64,000 bases of DNA from Sparassis latifolia (taxonomy: Eukaryota; Basidiomycota; Agaricomycetes; Polyporales; Sparassidaceae). Below are positions 1 through 64,000 of this stretch, piece after piece. Both the position numbers and the translations under genes were made by a program. The notes under the pieces are model-generated. The model was not told the DNA's origin. It did not search any database and saw only the letters and a list, made by a program, of their open reading frames with translations. The stretch spans positions 1,550,001-1,614,000 of the forward strand of contig CM031559.1 in assembly GCA_018466975.1 (NCBI GenBank). The letters are read 5' to 3'. The number at the start of each line of letters is the position of its first letter. The first letter of the stretch is position 1.

Positions 1-2927
1 GTTCCTCTGGAAATACGTCGGGTTCGACCGCAGGCCACTCCGAGATTTTACGGCGATTTACGCAGAAACTCATCTTCTCGTTTTGCATGTGTATGCGCAT
101 GTGTGCGGAGAACAGAATAAAAATTCCAGAGATGCGCAGCGAAGTTGCCTCTATGGTATTCACTATCTGTGCTGGAAGTGCGTGTAAACTCTGTTGGCAT
201 TTCTGATTGATTCCTTGTGCGTACGCGTTGTATTACGCCTCTGGAGCCGCAACACGTGCTGGAAGAGAACAATAACGTGACGGCGTACTCGATGCGCAAT
301 TCAAATATAAAGTGCGACGAGGCAAAGGTCACCCGCAGGAGAAGCATCCGTAGGACGAACCAGCGACTGAGCTATAGAGTTCGTCTGACCAGCATGGGGC
401 CACATGGAACTTGAAAGACCGATTCCTTTGCAAGTTCTTGATACATTTCCTGCTCAAACGTCGCCTTGAAGGGATGCACTTTCTTCGACAGAAATATTCT
501 TTTGATATCCTAAGATTAAAATTAAGCGACACCGAGTAACAGAATAATTAGCTTAGCTGCATCATATGGTAACGAGAAGAACGCAAGCCAGACTTAGCCA
601 TGGCCATTGATGATGAGCGGCTTGCCATAGACCTTGGTTCGCATACCGAGCGGAGTCATCGAGTGCACCGTCGTGCAACTAGTGCGCCAACTGGTTATGT
701 ATGTGGTCCCCGGGTGGTATCTTCAGAGACAGGCTTCTCACCATCCAGTCGGCGGTGATACTTCCCTTCCGAATCTATGCTGAAACTAGCGGGTGTGGTA
801 CGCGAGATGCATTGTCACATCTGACCACGGGTTTGGAGATGAGGTCGATCTCATTGCAACTTATACGAAGTGTTGTCGTCGTCCGGGTTCACTTCCTAGA
901 CAGTCTGTAATAATACGTTCGTTCGCGGACATTAAACATCACGAGTAAAGACAAAGACGAAGTACACGCACAATGCACCCCGTGGTTCTGCCGCATCTTG
1001 TATCAAAAGGCAGAATAGGTACATGTGCAGACCTGACAGCATGGTTCAATCACCTTAGGTACGATGTACTCCGTTAGCGACCATACCCGCATCTTTATCT
1101 GGCAAATTAACCTCACTTTCGAGTGACACCAAGTACATCCAAATACGATGCTCCCAATTATCTCACGCAGTCATTTGTTAGCGAAAGCATCGCCAGATCC
1201 ATAATCACCAAAAAGGCAGTGGTGTATGTACCGACGGTCTAGCAGGACGGTAGTCTGTCACTGCATTAAAATTGGCCACGACTAGGTATATCGGTCAAAT
1301 TGTGACAGAATTGCGCCTCGAAATTAGGGGAAATGCAGAAGCGTGAGGAGAGAGAGGGGCGTATCGAGGTGTAGAGACAATAGAGAATATGAAGATAAGA
1401 TAATGTGGAGATCACGACGCACATACTACTGCCAGCCGCTTGTCCGGAAGAATGATGCGCGGGCCGCGACTTGAAGGACGCCACGGTTAAGCTCTATACG
1501 GTTCGGGCTCAGACACCAGATCGTTCACTTTAGCGTGGCTGCCAAATCTCATGTTACAACCGAGATTGCAATGGACAGTTACGAGCGAAGAGTTACGAAC
1601 TGGACAATCCCAAATGTGGTGGTAGTTTATTCATGCGGGATGCAATGCGATTGTGGTCTGAAAATGGATAGAATTGCCAACCAAGTGAACAGTCTATTCC
1701 AGCACAATGATCTGCTAGTCAGTTTAAGTGCGCGAAGCACAAGTCTGTTCACGGAGGCGGAGCGAATATCCATGTCCGCACGAGAAACGTACTGCTGAAT
1801 ACTTACCAATCATTTCTAACGGCCATCGGTCTTCAATCTGCGCCGACTGTGCAGGATGCTCAGCCGAGGACAGGAGCATCCCATCTATTGTGTATCGGGT
1901 CCATTCTTGCGTGTCTATTGTCGAGTTAGCCGTGACCACACTTATTGTGGCCATAGTCGGGTTAGCATCGACATAAGGAGTCACACTCACTAACAAATAT
2001 TTCTTTCAGTAATAACAGATTCTCCACACATAAACGGCGCCAGTTACTTCTTCATTCGTCAATAGCGCGCTCAATAGCGGCCCATTGTTATTGGATGACG
2101 TCATCAAGAGACGTCCAATATCCTCGACTTCTTGCATGTCCCGAAGATAGACTGCTTCGTTGTAAAGTTGAGTCTAGTTTTCCTGCCAGTGCACCACCAA
2201 CGCTTAAAATGAGACCCGGGCTCGCCACCGTGACTGATGCCTGATGGCAGCATTCACGGCGTCCATCTGTCGTTCGACGTGAAACAGACTACACCGTGAT
2301 CAAGCACTGTACTTGGGTCCTGAGTTCGCGTGTACTATGACATTTACATGCCGTGAGTTGCCACAAATTCTAAGACGAAGATGTACTGCGTACCAAGGTA
2401 ATGAAGCGGCGTGATCGGTCACTCGCAAGTTCGCAACCGAGAGAAGGACGCCACACGCCACTGTGTATGGAACACAGTTGCCCAGGTATTGACATAGCGC
2501 GTGCCTGAGAAGGCCTGACTCGGACTGCTTTCGCATGGAGCATTGACACGGTAAGTTTTGGCTAACCTTCTGTGCATGCATGCATGCGTACCTCCAGCTG
2601 CAGGCGTTGACGGCAAACGAGAAAGGCGCTCGTCGGAGGCGCTGTCGGCGTCTAATCGTATTCTACGGAGTCTATGACTACTTCATCCATGCCCGACTTG
2701 TCAGTGTCAGATAGAACATTGTGTTGGCGAAGAATGTAATGATAGACCAGGCATGGAGGATTGGGTGTGGATATTGTTGGAGACATGCAAATCAAGATGA
2801 TATATGCTTTAGATTACACTCAACATTCGACTTTCACTCGCACACGTACACCTGTCGACAAACAAGGCATCAACCAAACCTCACGATGTGGAGCTGGTCG
2901 CACGGTCACAGTGAGGGCCTTCGCATC
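1..2927. other. Region without a supportable gene
   Basis: Only short open frames occur on either strand, none with a recognisable motif or a plausible chain of spliced exons. Base composition resembles the intergenic DNA elsewhere in the window. No tRNA or repeat array was noticed. Confidence 0.5.
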
Positions 2928-3897
2928 TCAAAAACGACCGCCTGAATAGAAGGAAGGGTGTCAGCGTCAGAATTGTGCAAGCACACGCAAGCGCAAAACG
3001 TGCGCCGCAAGCGGAGCGGACAAGCAGAAGAGTACTTACCAGTCAGGTTACTGAATTCGCTGGAGACCGCATTACTGATGTTGCTCTTGGTAGAGTCATC
3101 CTACGTGCCAGTGCCAACATTAGTAACTTACGCGTAAAAGGTAAGAATAGACTCACGAGGTTCGATCCGAAGCGGTTTGCAACGCTGCCAACGGCGCTCT
3201 GGATGCCTTCCTCGAGGAAGTCTCCGCCGCCGGACGAGCCAGCGCCGTACTTCGAACCGGTAGAGCCGCCAGTCTGCGAGCTGGAGTTGGCTCCGCCGAA
3301 ACCGCTGTTTTGCGAGCCAGAGTAGTTTCCACCCAAGCTGCCGCCTTGGTTCCCGCTGTCGTAGTTGCTGCCCTGGTTCCCGCTGCCGTAGTTGCTGCCC
3401 TGGTTCCCGCTGCTGTAGTTGCTGTCATCGTTGTTCCCGCCGAAACTACTCTTCTGGTTTCCACCGCGGTTTCCTCCGCTGTACTGGTTATCGTCGCTGC
3501 CACCCAAGCTGTTGTTGCCGCCAAAGTTGCCGCTGTCGTTCCCGCCGAAGTTGTTGCTGTCATTTCCACCGAAGTCACTACCTTGGTTCCTGCCGCCGAA
3601 GCTGCTGTTGTCATTTCCCCCACCGAAGCTTCCGCCCTGCCCTCCACCGAGGTTTCCGCCCTGCCCTCCACCGAGGGTTCCACCCTGCCCCCCACCGAAG
3701 CTTTCACCCTGCCCCCCACCGAAGCTTCCGCCATGCCCCCCACCGAAGCTTCCACCCTGCCCTCCACCGAAGCTCCCTTGGTTCTGGTTTCCACTGTCGA
3801 AACCCCCGCTCTGGTTGTCGTTATACCCGCGTCCCCCACCTCGGCCTCCACCGCGTCCGCCAAAGTCACCGCCGTTGTCGTCGTCGTAGTTGGACAT
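2928..3897 (-). CDS. Glycine-rich low-complexity protein, 271 aa
   Basis: Three exons can be joined in phase: 3157-3897, 3040-3100 and a last 14-nt exon 2928-2941. All junctions are GT-AG. The start is the first ATG, followed by MSNYDDDNGGDFGGRGGG. Residues 1-215 are almost entirely Gly, Ser, Asn, Gln and Asp. They contain RGG-like runs near the N-terminus, then about seven tandem FGGGQGGS-type octapeptides, then GNQGSNY-type repeats. The C-terminal 45 residues (from FLEEGIQSAVG) are not low-complexity and could form a short amphipathic helix. No signal peptide or membrane segment is visible. RGG/FGG composition is typical of RNA-binding or phase-separating proteins, but no RNA-binding fold is present, so function is not assigned. 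The antisense strand is open in Pro/Val-rich frames, which is a by-product of codon bias. Confidence 0.75.
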
Positions 3898-4941
3898 TGT
3901 AAGTAGAAGGTAGTCGCGTAAGATAGGCTTGAGGGACCGCCTCTACGAGTGCATTCTTATAGGTCCTACCGCGGCCTGTGCAAACATGCAGGAAGTACTC
4001 GGAGTCCGGCACTAAACGGCATTGAGCTGGGGAAATCGTTCGGTCGATATGATCGATAGAACGATGATGTCAGCGAGGACAAATGGTTAAACGTTATGGA
4101 ACGGGAATAGAGTCAGGTCCCAACACGTCCACGGGGTACTGCACCGTCCGAGACCAAGAGTTCCTGGGACGATCTGCCAATTTGAACCAGGGCCAACACT
4201 GCAACTGCTGTACGCTGGAATGCACGCAGGTCAGCCGACGACAGTATTGCCTATTCCGACACGACGGTGCGGTGCGATCTTCCAGGTCGCTTCAAGAGTG
4301 CACAGACTTATAGGAAAACGAGTCGCCGAGTGTTATGTAGGTCACGGATAATTATTTGATACGAATGGTCAATTGCAAGGAATGACTCACATAGTCACGC
4401 CATTTTTGAGAAAGAAGACCGATTGTCTGGTTTAGGTCTGGTTATATCTGAGGTGCCGTAATGCGCACCCCTTGTGCATCCACCTGCTACCGTGAATACC
4501 TTCAGTGCCAACCGGATGCAATCCACCGATAAAGACTACCAAAGCTACTTGCCTCCGTGCTGTACTGCGAGATGTTGAATAATCGGGCGCAACGGGAGAA
4601 CGACATCGGCCGCCAACTTGAAGGAGGTCGAATGTCATTCACTCAGCAGGAATTTCCGACTGCATAATTTCCTGACAGTACTTACTTGCATGTTCCCTCG
4701 AACAAATATTCAGTCGGTGGTTCGGACGGGAACTGATGCACGGTGGAGGATGCGCTAGCCAGTCACTTCTGCCACCGTTCACCAGCACGTGATCGCCAAT
4801 AGCTGAGCCTGGCTGGGATGACATCAGAAGTTGGTAAGGCCTCGAAATCCGACGTACTCCGCGCCGAGATTGAGTGTTATTTAGCGAGCTCAACGTCGAC
4901 GAATAGCCTTTCCTCGTCGTACATTACCTCTCCTCGTCGCC
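3898..4941. other. Intergenic region upstream of SOD and the glycine-rich gene
   Basis: This is the shared upstream region of two divergently transcribed genes (minus-strand gene ending at 3897, plus-strand SOD starting at 4942). Small open frames at 4083-4313 and 4432-4893 show no recognisable motif. Promoters for both genes should lie here, but no defined element was identified. Confidence 0.4.
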
Positions 4942-6004
4942 ATGTCCGTTCTCACCGTTGTACGCACTGCGACGCGTGGTCGTGTCGCCCCCCGTCTGGC
5001 TGCCACGCTCTCGCTCTCCGCGAGGTCTATCCACACGCTCCCCGAGCTCGACTATGCGTACGATGTTCGTATCTCACACTAGAGGTGTTTTATAGTTTGT
5101 ATTTTCCTCATGCGCGATTGCGGTTCCCATTTGCAGGCACTCGAGCCGCATATTTCTGGCCAGATCATGAAGCTGCACCACACGAAGCACCATCAGGCAT
5201 ACGTTAACGGTCTGAATGCAGCCGAGGAGAGCTACGCCAAGGCGCACTCGCCCAAGGAGCAAATCAAGCTCCAACCTGCGCTCAAGTTCAATGGCGGTGG
5301 TGCGTAACATCTCTGCCAATTCTCCTATCTGAAGTGCTAGCGCGTCGCTAATGCGGCGACGCGCTTGCAGGACACATTAACCACTCTCTGTTCTGGAAGA
5401 ACCTTGTACCCGCCTCCCAGGGTGGTGGACAGCTTTCTGCTGGTCCGCTTAAAGATGCCATTGGTGCTGACTTCGGCGGGTTGGACGGTCAGTACACTTC
5501 CGCGATACGGAACCCCTGAGCAGCGTGTACTCTGACCCCGATACCTCACAGCGCTGAAGAAGAAATTGAACACTACCACTGCTGCTATCCAGGGCTCCGG
5601 CTGGGGTTGGCTCGGCTACAACCCGAACACGAAGAAGCTTGAGATTGTCACCACTGCCAACCAAGATCCTCTCCTCTGTCAGTGATCGTGCTTCTGCTGT
5701 GTACTGATCGTGTCTGATTCTCATGATTCCAGCTCACCTCCCTATCATTGGCATTGACATCTGGGAGCATGTGCGTCCACTCGTTCAGGTGTAAAATGGT
5801 TTGAACCGCGGATTGCTTATGCACTCCCTTCTTCCAGGCCTTCTACTTGCAGTACCTCAACGTGAAGCCTGACGTAAGTTTACTTTGTTATAATCAATGG
5901 ATCGTGTATTGACTCCGACCATACTCTTCTAGTATCTGAACGCGATTTGGAACGTCATCAACTTCAAGGAGGCTGAGCGCCGCTACGTCGAGGCCACGAA
6001 GTAG
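4942..6004 (+). CDS. SOD2: Mitochondrial Mn/Fe superoxide dismutase
   Basis: Converts superoxide to O2 and H2O2, probably in the mitochondrial matrix. Seven exons join in phase to 224 aa: 4942-5064, 5137-5299, 5371-5487, 5552-5677, 5733-5770, 5838-5873, 5933-6004. The first ~30 residues are Arg/Ser/Ala-rich without acids ([17 protein letters not shown]...), as in a mitochondrial presequence, followed by [15 protein letters not shown] at the start of the mature domain. Family hallmarks are [13 protein letters not shown] (first metal His), [11 protein letters not shown] (second His), GSGWGWLGY, and DIWEHAFYLQY carrying the Asp and His ligands. The C-terminus ends [15 protein letters not shown] as in full-length enzymes. 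All four metal ligands are present, so it should be active. Mn rather than Fe is inferred from eukaryotic mitochondrial homologues. Confidence 0.95.
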
Positions 6005-6447
6005 ATATTTGTCTCTCGATGCCGCATGGAATGCATGCACGGAAGGTTGTACTGGAAAGCATTTGTGGAGCGAGAGTGGCCACGAACTGTTTAGCAAAAG
6101 CATCTATCTGTAACATTTGAACATGATCTGAAAGTTAACCTTTCGCCACATGTTGCCGTACCAAGCCGGAATAGGGTTAGGTTTTGATAATCTTACGTTC
6201 AATCAGGTACTTCAACTTGCCGTTCACCGTCTTTATCATTGGCTTCGCCGTCGAGAACAGTGAGCAGCGAAAAATTTTCCGGTTCTGCCATCATCCTGAA
6301 CCAATATTTCGGAGGTTGTGAGTCTCGACGCCGTCAAGGCTTCGGAGCTTAGTGCCCACGCCTACTCCCGTGCCGTGAAATCACTACCAGCTCTTGTGCA
6401 GAGATCAAGCTCAGGCTGTCTAAAACAAACATTTCCTGTACGCTAGA
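6005..6447. other. Intergenic, SOD 3' region and F-box gene upstream region
   Basis: About 440 bases with no coding continuity. It probably holds the SOD 3' UTR and the promoter of the next gene. Nothing else was seen. Confidence 0.4.
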
Positions 6448-8091
6448 ATGGAGTTGATGAAATGGTCCAGTGAGTGAGATTTGCTCAAGCCTCACGCCCT
6501 TAGGCTAGCTCACTCGCCTTGCAGCTCCAGAGCGCCGTGACGGCAATAGAAACCTATCGATAATACCCAACGAGATATACCTCGAAGTGTTTGACCATTT
6601 CCAGATTCCGCTGGATGTCACAGAGCCGGAATATAAAACCATCCTGTCAAATCTCTGTCTCGTTTGTCGCTTCTTTCACTCCGTGTGTTTGCCGCGTCTA
6701 TTCAAGCAGCTCAATATATCGATGGAGACTCCTTCTCGCTGGACATGGTTTAACGACCTCCGAAAAGGGGACCTTAGGAGCACCGAGATTGGAAGCTATG
6801 TCAGAAGTTGTAGGTTCCACGAATGGAACCACGCTTCAAGAGAGCCTATCCCAGCCTTTTGGGCGAAGATGCCGCAGACGATAACGCTGCTTACCCGTCT
6901 CACATCGCTCGAATTGTCGAACTCGAGGATCTCGCTAAGTATCATTGATACCATCGTCGGGCTGACGAGCTTGAGGAAGGTCAGCATACGCGACAGCTTC
7001 TTTGACCTCTTACCGCAGGAGCATATCTTCCCTCCCGTCCATCCACGATTGACACACTTCGCGTTACGTGGTAACTACGACGCTTCGCCGTACTTCCCCA
7101 TTATTCGTGCCTGTACGGGTCCCACGATTCTGCAGGCGCTACGTACGGACGAATGGCATCTCGTTCGCGACTTCCTTGCTGAACATCTGGATTACGCCGT
7201 TCAGGAGTTGTACCTTCTTGGCGTCACTGAATGGGCGTGCCCCACTGCAGAACTATGTCGCTTGCTAAAACGTACTCCACATCTGACCCGACTTGTACTC
7301 GAAAATACCTGTAATGCGCAGGTATTCACACTACCAGCAACGGCTTTGAAACATTTGCGGTCTATCGATGGCCCTCCGGAGCTGCTCCTCAAACTGGTAC
7401 CCGGGAGACCGGTCGAAATATTGCACCTTCAGCTCGGGTTCTCCCGCGACGTGCAGACCGCGCACAGCGTCTTGAATTCACTGAAACAATCCACTGCTGA
7501 TATCACGACATTATCTATCTCCTACTACACCTTCGCCCAAGCTCAACAAACCTTCAAGGAATATGTGCCTCGTCTCAGGATACTTAGCTTACATTTTGGT
7601 CCCGATCTCACTATGCAACAGATTCCGGTATGTCAAGTCTTATATTCTACTGTACCCCCGCGGTGATCAAGTCTTTCCAGATTCTATGTCACCAATGGGC
7701 AGGTATTCCACCCCTCAGATCGCTTCATCTAATTTTCTTCTCCAACCCCGTTTATGGGCACTCCCCACTGGACTTCAATCTTCGGAAGCAACATAAATTG
7801 ATTAGGAGCCACCTTGCAGACGTGGCGCCTACTGCGACGTGCATGTCCTTTGGCATGCTCATCCGCTGGCATCGCATAGAACTGGTAGGGGGAGACTGCA
7901 GCTGGATACCCAAACTTAAGTGTCCTCGCGAAATGATGAAACACAAGCTAGTACTGGGGGCAGAATTATGGGATCGTGTGTACGTGCAAGATTTTAATGG
8001 GTTCTTCGAGGGTCTATTTGCGGCCAGCGAGATGACCCCGAGTTTGGAGTGGATGTTTCGCGGCCCTGTGGATGAAGGGCAAGACTTGTGA
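6448..8091 (+). CDS. F-box protein, 511 aa
   Basis: Likely substrate adaptor of an SCF ubiquitin ligase. Three exons: 6448-6469, 6525-7627, 7681-8091, all GT-AG and in phase. The long open frame alone would start inside the F-box. Adding the short exon MELMKWS followed by a 55-nt intron gives an ATG start and a complete F-box, roughly residues 18-60 (IIPNEIYLEVFDHF ... LVCRFFHSVCLPRLFKQL). The remainder has irregular leucine-rich stretches (e.g. LTRLTSLELSNSRIS, PHLTRLVLENT), as in agaricomycete F-box/LRR-like proteins. No transmembrane segment. Such F-box proteins belong to large, fast-evolving families, so the substrate cannot be predicted. Confidence 0.85.
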
Positions 8092-8639
8092 TGGGTTGCC
8101 GCTGCTGATGGGTGCGCAGATGTCTTTGATGTTTCCCCTTCTGATGTCTCGCGTGCATTCGCCAGGGCTGTGCATGTTGGAGGCCCGAGTAATGTATTTC
8201 CGACAGCGCATAATGGTGGGCCATCAAGTGTGCCGGCTTCCTGTGGACGCCATATGCGTTGACTCGGATGTGGCCTCGGGTTGTGGTCGGTTGATTGACA
8301 GCTGCTGATATTTAACTACACAGGTCCTCATGTATAATATCCATGCATGTATGTATGTATCGATATCTCGTCTATGCGTATATGATAGCTGGCCTCTATC
8401 AAACGTGTACATATGATGCAGTCCGAGTTAACCATTCTAGTTTGGGCCGTGCCACCTCCGCGATCAGAAACAATTGTGTATGAGCGAAAACGTGGATCAA
8501 GAACGCCCCTCCTGTCTCGCCAATGCTTTTGACACCATCGTTACGTCCGAGACCGGAGACCATCAGTGCAAGCTCTGCTATCGCGGCAGCTATATGCGAC
8601 CCCGAGTTTGTCGTCTGCCTGAATGCATCTCAGGAAGCG
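8092..8639. other. Intergenic between convergent genes
   Basis: Between the F-box gene (+) and the methyltransferase (-), whose 3' ends face each other. A 57-codon plus-strand open frame at 8480-8653 contains Cys-rich residues (CKLCYRG ... CRLPEC), but it overlaps the methyltransferase stop region and is not convincing as a gene. Confidence 0.35.
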
Positions 8640-9761
8640 TCATAGAATCCTGACGCTCCAGATGAGCATGTGCTGTCCACGTTGTCTGCTTAAGCTGTAC
8701 GGGTGCTCTTCACGCTTGACCTCCGTGACGACGCGTGTCTCCGCAAATTCCGCCCCTTCCGCCTCTGCGAAAACCTTCTTCCACAATAATGGCCAGGATG
8801 TCGTGGAGTGCCCGTAGCGAGTTCTATACATGCATTATGCATCATGAGCAACCGGTACATGTTAAGCAGAGCAGCAAGCACGCTGCGCACCTGCCAAGGT
8901 GGTCGTCGATCATGCCCTCGTGCTCGAGACCAGAGTGCCGCCCAAACACGATGGCACCGGGCTCATGCTTGAGCAACGCGGCCACACGGAGAGCAATTGC
9001 GTACTGCGTTGTCTCATCGAACAAGTGGAATAGCGCGCCCGTGTAGATGTGCATCACTGTGCCCTGTAGTTGAACAAGCTCCGTAACGGTTGAGATGTCT
9101 GCAGATCCTGGAGTGCGCGCGTCGAAGGATACGGGCACGCTGAATATGTCGGAGGTAAAGAAGTGGATGGGGCAGGTCGCGGCGTCCTGGTAGAGCTTGT
9201 AGCCATCGTCGATATACTCCTGTCGGAGGTCGCACCCGAGAATCTGTGGGGCGGGGTAACCGTCGAATGCGAGCTTGCGCACGTCGGTGCCCACTGCGAG
9301 ATGAAAATCAGACCTGTGCTCTGAGAGTAGGGGACGTGTGTACTCACTGCAGCACCCGATATCAAGGAAGATCGTGTTGCCGGATCTTCCTGCGTTGAGC
9401 ACCGCTGAGTACACAGGATTTGCCGACGCCATGAGGCTCACATGATGAAAGCTACGTATACAAGGGTATGGGTATCTCTCGCTGACGACGGGTTGATATC
9501 AGTTATACTCCAAACATCAGCAGAGACGGAGCGTACTATGCTCTTCACGCAGACCACTGATCAGATCATCTATCCTGCACATAATGGGTATGCAACGCAC
9601 CCTTTCTGCACCGCGAGGATCTTCCGCCGTAGCTCTTGGTCGTCTGGTGAGACGAGTGCATGCAGGAAAGTCAACTGCGTCTCGGACAATACCAATAACG
9701 ATGAATCTAATGCAGGTACCAATTCCCTCGGGACTTGCGCTTCACGAGTGATTTGAAACAT
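8640..9761 (-). CDS. Class I SAM-dependent methyltransferase, 293 aa
   Basis: Four exons in phase: 9601-9761, 9348-9481, 8891-9293, 8640-8823. The first exon reads MFQITREAQVPRELVP...LSETQLTFLHALV, followed by RYPYPCIRSF. The SAM-binding motif I is FLDIGCCMGTDVRK near residue 90 and is completed only by splicing across the 9294-9347 intron. GCDLRQEYIDDGYKLY follows at the second strand, then FFTSDIF. The tail has the block GLEHEGMIDDHLG and, after the last intron, RYGHSTTSW. This matches a widespread fungal family of methyltransferase-domain proteins, some of which lie in secondary-metabolite clusters. No other biosynthetic gene is adjacent here, so substrate and pathway are unknown. The start is the first ATG, and the N-terminal helix block matches the family layout. 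Confidence 0.88.
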
Positions 9762-9899
9762 TCTTACACTGCAGGAAACCTCACAGAGAGTGCGGAATTT
9801 TGAACGTCACTGAACCACTGTACGAACTTGAGGTAGGGGCCGAACTACATGAGTTGTAGGCTAAGATTCCTTTGCAAAAGCAAAGGAGTACCAAAAACT

Positions 9900-9982
9900 T
9901 CCCTCGAGCCGGGATCGAACCAGCGACCTCAAGATAAATATCCAATTACAGTCTCGCGCTCTTCCAACTGAGCTATCGAGGG
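9900..9982 (-). tRNA. tRNA-Tyr (anticodon GTA) with a short intron
   Basis: Read on the minus strand, it folds as a cloverleaf. The 7-bp acceptor stem is CCCTCGA/TCGAGGG with discriminator A. The D arm is GCTCAGTTGGAAGAGC. The anticodon arm is CGAGA-CTGTAA..A-TCTTG, interrupted by about 10 nt one base 3' of the GTA anticodon. The T arm contains GGTTCGATCC. Eukaryotic tRNA-Tyr genes typically carry an intron at this position. The intron is about 9945-9936, with exact edges uncertain by one base. Confidence 0.95.
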
Positions 9983-11889
9983 CCTCCAACGTTCTCAGGA
10001 GCAAACAGTTTCACAGACGAAAGCGATACGCCAATACACGGGCGGGAAGGCGATTTTTATCCATGCCGCTAGACCACCGTTTGACCGATGCACTGTAATG
10101 GGGGAGGACGCGGACGTGCACTCCTCTGCGAAAAGTGAGTACTGTGGAAAATGTCGTACTGCCGCACCCGTGCCACGGGCATTTTGCCAGTGTGTTCACT
10201 GCATTTGCGGTGTTGAGGTAATCCTCGATGCTCATCTTGATGCCTGTGCACCTGGGCAAGTGACATCACCGGTACTGGCGGCCCTCTACATTTGTTGCAC
10301 TGAGATTCCATCTCTCGCCTCGACGCACGCCGCCGAGCGGGCTGAACGCGCCTGGGTTGCTGCCTGTCAAGCTCGATGGTGGCCAGCGACGACGATGACA
10401 CGGCTCGTCTGTGCGAGCGTCAAGTGCCTTATGAAACCTGTGAGGGAGTTGAAGTCAGCGTGGGGAGTCGAAATGGAAACATAAACTGCTTACTCAATGT
10501 AGGCCCGTTCGAAGTATTCCGTTGCTTATAATAACGAATGTGGGAAACTGTTCGTAATAATTATCATATAATTGCCCAAGCACTCACTCTGGCAGGAACA
10601 TATTCTGAACAGGATCATAGTGAAGTCCCTGCCCAAAAAGACACGGGGAGCGGCATCTTGGTAGGAAGGCCCTGTAAGTAGTTTCCAGGTCTGGAGAAGG
10701 AAGAGGGCAACATGCAGTATCCGACCATGCTGTCCCCTGCTTGTGAGGAAGTGTGAGGTAGGTATGGACCACTCCCACGGGCAGAAAGCTTCCGGCTCGA
10801 CGGGGCTGTTGCAATAGCTAGGGCTGGCGATCGAGGATGGAGCTACGACCAGCAGGCTGAACAAAGACGATGAGTCCCGCGGTTCTGGCGAAGAAACACA
10901 CTACAAACAAGGAGGCTTGCTCATCGCATCCAAGAGTGCGTCAAATTCATAGTCAACCATGAAGTATCCCACTGTGATATTTGATAGGCTGGTGGGTTGG
11001 GCGTGTGTGCGTGGAGGTGGGGATGTCGACGAGAACAAAACCAACGAGCCTCGGGTTCGTTGAATTAAGATATACGTCCCGTGCATCCGAGAACGCATTG
11101 AATTCACCGTCAGTCGAGTAGTTTTCCACTGCAAAATTAGATAGATTAGACCTCGAGTTTCGAGTGCAGAAGATCATGGCAACAATGGGCGGAAGTGATT
11201 TCCTTTGGAGCACAGGCAGGGATGGACCTAACATGTCGAGCATCAGGTGCAGTCATAATAAGAGTATCCTCCTGTACTTACATTCCTTTGTCATGTGGTC
11301 GCATCTTTGGTTCGTCACCTTCTTGTAAATAGAGTGAATCATTATTAGAAGTGACGATGGGGGAGGGGCGTCCAGGGCCATTGGCACGGTGAGAAGTAGT
11401 ACACCACTATCTTGTACCAGTTATCACCAGGAGATCGAGCTGAGACTGCAACAAAATAGTGGCGTATACGCGTCTTCCGCGAATTTTGAACGGGCCACAT
11501 CTTCAGCAGAGAAAAAATCTATCCAGGAACAACGTACAAGGAATCGTTCATCATCTTCTCGTGTCATCCCGACGTGTGGCTGTAACTTCAACTTGCCAGA
11601 TTTCTCTTGCTCTGTGGCATGCGAACTTCCACGACCTGACAGGTTGTGTAAAAAAAACAGAGCATGCTGATCGCGTCTTACGCGTTAATCACCGATAAGC
11701 AACCTCTCGGAAAAGAAAATGATATGCCATCAGTCCGATGTATTGCACTATTCCTCGCGCACCGTCACTTGCCTCGGCGAGAATCGACGGAACTACATGA
11801 TACAGCCATGGATAATACAACGTCTCCAGTTTAGAAAAGCCTAATGGAGGTAATATTGACTGCTAAGCTCAGACACCAGCATAAGCACA
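9983..11889. other. Long stretch without a confident gene
   Basis: Open frames exist on the minus strand (10069-10401 and 10526-11243) and the plus strand (10098-10484). None shows a recognisable domain or an exon chain that I could join. The stretch includes a diverged direct duplication of about 65 bp (10919-10985 and 11081-11150). It also probably holds the promoter of the JmjC gene. Confidence 0.35.
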
Positions 11890-13085
11890 ATGGTGATAGC
11901 AACAACAAAAAAGCGTGTGGACTCGGTCTTGCCTGTGAGTGTGGATGTGCAAGGCTGCGATCGATGTCACGATGCTATGCGTGCAGCTGCCGCACATGTT
12001 TCATAACACTCCCTCAGCTGGATTGCTTTTGCCCTCAGTGCACAGAGTGCTGCTATCAAGTCCCTGTAAATTATGTAGCCCCCGAAGTATCAGCACCATA
12101 TCGACGCGCCCAGTGCCTCTCGCAGCCGCATCATTAGCTGGAAGTCCCGAGCATTTCCTGTCTTTCGCCTCGTCCTCAGAGTCAACTCCTCTTATCTTGG
12201 CACGCCCTTCGGGGCCCTCCGAAAGTAATTCTAGCCGCAGCGCTGGTCTCCTTCGTGCTCTACGTAATGGAGACGACAGACTAGTCGACGTCGAGCTGGG
12301 GCGCTACGACGACACTGCGCCCGGCGCATTCGACCGCATGCCCATGCGGCTGGGCCAGTACCTGGACTGGCTGGAAAGCAATGGTGGGAGCGGAGGTAAA
12401 GTTGGCGGCCAGCAGGTGTATCTCGCGCAGTGGCGAGGGACTGACGAGGTAACGTAGTAACTTCAGCTTGGAAGGAATGATCTTCATGAGTGCACGACAA
12501 AGATTCCTGCGGTCAAGCAGCTTGTGAGACCACCGCCTATCCTAGAGCCCCTGCTCTCAGGTAACCACGCAGATTTATATCAGACAAGTTTCTTCGTCGG
12601 GCCTACTGGCGCGGTAAAAAGTCTCCAAAAATTCAATTCCAAGCACAGCTTACAATATGCAACAGATCACTCCGCTACATTACGACCCCTACATGAATCT
12701 CTACCACCTGCACGCATCGTCCGATCCTCTCACACACGCGAAGCACCTCACGCTTTTGCCCCCATCAGTCTCCGAATTCGTGAGGCGTGCAGACGGACAT
12801 GCGTCTCTGCGCAACACCTCGGCCATAGATCTGCAGCTGCGACCTCGCAGCGGTGGCTCAAACCTGCAATTTGACATCCTCACCGACTCGTGTCCTACGC
12901 GCTTGGTTGATGCGCTCTCCCTAACGGCGTTAAGCTGCGTGCTTCGAGAAGGCGAGACGTTGTTCATTCCGCGGGGGTGGTGGCACCGCGTGGAGAACGT
13001 TTTACTACCTGGAAGGGGCCCTTCGTCGGCGTCTGCCGGGTGGACCGCAGGGATTGGGTGGTGGTTCTTGCTGCGCCAGCCGTGA
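11890..13085 (+). CDS. JmjC / cupin-8 domain protein (2-oxoglutarate dioxygenase-like), 345 aa
   Basis: Four exons in phase: 11890-11934, 11987-12448, 12503-12613, 12666-13085. The core has TPLHYDPYMNLY, supplying the HxD iron ligands. About 100 residues later comes LREGETLFIPRGWWHRVEN, which carries the second iron His. This is the JmjC/cupin-8 arrangement seen in small stand-alone dioxygenases of the JMJD5/JMJD7/TYW5 type, and both metal-ligand motifs are intact. The protein has no PHD, zinc-finger or DNA-binding domain, so a histone demethylase role is not implied. Hydroxylation of a protein or tRNA substrate is equally possible. The first 45-nt exon is the least certain part. A downstream ATG in exon 2 (PHMFHN) is an alternative start. 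Confidence 0.85.
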
Positions 13086-14196
13086 ACCACCTAGCGGTTC
13101 GTGCTTCAGGCCCGCTTCATCTACACCAAGGTTTTGGTGACCATGATGTAGCCGATATCCACCAACTCTATGTCCAGAGAAGGTTAATGCGGCACGGCGT
13201 GTACGTATATCGCGTAGTTGTGTTGTCCAGTAGGTATTGTGGGGATGGCCAATCTGAGAGCTCCTTTTCGCCAGCAAAATCTAGACCGTCATATGGCGGT
13301 ATTGACCAATGGACGCAGATCGACGATCACGCCCTTTCGGGTGAGAGATTATAGGCAGACGTCAGGGCAAGATAAGCATTTACCTTCGGATGCTCCATCT
13401 GCCACTGGGCCTGAGGTATGAACGTGAGACACCAGATAGAAGCAGACCTTGCAATACCATGCAATACCATTACGAAAAATAGAGGCGCTGCTTGCAAGAC
13501 GTGCCAGTACTCTCTCCGCATGTCGAAGCTGCATGTTATCTGCAGGGGCGAACCGTGGTTCCAGCAGAAGCTTGATAAGTATTCCGCCTAACAGCGGTCA
13601 GCAGCTTCATCACTAGGTTTCATCCGAGGCGAAGTCACAGCGCCGATGGGCCTATCCGTGCAGGCATTTCTAGAGACCGAATTTAGCAGGAATGACTCGA
13701 ATTCCAACACTCACATTTATGCTGCACCTCGAGACCACAACTCGAGGTGATTGGAGTGACTCGACTGTCCAATGCACGCCTGTGCCGTTTTCATACCGGC
13801 AAGTGCCGCATCTTGAACACTACGCGGGCCATCGAGGGAACAAGGGACCGTCGTCTGTGCATATAGCGCTGCAAGGATTGACATGGACAGCCAGCTAATT
13901 GACCGACGCGTCAAAGTAGGCCCATCGGCTAGTAGTGCATCACAACGCCATGTAGTTCACATAACAAATGTTAAAACTCCGAAAAAGGAAGATAAGAAAG
14001 GGCGCTAGAGAAGTACTGCATCGGTTGAGTGAGTGCCAGATCGAGTTGTCTGGCCATAAGGGCCATATCCAGTGCGCTCGTGCGATACACACGACCACCA
14101 CCACAGCTTGCGCTCGGTATATCTTCCGCCAAGTCAGTCCTGATGTCTGTTCAGCAGTGCTGCTCTACTTTCTGAACGACTATTCCGTGCCCTGCC
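13086..14196. other. Intergenic, upstream of ATG13
   Basis: About 1.1 kb with only short unrelated open frames on both strands. A short tandem GCAATACCAT repeat (2 copies) is at about 13451-13470. No gene or RNA is supported. Confidence 0.4.
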
Positions 14197-16583
14197 ATGT
14201 CCAGTGACAAGTCCGACAAGGTGGCTTACAGGTTCTACACTAAGCTTATTCTCGTCGTCAATCATGCCAGGGCAACGGTTCAGCCGACAGCGCAGGCTCG
14301 GGGGGATATCTGGGTGCGTTTGATTGATGCTCAGTCGCGTTTAACACCACTGAATTCCTCGCAGTTCAATCTCGAGACTCCGGACACAGAACTCTTCAAG
14401 GAACATACTCGCATCTATCGCTCCGTTTCTTCCGCGCACTCATTACCGCCGTTCCGTCTACAAGTTCTTTTGGTTGTCCCCGAGTTGACAAACAACCAAG
14501 TACTAGTCTATCTCGCGCCTGACTCATCTCGCGTTCGCATCGACCCGACCCCCAGGTATATCCTCCTAGAGTCATGGGATATCATCTTCACGCAGAATGA
14601 CTCTCAGCATCGGTATGGTGCCGATGTCGCGCTCCCTACCATGTACAAGCAAGCCATTCCGCTGTTTCGGAGTGTGTTTACTTTGCTTCGTATCCTGCCT
14701 GCGTGGAAGTTGTCCAGACGTTTACGTACCCGTGTTGGAGGCAACCGGAATGGCAATTTCAGCATCCAATTGCGCGTCCAGGGCATCGACGAAGACAGAG
14801 GCGCGGAGGGCATTTTGGGGTTTGGTAAGCCACGTTGCTCAGATTCGGATCAGTATACCTGACCATACTCCAGACACGCCTCTTGCACAGACATCTCCGC
14901 GACTATCGAAAGACTCGCATGATTTCACGCCAGTTACCCACCCAGTGGGCACTCTGTCACTGTCTGTCACGTACCTCACTTCGCCCAACTTCCAGCTGGA
15001 CGAACTGGAGTCGCTCTTGTCTTCGCGGTTCCTCTCGCTGGATGAAGGACCAGATTTTACGCCGACCCTTGTCAAGAACCAGCAGCGTGACTCCCTGTCG
15101 GGTTCCCCGGGCAGTTTACCCGTCCGTATGTCTCTCCCTCGCTCCCCGCCTTCATCTGTGGCGGACCGTTTCGTCGTCCCGCCTTCGATGCATTCGCGCA
15201 CCACGTCCTTGTCCGGACTATCTGGACTCGGTGGGAGTAGTCCGCGCTCGCAGAATGTTGGCCTTCTGCCAATGCGGCGGCTGTCAAATACGGGCGCTGC
15301 AGGGTCGACTTCTGCGGTGTCAGACGCGTCGTCATCGCGTCAAGGTGCGGCGTCTACGGGCTCAAGGGACGACATCCCCCCCGTGTCTGCACTCGCTGCG
15401 CGACTCAGGAAGGAAAGCCTCGGCACCGGAAGAGGCAGCGTACGTGTTTTCTGACTCGTTCTGGCGTGTGCCACGCGTCTGACTCTCATCCCTATTCAGG
15501 ATTTCATACCCTCTCCGGGGCCAGTTCCGATTCGGCGTCCTATCAACCCTGTGAACCCGTTCAAGTCTTCGACGCTGTCATCTGGCTCTCCCTCTCTACA
15601 CTCCCCATCACCATCGCTGCGACAACACTCGCCCTTGTCTTCCGGCGGGCCATCCTTGCCCTCTAGGCCCGCACATACATCACCAACTTCATCCCGTGCT
15701 CACGTCCCGCAGCGTTCGGGGAGTAAGGCACCACCATCGCCTGTCCCACTGCCCCGGTCGTCTCCGCCTTATGCGCCATCGAGTCTGGGTGGGCGCTCAC
15801 TAACGTCTGTAGAGGGAGTTATTTTGGAGGGGTCACCGAGGCTGACGGGGAAGAGGTACTCGAGCAGTTTTGGACATCGGTATGCCGCAACGGGCGGCGT
15901 AGGCAGCGAGGGGAGCGCGGGGAGCGGTGCCAAGGAAGGCGAGCGAGTGGCGGTAAGTATCTGCACACCCACCACGTTTTCCCCGCGTGTGCTGATCATT
16001 TATCATGCGCACCCAGAGCCCCTCATTTTTGAGCACAAACACGGACGACGACGATATCTCCGCGTTCGTGCAGGACATCGACGCGCGGAAGCCGCTCGGC
16101 GGTCTGCGGGAGCAGAGCGCGTCTTCTTCGCCTGCACGCTCCCCACACAGCCCCGACATCCCGGAGGGCCCGCACGAGACCCTGCCCAGTGTCGTCCAGC
16201 GCACGCGCTCTCTCTCCTTGAACGAGCCGATGCTGACGACGGAGTCCGCGGTGGACGAGCGCCTGCGGCAGATGAACGAGACATTCATGGCGAGCTTGCA
16301 GGGGCTCGGCGGGCGACGGCGAGAGCGCGGGGACAGCATTCGCGCTCGCGGCGGCAGTACACACACACGATCGCCGGTGAACCCTGTGGACGTCGGTAGC
16401 GAGGGTGGCCCCGAGCGGGTGGGCATCAATGTGGATGCGGCGAGGGTGCCCCCGGCGTATGTGCGGCCCCGGTTTGCGTCGACGGGAAGCGCGCGCTCGG
16501 GCATGAGCGTCGCATCGGGGGAGGTGTTAGGACGGATGGATCCGGAGGTCGAGGATGATGCACAGAGCGACCCGGGGAGATGA
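14197..16583 (+). CDS. ATG13: Autophagy protein Atg13, 720 aa
   Basis: Regulatory subunit of the Atg1 kinase complex that starts autophagosome formation. Five exons: 14197-14313, 14365-14824, 14874-15439, 15500-15952, 16017-16583. The N-terminal ~240 residues form the HORMA-type domain (VAYRFYTKLILVVNHARATV, FNLETPDTELFKEHTRIYRS, PELTNNQVLVYLAPDSSRV). The rest is a long, disordered, Ser/Pro-rich tail, as expected for the phospho-regulated part. Near its end is DDDDISAFVQDIDARKPL, a conserved fungal Atg13 block. The first intron (51 nt) has no in-frame stop, so the frame stays open if it is retained. I call it an intron because it has a GTGCGT donor and TCGCAG acceptor and splits the conserved W|FNLETPD junction. 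Confidence 0.95.
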
Positions 16584-17203
16584 CCGCTCGTACCAGAGTG
16601 CGGCCTGGTAGCATCTCTGCGGAGTGCTGCCCAGATTATCTTCTCACCTGTAGCAGACGACCGACGCGTCAGACCGCTGTACCTTACTCGCCATTCGATG
16701 TGTGCATCGCCAACTCCTTATCCTGCGGTCGCTGCTTGTGAGTGTCGCTCAGCATTTTCCTGGATCTTGATTCTGCGGACTTGTACTTACATGTACCGGG
16801 ATGTGCTCTCGCTAGTGTTCAATCTCACTTATTTTCCACATCTCCTATGTAGCAACTTATTTACGGACGGTCGGCTCGGTGTTCAGTTACTAGCTCACAT
16901 ATGTTTTGCATACCCCCTATAGTAGTAGATATAGCCTCGTAAGGTGTCCAGTTGCACGGTGTATCGTGCCGAGATATTGATGATATGCATTCGGTCACCA
17001 GACGGAGCGGGGGTCAGCCTGAGGAATTAGCAGGCCAAGTAAATGTGTCAACAGATGCTCTTCGGTCATTCATTCGACGTGAATACAATCAAGGCAGCAG
17101 CCTGATAAACCACATACAACGTTATCGTACACAGAAGAGAACAGTATAGGTATCAGACCGGATCAGAGAGCTATCCACGAAAGCAAGCGACAACATAATG
17201 CTG
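16584..17203. other. Intergenic between convergent ATG13 and ECM14
   Basis: Contains the 3' regions of both genes. No open frame with a recognisable motif and no other feature was seen. Confidence 0.4.
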
Positions 17204-19389
17204 CTAAACAGGCAGCTCTGCGGCAGACAAGAGATCGTCAGCAGAGCACTCAGGTTGTGGGTGAAGTGGCAGCGCACATTTTCTTCCGCCGGGAGTGAAC
17301 TCCGCGAGGAATTGGATCATGCTGGCCGTCTCTTCGCCGACGGGGCGGATCCATTCGGCGGGGAGCGAGAAGCCGTACTGTGTGCTCGCGGTGAGCATAT
17401 TGCATTGCAAACATGGAAGCAGTGGAGAACCCACAGTCCCTGTGTCCCTGAGATGCACGGCGTAGGAGTACGGGACGCCTGCTTTTGCGTACGTCCAATC
17501 GACGACGTTCCCAGGTGCCCTGTGGCCAAAACATTAAAGACTGATCCCTGGAAGGGTGGATGAACAGGGCGCACTTGTACAGCATAGAGCAAAGGCCGCC
17601 GGTCTAGGTAGGTATATGTCTTCAGCGCAACGATGCCCTATCTCTATGGAGTGGACATACGGTGAACGTGGTGCCATGCACCAGCTTAATCGCCCTTGTG
17701 GCGCCAAGAGCCGCCTCGCTCAGGTTCTCCGCATCCTTCGGCATCTTTTTGCATGAGTATGAGAACGGCGCGGACACTGGCCATAACCCCATCCTGCATC
17801 AGCGAGAGCCGCACCAGGGGAGTTCCGTCAACACTGGACGACGTACACATCTGTCCATAGCTCCTAAGATCGATATACACTTGCAGTGCAGGGAGGGTCG
17901 TAATGTAGTTCGCGATGTTGTTAACCTCTGGTGACTGGAAGGGTCTGTGACCGGGATACCACTGTGTGCACGGGTCGATGCCGCCGCGAGAGTTGGAGGT
18001 GGAAGGGTCCGCCGCCTTCAGTCGCGGAAACCGTGCCGTCGGCTTCCACTTGTGACCCTATAGAGGAGCGACATATAAAAGAAGCGCAAAAGTCAATACG
18101 ACGAAAACAAGGATTTCGCGTGATCAGAGAGGCGTGGTGGAGCACATACCCAGTTTCTAAGAAATCACCTAGTGAGTGCAGATAGTAATACGTCGAGCGG
18201 AATGCCTTGCCTGTTCATGTCCAACCCTACACATTTCTCGTTAGGCCCCAGTATCTGGCGATTCTTGTACCTGGTCAAGGATGTACACGTTAGATGTATA
18301 AGATTTAGGAGAGATAAGTAATATAATATTCGGAATGACCGGACTCACCAAAGACGATCGTGCTCCCATGTGTACGCGTACCCATCGGGGTTGGGAAGAG
18401 GAATGATATAGAACTCCTATTGGCATTGCATCGGTTCAGAGCACAAAAACACAACGACATCCAGGGTACATGGATGAATGTAGAAGACACACGAGAGGGC
18501 GGCCGTACGGCGCTCTGGTTCAAATCAGCACGAGGTTTGAATTCTCACATGGTCATCAAGAAGAGAAGACATGGCGTATGGTTCGGCAGCACTGGCAACG
18601 AGTGCATGGGCAAGGTACAGCGCTGTGGACGTGGCGACCCACTGCGAACCGAAGTCGTGCATTGGGCGATCTAGCTTAGTACATCTTCTCAGTGGGAAAA
18701 TCTAGAGAACACGAACCTCCCGTGCGTGTTGCGCACCTGTGACCACGATCCCAGTCTTGGCCTTACCCTGGGCCGACGATCCGCTTTTTTGACTGAGCGT
18801 GTCCCGAGAAATCTTGATAGCAAACATCTCTCGACCCTCTGCCGAATGTCCCAAGTTGGCTAGTTGCACAAGATGCGGGTTCAGCGTTGCTAGCTCTTCC
18901 ATAAAGTTCTCCACTTCATACAAAGGATGATACGACGCATGAAAGGTTGTATTAGAGAGAGAAGAGAGGTTCCACGACGGAGCAGAGGTTGGATAAGGCG
19001 TTGCAGACAAGAGAGACCTGTCGATTATTCGTGTGGACTCTGAAAGATTAGCAGCTTTGAGCTGCGACTCATGGTAATTCCTGATAGTGGAGAAGTAGAC
19101 ATCAACGTGGGACGGGCTAACATGCCATACATCCGCATTTGCTGTCTGAATGCGCGATAAACCATGATCAGTATCCACTATTCAGAGGAGTGCCAACGCC
19201 GACCTCTGCCGCATCAAGTATGTCTTCCACAGTCCAGCCTCGCGCAGGTTGAGCAACGAAAGAACTCAAGACGCCTTCCTCCGCAAGCGGTTCGGCATCG
19301 AGTACCGTTTGACCTTCAGAAACCAGATAGAGTGCACGGACATGGATGGTGAACAGTAAAAGGAATGTAAAGAGCCACAACCAGAGCAT
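17204..19389 (-). CDS. ECM14: ECM14-like M14 carboxypeptidase, predicted pseudoenzyme, 485 aa
   Basis: Eleven exons in phase: 19204-19389, 18717-19145, 18549-18641, 18349-18416, 18211-18270, 18150-18156, 17847-18057, 17661-17776, 17575-17603, 17435-17519, 17204-17377. The N-terminus MLWLWLFTFLLLFTIHVRA is a signal peptide, which is why this ATG was preferred to one 30 codons upstream. A propeptide-like segment follows, then the M14 fold: HARE (residues 202-205, zinc His and Glu), NPDGYAYTWEHDR, MNRNW (278-281, substrate-binding NR). The third zinc ligand position reads DLRSYGQ, with Arg346 where active enzymes have His. The catalytic-Glu position reads VHLRDTG, with His422 where active enzymes have Glu in ELRDTG. 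Ecm14 is known as a secreted inactive member of this family linked to cell-wall biogenesis, and these residues fit that. The donor after exon 5 is GC rather than GT. Confidence 0.93.
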
Positions 19390-19674
19390 CCTGAGACAGA
19401 TGATTTCAGCGGTGATCCCGGCGTCAACTTCGATAAACGTTTGTGAGCTTGGGGAGAACATACTTTGCTGACAAATCAAGCCGTCGGCGAGACGATCAAA
19501 AGATCTGAATCGGGGATACTAACGCTGTCATCCTGGCAATATCTTCTCAACTCTCCGTCTGATTAGGTCTGAGGCTTCCATCCACAAAAATCGAAGGATG
19601 ATCGACCTTCAGGGACCACGGATAATACAGGAAGAGTGAAGTGAAAAACTCAAGAAATGAAGATCGGGAATAAT

Positions 19675-22600
19675 TTAGACGGCGTTAACTGCACTCTCAT
19701 GCTTCCGTCTCCACTGCTCAAACCCTTCAAACTGGACCTCGCCGCACAATCTCGTCGTGATCCTGCGCAGTTCGTGAAGGTTCTACCAATGACTAAGTGA
19801 GAACGATGAGGGCGCATGCACAACTGCCGACTTACCCCAAGCAGTTGGAAGACAGAGACTATCGCGGTCGCGTAATATATATACTCGTAGCTTGTGATAG
19901 ACTGTAGACGTTCTGCGGCTTTCACATCTTCGTTGTCGAAAGTCGGGTGCGACATGTCTCCATGGTAGTGTACTCGATCGAGGAGATTTTGGTACTGAGC
20001 TTGATGCAGTGGCTCTCCAGTGCGAAGCGACTGTGACACCAGCATGAAAGTGGACAGCACGTCACTGATCTAAAGGTATGAAGAGACATGTCATTACTAG
20101 TTTGCCATGCGCGAGTGATACGAATACACACAAAATATGGGTTGACGACCTTCGTCGTGTGCAAGAATGCTATTCTGGTCTTGTCATCTAGCTCATAGAG
20201 CGCGCCGCCAAGCTGGAGAATCATCAGCGACGAATAAGGCCATGAGAGCTGCACTGATTGCTCACCAAAGCGAGATTGGCGACCATGTCTGACTGCACAT
20301 CGGCCAAATTCATATAGTCGTCGAAAGGCCACTTGCCACGTGTGGTTCCCTCCCATTTGGCTATAGCAGTCTGTGCCCTCAACGCTCTGACTTGGTCGGC
20401 CGCACTGAGGAATTTCTCGCGAAACACGGGTAACCAATCTGATTTACTCGTGCCTGCGAGACCATTCTCCTCGCCTTCGCTCATCTCCGCGTCACGGATC
20501 CACGCCGACATGAGATGACCGTAAATGTAGGAGAGCCCCGAAATGGTGGAAGCATTGCGCAACCGGACCGCAACGCGACCTGAGGTCGGCGGGAACATCA
20601 TCACGATGAACGACGCAACACAACCTATGCGTGACCTTCTGGTCAATACCGGTAGCACAAGGAGCGAGATTGCGCACCAATCATGACTAATACCCATCTC
20701 CGCCAGGCAATAGACCATCCAATACCGGCGTTGCCAAAGACGAGCAAGTGCCCATCGATCCAAGAGTATCCGACGACCAGAACCCATGTTGCCTGCAGCT
20801 TGTGAGATATCATGCCCGTAAACCAGTGAGATCACTCACTCCGGCTAACATGACCGCAGGAAGATAGTGAGGAGGGGCAAAGATTCTGAAGAATACAAGA
20901 GGCACGAGGAAGACGGCGACACTCGCAGCCATGCCGTACGGGCTTCCGTTTCCATCAGCGGATCCTTCAGAGAATACGCCGTTCAATGGAAAGCTCTGAT
21001 TGCAGCCGCGAGAAGTATACGATACCGATGTACCAGTTCAACAAGCCGTAAACTGCTCCTATGAAAGTTCCAAGGAGACGCATCGCGTAGCTGGAGCGAT
21101 CCATCGTTCGTTTCAGCACTGCGATAGAACCATGCCAGGATGCAATACTGACTTGAACATCTGATCCGAAGCATAGATGCTCAAAGTCGTTTGTGCCATG
21201 ATCAATGCCCTGAATGGACGTTAGCTTAGGCAACCGACTAACAAACGCACGATAGACATACCATATGCCCTTCTGAACGTAGTAGAAATCTGATGCGAAG
21301 AATATTGAGAAACAAGGGTCCGGAAGGTCATTGTACAAGTGGACGCACGTGCACTCGATTTGAACACAGCTGGAAGCCACAGCGCGATAGTCACAACGAC
21401 GTACTTGAAAACGAACTGGTAAAGTGCTAATGTGAGAAACGGCAATTATGCACTTTAAAGAGGTGTGTGATGTACCCTGGCCTCAGCAGTCTTGGCCCAC
21501 TGGTAGGCTGTATGAATGAAATTCGCAAATCGCTGGACGATGTTCTTTGGGGGAAGACTGTCAGGATCGAGTTCTGCAAGAAACCATCGACACTAATTCC
21601 TAAGCGGTACGGTCCACTCAAAACTTACTATAAGACCAATCCTCTTTCTGACGCGAATCTTCCTCCTCCGGTGGGTTCTCTTCCATACCCATAGCCTGGT
21701 CAACGGCATCGCGCTTTGAGGTGAGGATCTTGGCGATAGCACGAAGACCCTTGGGCATCCATAGATGGTTTCTCTGCCGTTTGCGTGCCGTTGCCGCGAC
21801 AGCCTCCACCAAAGAAAGGATCGCGTTGGCCACCACCATGAGGTTCGCGGCAAAGACGTACATGATGTACAACGATCGTAGGGGCACATCCTCCCGCGGA
21901 CTGGTCTTCTGCAGCATGGGCTGGAACGGCTCGACTAGAAGTGAACGCTTCGTCTCTTTAAATTCGCCGATCGCGTATCTCAGGTGCTCGCACGACTCTT
22001 CGAGCTCGCGCAACTTATCGGCCGCGTCTGCGACATTGTCTCGTGCGTACCGTTTCGTGTTCACGCACTCGACGAGGGACTGAAGTGCTGTGAGGCTGTC
22101 TGCGCACCCTTCTCGGAGTTCCGCTGTGGCGTTTTTCAGTACAGGAAGTACATCCGAGAGCCCGACGCCGTGTTCTGCCTCTGCGGAACGAAAGCGCTCC
22201 TGCATCTGTCGGAGGAGCGGGGTGTCGCCCACGCCGCCTGAGCCGCCTGCACCACCAGAAGACTCTGACACCGACCCGTCCAGCGAGACTTTCTCTGAAG
22301 GTGACGCCATTGGATGGCCCACCATCTTCGCGAAGGAGCTCAGGGCCGCTATGTCCGCGAACGCCTCAGTAACAGGAGATCAAAACAAAACGAACAACGC
22401 ACATAATCTGCTGACCATCATCATCATGGGCTTGTCCAGCGCCTTAATGTCGTCTCCATTCCACTTACCCCAACTGATCTCGGAGTTGATGAACTTCAGC
22501 TGCGCTGACACTGGGACACTGCATTGTCAGTACAGAAAATTTGCGAAAAGCACACGAAAACACGCACACTGCTGGAACATGGCAATCATGCCGTCCCTCG

Positions 22601-23769
22601 CAGTGATGTTCTTCGATGATAAAGCAGACGCGGCGGCAGGGTTCGCAGGCACGCCATTCAACACCTCGTCTTGCATCTGGATGATGCTCTTCATTTTGCC
22701 CAGCAGCACCGAAGTAGACGAGAGGTGCGCGTGATTCAATGTCTCTGGGAACAGCAACACGATCACGACCAAGCCCGTCGCAACGTAGCACGCTAGAGAG
22801 GTCAGCATCGAATTCAAGATCGTGTACTGCGCGAACGGGAAGAGCGGTCCGAAGCTCTGCAGCGCACCCGGCGTAAGACGCACACTTCGGTAAATAGTTT
22901 CTGATCCGAGCACTCACGCAGTAAATGTCCATGGCGATCGACGCGAAAATGCTCATGAGGATCAATTTGGGTACGTAGACGCGGAGGAGGGCAAACAGGA
23001 AGGAGGAGAAACCGAGGAAGCACCCGAACACGATGGATGAGCTGGGAGAACCAATTGTAAGCTAAAATCGACGGCAGTCGCCCAGAAACCCACCGTGTAT
23101 CGAGGAAAATACCTTCGAAAATGCTGGCTTGGAACATAGCGTCTGGATTAGCCAATCCGGCGACACTGTCAACTGTGTCAGGTGCGAGTATAGGCATCTA
23201 TGGTTGAACACAAACCTTTGCTCCTCCGTCTGCAGTGTCTGCTTGAGCAAAAGCTGATTACGCGAAGCAAGAGCGGCGCGCATGGCTGCAGCACCAAAAC
23301 CCCATCCGAGCAGTACGCCGATTACCAACGTGGATAACGACTTGGTCCCACTCAACAGACGGATCACTTTCCGAGATCGACGGGGGCACTCACAAAGACA
23401 AATATCTGGATCGGCATGTTCGCAGGTATGAATACGCTACCTAGCAGGGCAAAAAATGCGCTGCACTCGAGAGTCAGAGGGTCGCGCGGTGAGCTCAAGT
23501 AGCACCTAGGCCTACGTGTTGCCCAGGGTTCTGAGCGATTTATCGGGAAGTAATATTACAAAACAGACCCAAGATGCAAGCCAGCATCGCGCCAATGTCT
23601 TCAAAGATCTCCGCGACCGCAGATTCGACGAAATCCAAGGCGGCAGCATGTCCCAACGCGAAGATGAGCTGGGGGGATTCGAACGAGCAAACGCGCCGGC
23701 TGCAGCTTCCTTCTCATCCACGGGCGCCGTATGTCGCCCAGAACTATCAGACGGGAGTGATAAAGACAT
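19675..23769 (-). CDS. Fungal ArAE/FUSC-type integral membrane transporter, 1030 aa
   Basis: Nineteen small exons can be joined without breaking frame: 23516-23769, 23394-23460, 23216-23340, 23094-23165, 22918-23041, 22568-22856, 22416-22504, 21629-22364, 21476-21573, 21349-21415, 21262-21289, 21153-21209, 21026-21090, 20840-20964, 20678-20792, 20266-20624, 20132-20212, 19836-20069, 19675-19782. Six hydrophobic segments in the N-terminal half (e.g. LGSVFIPANMPIQIFVF, LVIGVLLGWGFGAAAM, FLDTRSSIVFGCFLGFSSF) match the putative ER-transporter N-terminal family. A second six-helix set in the C-terminal half (FKYVVVTIALWLP, LLGTFIGAVYGLLNWYIG, WVLVVGYSWIDGH) matches the fusaric-acid-resistance/aromatic-acid-exporter fold. 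A long cytosolic linker carries LDPDSLPPKNIVQRF. It probably exports organic or aromatic acids or similar solutes. The substrate and membrane are unknown. Confidence 0.9.
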
Positions 23770-24221
23770 GTTCCAAGCAAACAAAATGGAAGCCGTCCGC
23801 GTCAAGTACTTACTCTCCAAGACACGACCACATCACGTGGCTCAGACGTCATGCCCCTTCAGCGCGCCGGTGACTGGATGCCTTCCCGTAGCCGTTTAGA
23901 AACGTTCTAAACTAAATTTCGTCTCTAAATCTGGCCGGCACGTCGGCAAATTGATCTCCGCATACCGTGAGAGCAAGGTGAGCTCTTTGTAAACCTTATA
24001 TCTGGAAGGGGGGGTCGACCCCCCCTTCCAGATTCTAAACGTCTCTCTAAACGATGATTTCGATCTCCGCCCACTCGCAATGCCCATCTTTGCCTATATT
24101 TGGTGCTGCATATTGCTTACATCATGCTGCCGCTCGTCCTCCGACCCTCTAGAACTTGGTTTGATCATCATCATGTTGCGACGCTACGGTTTCACAAATC
24201 CTGCTGTTCCGACACAGTGGG
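23770..24221. other. Intergenic region with clustered inverted repeats
   Basis: Lies between the minus-strand transporter and a plus-strand broken gene. It contains GTTTAGAA-acg-TTCTAAAC at about 23894-23912, a perfect 34-bp palindrome at 24000-24033, and further TCTAAACG copies at about 24035 and 24046. No coding potential is apparent. Confidence 0.5.
24000..24033. repeat. Perfect 34-bp palindrome
   Basis: The arms are ATCTGGAA, then seven G, then TC, with the exact reverse complement following. The centre is GTCGAC and there is no spacer. It could extrude as a cruciform, or form a hairpin if transcribed. Confidence 0.9.
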
Positions 24222-25629
24222 GTGTTTCGCAGTCCGCTTTGTGATTTAGAAGTGCTCCAAATCCTACGGGAAGGCATCCACTCATTGACCTTGGTTGAGC
24301 CATGTATATCCTCAGCTTGTGCGCCGCAACTTGCACTTCTGGAACAGGTAATTGGTGTGCACACGATCCAAATTCCTGACGAGTCTTCGCCTACGTTCTT
24401 GTACATAATTTTCAACGCATTGTCTTTACAGCCCGAACCTATTAGCGCAACGAATAGTACGGAAAATCTCGCAACGTGGGGGCTTATGCTGTGGCTGCAA
24501 CTCATCTCTGAGAAAGTGACATTCTTATTTCACGAGGAGATTGTTCGTCGGCACTTCGATCCGACCTCCTCTGAACCTGACTTCCTGCTGTCGGTTCTGC
24601 GACGTCACGGCAGGTATAAAGAGGTCGATGTTGCGGATTCCTTCGTTTGTGACCCCAGGGTAGGTATCGATCGTACCGTCCAAGGACGTGGTCAGTATTG
24701 TCTACCCTGATCCTATCTGAGAATGCTAAGGTAGATGCAGTAACCCGAAATCCGAATTTCCCCCCGAAATCGCTGGAGGGAATGTTTCCGAGCCAGATTT
24801 TGCATTGCTCCTGCATCCTATTAGACCATCGGGATGGTCGAGCGTACAAAGAGACTCCTTGCTTCGTATCAGCCTAGTCCATCCTGCAGTTGTAATTGGC
24901 ATCAAGGGCCCAGCACGATGGCAAAGCAGCACTGACCCTCGGTCAGACAGACCGGCCAACTTGCAAGAACTGCTGAATGATCTAGCACTCTCGGTACACC
25001 CCAGCTTGAGCCCTCACCTCTAGAACTGGTACCTCCGCTGCGAACAAGAACACCCGAGAGACAACGGCTCGGAGCCCCTGGAGGACGCGTTCCGCCGCGT
25101 GCCCGACTAGATGATACTATTCGGCGTGATGTACGACGCCGGCAGCATCCGTCTCGTCGCCCATATGCCCTTCGTAGACAGCGCTAGCGACGGCTCTGAT
25201 CAGTGGTCCTACCTCTCCTGCGTTGTCGACACATTGCCCTTCAACCCTCTGCCGCTGGATTTGACCCCGCCAGATCTCCAGGCCTGGTGCGCAGGGAGGT
25301 TCAAGGTGGCTTTGGCACTTCTCTCCCTCTGGGACGGTATCACCTGGCCCGCCGCCATTGCGCTGTCCGAAGCAATGCACGAGTCCGAATACTTGGAGCC
25401 CACTGCTCCGCCTTCTGACCGCTTATCCGTGGATTTTTCAGATCATCTTTTCGATTACGAAGACTCTAATGACTCTAATGAGTCTCCGACAACGTCTGGG
25501 GACCAGGAATTCCAAAAGCTGGAGATGGAAGAGCTAGAGAAGAAGACGGAGAAATGTCGTCCAGTGGTGGAACGGTGGGTTGTGAATGTTGACGCCGCCT
25601 CCGCTGATGGCACAACAGATACGCGATAA
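24222..25629 (+). pseudogene. Degenerate gene of unknown function with two in-frame TAG codons
   Basis: A first open block (24222-24710) encodes LEVLQILREGIHSLTLVEPC...LLSVLRRHGRYKEVDVADSF. After an apparent intron, a second block runs in a single frame from about 24730 to 25629. That block is interrupted by TAG at 25021-25023 and 25108-25110. Protein-like sequence lies on both sides of each stop (NDLALSVHPSLSPHL, NWYLRCEQEHPRDN, DAFRRVPD, FGVMYDAGSIRLVAHMPF), so the stops look like mutations and not gene ends. No ATG in frame opens the first block, another sign of decay. The C-terminal part is acidic and coiled-coil-like (EFQKLEMEELEKKTEK). I do not recognise the family. If expressed, the part from 25111 could form a separate 172-aa protein. 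Confidence 0.6.
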
Positions 25630-25783
25630 AACTGTACATTTGTGCATTAAAAAACATCGAGACTACGGGGAGATACATTTGCACATCTAATACTTGGTAT
25701 TGCAGTGTACTCTGATATTTAAAGCAGGATTCGTACGTACCAAATGATTCTTTCTCATCGCTCCTTCCAGCAAGTCAAGCCGC

Positions 25784-27042
25784 TTAAGCGGCAATCTTCT
25801 TGCGCAGGAGCTCCTTGAGCGTCTCACCATCCTCGGCGAACTTCTTGATGCCCTCGTGCAGCTTGTCGAAAGCCATTGAGTCCTGGAGAAGTACCCAGCG
25901 GAACTCGGGCTCGTTGTCGACGTACGAGACCTTGGGCAAGGCCTGAGCTTTCGCGGCTGAGGTACGAGAAGAATCACTGTCGGCAGGCACTCTATCAACG
26001 AAAAGATGAGATTACGCACCAGCGTGGGCATCAAGCTTCTTGGGGACGGGGGTGGTCTCATTCTTGAGCTGCTCGAGCAGGGCGGGCGCGATAGTCAAGA
26101 AGTCAACACCAGCCAGCTCTTTGATCTCGCCAATCTGGAGTGACATCATAGTTGGTATCGATGCAATACCGCACTACGATCAAAACGCACGTTACGGAAG
26201 GAAGCACCCATAACAATCGTCTTGTAGCCGTGCTGCTTGTAATAGTTGAAAATCTTCCGCACCGACTGGACACCAGGATCCTGAGCGCCCTCGTAGGAAG
26301 GGCCGGGCTTGTTCTTCTTGTGCCAGTCAAGGATCTGGGGAAAAAATGAGTTTGCCAGACCTGATATGACACAACTAGCACTTACACGGCCGACAAACGG
26401 TGAGATGAGAGTGACACCAGCCTCCGCACAGGCAACAGCCTGACCGAAACCGAAGAGTAGCGTCAGGTTGCAGTGAATGCCGTCGTCGCGCTCGAGCTCG
26501 CGGGCAGCCTGGATGCCTTCCCAGGTGGAGGCGATCTTGATCAAGACGCGCTCCTTTGAGATGCCGACGGACTTATAGAGTGCGATAAGTTCCTTGGCCT
26601 TGGCCTTGGTGCCCTCCTTGTCGAAGGAGAGGCGCGCATCGACCTCGGTTGAAACACGGCCGGGAATAATGGCCAGGATCTCCTTGCCGAATTCAACCAG
26701 CTATAACGAGCACGTTGAATGCGCTGTAAGGATCAATTTCGATCAACTCACGAGTCTGTCCATTGCCACGGCGGCCTGCCGCTCGACATTACCGCCCTTG
26801 CTCTTGCCGTACTTGACGGCGTTGTCAATTAGACGAGCGTATCCGGGCTTGCTTGTAGCCGCGAGGATGAGCGATGGGTTCGTCGTGGCATCCTGCGGCT
26901 TGTAGACGTCAATGCCTACGAATACCGATCTTTAGATGAATATCTCCGATGATCAGCACGCGATGTGCCCACTCTCGAAGTCACCGGAGTCGGAGACGAC
27001 GACGGTGCCGGTTTGTTTGAGGTAGTCGAGGGACGTGGTCAT
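25784..27042 (-). CDS. TAL1: Transaldolase, 326 aa
   Basis: Pentose-phosphate enzyme transferring dihydroxyacetone from sedoheptulose-7-P to glyceraldehyde-3-P. Six exons: 26973-27042, 26752-26915, 26386-26700, 26191-26334, 26020-26134, 25784-25956. The start [22 protein letters not shown] and the next block [15 protein letters not shown] are family signatures. The Schiff-base lysine lies in [12 protein letters not shown] (Lys133). [19 protein letters not shown] and SPFVGRILDWHKK follow. The length is normal for class I eukaryotic transaldolases. It is cytosolic, since no targeting signal is visible. All active-site blocks are intact. Confidence 0.97.
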
Positions 27043-30000
27043 TTTTTCGGAGAAGATGGTGGTGGTTTAGGAAGAAGAGACCTGTACGCTGAAGAAGAGG
27101 GGCTGCTGAGTGATATCGTCGTCATCGGCCCGTGCGACCTTTGGGCTAATGTCCTTGCGCTCTTGGGGAACTCGCTCCCACCTCGCTCCCACCATCGATG
27201 GACCGTGCATGTCCTCTGTCAATTCATCTCACACATCCTCCTCGCCCGTGGTCGCAATCACTTTCTTACTCACTCTTTCACCGTTGCTTTCTCATGTTCC
27301 GACCCCGTTGATATCCGTGCACGTGCATTGGCTGAGGAGGTGAGTCTGGAAAACGCGCCGAGATTCCCATGAAATTGCCAGAACTTCCAAGCTTGGGCTT
27401 TGGTGGTCGGGATGATGGATCGTTGGACGTGAACCGGATGCATGCGGAACTTTATCGAGTGTATACAACGCTTTCGACAGATAATCGTTGGTCGGCCGAT
27501 GAGTCGGGAGGAACTTTCTCTACTCGTCAAATTAAGTATCAGCAGCTGATTATAAGTAGGTAAGGGCTTATATGTGGTGTCTACCGCGCAGCAGAGCGAG
27601 ACCAGAACTTGCAAAGAACGTGCGTAAAAGATTTTACTCCGGGTGGACTCCCAAACATAGTGACAGGCACTCTGGACTGTGTAGATGCCCGTTACGGGGC
27701 TCACACCAATTGCTTCGATATCTACAGAAGAATTCCAAAGCCTCGACCGTACCTCTAGATCTGTATGCATGCTTCTCTCCAAGCTATCATTTTTGTGGTT
27801 GAAATTCGCGCACGAAGGACTCGGCAAGTGACTCCCATTGGCCAGCAGATACTAAACGATCATGAGTTGAGAAAGTCGTGAAACCAGGAGAATGCATCCT
27901 ACCAATAGCAAGGTTCATCCTGTGTTCGTTGGGTAGATAGTTTAGGATCGTGGGTGCTGGCTGAAATGAATGCATGTATGTTGTCTGAGTTACCCAAGAA
28001 TAAACACCGATGTACGAACCTCGCTGCAATGATCATGCACCCGCAATGGCACACGTTCAAATTATCCAACGAGATAATGTCGTTGTGTGCTTGACCTCGG
28101 AAATCCAGAAATTCATTGTGACGAGCGGCTATTCGAACTTGGTAACCCGTTCAAGCCAAGGGATGCGTGTATCCGAGATCGAGCGGGCCTCCAGGACCAG
28201 ATCGAATTTGCCACGGCGTTCACCAACTACTATCACAGAATGCTTGTAATGAGTGTCAGGGAAAGTAGCGTGTGGGGAATGATTTCATCGTAGCCCAATA
28301 ATAATCAGCCGAATTCTAACGGTGAATATTCCGGACCTCCCGCTTTCAATCAGCCTTATCGTCCACAATACTCAGAGTTGATTCACCGTAAGCAAGTCTT
28401 TAATAGACAGCAGACCCTGTGGAAATTGCAGTAATGCGTCTGCATATTCTTCGGTATCAGCAGCTTATTCTACCGCACAGTGGAAATTTATAGCTCACAC
28501 ATATAGGCACACCTCCGTACGCGACGACCACATGCTCTCTCAGCCACGCATCCTGCGGAGTCTTCAAGGGGATTTGGATAAACGCCTGGGGCCCCGCCTC
28601 CCGATCCTCTTGTTTCACTTGAGCGCAGGTCCAGATAGCCGCTCGAGGGGTTGAGGCTTCAGCGGCCCTGCGCTACGACAGCGGAGCAATTCTGGGCAGA
28701 ACTGATGCGCCCACATTAAGGTGTTGCGGGACGTCAACAAACTAGACACTGGCCGCTCGTGAAACGCCTTTGCAACCGCCCACCGGAACCTTGACGTGAA
28801 GCGCACGACGTCCGATACGCCGCCCACGACGCTGAAAGCATCTCAGGCCACCAGAGTGCGTGGGCAGCGAGGCTCTCTCCACTACGCGGCATTTCTGGAT
28901 ATCATCGCCGGGGTGCACACGACCTCAAAACGACGTGATGTGAGGCTGAGGACGTGCGTAGAGGCGAGTGTGTGGCCACCGTCAAAGGAGCGCGGCCGGG
29001 AAGTGGAGGGGTTGAGCGTAGCGGTGCCTCTGCATTGACTATAGCAACACACATTCCTGCGTAACATTTCCCCCCTTCTCAGGCATAATGTTGTTGGGTG
29101 AGTTGCCCGACTTCCAGCACCTATCTCAAGCGCGACTATTATTCCGACGAGTGACATGGCGGCGGCATAAATTACAGCATCTTGAGCTCCTGCACGCGGC
29201 CGATGCTGTCAATGTACAATAGAGCACGGGAAGAAAGTGCTATTTACCTTGCTCGCAGTCGCAAGCGGGGCTTCCAACAAGCTGGCCTAGGACATTTGCG
29301 GTATCCGCCCAGGTCGCGACCAGAAGTTGTGCCGTGGGGGAACAGGTAGTCATTTCAAAGAAAGACGATTTCAAGCAAAGTGGATGGCGGTCGCAAGTGG
29401 GACACTGGAGGACAAAGGCAATTCAACTATGCTCCTCGCTCGATTGAGGCTGCGTCGTAGGCGATGGGCCGGCCCCCTATGCACCCCGGCTAATTTTTTT
29501 GACACGTTCCCGTGTCCTCCGTTAGCATCCCGCTGTTGCGGGATGAGACGCTGAGACTGCTATCAAGAGGCGATACATCTGTTGGGTCAAAGTTTGGACG
29601 GAGTATGCAGTAGCAGACGGTGCATAGGCTGTTAAAGGCATAATTCGTAGGTAAGAGACAAGGTGTGCAGCCAGCGGTTCCGCATCGCGTCCAGCTCCCG
29701 GGGAGTTTGGGCTACAGTCGGATCTCACCGCTAGCGCATGAGATGGAAATCAACACAGGCGCTGGATATAGTCATCCTCGACGTTCCAATCAATAAAAAA
29801 AGAAGAGCAGGTGGGCGCTGCGCGCCTACCAGGATACTGGCCAGCCATACTCCCCCAGAACAGCGCCGATGAGGTAAAAATATCATGCATGCACAGGGGC
29901 ACCATTGCGGGAAAATTGCCCATTTCGATCTTTATCTTGGGAGTTCATGGAGCTCCATAGTGGCTGTTGACGAGAGTAGTGCGAACCGACGGAATTGCAA

Positions 30001-31377
30001 TTGGGAGGTCGCATGGCATAGTGCGCCACATCAAAAATTTGGGGCTCACTAGCACTGACATCACCAGAGCCCGAAATTTGTATCTTTTTAATTTGTAATG
30101 GCTGAATTCTGGATAGAACTGACCGCTCGACGATGCGACATACTGCCGGTGTCCATCAAATGACGAGTGGGGGCACCTGATTCGAATTCCTACATAGAAT
30201 TCCTCGGATCTGCGAAGTGATGTGCAGGGAGGAATGGGAATCGTATTCAAGAAGGATTAAGCCTCGCCTCTGTGACTCACATAGACTGCAACCAACGTCA
30301 CTGCAATAGCTCCTCGATGACTGTCCTTGAGGCATAACGGCCCCGCAGAAGCATATGCTTCGGCAAGACATGGTAGGACACCTGATATGGTCTTTGCAGA
30401 TATTGGACATGGATGTGGTACAGTACTGGTACTGGATCTGGCCCCAGTACAGTCTTTGCTGGCCCGGTGTTTTCGTCTAATTTGAATTCTTTGTTTGAGA
30501 ATAATCAACGATCCAGTCCAATTACACTGCCTCCGGTAAGCTAATAAGGTGAGAATGTAGTATCACAGATTCTGACATGCGTACCCGTCTTCACATGTCA
30601 GAATTGGTGACCCTGACACCCTGGCTCACGCATCTAACGGTCTCCATCGTATTCAGATAGCAAAGAGAGGGCTTTCATTCGTGCGCATCATTGTACGCAG
30701 AGCGTCTTACGATTCGGAAGACCAACGGAAGACAGCCCGAGCTTATCACTTTTGCGGTTGAGTGCCAGAGGTGGCGATGCGGCCATGTTGAACTACTTCA
30801 CATATCCATATTTGGAAACACGTGTCACGGACGTAAGAAGTTGAAGGCCGTGCGGAGCTCAATAGAACGCATTGACGCTCGAATTTGTGAACTACATCCT
30901 GCTAAAGCCTAGTCGCTCCATTGGTTACAGGATGTGTCGTTATTGAATGGCCACAGAATTTTAGTAAAGCCATGGAAACACCGTGACGGTTCGACCGAAA
31001 CTCTGCACCGTCAATTATCCAGCCGCGTTGAGGCTGTATGGGGGTGGCTGTTCTGCTGTTCAATACTCCCAATGACTCAAGGAGGTATTCGGATTCTAGA
31101 TTCAACGCGCTTGCAGACCAATTATCTGTTCAGAAATCGCCGGATCCCTGCTCTGACGTCTCGCACCGGGCTGTCCTAGGGATCTGCCTATCTCGTCAAC
31201 ATCTCCGGTGGTTTCTGACTGTGCGGCAGAGAGCTAGGTGATTCCGTAACAATCCCATCATTTCGACCGCCTGCTTGGGCACATGCGGTCGTTATAAGTG
31301 TCTTATTCGGTTTATGTACCGTCACCGCGATCCCCAGATTTATTTAGGGCCACGACTGGATTTCCTCGAACCGTGAG
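27043..31377. other. 4.3 kb without a supportable gene
   Basis: Contains TAL1 upstream sequence, then only short open frames. A 64-codon plus-strand frame at 27369-27563 (MKLPELPSLGFGGRDDG) and minus-strand frames at 27787-28100 are the most protein-like. I could not connect either to further exons or to a family. No repeat array or RNA gene was recognised. Confidence 0.35.
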
Positions 31378-32249
31378 ATGTCCCAGCCTATGATTACCTT
31401 GTACGATGTTCCTTCTACTATTCCACAGCCATGGGCTCCAAATATTTGGCGGATTCGGTGAGTATAATCTTTACAGTCCAATGCTTCCCGGTGCTCACCC
31501 TTCCTCTTCAGCTTCATTTTGAATTATAAACGGCTGCACTATCGCACGACTTGGATCGATTTTTCCGATGTCGAAGCCACATTGCGCTCTATAGGCGCAC
31601 CCCCAACGTCGCTGCGACGTGACGGCCGACCAGTATACATTCTTCCTGTCATCGTAGACCCTCTGCGATCTGTGACATCCCCTGTCGTTTTGTCCAATGC
31701 CACCACCATCGCAGAATATCTCGAAACGACCTATCCTGCGCGTCCCATTTTCCCCGAGGGTTCACGCGCTGTGCAGAGCCTTTTCGTTCACCATCTTCAA
31801 GAAATTTTTGTGAAGCCCTTGCTCCCTATATTCGTGCCTCTGACACACCAGACATTGCCTGAGCGCAGTCAGGCGCATTTTCGCGGCAATGCGGGTCCCG
31901 CGCCGCCCCTGCCTGTGCAATTGTCTCCCTCACAGAAGGAACAAGCGTGGAGAGCGGTCAAGGAGCAGTTTGACTTCCTTGCCAGCATTCTCGAGAGAAA
32001 TTCACCGCCGGACGGTAATGGCATCGTAGTCATGGGGCACGATATTAGCTACGCAGATTTTGCCTTATGTTCTGTACTGTGAGTATCGTCAGCTTCGTTT
32101 TCAATGGCCCACCGTCATAACAAAATCATTGCAGAATTTGGATTGAACGTGTGTCTCCTCACGACGGGTGGGCTAGAATTCGCCAGTGGAACGGCGATAG
32201 GTGGGTCAGGCTGTATGCCACCTGCTCACAGTATATGGACGTGTTCTGA
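31378..32249 (+). CDS. Glutathione S-transferase-like protein, 253 aa
   Basis: Three exons: 31378-31457, 31512-32078, 32135-32249. The N-terminus MSQPMITLYDVPSTIPQPWAPNIWRIRFILNYKRL has the layout of a thioredoxin-fold GST N-domain of the fungal Ure2p/FuA type. VLSNATTIAEYLETTYPARPIFPEG contains the usual cis-Pro/Ser-Asp region equivalent (LSNATTIAEYLE). The C-terminal helical domain ends YADFALCSVLIWIERV. Such proteins act in glutathione-dependent detoxification, and large families occur in wood-decay fungi. The exact class and substrate are not determinable. The final exon reads through WVRLYATCSQYMDVF to a TGA. Confidence 0.88.
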
Positions 32250-32695
32250 AGTGAGGCCATCTCCTACTCAGTGTAGCCATAAAATCATCTAGTCTCGTTA
32301 CATTATATCTCCCCAGTCGGTCACTCGTTATCATAAATGCCTACGTTATGTCCTGCAATGCAGGCTTGCACCTTACTCGATTAAGGGAACGAGAGTGCCA
32401 TTTACCCTTTGCCCTTCCTGACACCAAGAAGCACTTATACCGTGTCTGAGCTCAGGTACCGTACAAGCATGAAGAAAGTTGAGTGGAAGCTGCCAAGATC
32501 GACGATTGTAAGCGTGAGAAATTCCCCGATCAATGTGGGATTAGCCCCTGATTATTGACCAGTTAGAACAATCTTACTGTCATTACAAAATGAATAGAAG
32601 CCGGTATTATTGGCGCACGATCACTTGTGATTGCTTTTCGTGAGCTTCTGCAACTCATCTGCAACTCAAGACTGGAACACTGAGATGCTGCAGAC
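32250..32695. other. Intergenic, no fe/atures seen
   Basis: About 450 bases between the GST-like gene and the LRR protein gene, with no open frame of note. Confidence 0.4.
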
Positions 32696-35600
32696 ATGCT
32701 CTCCCCGTCGCCCTCATCGTCTGCAGTAACCATCCCAACGCCTGGGAAGTCTATCCTGAAGCGTCCTCCTCCACCTCAGCAGCCGTTCTTCTCGCTCGCG
32801 CGACTCTCGAAGCTACTTCCTACACAGCAACAAACTAGCACGAGTAACGATGAGGCAACAGCGCTCAAACGAGCTCATTTTATACTCCCTGAGATGACGA
32901 CGGTATATCCAATATCTGCTGCAAATCCTCCTTCAACCCCGACCCTCAAGGAAGAGAAGAGGTCGATTGAGGAGCGCGAAGCGGAGCGGAGACGTCGGAT
33001 CGTTCGAGGAAGTCCTTCGGGTCCAGACGCCAACAGCTCTGAAGATTGGTGGAGCCTCGACAAGGTGGAATCATTCTATAGGGAGTGCTGTGCAGGCAGA
33101 GAGGAAAAACCCGATGCAGGCATCTCCGCTGCGTTTAAAGTGAGTTCGCACATCACTCTGATATTGGGCGAGATTGACTTCCAGCATGAAGCAGCATGCC
33201 GCAGGCAGTCATCCGCGTACTGTTGATCTTTCGGGAGTACAGCTTACTGTGGGATCAGCTTCAGTTTTGTCCGACGTCTTCACCATCGAATGGGGACTTC
33301 GGAAACTTGTGTTCAAGGAATGCGATTTGGATGAGCATGTCAGTGTATTCTTTACTGCCAAGCATACACTGCGTTGATGGGCGGTCTTTAGGTTTTAAAA
33401 CCCATGCTGCATGCTCTTCTCATTCCAGACAGCCTGACATTCCTCTCTGTCGCCTCTAATAGGCGACTGAAGGCTTCGGCATTCCGCTTGATTGGTGCAT
33501 ATGTTCTGAAGGTGTGTTTCATTGTGTCTGTTATATGTTATCACGCTTATATGCTGTCGAGAAGACGAGGTGCTTGCAATTCTTAGATCTGTCACAGAAT
33601 ACACTGGACAAGAGATCTGTTGAATACATCGCGGCTGCATTGCCGGTAGCTCCCAATCCTGGCCTTGTCTCTCTTCGGTTGGACGACTGTTCACTGAAGC
33701 CTGCGGCACTGGACGCGCTCGGTAAGCTTTATCGAGTTCCTCTGTGTTTGTAACAGTGAGAATCAATGCGTTATTCGTAGCTAATGTAGTGCGGAAGTCG
33801 TCACTACGGAATATCTCTCTGCGACACAACCGTATTAACGCCACGGGTGCAGTAGCCCTTGCCCTCATGATTAGGGATTACCCCGATCGGATACCTACGA
33901 CGAATGGAAATTCTGGCCCTTCGTCTCCGATAACAATTAGCCCAAATTCTTCCTCCATATTTCTATCACCACCCCAAACACCGTCATCTCCGCAAGTGTC
34001 TCTCCCAAATCCCGATAGAACGGTCACACCGCCTCTGCGCACAGGTCCAGTCCTTCCTCCACCACGTCATCCTTCTACAGCTCCGCAGACTACATATACA
34101 CCCTATGTGCCTCGTGCACGACGGGCTCCTACAGCACCTTCGCATCTGAGTTACCCTAATCCGCTTTCACCCAATGGTCAGCAGGTTCCAATCATTGCAA
34201 CATCTGCGCAAGGGGGTGTAACAGCAAGATATCCTATCTCTCCTAACTCGTCAACAATTTCTATTGTCAACGGGTCAGCGATGCCGCAACATTATGATCA
34301 TGGCCCCAGTGCTGCACTGTTGGATAAAGTGCGAGCATTAGATACTCTCCCACGGCTAGGGGCGTTGAGGACGTTGGATTTGAGGGGCAATGATATCAGA
34401 GTGAGTAGCTTCTGCATACTCGATTTTGATAGTTTGTCACATACGAGATTAGAATGGTATCGCCTATATCGCGCAAGTTCTGAAGCGCAATCGGACGCTC
34501 AAGGTACTGAATCTGAGCGAGAACAAGCTAGATATACAAGGCTTGATCTCGATCGCCGAAGCATTGGTAGAAATAATCCTACGTGATTGTTCTTCACTGA
34601 CCATATCCGTTTGTCAGAAATATAACTCGTGTCTCGAGACGCTGGACCTAAGCAAAAATCCATGCTGCGGTCCTGGGTTGGAAGGGGTTTGTTATACTTT
34701 CTATGCGCCTTCCTTTGATGTTGAGTTGTGATGTTTTTTCAGATACAGTCTCTTCGGACTGCGTTCACGCTGAATGATGCCCTGAAGCGGTTATTCCTTT
34801 CGTCTACGAATATGACCTCCGCGGGGGCAATCGCTCTTGCCGAGTTTCTGCCAGAATCAACGTCCCTTCTTCATCTTGATCTGACTTTGAACAACTTGGA
34901 CCTCGCAGGTGTCATGGCACTCAGTTCGGGTCTCAAAGCGAATCATACAATGCGATGTTTAGACTTGAACATCCCTCCAGCAGACGAGGAAATGGCTCGG
35001 TCAGTTTCCCCGCCGTTCTCGCTGTACTTGATGGTTGAATATCCTCTGCCGTAGGATGTGTCGTGATATCCTGAACTCTTGTGTCCGAAATACAGAAGAG
35101 GCGGAAAAGATCCATCAAGCTGCGAATACGGATGGTTCGAGTGGGCGTGGGCAAGCCAAGGGCTTATGGGGCATGATCGAAGAAAGCGAGTTGGCGAAAC
35201 TTATCCGGCAGGACGACAAGAAAAAGGTCGATGAGCATGTTGAAGCTTCGCCTGTGTCTGCACGGGACCCAACTGACTTGACTTCCACGGAACAGACCCA
35301 GTCTGACCTCGTTGCTCGAGCGCGCTCTTGTAAGAGCCAATTGGAAGAGGTTCTTGCTCGTTCGCCTTCGTCTTCGTCAACATCCGTTGCTTCCATTCCA
35401 GACGATTTACCGTATCTCACTGACCGGGCGAGGGAGGTGCAGAGGCTTCTCGTGGCTACGATTGAAGTGACTACCGAGGCTACTCGGCTGGAGGAGCTGT
35501 TGGTGCTCAATGATGAGCTATCGGGCTTATTGAAACGGTGTCTAACTCAACCGTCCACCCTTTCATTGCGCGGACTCGGTATCCACATCGATACTACCGC

Positions 35601-36395
35601 GCGGAATGGTGTTGGAGCAGGTTTGAATGGTAGCGGCCATGCAACAGGTGGTCCGGAGGATGGTGCGTTGGAGGATGATAACGATGACGTTCCATTGACA
35701 CCGCGGGTGGATAAAGGCAAGGGTCGCGCTCAGCCTGAACCAGAGGAACCTGAAAAAGTCCTTACGCCAACATTCTTGATCTCGGAGTCTGACGACGAGG
35801 AAGGTGAAGGACACCATATACTGCGAGCAGACACCGAGGACGCGCTCTCCCCTACGGACTTGTGCGTGCATGTATACGTATGCGACCGTTTGTTGCTGAT
35901 CACGCTCAGAAACAGATCGAGAAGCTGGGTAGAAGAAGAGGGCGAAGTCTTCCGAAAGGGAACGGTCCTACTCGGACCCGAGGAAATGGAGGGCGAATAC
36001 GACGGAGAGGAACTGCGCAGAGAGGTAAGTAACCATCTAGGTCTTCCTGTGCGTGTGAGAATTCATGATGTCTTTTGTCGTAGCTGTTGGAAGCCATGGT
36101 CGAACGGCCGCCTCCAAGAGCTGTTGTCGACGATTTCGGTACAGAAATTCCACCTGAACCAACCCCATTGCCTGCGTCGCCTCAAGACGGAAAGAGCTTT
36201 GACCTCAAGCTTCCTCCGCGCCCATACATACGCCGCTCACGATCTTCCTCGTCGACGACAAACTCAGGTGATGCTTCGCCGACTGCTGAGAATTCCCCAA
36301 TCAGCCCTGGAGGCACCAGTCCGGCTGTTGCGAGCGCTCAGAAGAGGTCGTTGTTGGGCAGAACGTTGTCGTCTAGCCCAAAAGATTCTGACTGA
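32696..36395 (+). CDS. Leucine-rich-repeat protein with a PP1-docking-like motif, 1053 aa
   Basis: Eleven exons in phase: 32696-33139, 33195-33338, 33392-33511, 33562-33721, 33781-34400, 34453-34566, 34618-34686, 34743-34999, 35055-35861, 35910-36024, 36084-36395. Near the N-terminus are GKSILKRP and KRAHFILPEMTTVYP, resembling an RVxF-type phosphatase-1 docking site with Ala in the Val position. RNI-type leucine-rich repeats follow (TVDLSGVQLTVGSASVL, LQFLDLSQNTLDKRSVEYI, LRNISLRHNRINATGAVAL, LRTLDLRGNDI, LNLSENKLDIQGLISIAEAL, LHLDLTLNNLDLAGVMAL). A ~150-residue Pro/Ser-rich insertion splits the repeats in exon 5. The C-terminal half is coiled-coil-like, then acidic, with RSRSWVEEEGEVFRKG. 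The layout recalls the PPP1R37 class of LRR phosphatase regulators. Function is inferred, not proven. Confidence 0.85.
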
Positions 36396-37031
36396 AGCGC
36401 CAAACATTTTTGTCTCCTCAGTATGTCCTCGAGCAGTTAGCTTTTCGTTACTACTGATAACAATAATCTGCATAGTATCGCCGGTTCACTTGAATTCTCC
36501 AGACCCATCTCTGCACATGTACGCTCTGTCCTGACCCCATGGATATCCCCGCATCTTATTATTACCCTCATTGACACATTCTTAGCTCAGCATACCCATT
36601 CCGTGCTATTGCTTATACTTCTATTCCGTGTGCAGGACGCAGGACCTATCACCGTAGACACATCTACGCTTACTGATCACGTTTGCCATCCAGTAAAGTG
36701 TAGATTCGCTAATAGTGCATAGTTTAGTACTGGTGATGATTAGTTGGCGACCTTCCATCTCGAAGAACTCGATATTGAGGTCGTTCGAACGGTTTCGGTT
36801 TGTCTCGAGCGTCCACAAACACAATCCGATGATTTTGGCGGACATGATTCGGCGTGGCGTGAAGCCGTCCTGCGCACGTCATCCGGGCTCTGTATACTAC
36901 TCTCTGCTGAGAGGAAGTGGGAGAGGAGTCAGACGCGGTGTTAGCTTGCGCGTGGTCACTGGCACCCACTTACAGTCCGCTGTAGCGCACCAGGTACACG
37001 CACTCTCTTCATCCATCCACACTTCGCTAGA
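36396..37031. other. Intergenic, no feature seen
   Basis: About 640 bases holding the 3' region of the LRR gene and upstream sequence of the peroxiredoxin gene. Small frames on both strands show no motif. Confidence 0.4.
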
Positions 37032-38050
37032 ATGCCACCTCGGGCTTCCAAGTCTTCTGCAGGATCCTCTGAACCGACGAGACGGTCAACCAGAATTTCC
37101 TCGCAGCCTAAGGCCGAGGTCAATGAGCCTGCCAAGAAGGTTGGGGAGAAATCGAACAAGAGGACTGCTGAGCAGCACGACGATGACAGCCCAGTGTTGA
37201 AAAAGGTATACATGATTCGGAGGAATTGTTGGCTTTCTACGTTACGAATGCTTCCATAATTTCCTACACTCGCCCGTTCATGCTCAAACTAACGGTGTCA
37301 TTATAGAACAAGGCTGAAGAGGCTGCTACTGAAGCATCTGACGCACCAGAGGCTGCTCAAGGTGCGGACAGCACGAATGTTGAAGACGTGCTTTACTCAT
37401 TTGTCTCTTCAAATCTCCAGCCCTAGCGCATATTGATATCGGAGACTCTTTGCCGTCTCTCGTTCTAAAGAATGAGAAAGGCGAAGATGTAGAAGTGTCA
37501 ACCATGGCCTCGGAGAAGGGTGTTATCTTGTTCCTTGTACCCAAGGCTGATACCCGTGAGTTGTGGCCGCACACACCCTTCACACCGACGATGATGGAGC
37601 TTGTATCTGGTTCTAGCGGGTTGCACCACCCAAGCATGTGGATTCCGAGATATCTACCCCGATTTTACGTCGCACAACTTTGACGTTTACTGCTTAAGTG
37701 CCGACAGTCCTACTGCGCAGACAAAGTGGCAGACTAAGGTGCGCCGTGAAATACCCTGATTTTTCATTGATTACCTTGCCGATGTTCTGCATCCACAGAA
37801 AGAATTGCCTTATGATCTCCTTTCGGACTCAAAGCGAGTCTTAATTAGCGCTTTGGGAGCAGGGGAGGGTGGCAAGACGAAGCGTAGCCATTTTATCTTC
37901 GAGAAAGGTGGGAAGCTCGTGGACAAGAAGATGCCCGTGAAGCCGGCTGACAGGTAAGGGTGGGAACTAATATTTTTCATTCGAGCTGACATGTCCCTTC
38001 GCAGTCCTAGGCTCGCTCTTGAGTTCGTGAAGGGCTTGAATGCAGAATGA
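37032..38050 (+). CDS. DOT5: Peroxiredoxin of the BCP/Dot5 (nuclear) type, 228 aa
   Basis: Thiol peroxidase reducing H2O2 and alkyl hydroperoxides. Six exons: 37032-37205, 37307-37361, 37421-37555, 37617-37738, 37799-37953, 38005-38050. The first ~75 residues are basic and disordered (MPPRASKSSAGSSEPTRRSTR ... KKVGEKSNKRTAEQHDDDS), consistent with nuclear targeting as in Dot5. The catalytic block ADTPGCTTQACGFRD (about residues 120-133) spans the 37556-37616 intron. It has the peroxidatic Cys and a second Cys five residues later, the atypical 2-Cys spacing of the bacterioferritin-comigratory-protein subfamily. GAGEGGKTKRSHFIFEKGGKL follows. The donor used after exon 2 (37362) is inferred from phase. 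An alternative within a few bases is possible. Confidence 0.92.
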
Positions 38051-38633
38051 TCATATTGCGACGACGATGAGGTGATACAACGGTCGAATACTGTTTTTTT
38101 GCACTGAACGCTTTCTTTTGTTTTCGCGTAATCCTCGAATTGTCAATCGTACCAGCCATGCTACTGCCAATTCTTCGTTCCGCCTATTTGTGTGGAGCCA
38201 GTGGTCACGCTCGGAAGTCCATGTCAGGGATTGTACAGCCATCCAGCAGAAATTCCTCCGATGAGTACTTTCCTTCTCGGTCTTGGGCTTGAAGCTTGCA
38301 CTTCTCAACTTGCAATGTTCCGATCGATGATTCAAATAACTTACTTTCGTTGCGGCTAATCCCTGGGATACTCCGCAGCTGAATCACCATCCTGCTCGTT
38401 TTTTAATGTCTAGCATCTGATACCTATTACTGTCGCGATCCACAAGTGTGATGCTCCTGGGAGGCGCCTCAATAACTTGAAGTGGAAGTACTAATGATTA
38501 ATTTGGAAATATCTCCAATAAGGGGTTATCGACCACCATAACGGGTATCCCAAGTCCTCCAACTTGCGCAGCTCAGGTGACTGTCAAGCTGGGTTGTTTC
38601 TTCGCGCTGTGTACAGGAATCTGGTTGACAGGA
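38051..38633. other. Intergenic, no feature seen
   Basis: About 580 bases between the peroxiredoxin and WASP genes. No gene-like frame was seen. The WASP promoter is expected here. Confidence 0.4.
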
Positions 38634-40388
38634 ATGCCCGCTCAAACGACCTTATCCAGCGACGACAAGTCAAAGATCAAGGCTGCCGTACCTAACTCCT
38701 TCAACAAGATATCCTATGCGGCTCTCGCACGGATATACTATGCATATCCCCAGCCCGACTCATGGTCCTATGCAGGATTGCAGGGTGGACTGGTGATAGT
38801 CAAGGATAACAGTCGCAATGCATTCTACCTTCGAATGGTGGATCTGATAGGAACGCGAGGAGTGATGTGGGAGCATGAACTCTACGAGGGTTTCGACTAC
38901 TTCCAGGACAGGCCATTCTTCCACACATTCGCTGGTGATGTGGGTGGCTCACTGATAGGCACTATGCGTACTGACCTTGTGGCCATGTAGGAATGCATGA
39001 TTGGGGTTGCGTTTTCTGACGAAAATGAAGCGAAGACGTTCTTCAAGAAGCTCACGGGCCGGAAGATGGGCGGAGGTGTGACCCATGTTAACCTCTCATT
39101 TGTATGCACTGAATTCTCTCGTTCTACAGAGAAGTCCAAGTCTTCAAGTAAAAAGAAAACAGTGAAGGGCGGAAAGATCGACAAGTCCATGATTTCCGGC
39201 CCCACCGCAGGCTCTTTTAAACATGTTGCACACATGGGGTATGATGCTCAGAAGGGCTTCACCTCAACAAATGTCGACCCGTCGTGGCAGGATTTTCTCA
39301 GTCAGCTTGAGGGTCAAGGCGTGTCGCGCGATGTGCTGGAGCAGAACATGGACTTTATTAAGGACTTCGTCCGCGACGCGCAGAAAAATGTAGCGCCTCC
39401 AGTTCCTCAAGCCAAGAAGAAACCTCCGCCACCACCGGCGCCGCGACGCACGTTGCACGAGAAGCAGGAGAGTATTACGTTCACACCACCCCCGGCTCCG
39501 TCCGCACCTCCTCCTGCACCGCCGTCGCGTGCGCCGCCATTTCCTCGTAGTGTTCCGCCGCCTTCTCCTCAACCTCCGGCGGCTCCTACAGTGCCCCCAC
39601 CCGCGCCTCCTACGGTACCTCCACCGGCTCGGCCGTCATTCGCGGCTCCGCGCCCTCCACCCCCTCGAAGTCGGCCACCTACTCCCCCTGTCCCTGCGGC
39701 CCCTGCTCCCCCTGTGGCCGCTGTTCCCCCTGCTCCCCCTGTTTTCTCTGCTCCTTCTGTTCCCTCTGCTCCTACTCCTCCGCCCCCTCGTCCGGCCCCA
39801 GTACCACCGGCACCACTTCCTCCGCCTTCTCGGCCTTCAGCTGCACCTCCCGCCCCTCCTCCTGCTCGCCCGGCTCCACCCACTGGAGGGGCGCCACCAC
39901 CACCGCCTCCGCCTCCACCTCCCGCTGGACACGGCGCGCCTCCCCCACCCCCACCTCCTCCACCTCCCGCTGGACACGGAGCACCGCCACCGCCTCCACC
40001 GCCTCCACCTCCTCCACCTCCAGTCGCAGGCGGCCCTCCACCGCCTCCCCCTCCCCCTCCCCCTGGAGGTGCCCCTCCGCCCCCTCCACCTCCACCTCCG
40101 CCTGGCGGTGGAGGTTCTGCTCCCCTTCCTGCACCTCAGCAGGGACGAGATGCCCTCTTGGCGTCGATCCAGGGCGCAGGCGTCCATATACTCCGTCATC
40201 GGAGTGACTCAGCTGGGGCAGCGAGATCTACGTCCCCGCCTGCCTCTGAAGAACCCGCCCCATCTGGCGGAAGCGGAGGCGGAGGCGGAGGGGACTTGAC
40301 CGCTGCTCTTGCTGCCGCGCTACTGGAGCGAAATAAGAAGTTGGGAGATAGCGACGAGGAAGAAGAAGATGACGATGAGTGGGATTGA
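38634..40388 (+). CDS. LAS17: WASP family actin nucleation promoting factor, 567 aa
   Basis: Activates the Arp2/3 complex at endocytic actin patches. Exons 38634-38939 and 38991-40388 join in phase. The WH1 domain spans about residues 10-125 (NSFNKISYAALARIYYAYPQPDSWSYAG, MWEHELYEGFDYFQDRPFFHTFAGD). A basic stretch (KSKSSSKKKTVKGGK) precedes a CRIB-like motif, ISGPTAGSFKHVAHMGYD (about 169-186), so Cdc42 binding is likely. A ~280-residue polyproline region with long proline runs follows. A WH2 actin-binding motif GRDALLASIQGAG is near residue 485, and the acidic tail GDSDEEEEDDDEWD with terminal Trp ends the protein. All parts needed for Arp2/3 activation are present. The start is the first ATG of exon 1. 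An upstream in-frame extension lacks domain character. Confidence 0.95.
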
Positions 40389-40683
40389 CGGACTCGCGAC
40401 TCCCTTACTCTATACATACCTCCTGAGAGCTCGAAAATCTAATCCTATGTATGATGAAATTTTCCTTCATCTTTCTGGAATGCGAGAAGTCGTTACTTAG
40501 GGACGATAGGAGGAAGATCTATGAATTAGCATGGCGATTGCCGAGATGTAGCATCAATATAGCCACTGAAGTGGTCCTTCACCGCATCGTACAGCTCCTG
40601 CAATCGCAACGCCCTCTTTCCCCTTCTTATACCACCATCTTCAGCAGCAACACCCTAAGACTCTCCTTTTACCACCACCTGCG

Positions 40684-41706
<1,023 letters not shown>

Positions 41707-42363
41707 TGTTCCTTTCTCCATTTGTCTAGCGGGTGCCGGTACGATTAGCGAAGTATCATAAAATTCCATTGGAACTGTGTACTGCCCTGAAGCTGTGTAC
41801 CCTTGCTCATATTCACTGCTAAGCTTCTCACTTCAACATTCTGTTGTTTTCTCCCGCCACTGTTCTCGCTCTCCACCCGATTTCTCTTCGACACTTGTCT
41901 CCGTATTTATCCCTGATCTTTGCCGGATGCCTGCCATGCTTTACTCGCAACCTCTCGTGGTTTTATGCCAATGCGCGCTTGCCGCCTTCTCCTACCCGCG
42001 CAGACCATTTTTAATCGCTCGGCTTTTTCCCGTCCCTCTAACCTTCTCGCTGGGCCGTGTACAGCCTGGACGCAGATTTCATTCCTTCTTCGCGACGTAG
42101 ACAGCACGCATGCGTCTCTTTTTGAGGTTTGTGCTGGGTACCTCCTCGATCTCAGGCTATATCAGACTACCACCGGTGCGTTCTGTGCCCATTAATCCAG
42201 CAGGTCTCGTATAGTGATGCTGCCCTCATCTTGCTTCAGCCGTGTCAGGCTCGTTTAAGTGCATCTCATAACAACGCTACCGATTTGCCAACACTACTAT
42301 CGAACCAGTCATCACTACTGGAATAACTTGATCATGAGAGGCAGAAGAATGTATAAGCAATCA
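41707..42363. other. Intergenic, pyrimidine-rich
   Basis: About 660 bases of C/T-rich sequence between calmodulin (+) and the first tandem paralogue (-). They contain 3' regions of both and no recognisable gene. Confidence 0.4.
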
Positions 42364-44133
42364 TTAGATGGCTACCGACTCCCATTTCTCGTCCAGAGCA
42401 GCTACTATCGCAGGGAGCGATAGATCATGGGCCCACTTTGTTGCCAACTGCTCACTCCAACCAACGATAGCAAGTAACGCTCGAAGAAGTAGCGCTCGCT
42501 TGTAAACCGAGTACTCGCCATTAAAGCAATACTCGTGTTCAGGGGAAACTTGCCGACATTCGAAACCCCACTTCACCTTGCCGTTTGAAACGCTGTAGGT
42601 GGGAGCATAGGAATAGACGACGATACCGTTCTTGTCGTATACGATGCCAAACACAACCATGTGACTGGGAATCGCTGCATTCGCCAGTGGCTGCGGAATG
42701 CATGAAATGTCAAACAAGACAAGGCTAGTAATATTGTGGAACAAGGACGCACATCCCATTCTTTCTTCCAAGTATTTTCGCTCGGATTTCCGTATCTGGT
42801 TATTAAATCCATGATGAACAACTCCAGTGTGGGCTGAAATGCCCAAGCAAGCTTTAATGCTGGCCGCGGTAACCTTACTGGTGACTCGTCGGACGGAGTG
42901 GCACTGCCTGACGGAGCATCTTTTTGAGGCACACGATTTTGTGGCCTTCTAGCCTCCCCTGCAAGTACAAGAGGACGACAAAACTTGATCCCTGGTAGTC
43001 GTTCAACCGAGATCTGACAAGCAACGTCGGGCCGTGAGTAGGAGCCAAAGCAACCCAGTATCGTAGGATACTTCAAAGCAGTAGACCTGCAATGTGTATA
43101 AAGAAACTGACACTGTCAATAAAGTGGACAACTCACGAATATGTCGTGCATCCTCGAATGTTGAATATTCCTGTAAGAATAGAGCCAATTTGGCGTTCTA
43201 CGTCCATCTCCGAGATTGTGTTTTGAATGCCGGGGAATGCGAGAAGCTTCAACACGGTCGTCTCCATGCTTAGAACTCTAGAAGAATGCGCGTTGTGCGA
43301 ATCATACAAGCGTAGATCTAGCGCTGGCCCTGCGCTTGCGGTCTGGTCAGCGCTGAGATCAAAGAGAGGAGGCTGGGGATTCTGTGGGCTCTGACGCGTG
43401 ATATGTTCCTCATTGGCGTACTCTAGGTAGAGGAGTAGGGCTTTACTGAGCATTTGAGATGGGCCCACTTCATTAACTCCGAGGTTTGTATCCTGGATGC
43501 AGGTTTCAATACATGCAGACAACTTCGTGATATGTCTTACTCCAAGCCACTCTTCCGATATCTTGATGCTACTGCTGCATGCAATACTTGTTTCTCCCAT
43601 TAGAAGCTTGTTAATATGGCGTGTAACAAGAGACCCGGTCCCTCGACTCGAGTCCCCAACGTGAGAGTTATAGAACGACCACCTGTACACCTTCTCCAAT
43701 TGGCTCTGGGATACATTACTTCCGGATACATCAGCTCGTGATTCAAGAATCTATCCAAAGTGTTAGACCAACCTGGCTGTAAGATAGCTCTTTCTCGAAC
43801 TTTTCACCCTCCGTTTCATATCATATGGGATGCCAATGTCCTCCAACCAATTCTGGATCCGAACCTCCCCAAAGAGCGCATTTCTCTGCTCAAATTGTGC
43901 TGGCCATGACAAAGTACCTTTCGATTCCGGAACTTCCTTATATCTGTGTTTAGACTGCCAGTGATCTACAATGACCCGCTCCGGGAGAGCTAGCATGTCC
44001 TCAATCGGGCAGGTCTTCACACTGCACGATGGGGTGTTGATATTATTCAGTCGAGCGAGTCAATTACTGTAAGCGACTAGTGACTCACCGATAGGTTAGC
44101 AGCCTTAGACCGTGCTTTAGAACATGGAAGCAT
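42364..44133 (-). CDS. Tandem paralogue A, unknown function
   Basis: First of three related minus-strand genes. Exon blocks correspond one-to-one with copies B and C. They are a short N-terminal exon (MLPCSKARSKAANLS), ALPERVIVDHW...RIQNWLEDIGIPYD, NVSQSQLEKVYRWSFY, DTNLGVNEVGPSQMLSKALLLYLEYANEEHI...DVERQIGSILTGIFNIRG, KYPTILGCFGSYSRPDVACQIS...IKFCRPLVLAGEA, and finally IPSHMVVFGIVYDKNGIVVYSYAPTY...FECRQV to the stop. Typical introns are 50-60 nt. Protein length is about 430 aa. There is no signal peptide, membrane segment or known catalytic motif, and I do not recognise the family. Conserved Cys, Trp and Tyr residues in the last 100 aa suggest a folded domain. Start and exact junctions are less certain than the exon blocks. 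Confidence 0.65.
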
Positions 44134-44546
44134 TATTCAAAAGGTCTGCTAGGACAGTGAAAAGGCGAACCGGTCGTGAGACTCACCGTCACAAATCGGA
44201 GAGGTAATAAGTGAGTAAGCGACGGTAGCCGAGCTCGAGGTATCAGCTACCAGCCAGTTCCCCCGGTTATGTACATACAGCATTTTCAGAGTCGGGGCTC
44301 CGATGAAGGACCTTCGCGAGTAAGGAGAACATGCCAGAAAAACAGAGCGAACATCAAGTCTTTCCTGAATCCACTGTTGGTACTCCAGCGGATCTTGCGG
44401 CATGATGGTGAGTGACTCAAGCTCGTCCAAGTACTAGTGTCAACCTTGGATGTCACAACAACGCCACAAAGTATTGCTTTACTCGTCATACTACTGTATC
44501 GTACACGAATACAATCATAACAGACACAGAAATGGATAAGCAATCA
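44134..44546. other. Spacer between paralogues A and B
   Basis: Similar in sequence to the spacer 46310-46705 (e.g. GTGAAAAGGCGAACCGGTC, ACCTCGAGCTCGG), so it belongs to the duplicated unit. An open frame (minus, MPQDPLEYQQWIQERLDVRS) is partly conserved in the second spacer and might be a 5' exon. The second copy has a stop, so this is doubtful. Confidence 0.45.
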
Positions 44547-46309
44547 TCAAAAGGCAACAGACCCCCATTTCTCGTCCAGTTCAGCTATTATCGGAGGAAG
44601 GGTCAGATCATGAGCCCACTTTGCCGCCAACTGATCGCTCCAACTGACAATGGCAAGTAATGCTCGAAGAAGCAGCGCTCGCTTGTAAACCGAGTACTCG
44701 CCATTAAAGCAGTGCTCGTGTTCAGTTGAAACTTGCCGACACTCAAAACCCCAGTTCACCTTGCCATTTGAAACCTTGTAGGTGGGAGCGTAGGAATAGA
44801 TGACGATGCCGTTCTTGTCGTATATGATGCCAAATACAACCATCTGACCGGGAATCGCCGCCTTTGCCTTTGCCAGTGGCTGTGGAATGGCATGAAATGT
44901 TAAATGAGATGAGGATAGCAATATTGTGGAACAAAGACGCACATTCCATTCTTTCTTCCAAGTCTTTCCATCGGGGTTTCTGTATTTAGTCACCAAATCA
45001 ACGATGAACAACTCCAGCGTGGGCTGAAACGCCCAGGCGAGCTGTGATGCTGGCCGCGGTAACCTTACCGGTGACTCGTCGGACGGAATGGCACTGCCTG
45101 ACGGAGCAACTTCTTGAAGTACTGGACTTGGCCGCCTTTTTGCCTCCCCTGCAAGTACGAGGGGGCGACAGAACTTGATGGTCGGCAGTTCTTTACCTGA
45201 GATCTGACAGGCGGCATCAGGCCGTGGGTAGGAGCCAAAGCAGGCGAATGCAGTAGGATATTTCAAAGCAGTCGACCTGCAGTGTGTATGAAGAAACTGA
45301 CATTGTCAATAAAGCGGACAACTCACGAATATCTGGTGCATCCTCGAATATTGAATAATCCCGTAAGAATAGAGCCAATGTGGCGTTCTACGTCCATCTC
45401 CGAGATTGAGTCCTGAGTGCCAGGGAATGCGAGAAGCTTCAGTATGGTCCACTCCATGCTTAGAGCTCGAGACGAGTGTGCATTGTGCGAATCATACAAG
45501 CTCAGATCTAGCGTTACCAGCACTGGCTCCGCGCTTGAGCTCTGGTCACCTGTGAGATCAAAGGGAGGGGGCAAGGGCATCTCATTGTTGATATGTTCCT
45601 CATTGGCATACTCTATGTAGAGACGCAGGGCCTTACGAAGTATTTGGGATGGGCTTGCTTCATTAACTTCGACATTTGTATCCTGGATGCATGGATTCAA
45701 TAAAAGCAGACAACATTGTCATATGTCTTACCGTACACCACTCTTTTGGTATCTTGATGATGCCGCTGCGCGCAGAACTTGCTCGTACGATGAGAAGTCT
45801 TTCAATATGGTCTGTAACGAGTTGGCCGATCCGTTGACTGGAGTCCCCAATGTAATTGCTGTAGAACTTCCAATTGTACACCTGTTCCAATTGGCTCTGA
45901 GACACATTACTTCCGGACAGATTGGCTCGCGATTCATGGATATATCAAAAGTGTTGGACTAACCTGGCTGTAAGATACCCCGAACCCTTCATCGTAGGTT
46001 GAGTGTTGTATGGGATACCGTTATCTTCAAACCACATCTTCATCCCAACTTCTTCGGAAAGTGCATTCCTCCGCTCCGACTGCACCACCTGCCACGGGAA
46101 AACTCCTTTCGTTTCGGAAGCTTCTTTATATCCAAGCTTCGACTGATCTACGATGACCCGCTCCGGGAGAGCCAGCATGTCCTCGCTGGGGCCAGTGATC
46201 ACACTGCGCGATAAGGTCTTGATGCTATTCAGTCGAGCAAGTTAATTACTGCAAGTCACTGGTGACTCACCGATAGGCTAGCAGCCTTAGATAGTCCTTC
46301 GGAGCCCAT
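44547..46309 (-). CDS. Tandem paralogue B, unknown function
   Basis: Second member of the tandem set and the closest to copy A at DNA level. It has the same order of exon blocks. They are MGSEGLSKAASLS, ALPERVIVDQSKLGYKEASETKG...KMWFEDNGIPYN, QSQLEQVYNWKFYSNYIGDSSQRIG, DTNVEVNEASPSQILRKALRLYIEYANEEHI, MDVERHIGSILTGLFNIRG, KYPTAFACFGSYPRPDAACQIS...IKFCRPLVLAGEA, and GQMVVFGIIYDKNGIVIYSYAPTYKVSNGKVNWGFECRQV. The last exon is intact to the TAG region, as in A. I saw no disabling change in the blocks examined. Function is unknown. Confidence 0.65.
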
Positions 46310-46705
46310 GGCACACAGAAGCAATGTTCAGAAGGTCTGCCAGGATAGTGAAAAGGCGAACCGGTCATAAGACTCACTGTCACAGCAGCAGTAAAACGGA
46401 GAGCCGGTGATAAGTGAGGAGTAAGAGACGGTAACCGAGCTCGAGGTATCAACTACCAGCCAGTAATGTGCATACTACAGTCTACTCCCGTAATGTAGAG
46501 TGTCTTCAGAGTCGGGGCTTCGACGAAGGACCTTCGCAAGTGAGGAGAACATGCAGAGCGAACATCAAGTCTTTCCTGAGGCATGATGGTGAAGCTCGTT
46601 CAAGTACTAACCTAGGATGGGCCGTCACAACAACGCCACAATGTATTGCAAGTTTACCCGTACACGAATACAATCATAACAGACACAGGAATGGGTAAGC
46701 AATTA
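46310..46705. other. Spacer between paralogues B and C
   Basis: Homologous to 44134-44546. It contains CCAGGATAGTGAAAAGGCG, the counterpart of the sequence into which the mobile element inserted upstream of copy C. Confidence 0.5.
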
Positions 46706-48473
46706 TCAAAAGGCTACGGACTCCCATTTCTTGTCCAGAGCAGCTATTATCGGGGGAAGTGACAGATCATTCACCCACTGCGTTGTCAACTGGTCACTCC
46801 AAGTGACGACAGCGAGCAATGCTCGAAACAGTTGCGCTCGCTTGTAGACTGTATAGTCGCCATTGAAGCAATCTTCATATTCAGTTGAAACCTGCCGACA
46901 TTCAAACATCCACTCCACCTTGCCATCCAAAACTTTGTAGGTGGGCGAATAGGAATAGATGACGAGGCCGTCCTTGTCGTATACGATGCCAAATACAACC
47001 ATATGACTAGGGATTGGTGCGTATGCCAGTGGCTGTGGAATCACGTAAATGTTAAACCAGACAACGATGGCAATATTGGGGAACAAAGACGCACATCCCA
47101 TTCTTCCTTCCAAGTCTTTCCACCGGGATTTTTGTATTTGGTGATCAGTTCCACGATGAACAGCTCTAGTGCAGGCTGGAACGCCCACGCAAGTTGTGAC
47201 GCTGGCCGCGGTAACCTTACCTGCGGCTTACCATGCGGATTGGCACTGCCTGATGGAGCATCTTCTTGAGGCACATAATTTTGCTGCTTTTTCGCCTCTC
47301 CTGCAAGTACAAGGGGACGACAGAACTTGATCCCTGGTAGTTGTTCAGCCGAGATCTGACAGGCAGTGTGAGGCCGCGGGTAGGAGCCAAAGCAACCCAG
47401 TATAGTCGGATATTTTAAGGTAGTGGACCTGCGGTGTGTATGAAGAAACTGACACCGTTAATAAAGCGGAAGACTCACGAATATCTGGTGCATCCTCGAA
47501 CATTGAATATTCCTGTAAGAATAGAGCCAATGTGGCGTTCTACGTCCATCTCCGAGATTGTGTTTGGAGCACCGGGGAATGCGAGAAGCTTCAACATGGT
47601 CCACTCTATGCTTAGAGCTCCAGAAGCATGCACATTGTCTGAATCATAGAGGGACAGATCTAGTGTTGACTTATCACTGGTACCCTGGTTGCCTTTGAGG
47701 TCAAAGGGAGGAGGCGTGGTTTTATGTGAACCTTGATACTTGATATGTTCCTTGTTGGCATACTCTAGGTAGAAAAGCAGGGCTTTACGGAGCATTTGAA
47801 ATGGGCTCGGGTTACCAATCCCGATGTTTGTATCCTGCATGTATGGTTTCAATAAATGCAGACAATATAATAATATGTCTTACTGCGAGCCACACGTCCG
47901 GTATCTTGATGGTGCCGCTGCGGGCGACACTCTTTCTATCCAAGAGAATTGCCTCGATATTGTCCATGACGAGTCTCAAGGGTGCTGATTCTCCAGCACG
48001 TCCCTTGAAGAATGTCCAACGGTACACCTTCTCCAATTGGCTCTGAGACACATTACTTCCGGATGGATTAGCTCGTGATTCATGAACCTTTCTAGAAGTG
48101 TTAGACTGACCTAGCTGTGAGGAAATTATTCCTAGAACTCTTCTTCGTGGGTGTAAAATCGTACGGGATAGCATTTTCTTTAAACCACGCCTCGATTCCA
48201 ATTTCTTTAAAGAGCTCATTTCTCAGCGTGGCTTTCTGTTCGCGTTTGGGAGCTCCCTTCGCTTTCACAGCTGCATTGTGTCCGAGCTTCGACGGATCTA
48301 CGGTGACCCTCTCCGGGGGTTCCCGTTGTGTCTCCAAACTGGGGCGAGTCGCCGTAATGGTCTATAGCACTGATGCGCTATTGATGTTATTCTGTTGTGG
48401 AAATGATTAAGGAACTCACCGGAAGTACAGGAGCATTAGACCGTCCTTCAGAACCCTTTGCGCGTGGTGGCAT
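46706..48473 (-). CDS. Tandem paralogue C, unknown function
   Basis: Third and most diverged member. Exons join in phase from ATG 48473 (MPPRAKGSEGRSNAPVLP) through TITATRPSLETQREPPERVTVDPSKLG, NVSQSQLEKVYRWTFFKGRAGES, DTNIGIGNPSPFQMLRKALLFYLEYANKEHI, KYPTILGCFGSYPRPHTACQISAEQ, and WKEEWD spliced to PLAYAPIPSHMVVFGIVYDKDG, ending KKWESVAF. The N-terminal region is richer in Lys/Arg than in A and B. The start codon lies only 37 bp from the left end of the 12.4 kb mobile element, so its original promoter has been displaced by about 12 kb. Whether it is still expressed cannot be told. Confidence 0.68.
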
Positions 48474-48511
48474 ATTTCGGGCAGTCGTTCGGAGGGTGTA
48501 CTAGGATTGTA

Positions 48512-48626
48512 CATCAGGAAAACCCCACTTTTCCTTAAGAGGACACTTAAATAACTTAAATGGACTTATGGTCCTTATTTAAGGACATAAGGACAAAAAG
48601 GGCATAAGGCATATTCCCTGAGTGTC
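48512..48626 (+). repeat. Left terminal segment of the KDZ element (shared with the MITE)
   Basis: About 115 bp nearly identical to the left half of the small element at 61096-61210, including GGACATAAGGACA and ending at CCTGAGTGTC. Confidence 0.9.
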
Positions 48627-48889
48627 AGGCCTATATGTCATATTGATATATCAAAGAATGATAAGTTTAACTCATACCTGATACAACAGCAGTAGTAGCC
48701 ACAATGGGCTCGAGCTTACAGGTTCTGATATATCAGCCTGCGCGTATGACAAATCAATCTGCTCTTCCTCTTCTGGATAGCTTCGGCCGCGTGGCCCGGT
48801 CCCCTGGATCTATCGATGATCTGATCTCACAATGAGGCTTCTGTAATCTTAGATATGGATCTGGTCCCGCCGGTTCCTTCGCCGCCGCC

Positions 48890-48960
48890 TCTTACCATAA
48901 TTGGCTGCCGCCTCTTCTCTTAATTGGCCGTCGCCTCTTCTCATAATTGGCTGCCGCTTT
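48890..48960 (+). repeat. Three short tandem repeats
   Basis: About 2.6 copies of a unit close to ATAATTGGCTGCCGCCTCTTCTC, about 25 bp each, inside the element's left side. Confidence 0.7.
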
Positions 48961-49494
48961 TTGCTCCTGCTCGTTGGCTCCGCTATCCTGCTCCTAAACT
49001 GTACCCTAACTGTCTCTCTCGTGTATGCTGTGCGCCTGTCATTCATTCTTAGGTGTGTTCACTGTGTTTGTTCCTGCCGGACCGTAGGCAGTCTGCTCAA
49101 TGCCGGCTATGTAATGTCTTCACGGTTTGAAGTTTGTAAACAAGTTATGGTACAAAGGATGATGTATCAGCTAGTGGTAGTCATTGTATTTTAATGTATC
49201 ACGCATGGCCTGCCGTGCTAAGTGTCCTGTGCCTGTTGTATCTACCGAAGATTGATACATCAGTCTCCCGAGAATTTTACTAAGTATGACTGTAGGCACA
49301 TCTGCCTTGCGTGAATTACTCAAAGTTGCATGCCTTTTTACAATGAGCACGGTCAGCAAATGTATATATTCTTTCTTGAAAGTATCTACTTGAAGACGTA
49401 CTAAACTACGAACAGTAGTGAAATCACCAAGAAGGACTGTTACCATCGCCAAAGCTATGTTACTTGCGCTCGCTATCTCACTTGTGTCATGCAT

Positions 49495-51923
49495 TTACCT
49501 TTTTCTCTTCATCGCCGGCCCACTGAGACATACGCGTCAGTACCATCAACACTATGAATAACCAACTGTACATACCTGTGCTGCCCATCTGCAACCCGTT
49601 TCCCTCTGCGCAATGTTGCGGGCTCAGATTCTCTATTCTCCCATCCTGCAGCAACGATGGGTTGCTGCTTCCCACTGCGGGACCAATTGGCATTGGCCTG
49701 CTTGGGTGCAACGCGTGTTCGAGCAGGATGGCCTGATTTAGAAGACGGAGTACCAGACTCCATTTCCGCATTTGCTGCTTCTGTTAGTGCTGGAAGGACA
49801 GAGTTAAGGTGCTTCCGAGTAGCTGGACAGCGCTTGTGCACTGGTACTGGAGTCGCATCTTCATCTGCAGCCGAGCTGGCCACCTCTATGCATGCCGATG
49901 GAGCAGCGGTTGTCAGTACAGGGAGGACAGTCAATGGTGTAGGTGCAGATTCATCTGAAAAAGAGGGCAAGTTGGCAGCCAGAGACAACAAAGATGCAGT
50001 CAGATCAGCCAGAGATGGTGATATCGAAGATGATTCATGCGGCGACAAGGACGGAACGGATCCAGCTCCTGGAGATGAGGCAGCCAGATGGCAATGTCGA
50101 CGAGGGTGTGGATTGAACTAGAGAGGAAGATGGGGCTTCCGGCAGTAACTGGGGGTATGAGGGAGAGCGCAATGCAGACATAGAAGAGCAGGTTGGATCA
50201 GTATTCGACGATGATACGCCAGGGTCAGCAACGTTCAGCTGACTGCTACCGGGACCTGATGGTGCATCAACGTGCATGAGAGGCTGGAAATTGAGCGCAC
50301 CTGTCACAGGACTGATGGGAACCATCCAATCCAGTTCGATGCCAAGCATGGCATTGTCAAGAGAGATTGGCTGGAGGTCTGTGTCCAGGTCGAATGCAGG
50401 TGCCGGGATGTCGAACTGCCAGGCTGCCAGGTTTGGTGCCCATGGCAGTGTGGCATCTGCAGATGCGGATAGATGGTTTTGGGAATGGGAAGATGCAGGA
50501 ACGGGTGAAGCAGGAGCAGGGATGGAAGGTGAAGGAGCCAATGAAGACTGGAGAGCATCGTTGACAGTTGTGGGAGGACGCCCATCCTCGGATGACGGTG
50601 GTGGTCCCACTGTTGTGACAGGTATGTGAGCATTGCTGACATCTGCCGATGCAGTGTCGGACACTGGTGTGCCCTGATCCTGGCTGGGCGATGGGCCTGA
50701 GGATGCCTGACCACGAGTAATAGGGTCCTCAGCATCGGGACTGTCTTCCATTGTGTAGCGGAGGTCCTCAAGATTGAGCGTGATCACCTCCGGAGGTGGC
50801 TCTGATGAGCCTGGAGTGAGCGATGAAGAGAGTGCGTGCCTTTGACAGTCAGCCAGAGCTGATATCCAAGTTAGTCGATGCTGAACATAAAGAGGACACA
50901 CAAAACTCACGATATGACATCGCCATAAACTGTCCGAACGGCTCCATGAACTGCGTTTCAAAGTCAGGTATGGTGTCACTAAACTTAAGTGCACTTGAAC
51001 TGTCCCCGGAGTGGAACCTAATGTGTCATTAGTATAGCCTTGTAAGCACGAAGAGATAATGACTTACACCATCGACCGGAGGTTCCCTCCATCTTCGGGA
51101 CTAGGTCCTCCCCCGAATACTGAGGATCGCCAACCGGTCGACTTCAACATTGCACCAAGAAATTGATCGAATGCAGCCGGCATACAGTCCAGCATTCTGT
51201 GAATTTACGTGAGGTGAGCAGCATGGAGAGAGTTGAATGTAAAACATACTTTTGGTATTCTGCGGGAGAATACTCACCCTGCAAATGCGCCTCCTCAGTC
51301 TGCACCTCCTCAGCCTCACGCTCTGCCTTCTTTCGCTCCACATCTGCAATGATCTCTGCCTTAACTTCGGGTGTCTCTGCATCATATGTTGCCTGTGTCA
51401 AACACTGGACGATGGGCAGTGCCTCACCCTTTTTGAGGTTCTTCTCCTTGATCTCCGAGTCGATGTCCTTCTTGATCTTCTCCTTGTAATACTTGTGTGA
51501 GTATGCTTCGACAACTTGTGGAAGACGCTTGACCAGGACAGCACCCTTCGGAATGAAGTTTTTGAGGATGGAGGCCACAGTCTTGTCAGCAGAGCATCCC
51601 TTTGGTTTGCGATTGTTATACCAGTTATACAGTTGCTATATCCATGTCAGATTCATTCTAATTGGGTGTTAGTATGAACACACCTTCTGCTGCTTCGCGA
51701 TGGCCTGTGTCAGCTCTGCATCTTGTTCTGGTGTCAGCTGCACCATCGGATTGATGGCCGGAAACAGATGGGCACACTCCTGGAACTGTGTGTCCCATTC
51801 GGTGAACAACGTTCTGTAGAAGGTCTGTAGTTTCTTGCACTTCTGATGGTCAAGGAAGCGTGGCAACTGTTCTTGCAGCCACTCTAACTCTGTAGTGTTG
51901 GCCCATGTCGGTGGAGCCATCAT
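49495..51923 (-). CDS. KDZ-element cargo gene, unknown function
   Basis: Multi-exon gene. It starts MAPPTWANTTELEWLQEQLPRFLDHQ, continues LTPEQDAELTQAIAKQQK and splices to QLYNWYNNRKPKGCS. A highly charged helical stretch follows (KYYKEKIKKDIDSEIKEKNLKKG...ERKKAEREAEEVQTEEAHLQ), then MLDCMPAAFDQFLGAMLKSTGWRSS and FSDTIPDFETQFMEPFGQFM. The C-terminal half is Pro/Ser/Thr-rich and disordered, ending with basic SGPAMKRKR before TAA at 49495-49497. The WYNN block next to Lys/Arg and the basic tail suggest a nuclear, possibly DNA-associated protein. That is inference, and no known domain is recognised. One exon boundary near 50040 (between the ORF ending VLVAA and MSPHESSS) is unresolved and could be an intron or a frame break. 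Its position inside the inverted repeats makes it transposon cargo. Confidence 0.65.
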
Positions 51924-52276
51924 GAAGTGCCATCAGATGGTGAGCTCATGAAGACAAGAGGTGGGAAAAGACATACTGGACAAGTATTTGATGTGCGTCC
52001 ATGAGCTGGGGCCGAATACATTGAGGTTAAGTGACTTTGCGAGCATGTACTTGATGCGTGGTGGGTGGCAGTTGTAGGTTAAGTGGCATGCATGACACTG
52101 CATGAAGTGCCCTGATGAGTTGATGCTGGACGGAGCTGTTCGACAATGCCTTGATTGGGCTAACCGAATGTCCCTGTCCTGAACGTTATATAATAGTGGC
52201 CAACTCGTCGATGTCGGTAGTTCTGCACTCACCTCTCTTGTCTCTTGTCTCTCTCACTAGTCTCATCTCTGCACTG

Positions 52277-53276
52277 ATGAAGGTTCCCCAATCACCTCCA
52301 GAAGCCCAAACCTGCGATACAACTTCCGGATACGATTGGACGGCGATCCGACTCGCTTTGGAATACACTCTGGCATGGGTCATTGCATATGAAAGCAGTA
52401 CATACCTCGAACATTGCTCACAAGGTGATGCTGATTTGTCAACAGATAACTTCTGTTAATGTCGACAACCCAGGCACAGTAAGTCATAAGTTCATCCTTA
52501 AGCATGTGTAAGTACTAACCTTCTAACAGACAATGCTGAGCTCGTCACTGAGCTTGTCATGGCCCTTGGAGACAGGGGAATGACCCACCCTGTTGACAAT
52601 AATGGCGAGTTCATCATGGACTCCGACGAAGAGGACATCGACTTGCACCCCGTGGCTGCCGCTGCTCCCACTGCCACCGTCGCTGCTCCCATCGTTGCCA
52701 CTCCTGCTGCTGCTGTGCCGGTGTTCACTGCACCTGCAAACACAGGTGTCCTTCCAGCTGTTCCCACTGCCATTGCTCCTGCTGGCCCTGCCGCTCCCAC
52801 AGTCGTTGCTCCCCCTGCCCCTGCCGCTCCTGTAGTCATCGCTCCCCATGCCCCTGCCACTCCCACAGTCGCCGCTCCTGGCCCTGCCATCCCTGTCGGC
52901 CCTGCCACTCCTGTGGTCATTGCTCCAGTGGGTGTCATTGGTCTGGCGGTTCCTGGTGTTCCTCTAGTGGCTCCTGGATTTGATATACCCCCTGGCTTTG
53001 CAGCCGCATCGGGAGTTGATCTCCCATATCCGACTCAGCCGAATGACATTGCACCGTTCTATTGCATCACCCGTGGATGCATCATCGGAGTTTACACCGA
53101 CTGGTAAGTTCCTTTGTCACATTGTGTTAATATTTACTCATGTCTCATCCAGGAGCCTCGTTGCTGCATACGTGCATGGTGTTTCGGGTGCATTCTGCAA
53201 GAGGCACCCTACGTACGCTGCGGCCATCAGCACCTTCAACACCGCCCTCACCCATGGCACTGTGCAGGTGGTTTGA
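52277..53276 (+). CDS. Protein with C-terminal viroplasmin/RNase H1 N-terminal-type domain, 281 aa
   Basis: Three exons in phase: 52277-52424, 52530-53103, 53153-53276. The N-terminal ~70 residues are helical (DYDWTAIRLALEYTLAWVIAYES-like, then ELVTELVMALGDRGMTHPVDNNGEFI) and acidic (MDSDEEDIDLHP). About 120 residues of Ala/Pro/Val-rich repeats follow (VVAPPAPAAPVVIAPHAPATP). The last ~60 residues, FYCITRGCIIGVYTDW|SLVAAYVHGVSGAFCKRHPTYAAAISTFNTAL, have the pattern of the small nucleic-acid-binding domain found at the N-terminus of RNase H1 and in caulimovirus viroplasmin: an aromatic-rich strand, G-x-YxDW, VxGVSGAxxK, then a Tyr/Phe helix. No catalytic RNase H domain is present, so the protein may bind RNA/DNA hybrids or dsRNA without cutting. 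It lies inside the transposon, on the same strand as the transposase. Confidence 0.7.
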
Positions 53277-53813
53277 TGGGTGCTGTTGACATCGTGTCAA
53301 TGTGTGGCAGGGTCGGGCTCCAGTTGATGTTGTCTTTTTGTCTTGAATATTCACCTGACTGACTTCTTGGTAGCGCCAATATGCACGTAAATACTCTTGC
53401 GTACTACAGCCACTGTACTTACGTTCTCCATCATCATTCTATATCCCTCACTCCTGCGTCGTTTATGGACAATCGCGATGTGATTTTATAAAATGCATAC
53501 TTTTTTGCGAAACACGTGTAAGAGCATTAAAATATACTTCAAATTCCGGGGTTTTGGCAGTCCAGGCCTCACTCTGAACCTCTTTTGATGGGATGGCGTG
53601 CTAAGTACTTCACACAGAATGCTAAAAAAAGCGCCATCCATAAGCAAAAACAAGTATACAATAAGTCAGCTAAGTACGCAAGGATCATTGCTATACTATG
53701 CAGAATCTCACACCATGTATAGAGGCCACAGCACAAGGAGTCAACAAAACTGACGGCAATACATTGCATGCGAGGAACTCTACACCACACCATTCACTGA
53801 GTCACTCCCTGAC

Positions 53814-54134
53814 ATGCTGCCGATCTTCATGCAATATGCGCGTCATGACTTCCCACTGAAGTTTCGATCAGTCATTGCGGAAAGCCCCCACCTCAGTTTA
53901 TGGATGCACCCATACACCTTTGACCCTCTGAGCCACACCTGGACCTTGAAGCTTTTGCGGGGCATAGTGAAACAGATCCATCTGTTCCAGTGGGACCAGA
54001 TGGTCGCACGGGGACAGGAGCGCCACTACGAGAGCTGGCAGGAGGAAGAGGGGTGGGACGCCAGAGCTGAGTGTGCACGACAGGAGCTCTGCACGCGGAT
54101 CGCAGCATGGAGGAGCGCCAGTGACAGCACATGA
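53814..54134 (+). CDS. Small hypothetical ORF within the element, 106 aa
   Basis: Starts MLPIFMQYARHDFPLKFRSVIAE and is rich in Trp and charged residues (LFQWDQMVARGQERHYESWQEEEGWDARAECARQEL). The composition is protein-like, but no family is recognised and no exon joins were found. It could be a remnant of a larger gene or a chance frame. Confidence 0.3.
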   Translation: MLPIFMQYARHDFPLKFRSVIAESPHLSLWMHPYTFDPLSHTWTLKLLRGIVKQIHLFQWDQMVARGQERHYESWQEEEGWDARAECARQELCTRIAAWRSASDST

Positions 54135-54810
54135 GAAGATGAGTTGGGGGAGCTGTATTTGGAATGGGGGGCGAAGATAATCTGTTGCCTCAGCAAGGAA
54201 TTAGACATCAGGTGCAGAGGGATCTTTGCGTATAACGAGGCGCACCGTGATGGAGGATTACCATTCCAGTGTATGAATATGCGGTAGTGTAGACACAGAA
54301 TATATGATCGATGAGTTCTACTCCAGAAACCTGGACAGCAGAAGGCAATCATGAGGGATGGCAGTGAAGAGCACAGAAACCTCACGCCACAGATCTAGAT
54401 GGATTGGGACTTCGTACTTGAGCGTCACGATTGGCCTTACTCACAATCTCTGTTCTGCACCACTATTATCAGTCAAGTACTTATAGTTGCTAGTGTTACA
54501 TACACTAGTAACCTACCAACTCATCCACAATAAATTCTAACAGCTTGTGACTTCTCATCCGTTCGAGCCACCTAGATTAGTTTGGACAGAATTTCAGTAG
54601 GACACTTATCCACTTGCTGATTGGTCATTTGATTGGGGCACGTGAAAAGGTCTTCACATGATTTGGCAGAGTTTGAACCTTCATCCAGGTACTATATCAG
54701 ACTGTCCTCCTTTGTATCCCTTCTCTCTTCATGACCATCATGACCGGTGGTTATCATTGCCCACTTTTCACTGGGAGGGCCCTCTTGTCCCTCAAGGTAT
54801 GTCTTCATTG

Positions 54811-55090
54811 GTTGGTCTCTTGCTTCGGGCTCTGATCGAGGTGAGTATTTGTTGGTTGGTTTGTCCTTGCATGTTCTAATAGAATGGTGACAGGTGTTGT
54901 TGTCGGTGGCCGCGGCAGCTCGTTGCAGCTGAGATATGATGCACGTCAGTTGGTCTCTTGCTCTGAGCTCTGATTGAGGTAAGTGGTCATCGGTTGGTTT
55001 GTCCTACTGTGTTCTAACAGAATGGCGACAGGTGTTGTTGTCGGTGGCCATGGCAGCTCGCTGGTTGTAGCTGAGATATGATGCACGTAT
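54811..55090 (+). repeat. Two-copy tandem duplication, about 140 bp each
   Basis: Copy 1 is about 54811-54948 and copy 2 about 54949-55090. Both contain TTGGTCTCTTGC, GGTTGGTTTGTCC, ACAGGTGTTGTTGTCGGTGG and GAGATATGATGCACGT. Confidence 0.85.
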
Positions 55091-56580
55091 GTTAATTTTT
55101 TTTTGGCTCCATGTTATGCGGACTGATGTTACTCAGGGTTTCATCATTCAGGGAAGGCTCTCGTGGTGTCATTGACATCTTGCGGATTGTGGATGACTAT
55201 GAGGTAAGTAATGTCTACTCGCCTGATGGTGGTTCTGTCGCGGCATCTCAGATCTGACATATGGTAGTAGCAATGTGTCAGTTGTGTGCCGGCTTCGTGA
55301 TGTAAGTACTCGGGGACTGAGAAGATATATACTGCACATCCAATCTGAAAAGGATGTGTTGTCCTGTATGCCAGTTTACTGATTGAGACTCATTTAGGCT
55401 GCGAGGGTGTGCAATTCGGAGAGAGTGACACAATGTCACTTCAGATGGAGATAGCGATGTCGTGGTCCATGTCGAGGGTGACACTGTGCCACGTCGAGAG
55501 AGCGATGTTACACTAGGCTGAGATTTGTCGATGAGGATAGATGTTGCCCCAGGTTGATAGTGGAGTGACATTTCACCAGGGTAGTGCGAAGGTGTGGTAC
55601 GTGTAGAGAGCGATGTTATGCCAGGCCGAGGCGGAGCGATATTTTCCCCAGGTAGTGCGAAGGTGTGCGATGTTGAGAGTGGGCGATGCGACCGTAAGGT
55701 TGGGAGCACGACGTCACTCTAGGTCGGGAGTATGGGTGGTGGGAGCGACTGCATCAGGCGGGGAGGTTGGCATTGCATGAGGTCGAGAACATGACATTGG
55801 CCAGGCTGGAAGCATGCATCGGGTTTAGGGTGCAACGGTCAATAAGGTCAGTAGAGTAATGTATAGTCGAGAATGTAGTGGCTTTGCAGGCTGAACGTCA
55901 TATGTGCGCAGTCGTCCGAGGCAGATATGTAAAGGTATCTGATAATGTAAATGTCATATGGAGTTTTAGGGTGATACTTAGCGGTGTCCTGCGATTGGCT
56001 AGTCTTGTTGGAACTCAATAGATGCTCAACTGTGCATTTAGCTCAAGCCTATCCTGACAGCTGCATGCTGCACCTGAAATCTTTGGCCCTTATTCAAGTC
56101 ACTCCATCATCCAAGTGTGTATACGACAAGGTCGGGCACCTTCTCTCCATCATCCAAGTGTGTATACAATGAGGTCGGGCATCTGGCTGACTGACTATAG
56201 ATTCTTGTCGACGACTTTCGGATGTTACCCAAATGTCAAGGTTTAGTGCATAGCTGAAGTTCGCAACGGGAGTATGATATATCAAGCCCTGGTCACTAGC
56301 ACATCTTCCGGATTTGCTGTACATTATTTGTAACATCGGTAGGGGTCTCTGACACCATGCACTGTCACGCAGTGAGAATACCCATCCGATAGACTTTTTT
56401 TTTAGCAACAGCTGGCACCATTTCTTTTCTCAACGCTCATTTTTTCTGCGTGCCCCTCTATGTTCTGCCAGACTTATCAACAAAATGAAATATTGGACGC
56501 ACTTGAAGTCTTTCTGCCATGCAGCTGTCTCCATAATGCTGAAGAAGAAATGAGCCCTAAATTGCGAGGAGTACATTGTC

Positions 56581-59500
56581 TTGGATGGCGATGCTGATGG
56601 CACCAACAACAACATCCACTATTTGCAGGACATTGTACATCACACAGAGTACGTGTCTGGAGGCAACAAAGTTTCCACCAGAACGTCTTTCTACACCGCT
56701 TCCACTACGAATACGGGTGCCCAGAGCACCCCATCATTTGATTTTTCCGAGCTCTGTGGAACGACAAACTCTGCTATCATAGACGATGATGAGGACATCG
56801 ATATTTTTGACCTGGACCCTCAATATCTAGAAGACATTAAGAATTTGCTTGCATGTAAGCCTCGTCGGCATGGTGCAGGAGTAAGTCTCTGCTATTTCCT
56901 CTCTGGCGGCTTTTTGATATTGGGTCATTAGGATAATCCTCTCCGGGAATGGATCCCAGAGATTGACAATTATCTGTCCAAAATGCTGTGCTTGGAGGGG
57001 CGCTGCGGCTATGACTCTGGGTGGTGCCAATTTTGCGAGGAAGGCTCAGCCATGGTTCGCAGCCAGGACTGCTTCGACCTCGCCATTTACTGCTGTACAT
57101 GTGAAGTCAATTTCCACAAGCGCACACCTTTTCATCGTGTGCAGGTGCATCGGCTTTACCATTCTTTTAATGAGGTGTAGCTGATCGCTTGCTTGCAAAA
57201 TACAGACTTGGACTGGATCCCACTTCCAACCAAACTCATTGAAAAATCTTGGATTGCGAGTCCAACTGGGTCATGGACTCACTTATAGATTCGAGCACCG
57301 ATGTCATCTGCCTGTGCGAGCCACAGGGGATGATTTCCTGGTGCTAAATACTAATGGGATACATGAAATCGGCCTGGATTTTTGCAGCTGCGAGACAGCT
57401 AAAGTGCACGCTGTGCAACTCCTTCGTGCACGGCTATTTCCAGCCACATCAACAAACCCCAAGACTGCTGCTACTTTCCATCTATGCTGATATGCGCACC
57501 TGCTGACTACTCAGTCGAAGACATCTGGCTACAAGTTCTACCAGAGTCTTGCCCGGCTCACTAATAATACTGACTGGCATACGAACGCCCAAGGTACATT
57601 GCATGCCAATCTACAATTCTCTACATTGCTAATGAGGTGTAGGATCGCTACCCTGCCTTCATGCGTATTATGCATATGTGGTGGCACCTGAAGATGCTGA
57701 AGTGAGCTGGTCGGGGCCATGATCCCGGTGGTGTGCGAGCGACCACTCCTGGGTCTTGCGTGGTTCTTTGCCCGGCCTGTCCCCACCCTGGAAAGAATTT
57801 GCGTCCAGACTGGGAGGAAGCTCCAGAGAATGAGAAGTGAGTTCTCAATCATTCATCTTGCCTATCACAGCCTGATAATTTACCTAATGGTAGATGGTTG
57901 TACCAGCTGTTTATTGGGCTCGATGCAAATTTCCACCTCAAATGCAAGAAGGTTTCCTCAGACAGTGTTGATTCCGGGCTGAATCATGGCTACACCTACT
58001 TCGTAGAGGAAAGGGCATACAAGAAATACCTCAGCATATACGACTCTCTTGTGACAGAAGAGCAGAGTATGTGCAACAACCATGATGCTGTCAAGTTAGC
58101 CAATATGAGGGGCTCGGTCACAGGTACAGCCGCAAGTGGTGTCGGTGCCATGACGTGTACGCGGCATGATATGAGGCTGCCTTGCAGTGTCAGTGATCTC
58201 CAGAAGGGAGAATGGTAAGCTAATGTTCATGGTGGTCTATATTCTGGTGCTGATCATTGTGCAGGTATGTCAACATGGATTACATGTTCTTCTCGACCTT
58301 GGCCAATGTCCCATCAAAGGATGTTGTCATCTCCTACGACATCGCTTGTCAGTGGCATAAAAACTTGTGGAAATGGTACCAGCTCTACAAATCTTGCCCA
58401 TTCAAGAAAGATGATCACGACTTTGTCTTCCTAATCCCGAAATTCCATATCAATGCCCATCAGAAGTCATGCCAAAATAATTACTCATTTCACCACACCT
58501 TGCATGTTGGTGAGATGGACGGCGAGGGTGTCGAGCGACCATGTTCAGACTCGAACCTATATTCCTCAAGTACAAAGGAGATAGGCCCCGGTTCACGATG
58601 CAATTTCCTGGATGATGCATTCACAGATTATAATTGGAGAAAAGTTTGCGGAATGCGTGAGTGCTGTATCAAGATCCTTTGAATATCTCCAGGCTAATAA
58701 ATGTGAAGCCACACTTTTTTTGGTGAAGATTAAAGCTGCATTACCTGAGCACAATAAACAAGTCTTGGCATTTGCAGAACTTAATGATGCGATGGTGCTG
58801 GAGGATTGGAACTTATGGAGAAACACTGTCAAAACATGGGAGAAGGACTCATCCAAACTGAACCCTGTTGTTGCGACCTGTCCTAGTAAGTAGTTTAATT
58901 GCGGTGTGCAATGTCTGTCTGACATTCATACACATTCAGCGGTGACTCAAGCAGCTGTGCACCTGCAATTAGCCAATGAGGAGGCTGTGGAGTTAGAGAA
59001 TGGTGTGCAAAGTGGGATGGTGCATGACCTGGTATCCCTGAGCGTGATGATAATGGCCGGAATCGAGCTCCAGGAACAGCAGTAAGCACCAGTTATTGTA
59101 ATTCAGCTCCTGTTCTCATACATTCATCTTAGATATCACCTTCGGCACGACATAGCGACCCTCGGGGCACATTCCACAGATCTCCAATGTGCCAAGATGA
59201 TTGAGCGGCGAAATGCACTATGTCGCAAGATAGAGGCTTGGACATACATCCAGCAGCTCTATATTCCTGCTACCGTGGCTCTGCACACGCGAGCTGTGGC
59301 TGCTGCCGCTAAGGAGGTTTTCACGCAGGATATGGCACTCTATTTGCCATTGGAACTGCCCGCAGTGACACCTTGTGACTCTCACCTTCAGACATATGAA
59401 TTGCATCTGCAGATTGCCCAAGCACATGACGCCTTAGAAGATCTGCGACGGCATCTATGGCTGCATATGCATATGTACAAATTCAAGGACCATTTTGTTC

Positions 59501-60213
59501 ATGGACAACGATACCTCATGCGAGCAAAGACATCCATCGCGCATATTCAGGAGAAAGTCAATGCAGACGCAGCCCGCTATTGCGGTGCCTTCAATGCAAT
59601 CAATTCACTGTCCGTCTTGCTCAATGAACCTTCAAGACCCCACAGCTTGGCCCTGCTGCAAGAGGAAGACATGTGGGGAATGACGGAGGCTGGATTGGGT
59701 GAGACCCAGAGCTGCAAGAAGCTGCCTTGGATATGGCGGACACATGGTGTGGGGGACACCAGCACGACGGACACCGGTGTCAATGAAGGTTCGTCGTTCC
59801 GTTTCTCTGTTGATGAATGATCTGAAAGCTTTCAGATTTTTTCAGAGCTCCATATCAAGTGGTGCAATGCCCGTGCTCAGGCTTATCGCTGGATTGAGGA
59901 ATGCTACCAGTTACCTGAGGAGATGTGGAGAGTCATCAGTTTTCATAATTGGATGTGGCGGTGGTGGATGGAGCAAATTGACACGATTCCAGCACGATCG
60001 CCTGAACATTTAGAAGGTGCCACTGCATATGCATACCATCAAGCAAAAATCTGGGAGTCTATGAGAGATCACTGCAAGTCTGTATGGCACTGTGTGCCTG
60101 CCTGGCTGCAGGCGGGAGGCGACGTTACCGTAGCTGTGGATTCCGCCGAGGTTACCCTTCCAGAAATGGGTCTGGTGATTGGACCTATGGACATTCTTCC
60201 ACCGCGCACATAA
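56581..60213 (+). pseudogene. KDZ transposase with CxC2-like cysteine cluster, disrupted
   Basis: The protein-level signature is clear. DLDPQYLEDIKNLLACK is followed by a cysteine cluster (LEGRCGYDSGWCQFCEEGS...CFDLAIYCCTCEVNFHKRTPFHRV), the CxC2-type module attached to KDZ transposases. VLNTNGIHEIGLDFCSCETA...VQLLRARLFPAT and AGRGHDPGGVRATTPGSC come next, then the catalytic region: LFIGLDANFHLK, SGVGAMTCTRHDMRLPCSV, YVNMDYMFFSTLAN, ISYDIACQWHKNLW, PKFHINAHQKSCQ and GEMDGEGVER. The C-terminal helical part (MIERRNALCRKIEAWTYIQQ, CNARAQAYRWIEECYQLPEEMWRV) ends at 60213. TGA codons at 57488-57490 and 57703-57705 interrupt conserved blocks. The junction near 57591-57644 and the one near 58655 do not splice in frame. 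The gene is therefore probably inactive. No clean ATG start was found; 56581 is only where the open frame begins. Confidence 0.85.
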
Positions 60214-60791
60214 GCTAGCATGTCCGCTTCTCTCGTGGGTACCATTCCGGCATCTGCCCTTTAGCAGGTTAATATCAGACAGGTCCGCGGATTTCTGCCC
60301 ATAGCTTCCAGCAGTTGTACCCCTTTTTGCAGGTCTCCCCAGACACTCAGAAGATGTTCCTCGGTGGCTGAATGGTATAACATGTAGCATTGTGCTCTGT
60401 TGATATTTTTGTACAAATATGTTGATTTTTGTGTGACATTCTCTAAATGGAAACCTGTTGCGACATATGGAACTGAATAACAAATCTACGACAGAACGAA
60501 GGCGGGTGGTGCGACAGGGCGCGACAGGAAGGTGGGATTTTCTCGCACGATCCAGACCGAATCTTAGAGATCTATGAGATCCCGACATCCTACCAGATCT
60601 ACCAAAACAGCGGACAAGCAGGGAGGACCGGGAGGATGTCAGCCACCTAAGGGAGAACAAACATGGCATAGAAGGGACTGTTGAGGACCACAGAATGATG
60701 TATCAGAGCCTGTAGTAGTTATCACCATCAATGTATCAGTCCCTTGTTCTTGTGACCATACTTGATATATCAGTATGCCAGGGACAGGTGT

Positions 60792-60896
60792 GAGTGTCTG
60801 AAATTCAACTTATTTGAACACTTATGGCCTTAAATAAGGGTTGTCAGATCCAAAAGTCTAAATAAGTCCCTAAGAGAAAGTTGGGTTTTCCTGATG
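60792..60896 (-). repeat. Right terminal segment of the KDZ element (shared with the MITE)
   Basis: About 105 bp from GAGTGTCTGAAATTC to TTTTCCTGATG, nearly identical to 61204-61308. Confidence 0.9.
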
Positions 60897-61095
60897 TAAA
60901 AGGCAGTGGCAGTAGTTGAAAGACTGAAAGACTCTCTACTGTAGTTCAAGGATGGTTATATATACTTCAGATGAGGTGAGAACATGCCACAAATTGCAAC
61001 AGTACTCAAGGACCCAGGCGATTCAGACTCGGAGTTTGTAGCCAATTGTGCCTCGTGGATATGACACTCTAGTTCAACTCTAGTTGTCTCCGAAA

Positions 61096-61308
61096 CATCA
61101 GGAAAACCCCACTTTTCCTTAAAAGGACACTTAAATAACTTAAATGGACTTATGATCCTTATTTAAGGACATAAGGACATAAAGGGCCTAAGGCATATTC
61201 CCTGAGTGTCTGAAATTCGACTTATTTGAACACTTATGGCCTTAAATAAGGGTTGTCAGACCCAAAAGTCTAAATAAGTCCATAAGAGAAAGTTGGGTTT
61301 TCCTGATG
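61096..61308. mobile_element. 213-bp MITE derived from the KDZ element
   Basis: It begins CATCAGGAAAACCCCAC and ends GGGTTTTCCTGATG. Its left half matches 48512-48626 and its right half matches 60792-60896. It is flanked by AA on both sides. It has no coding capacity and would need a transposase from elsewhere. Confidence 0.9.
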
Positions 61309-62626
61309 AAGTTCACGGAAGTCAGAACTCCAACGTGGGAGAAGTAATGTTGCGTATGTGTCAGACTCTAGAAGTGAACCTGTTGACAGTGAAGAGGCAC
61401 TGCCGTATCATGTGAGTGTTTATTGAAGTGGTGTTATGTCCCATGTGTTTTTCCAAAATTTCAGTAACACACTTATTCTTTGCCAAGAACAATGGTTGAT
61501 CTTCCACTGCCCCAGCGGGGAGAAGCACCTGGAACCACAACATGAAAGGTTGGTGAGAAGTGACGGTAAGTACTCCTTGATTAGGACAAGCACCCTACGT
61601 ACCTACATTCTTGCTCGAAGAGCAAGCTATCCCAACTAGGGCTCGCAACCGTATCGTAATTACGGAAACATCCCAGTTCGTATCAGATACAGATCGTAGC
61701 GGCGCTCGCACCAGTCCCCAACTCTGACTGGGTGCTCACAGTTTTTGTATGAGCAAGGGTGTATGATCAATACATATAGTACAAGTACAGGTGGTGTGGT
61801 AGTTACAGTAATCAAAAACTACATGAGCAAGCCTTCATTGTCCTAGGCTCATAGATACAGCCTTTAGTTACCTGCAGGAAAGACAGTTGTTCCTTTTATA
61901 CCATCATTGTCAGTTATAAAGGATAATCTTTAGTGCTTATAAGTTACAATTAAGGATAAAATCCAGGTTTAATAAGCAGGTCATGTACAAGAATAATCTA
62001 CTGAGATTATCCTTGGATTATCTCAAATCACTTAGGGTGCTTTAACCCTCCTAACATGCTGTACATAGTAGGATTAGACATGGATAATCCTATGATTATC
62101 TGCTATATATGATCCCTCAACTTGTAAAAGAGAATGATAATCCAAGAGATCATCCTCTTGTATAATCTCCACTAATGTAACTAACACAACTCATACCAGC
62201 AGATTATCCACTGTTAAACATCATAAGAATTGAAGGAAGATGAGCAGGTGTTGTAAGGGATTATCTAAGGATTATCCTGTATAAATAGCATAAGGATCAA
62301 CAAAGGATGAGTGGGGGTTTGTAAGGGATTATCTAAGGATTATCTCAATCATGAAACAACAGAACGACACCGAAGAATAATAGTAAAGGCATGCGTGGAG
62401 AAAATGCGACTGAACCTTACATCGGCCTTACTTCGAGAATCTCTTGCATTCAGTAGGGATAGCGATACGGGTAGACTTGCGCGGCAGAGTCGCAGCCCGT
62501 GTTAGTCACTTCTCACCGGCAACACTGCCTGCGACACTGTAGATACAATGAGAAAGTGTGTAAAATAAGTAATGATAACGTACCGAGGTTTCTTTGCTGG
62601 AGCCCGACCGCCACCCTTCACGTTTG
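61309..62626. other. AT-rich, repeat-rich region without a gene
   Basis: Short frames only. From about 61919 to 62350 it contains a dozen or so copies of GGATTATC or its complement GATAATCC, described separately. Confidence 0.5.
61919..62350. repeat. Cluster of GGATTATC/GATAATCC motifs with a two-copy tandem repeat
   Basis: Motif copies in both orientations occur at about 61920, 61990, 62006, 62018, 62083, 62092, 62137, 62202, 62259, 62269, 62322 and 62335. The last part (about 62225-62350) is two diverged copies of a ~62-bp unit, each containing TGTAAGGGATTATCTAAGGATTATC. Such clustering resembles the sub-terminal repeats of a DNA transposon. Confidence 0.75.
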
Positions 62627-63060
62627 ATGCAGACTAAGGCTCACTGTAGGTATTCTATTAGTGACAAATAAAGCAGTTACACAATGGAGCATGCATTGTG
62701 GAGGTTGTTTGCGCCTCCATCCCCTCCTCGTCTTCGCTGCCTTTGCTACCTTCTTGTCATCCCACCTGTCCTTGGGGCGCACGTCCGGATCATCCTTGCC
62801 TTCCGCATTTGTATCACCGCTTGAGCTGACTGGCACTGACATTGTCATCATCGCGCTGTCCTCCATCATCGCTGTTGTGATGTCCTCCGTCATCGTCATC
62901 ATTGTGTGCACCCTTAGTGGTCGATGCAGACTCAGGCGGCTCACTGTCGGTATTCTATTAGTGACAGATAGTGGTTACACAATGGAGCATGCACCGTGGA
63001 GGTTGGTTGCACCTCCGTCCCCTCCTCATCTGTCCTCCATCAATGTCATCGCGCTGTCCT
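62627..63060. repeat. Tandem duplication of an exon-intron unit
   Basis: Two copies with a period of about 295 bp. Each contains GATGCAGACTMAGG, GGTATTCTATTAGTGACA, TTACACAATGGAGCATGC and CCTCCRTCCCCTCCTC in this order, starting at about 62627 and 62922. They overlap the 3' part of the terminal minus-strand gene. Confidence 0.8.
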
Positions 63061-64000
63061 CCATCGTCATTGTCATCATGTCCACCATCGACGCTGTCAT
63101 GCTGTCCTCTGTCGTCATCGTGGTGCTGTCCATCAACGCCATGTTCACGCTCGCCCTCGTGCTCTCCCTCACTGTGCTCGTGGTCACTTCGGCGTTTGTT
63201 CTCCTTCGACACACGAGCGCCCTTCGACTTCGTAAGGTTAAGTTTCCTGTGCGATGGGGAGAGGACAACTACACTATCATCGTCATCGTCATCCTCTTCT
63301 GACTCAAGAACTATGATGTGGCCGCCATGGGACGATTCGCCTAGAATATTGACATTCTTACGACCTTTGATGTCTTCAGGGTGTACCATGAAGTGCAAGG
63401 CCACAGTGGTATCCTGACAGTCATGCATCTGAAGGTAAAGGGCCATGACTTCTGTGGCCTTCATCTTCTCTGGATCCCCGAGAGATCCACACCACATCTC
63501 GGGCACCACGTCGCACATGAGATCATTGAGCTCATTCCACGGGAGATCGGGAGGATCCATGACTGGATGGTGAGAAAAGTCTATTTCACATAGTTAGTAC
63601 GATAAAACATATTTCAAAATGAGAAGTACATACCCCATAAACCTTTCAAGTATTCCTTGAGAGTCTTCCTCACGCGCACGGGGGTCCAGTCATCCTCCAT
63701 TTGTAGAAGAACGGGCTTGCCAGTCACGTTGTCAGCCTTTCGGTTGACAGCTGCGGGTACTACTGTAAGGTTTAGAGACCCAGGTGAATGCACAGCCTAA
63801 AACTTACAAAACACTTGCTCCGCAAAGTGCATCCACCGCAAGCGTTCAGCTTCGCTACCCCCTTCGAATGTTGAAAAGTGTCCCGATTCTTGATTCAGCA
63901 TAACGTCCATGCTGAGAATGACATGAGAATGAGATAATACAAACAAGGGTGTGAACTTACCAAGTGAAATGAGTAGCTCCATCTCGGAGTTTATAGACCA
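62958..64000 (-). CDS. Incomplete gene of unknown function, cut by the window end
   Basis: Exons on the minus strand join in phase: an exon entering from beyond 64000 (...MELLISLG), MDVMLNQESGHFSTFEGGSEAERLRWMHFAEQVFC, then VVPAAVNRKADNVTGKPVLLQ...VRVRKTLKEYLKGLW, then DFSHHPVMDPPDLPWNELNDLMCDVVPEMWCGSLGDPEKMKATEVMALYLQM...VALHFMVHPEDIKGRKNVNILGE. The last exon becomes acidic, then a run of HDD/GGQ-rich repeats (about 63030-63200). The 5' end is missing. The 3' end is unclear because of the duplicated unit at 62627-63060: splicing at the CACG|GTGCATG donor changes frame, giving alternative tails. It has no recognised domain. It could be cargo of a second mobile element, since the adjacent region is repeat-rich, but that is inference. 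Confidence 0.5.

What the first reader, a model, noticed from the sequence alone, without database searches (positions are those of the whole stretch)
48512..60896. A 12.4 kb KDZ transposon whose edges are fixed by two paralogous empty sites
The sequence left of the element (CTAGGATTGT) and right of it (AAAAGGCAGTGG ... AAGACT ... GAACATGCC) together resemble the continuous sequence upstream of paralogues A (GCTAGGACAGTGAAAAGGCG) and B (CCAGGATAGTGAAAAGGCG). The insertion therefore post-dates the gene triplication, and the boundaries are not guesswork. The apparent target duplication is only TA, shorter than the 8 bp I recall for Zisupton-type elements. This could mark a different KDZ subfamily.
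Basis: partly seen in the sequence, partly recalled or inferred. Interest (0 to 1): 0.75.

Follow-up and report, generated by a model that had tools for sequence, protein, structure and literature searches.

The report
A transposon nested inside another transposon
What looked like one 12.4 kb mobile element with an unusual two-base footprint is really a common 213 bp element into which a 12.2 kb KDZ transposon jumped later, leaving an ordinary seven-base footprint.

Summary
Window 48512-60896, in a Sparassis-like mushroom genome, is two nested transposons, not one. The outer ends (CATCAGGAAAACCC..GGGTTTTCCTGATG) and the TA duplication belong to a 213 bp non-autonomous family (217 exact end matches genome-wide; intact copy at 61096-61308). 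Its duplications are 2 bp, of varied sequence: 22 of 28 pairings, none longer. The KDZ element is the inner insertion, 48626-60790 (12,165 bp), flanked by TGAGTGT. Without it the two MITE parts align gap-free to the intact neighbour, 7 of 213 mismatches. Other copies share the inner ends; 5 of 6 two-ended copies have a 7-bp duplication, and three of these five exclude 8 bp. The 'TA-duplicating KDZ subfamily' is therefore refuted. The 7-bp duplication and CA..TG termini match published Kyakuja features. But the transposase is only 27% identical, over one exon, to a TET/JBP-linked KDZ copy in the same genome, so its place within KDZ is open. The paralogous empty-site idea holds on the left, moderately on the right, and dates the MITE. 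The transposase copy is broken by premature stops. Ordinary: a new family of a known kind.

The parts
48510..48511 (.). left 2-bp target duplication (TA) of the outer MITE
   Evidence: sequence; 2-bp duplications in 22 of 28 pairings of the family
48512..48618 (+). left part of the outer 213 bp MITE (CATCAGGAAAACCC end)
   Evidence: matches dozens of genomic copies at 96-99% (40 of 188 candidates scored); joined parts align gap-free to the intact copy, 7 of 213 mismatches
48619..48625 (.). 7-bp target duplication TGAGTGT of the inner KDZ element, left copy
48626..60790 (+). inner KDZ transposon, 12,165 bp, termini CAGGCCTATATGTCATATTGATATATCA .. TTGATATATCAGTATGCCAGGGACAGGTG
   Evidence: same ends in copies with other flanks: 6 left-end and 15 right-end matches, window copy included
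48645..48652 (.). subterminal palindrome GATATATC starting at the 20th base from the left terminus; further GATRYATC sites at 48727, 49161, 49254
   Evidence: 4 in the first 700 bp; shuffle mean 0.08, maximum 2 of 500 shuffles
50035..51923 (-). accessory gene of the element, several exons (my model), no Pfam domain; 6 of 7 protein matches are from Sparassis, the seventh is weak
   Evidence: 7990 candidates scored, capped; DNA conserved at 70-71% in the C14, C16 and C7 relatives
53359..54305 (+). second conserved stretch of the element, function unknown
   Evidence: 67-71% DNA identity in the C14, C16 and C7 relatives
56554..60213 (+). KDZ transposase gene (CxC2, then KDZ over two exons; exon model mine); two in-frame premature stops inside the model, and a third stop just upstream of its start
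   Evidence: PF18803 E 9.7e-27, PF18758 E 1.1e-17 and 2e-34; stops seen
60764..60771 (.). subterminal palindrome GATATATC, mirror position of 48645 (ends at the 20th base from the right terminus); a second site at 60697
   Evidence: 2 in the last 700 bp; shuffle mean 0.06, maximum 2 of 500 shuffles
60791..60797 (.). 7-bp target duplication TGAGTGT, right copy (also the start of the MITE right part)
60791..60896 (+). right part of the outer MITE (GGGTTTTCCTGATG end)
60897..60898 (.). right 2-bp target duplication (TA) of the outer MITE
61096..61308 (+). intact 213 bp MITE copy with AA duplication; serves as the empty site for the KDZ insertion

Best explanation
Two insertions happened in sequence. 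First, a 213 bp MITE with CATCA..TGATG ends inserted upstream of the third tandem paralogue and duplicated TA (2 bp). Later, a 12.2 kb KDZ-superfamily cut-and-paste transposon inserted into the middle of that MITE, making staggered cuts that duplicated 7 bp (TGAGTGT). Shown: the nested geometry, both duplications, the shared inner ends in other copies, and the CxC2+KDZ domains. Inferred: that the KDZ transposase recognises the CA..TG termini and the symmetric GATRYATC subterminal repeats; that the MITE is moved in trans by a PlavakaB-type transposase; and that the window's KDZ copy is now inactive because its transposase reading frame has premature stops, unless another copy supplies the enzyme.
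For: The MITE parts without the insert and without one TGAGTGT give 213 bp, gap-free to the intact copy at 61096-61308, 7 of 213 mismatches. The same inner ends occur in copies with other flanks; 7-bp duplications TGAGTGT, ACATTCG, CTGAATG, TCAGAAG and GTTGCCT in 5 of 6 two-ended copies. The sister copy C8:312265-332527 matches the window element in segments of 84-90% (one 1 kb stretch at 68%; the outermost 130-150 bp at 96-99%), begins and ends at the inner termini, and shows no MITE sequence in the flanks read. Exact 2-bp duplications in 22 of 28 CATCAGG pairings, 0 of 28 with 3 or more. Subterminal repeats at both inner ends.
Against: One two-ended copy (C7:151090-163661) has no 7-bp duplication. 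In the window and in the C14 copy the duplication could also be read as 8 bp with a shared C; only the C8 sister, C16 and C10 copies exclude that. Of the 28 MITE pairings, 6 lack a 2-bp duplication; by inspection two of those 6 are not real pairs of this family (L005:2748-3054, L016:1501-1947). No autonomous Plavaka element with these ends was proven here.
Confidence: 0.97

Rival explanations
1. One 12.4 kb KDZ transposon with CATCAGG ends and a 2-bp TA duplication. The many 213 bp copies would be its internal-deletion MITEs, and TGAGTGT would be the microhomology at which the interior was lost.
For: The same ends occur on the 12.4 kb unit and on the MITEs; MITEs often arise by internal deletion (general knowledge).
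Against: The other five two-ended KDZ copies begin and end at the inner termini with no MITE sequence in the adjoining 30 bp, and four of the five have their own 7-bp duplications. A deletion microhomology would not recur as a locus-specific 7-bp duplication at other sites.
Confidence: 0.02
2. The KDZ element is Zisupton-type with 8-bp duplications; here TGAGTGTC, with termini AGG..GTG.
For: TGAGTGTC flanks both sides in the window, and CTGAATGC can be read likewise in the C14 copy; Zisupton makes 8-bp duplications (PMC12730594, passages seen).
Against: Three other copies (C8 sister, C16, C10) have 7 bp and the eighth base differs on either side.
Confidence: 0.02
3. The inner element is a true Kyakuja: same clade as the TET/JBP-carrying KDZ elements, having lost or never gained TET.
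For: 7-bp duplications and CA..TG termini, as published for Kyakuja (PMC12730594, passages); TET/JBP-linked KDZ genes are common in this genome.
Against: Over the main KDZ exon (about 120 aa) it is only 27% identical to one TET-linked KDZ copy (L098), further than from another KDZ group (31-39%). Published Kyakuja have no terminal inverted repeats, whereas bases 11-60 of the two ends here show imperfect inverted similarity (0 of 1000 shuffles reach it). Only one TET-linked copy could be read, and no labelled Kyakuja protein was available.
Confidence: 0.45

Closest known systems
Kyakuja (KDZ superfamily), as described from Laccaria bicolor in PMC12730594 (passages)
   Same: 7-bp target duplications, 5'-CA..TG-3' termini, KDZ transposase, agaricomycete host
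   Different: no TET/JBP match in this copy or in its sister; imperfect inverted similarity in bases 11-60 of the ends, whereas Kyakuja is said to have no TIRs; transposase 27% identical to a TET-linked KDZ copy in the same genome over one exon
Zisupton / Dileera and Cryptococcus KDZ1-KDZ3
   Same: KDZ transposase domain; KDZ1-3 are elements of about 9-11 kb
   Different: 8-bp duplications (Zisupton, a Dileera, KDZ1) or 4-8 bp (KDZ2/3); KDZ1-3 have terminal inverted repeats of 139-241 bp and CxC1 domains (PMC12730594 and PMC12810828, passages)
PlavakaB (CMCT clade), for the outer MITE
   Same: termini CATCA..TGATG and 2- or 3-bp duplications (PMC12730594, passage); 112 PF18759 Plavaka matches in this genome
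   Different: the 213 bp element has no gene; no Plavaka gene bounded by these ends with a duplication was shown here

Membership tests
KDZ transposons (superfamily) | KDZ transposase domain (PF18758) | tested here: met
   E 1.1e-17 and 2e-34 on two adjacent exons, both over the curated cut-off
KDZ transposons (superfamily) | associated cysteine cluster (CxC) | tested here: met
   CxC2 PF18803 E 9.7e-27
Kyakuja | 7-bp target site duplication | tested here: met
   5 of 6 two-ended copies; three of the five exclude 8 bp, two (window, C14) leave it open
Kyakuja | CA..TG termini | tested here: met
   CAGGCC..AGGTG in the 6 two-ended copies
Kyakuja | no terminal inverted repeats | tested here: inconclusive
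   11 of the first 20 terminal positions match between the ends, but bases 11-60 show imperfect inverted similarity with one gap, 0 of 1000 shuffles as good
Kyakuja | transposase falls in the Kyakuja clade | tested here: inconclusive
   27% identity to one TET-linked KDZ copy over one exon; no labelled reference proteins at hand
Zisupton | 8-bp target site duplication | tested here: not met
   of 6 two-ended copies, 2 (window, C14) can be read as 8 bp by a shared C, 3 exclude it, 1 has no duplication
PlavakaB (outer MITE) | termini CATCA..TGATG and 2- or 3-bp duplications | tested here: met
   CATCAGG..CCTGATG; 2-bp duplication in 22 of 28 pairings
PlavakaB (outer MITE) | Plavaka transposase between such ends (autonomous partner) | tested here: inconclusive
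   near C7:803744 a Plavaka gene lies between a one-mismatch left end at 800584 and a right end at 807880, but without a duplication; 6 of 112 Plavaka matches were read with 1.5 kb flanks, no such end in them

The most novel reading that the evidence does not exclude
The window family represents a CxC2-type KDZ lineage separate from the TET-carrying Kyakuja that nevertheless cuts with a 7-bp stagger and has CA..TG ends. In that case the 7-bp duplication is a property of a wider part of KDZ than reported.
Probability: 0.35. Interest if true: 0.35.

Novelty: new member of a known kind. Interest (0 to 1): 0.22.

Why it matters
It removes a spurious 'TA-duplicating KDZ' family and shows how easily a MITE hit by a larger transposon passes for one long transposon. 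Because the target is a high-copy repeat with an intact neighbour, the pre-insertion sequence is known closely. That gives an unusually clean view of the duplication and exact termini of a KDZ family without TET/JBP.

Tried and rejected
Internal-deletion origin of the MITE from the 12.4 kb unit: rejected because the other two-ended KDZ copies have no MITE sequence at their ends. Eight-bp duplication: rejected by three copies (C8 sister, C16, C10); the window and C14 copies leave it open. The autonomous partner of the MITE: six of 112 Plavaka matches were held with 1.5 kb flanks; no 14-mer end with up to 3 mismatches was in them, and looser 12-mers gave scattered matches that I judged chance. 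One locus on C7 has candidate ends but no duplication. A 5.0 kb pair of perfect ends on C7 (2480895-2485908) has AG against AA beside it and was judged not to be one element. TET/JBP cargo: Pfam scans of 17 of the 40 open reading frames listed gave no TET/JBP match, and none of 44 genomic TET/JBP matches lies in the window copy or its sister. Accessory protein: no Pfam family. Pfam on 7 of 10 listed open reading frames of the paralogue cluster: none. A MAFFT alignment of the flank pieces was not informative on the right side.

Papers. 'Plavaka' with 'MITE' gave 0; 'Sparassis' with 'transposable element' gave 12, 10 listed; 'Sparassis' with 'MITE' gave 7; 'Kyakuja' gave 12. For some searches I saw listings only, and by title none is about Sparassis transposons. 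Repbase and Dfam could not be searched, so these families may be catalogued there. No structure prediction was made.
Full report
What is there. The window lies in a 41.4 Mb fungal assembly (G000, C8:1550001-1614000). The element's accessory protein is 97% identical to a Sparassis crispa protein and 92% (over 89% of its length) to a S. latifolia one, so the host is most likely a Sparassis; the genome itself is unnamed. At 48512 and 60896 there are inverted ends CATCAGGAAAACCC / GGGTTTTCCTGATG with TA outside each. Inside are CxC2 and KDZ transposase domains.

The outer ends belong to another element. In a search with the first 300 bp, bases 1-115 match dozens of short genomic copies while bases 115-300 match only one other listed place (40 of 188 candidates scored). 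The exact 14-mer occurs 108 times on one strand and 109 on the other; the reversed-pattern control gives 0 and 0. A gapped pattern finds 76 copies with both ends 197-227 bp apart. One intact 213 bp copy sits at 61096-61308, 199 bp right of the 12.4 kb unit. Among copies held, 15 of 16 pairs with exact ends have a 2-bp duplication. Allowing two mismatches per end gives 28 pairings: 22 have a 2-bp duplication, 0 have 3 bp or more, and ten different dinucleotides occur (CA 6, TA 5, others 1-2 each). Two of the six misses are pairings I judge wrong by inspection (L005:2748-3054 has different ends; L016:1501-1947 overlaps a true pair). The TA in the window is one such duplication.

The KDZ element is nested inside. 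The intact MITE reads CCC TGAGTGT CTGAAATTC at its centre. In the window the same place reads CCC TGAGTGT CAGGCC... on the left and ...ACAGGTG TGAGTGT CTGAAATTC on the right. Joining the parts without the insert and one TGAGTGT gives 213 bp, gap-free against the intact neighbour with 7 mismatches. The insert is 48626-60790, 12,165 bp. Genome searches with its own ends find 6 left-end and 15 right-end matches, the window included. Six copies have both ends. Duplications: window TGAGTGT; C8:312265-332527 ACATTCG; C14:411357-422819 CTGAATG; C16:14162-26497 TCAGAAG; C10:4178036-4185682 GTTGCCT; C7:151090-163661 none. In the window and C14 copies an eighth shared C is ambiguous; the C8 sister, C16 and C10 copies exclude 8 bp. 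The nine right-end-only matches were not used in this count.

Why not one element with deletion derivatives. If the MITEs were internal deletions of a 12.4 kb KDZ transposon, other full KDZ copies should have CATCAGG ends. The five others with both ends do not: they end at CAGGCC..AGGTG, with unrelated flanks, and four of the five have their own 7-bp duplication.

The paralogous empty site. The left flank aligns to the spacers upstream of paralogues A and B up to the junction (A: 0 of 300 shuffles as good; B: 5 of 300). The right flank carries AAAAGGC at the junction and GAGAACATGCCA (A: 0 of 300; B, 10-mer: 11 of 300). Against it: with permissive gaps the right flank alone does not beat shuffles (A 75 of 1000, B 279 of 1000), the joined score with the right side shuffled is reached in 12 and 19 of 500, and MAFFT did not place the right flank at the junction. 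I take the empty-site claim as likely. It dates the MITE insertion after divergence from A and B; the KDZ insertion came later still.

How it probably works. The transposase gene (56554-60213) has CxC2 followed by KDZ over two exons. Exon borders are my own model, and the join between the third and fourth exons does not keep the frame. Symmetric GATATATC palindromes begin at the 20th base from each terminus, with further GATRYATC copies nearby: 4 in the left 700 bp and 2 in the right 700 bp against shuffle means of 0.08 and 0.06 (maximum 2 of 500 in each, so the right count alone is not beyond every shuffle). They recur in the relatives tested, except that the sister copy lacks the leftmost site. 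Bases 11-60 of the two ends also show imperfect inverted similarity (0 of 1000 shuffles as good). I infer that these are transposase binding sites. The transposase in this copy has two in-frame stops inside the model, which the sister copy lacks; a third stop lies just upstream of the model's start, where a related S. crispa protein (P0001) reads on; the sister was not checked there. Window and sister differ at 247 of 2568 aligned bases over the first 2.6 kb; 199 are transitions, 130 of them at CpG by a simple neighbour rule. This is what CpG-methylation decay would give, but methylation was not measured. The sister is 20.3 kb because about 8 kb lies between segments collinear with the window copy. 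The accessory gene (50035-51923, minus strand) is conserved in the C14, C16 and C7 relatives at 70-71% DNA identity. It had 7 protein matches, 6 in Sparassis, one weak elsewhere (only the 7990 candidates sharing most words were scored). It has no Pfam family.

Comparison with what is known. PMC12730594 (abstract and passages) reports 8-bp duplications for Zisupton and for a Dileera, 7-bp duplications with CA..TG termini and no terminal inverted repeats for Kyakuja, and CATCA..TGATG termini with 2- or 3-bp duplications for PlavakaB. PMC12810828 (passages) reports 8-bp and 4-8-bp duplications and 139-241 bp terminal repeats for Cryptococcus KDZ1-3. The inner element therefore has largely Kyakuja-like ends, apart from the imperfect inverted similarity, and the outer MITE PlavakaB-like ends. 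The transposase does not settle the clade. Over one exon it is 65-77% identical to seven relatives in this genome, 62% to a partial eighth (L007), 65-79% to three Sparassis proteins and 45-55% to the other 11 of 14 database proteins chosen from 120 listed. It is 27% identical to one KDZ copy beside a TET/JBP gene and 31-39% to eight loci of another KDZ group (eight rows there are seven places, since two loci overlap). PMC12730594 says Polyporales have only Kyakuja as TET-carrying transposons, which suggests that the TET-linked copy is the Kyakuja (that Sparassis is in Polyporales is recalled). That is a lead, not a test.

Verdict. The finding is a nested insertion of two known kinds of element. 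The claim of a KDZ subfamily with a TA duplication is wrong; the boundaries given are those of a MITE.

Noticed in passing
G000, e.g. C11:1293109-1296414, C8:740591-743897, C6:600299-603609: 44 TET/JBP matches genome-wide. By eye, the 12 best each have a KDZ match within about 3 kb on the same strand in the list, as expected for TET-carrying KDZ transposons; the other 32 were not paired.
   Followed up: partly
window 42364-48222: Tandem triplicated gene on the minus strand (three paralogues); none of 7 open reading frames tested matches Pfam.
   Followed up: partly
C8:312265-332527: Sister KDZ copy is 20.3 kb, with about 8 kb of extra sequence between segments collinear with the window copy. 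The extra content was not read.
   Followed up: no
L007 (C11:3854519-3857633): A 223 bp MITE with a TA duplication lies between two KDZ matches (3855546-3855737 and 3856158-3856379), apparently a nesting of the opposite order.
   Followed up: partly
one search list, e.g. C2:1723814-1724028, C5:383130-383344: A second MITE subfamily of about 215 bp shares the CATCAGGAAAACCC ends but has a different interior.
   Followed up: no
C7:800584-807880: A Plavaka gene (803744-804757) lies between CATCAGG-type ends without a target duplication; candidate autonomous partner of the MITE.
   Followed up: partly
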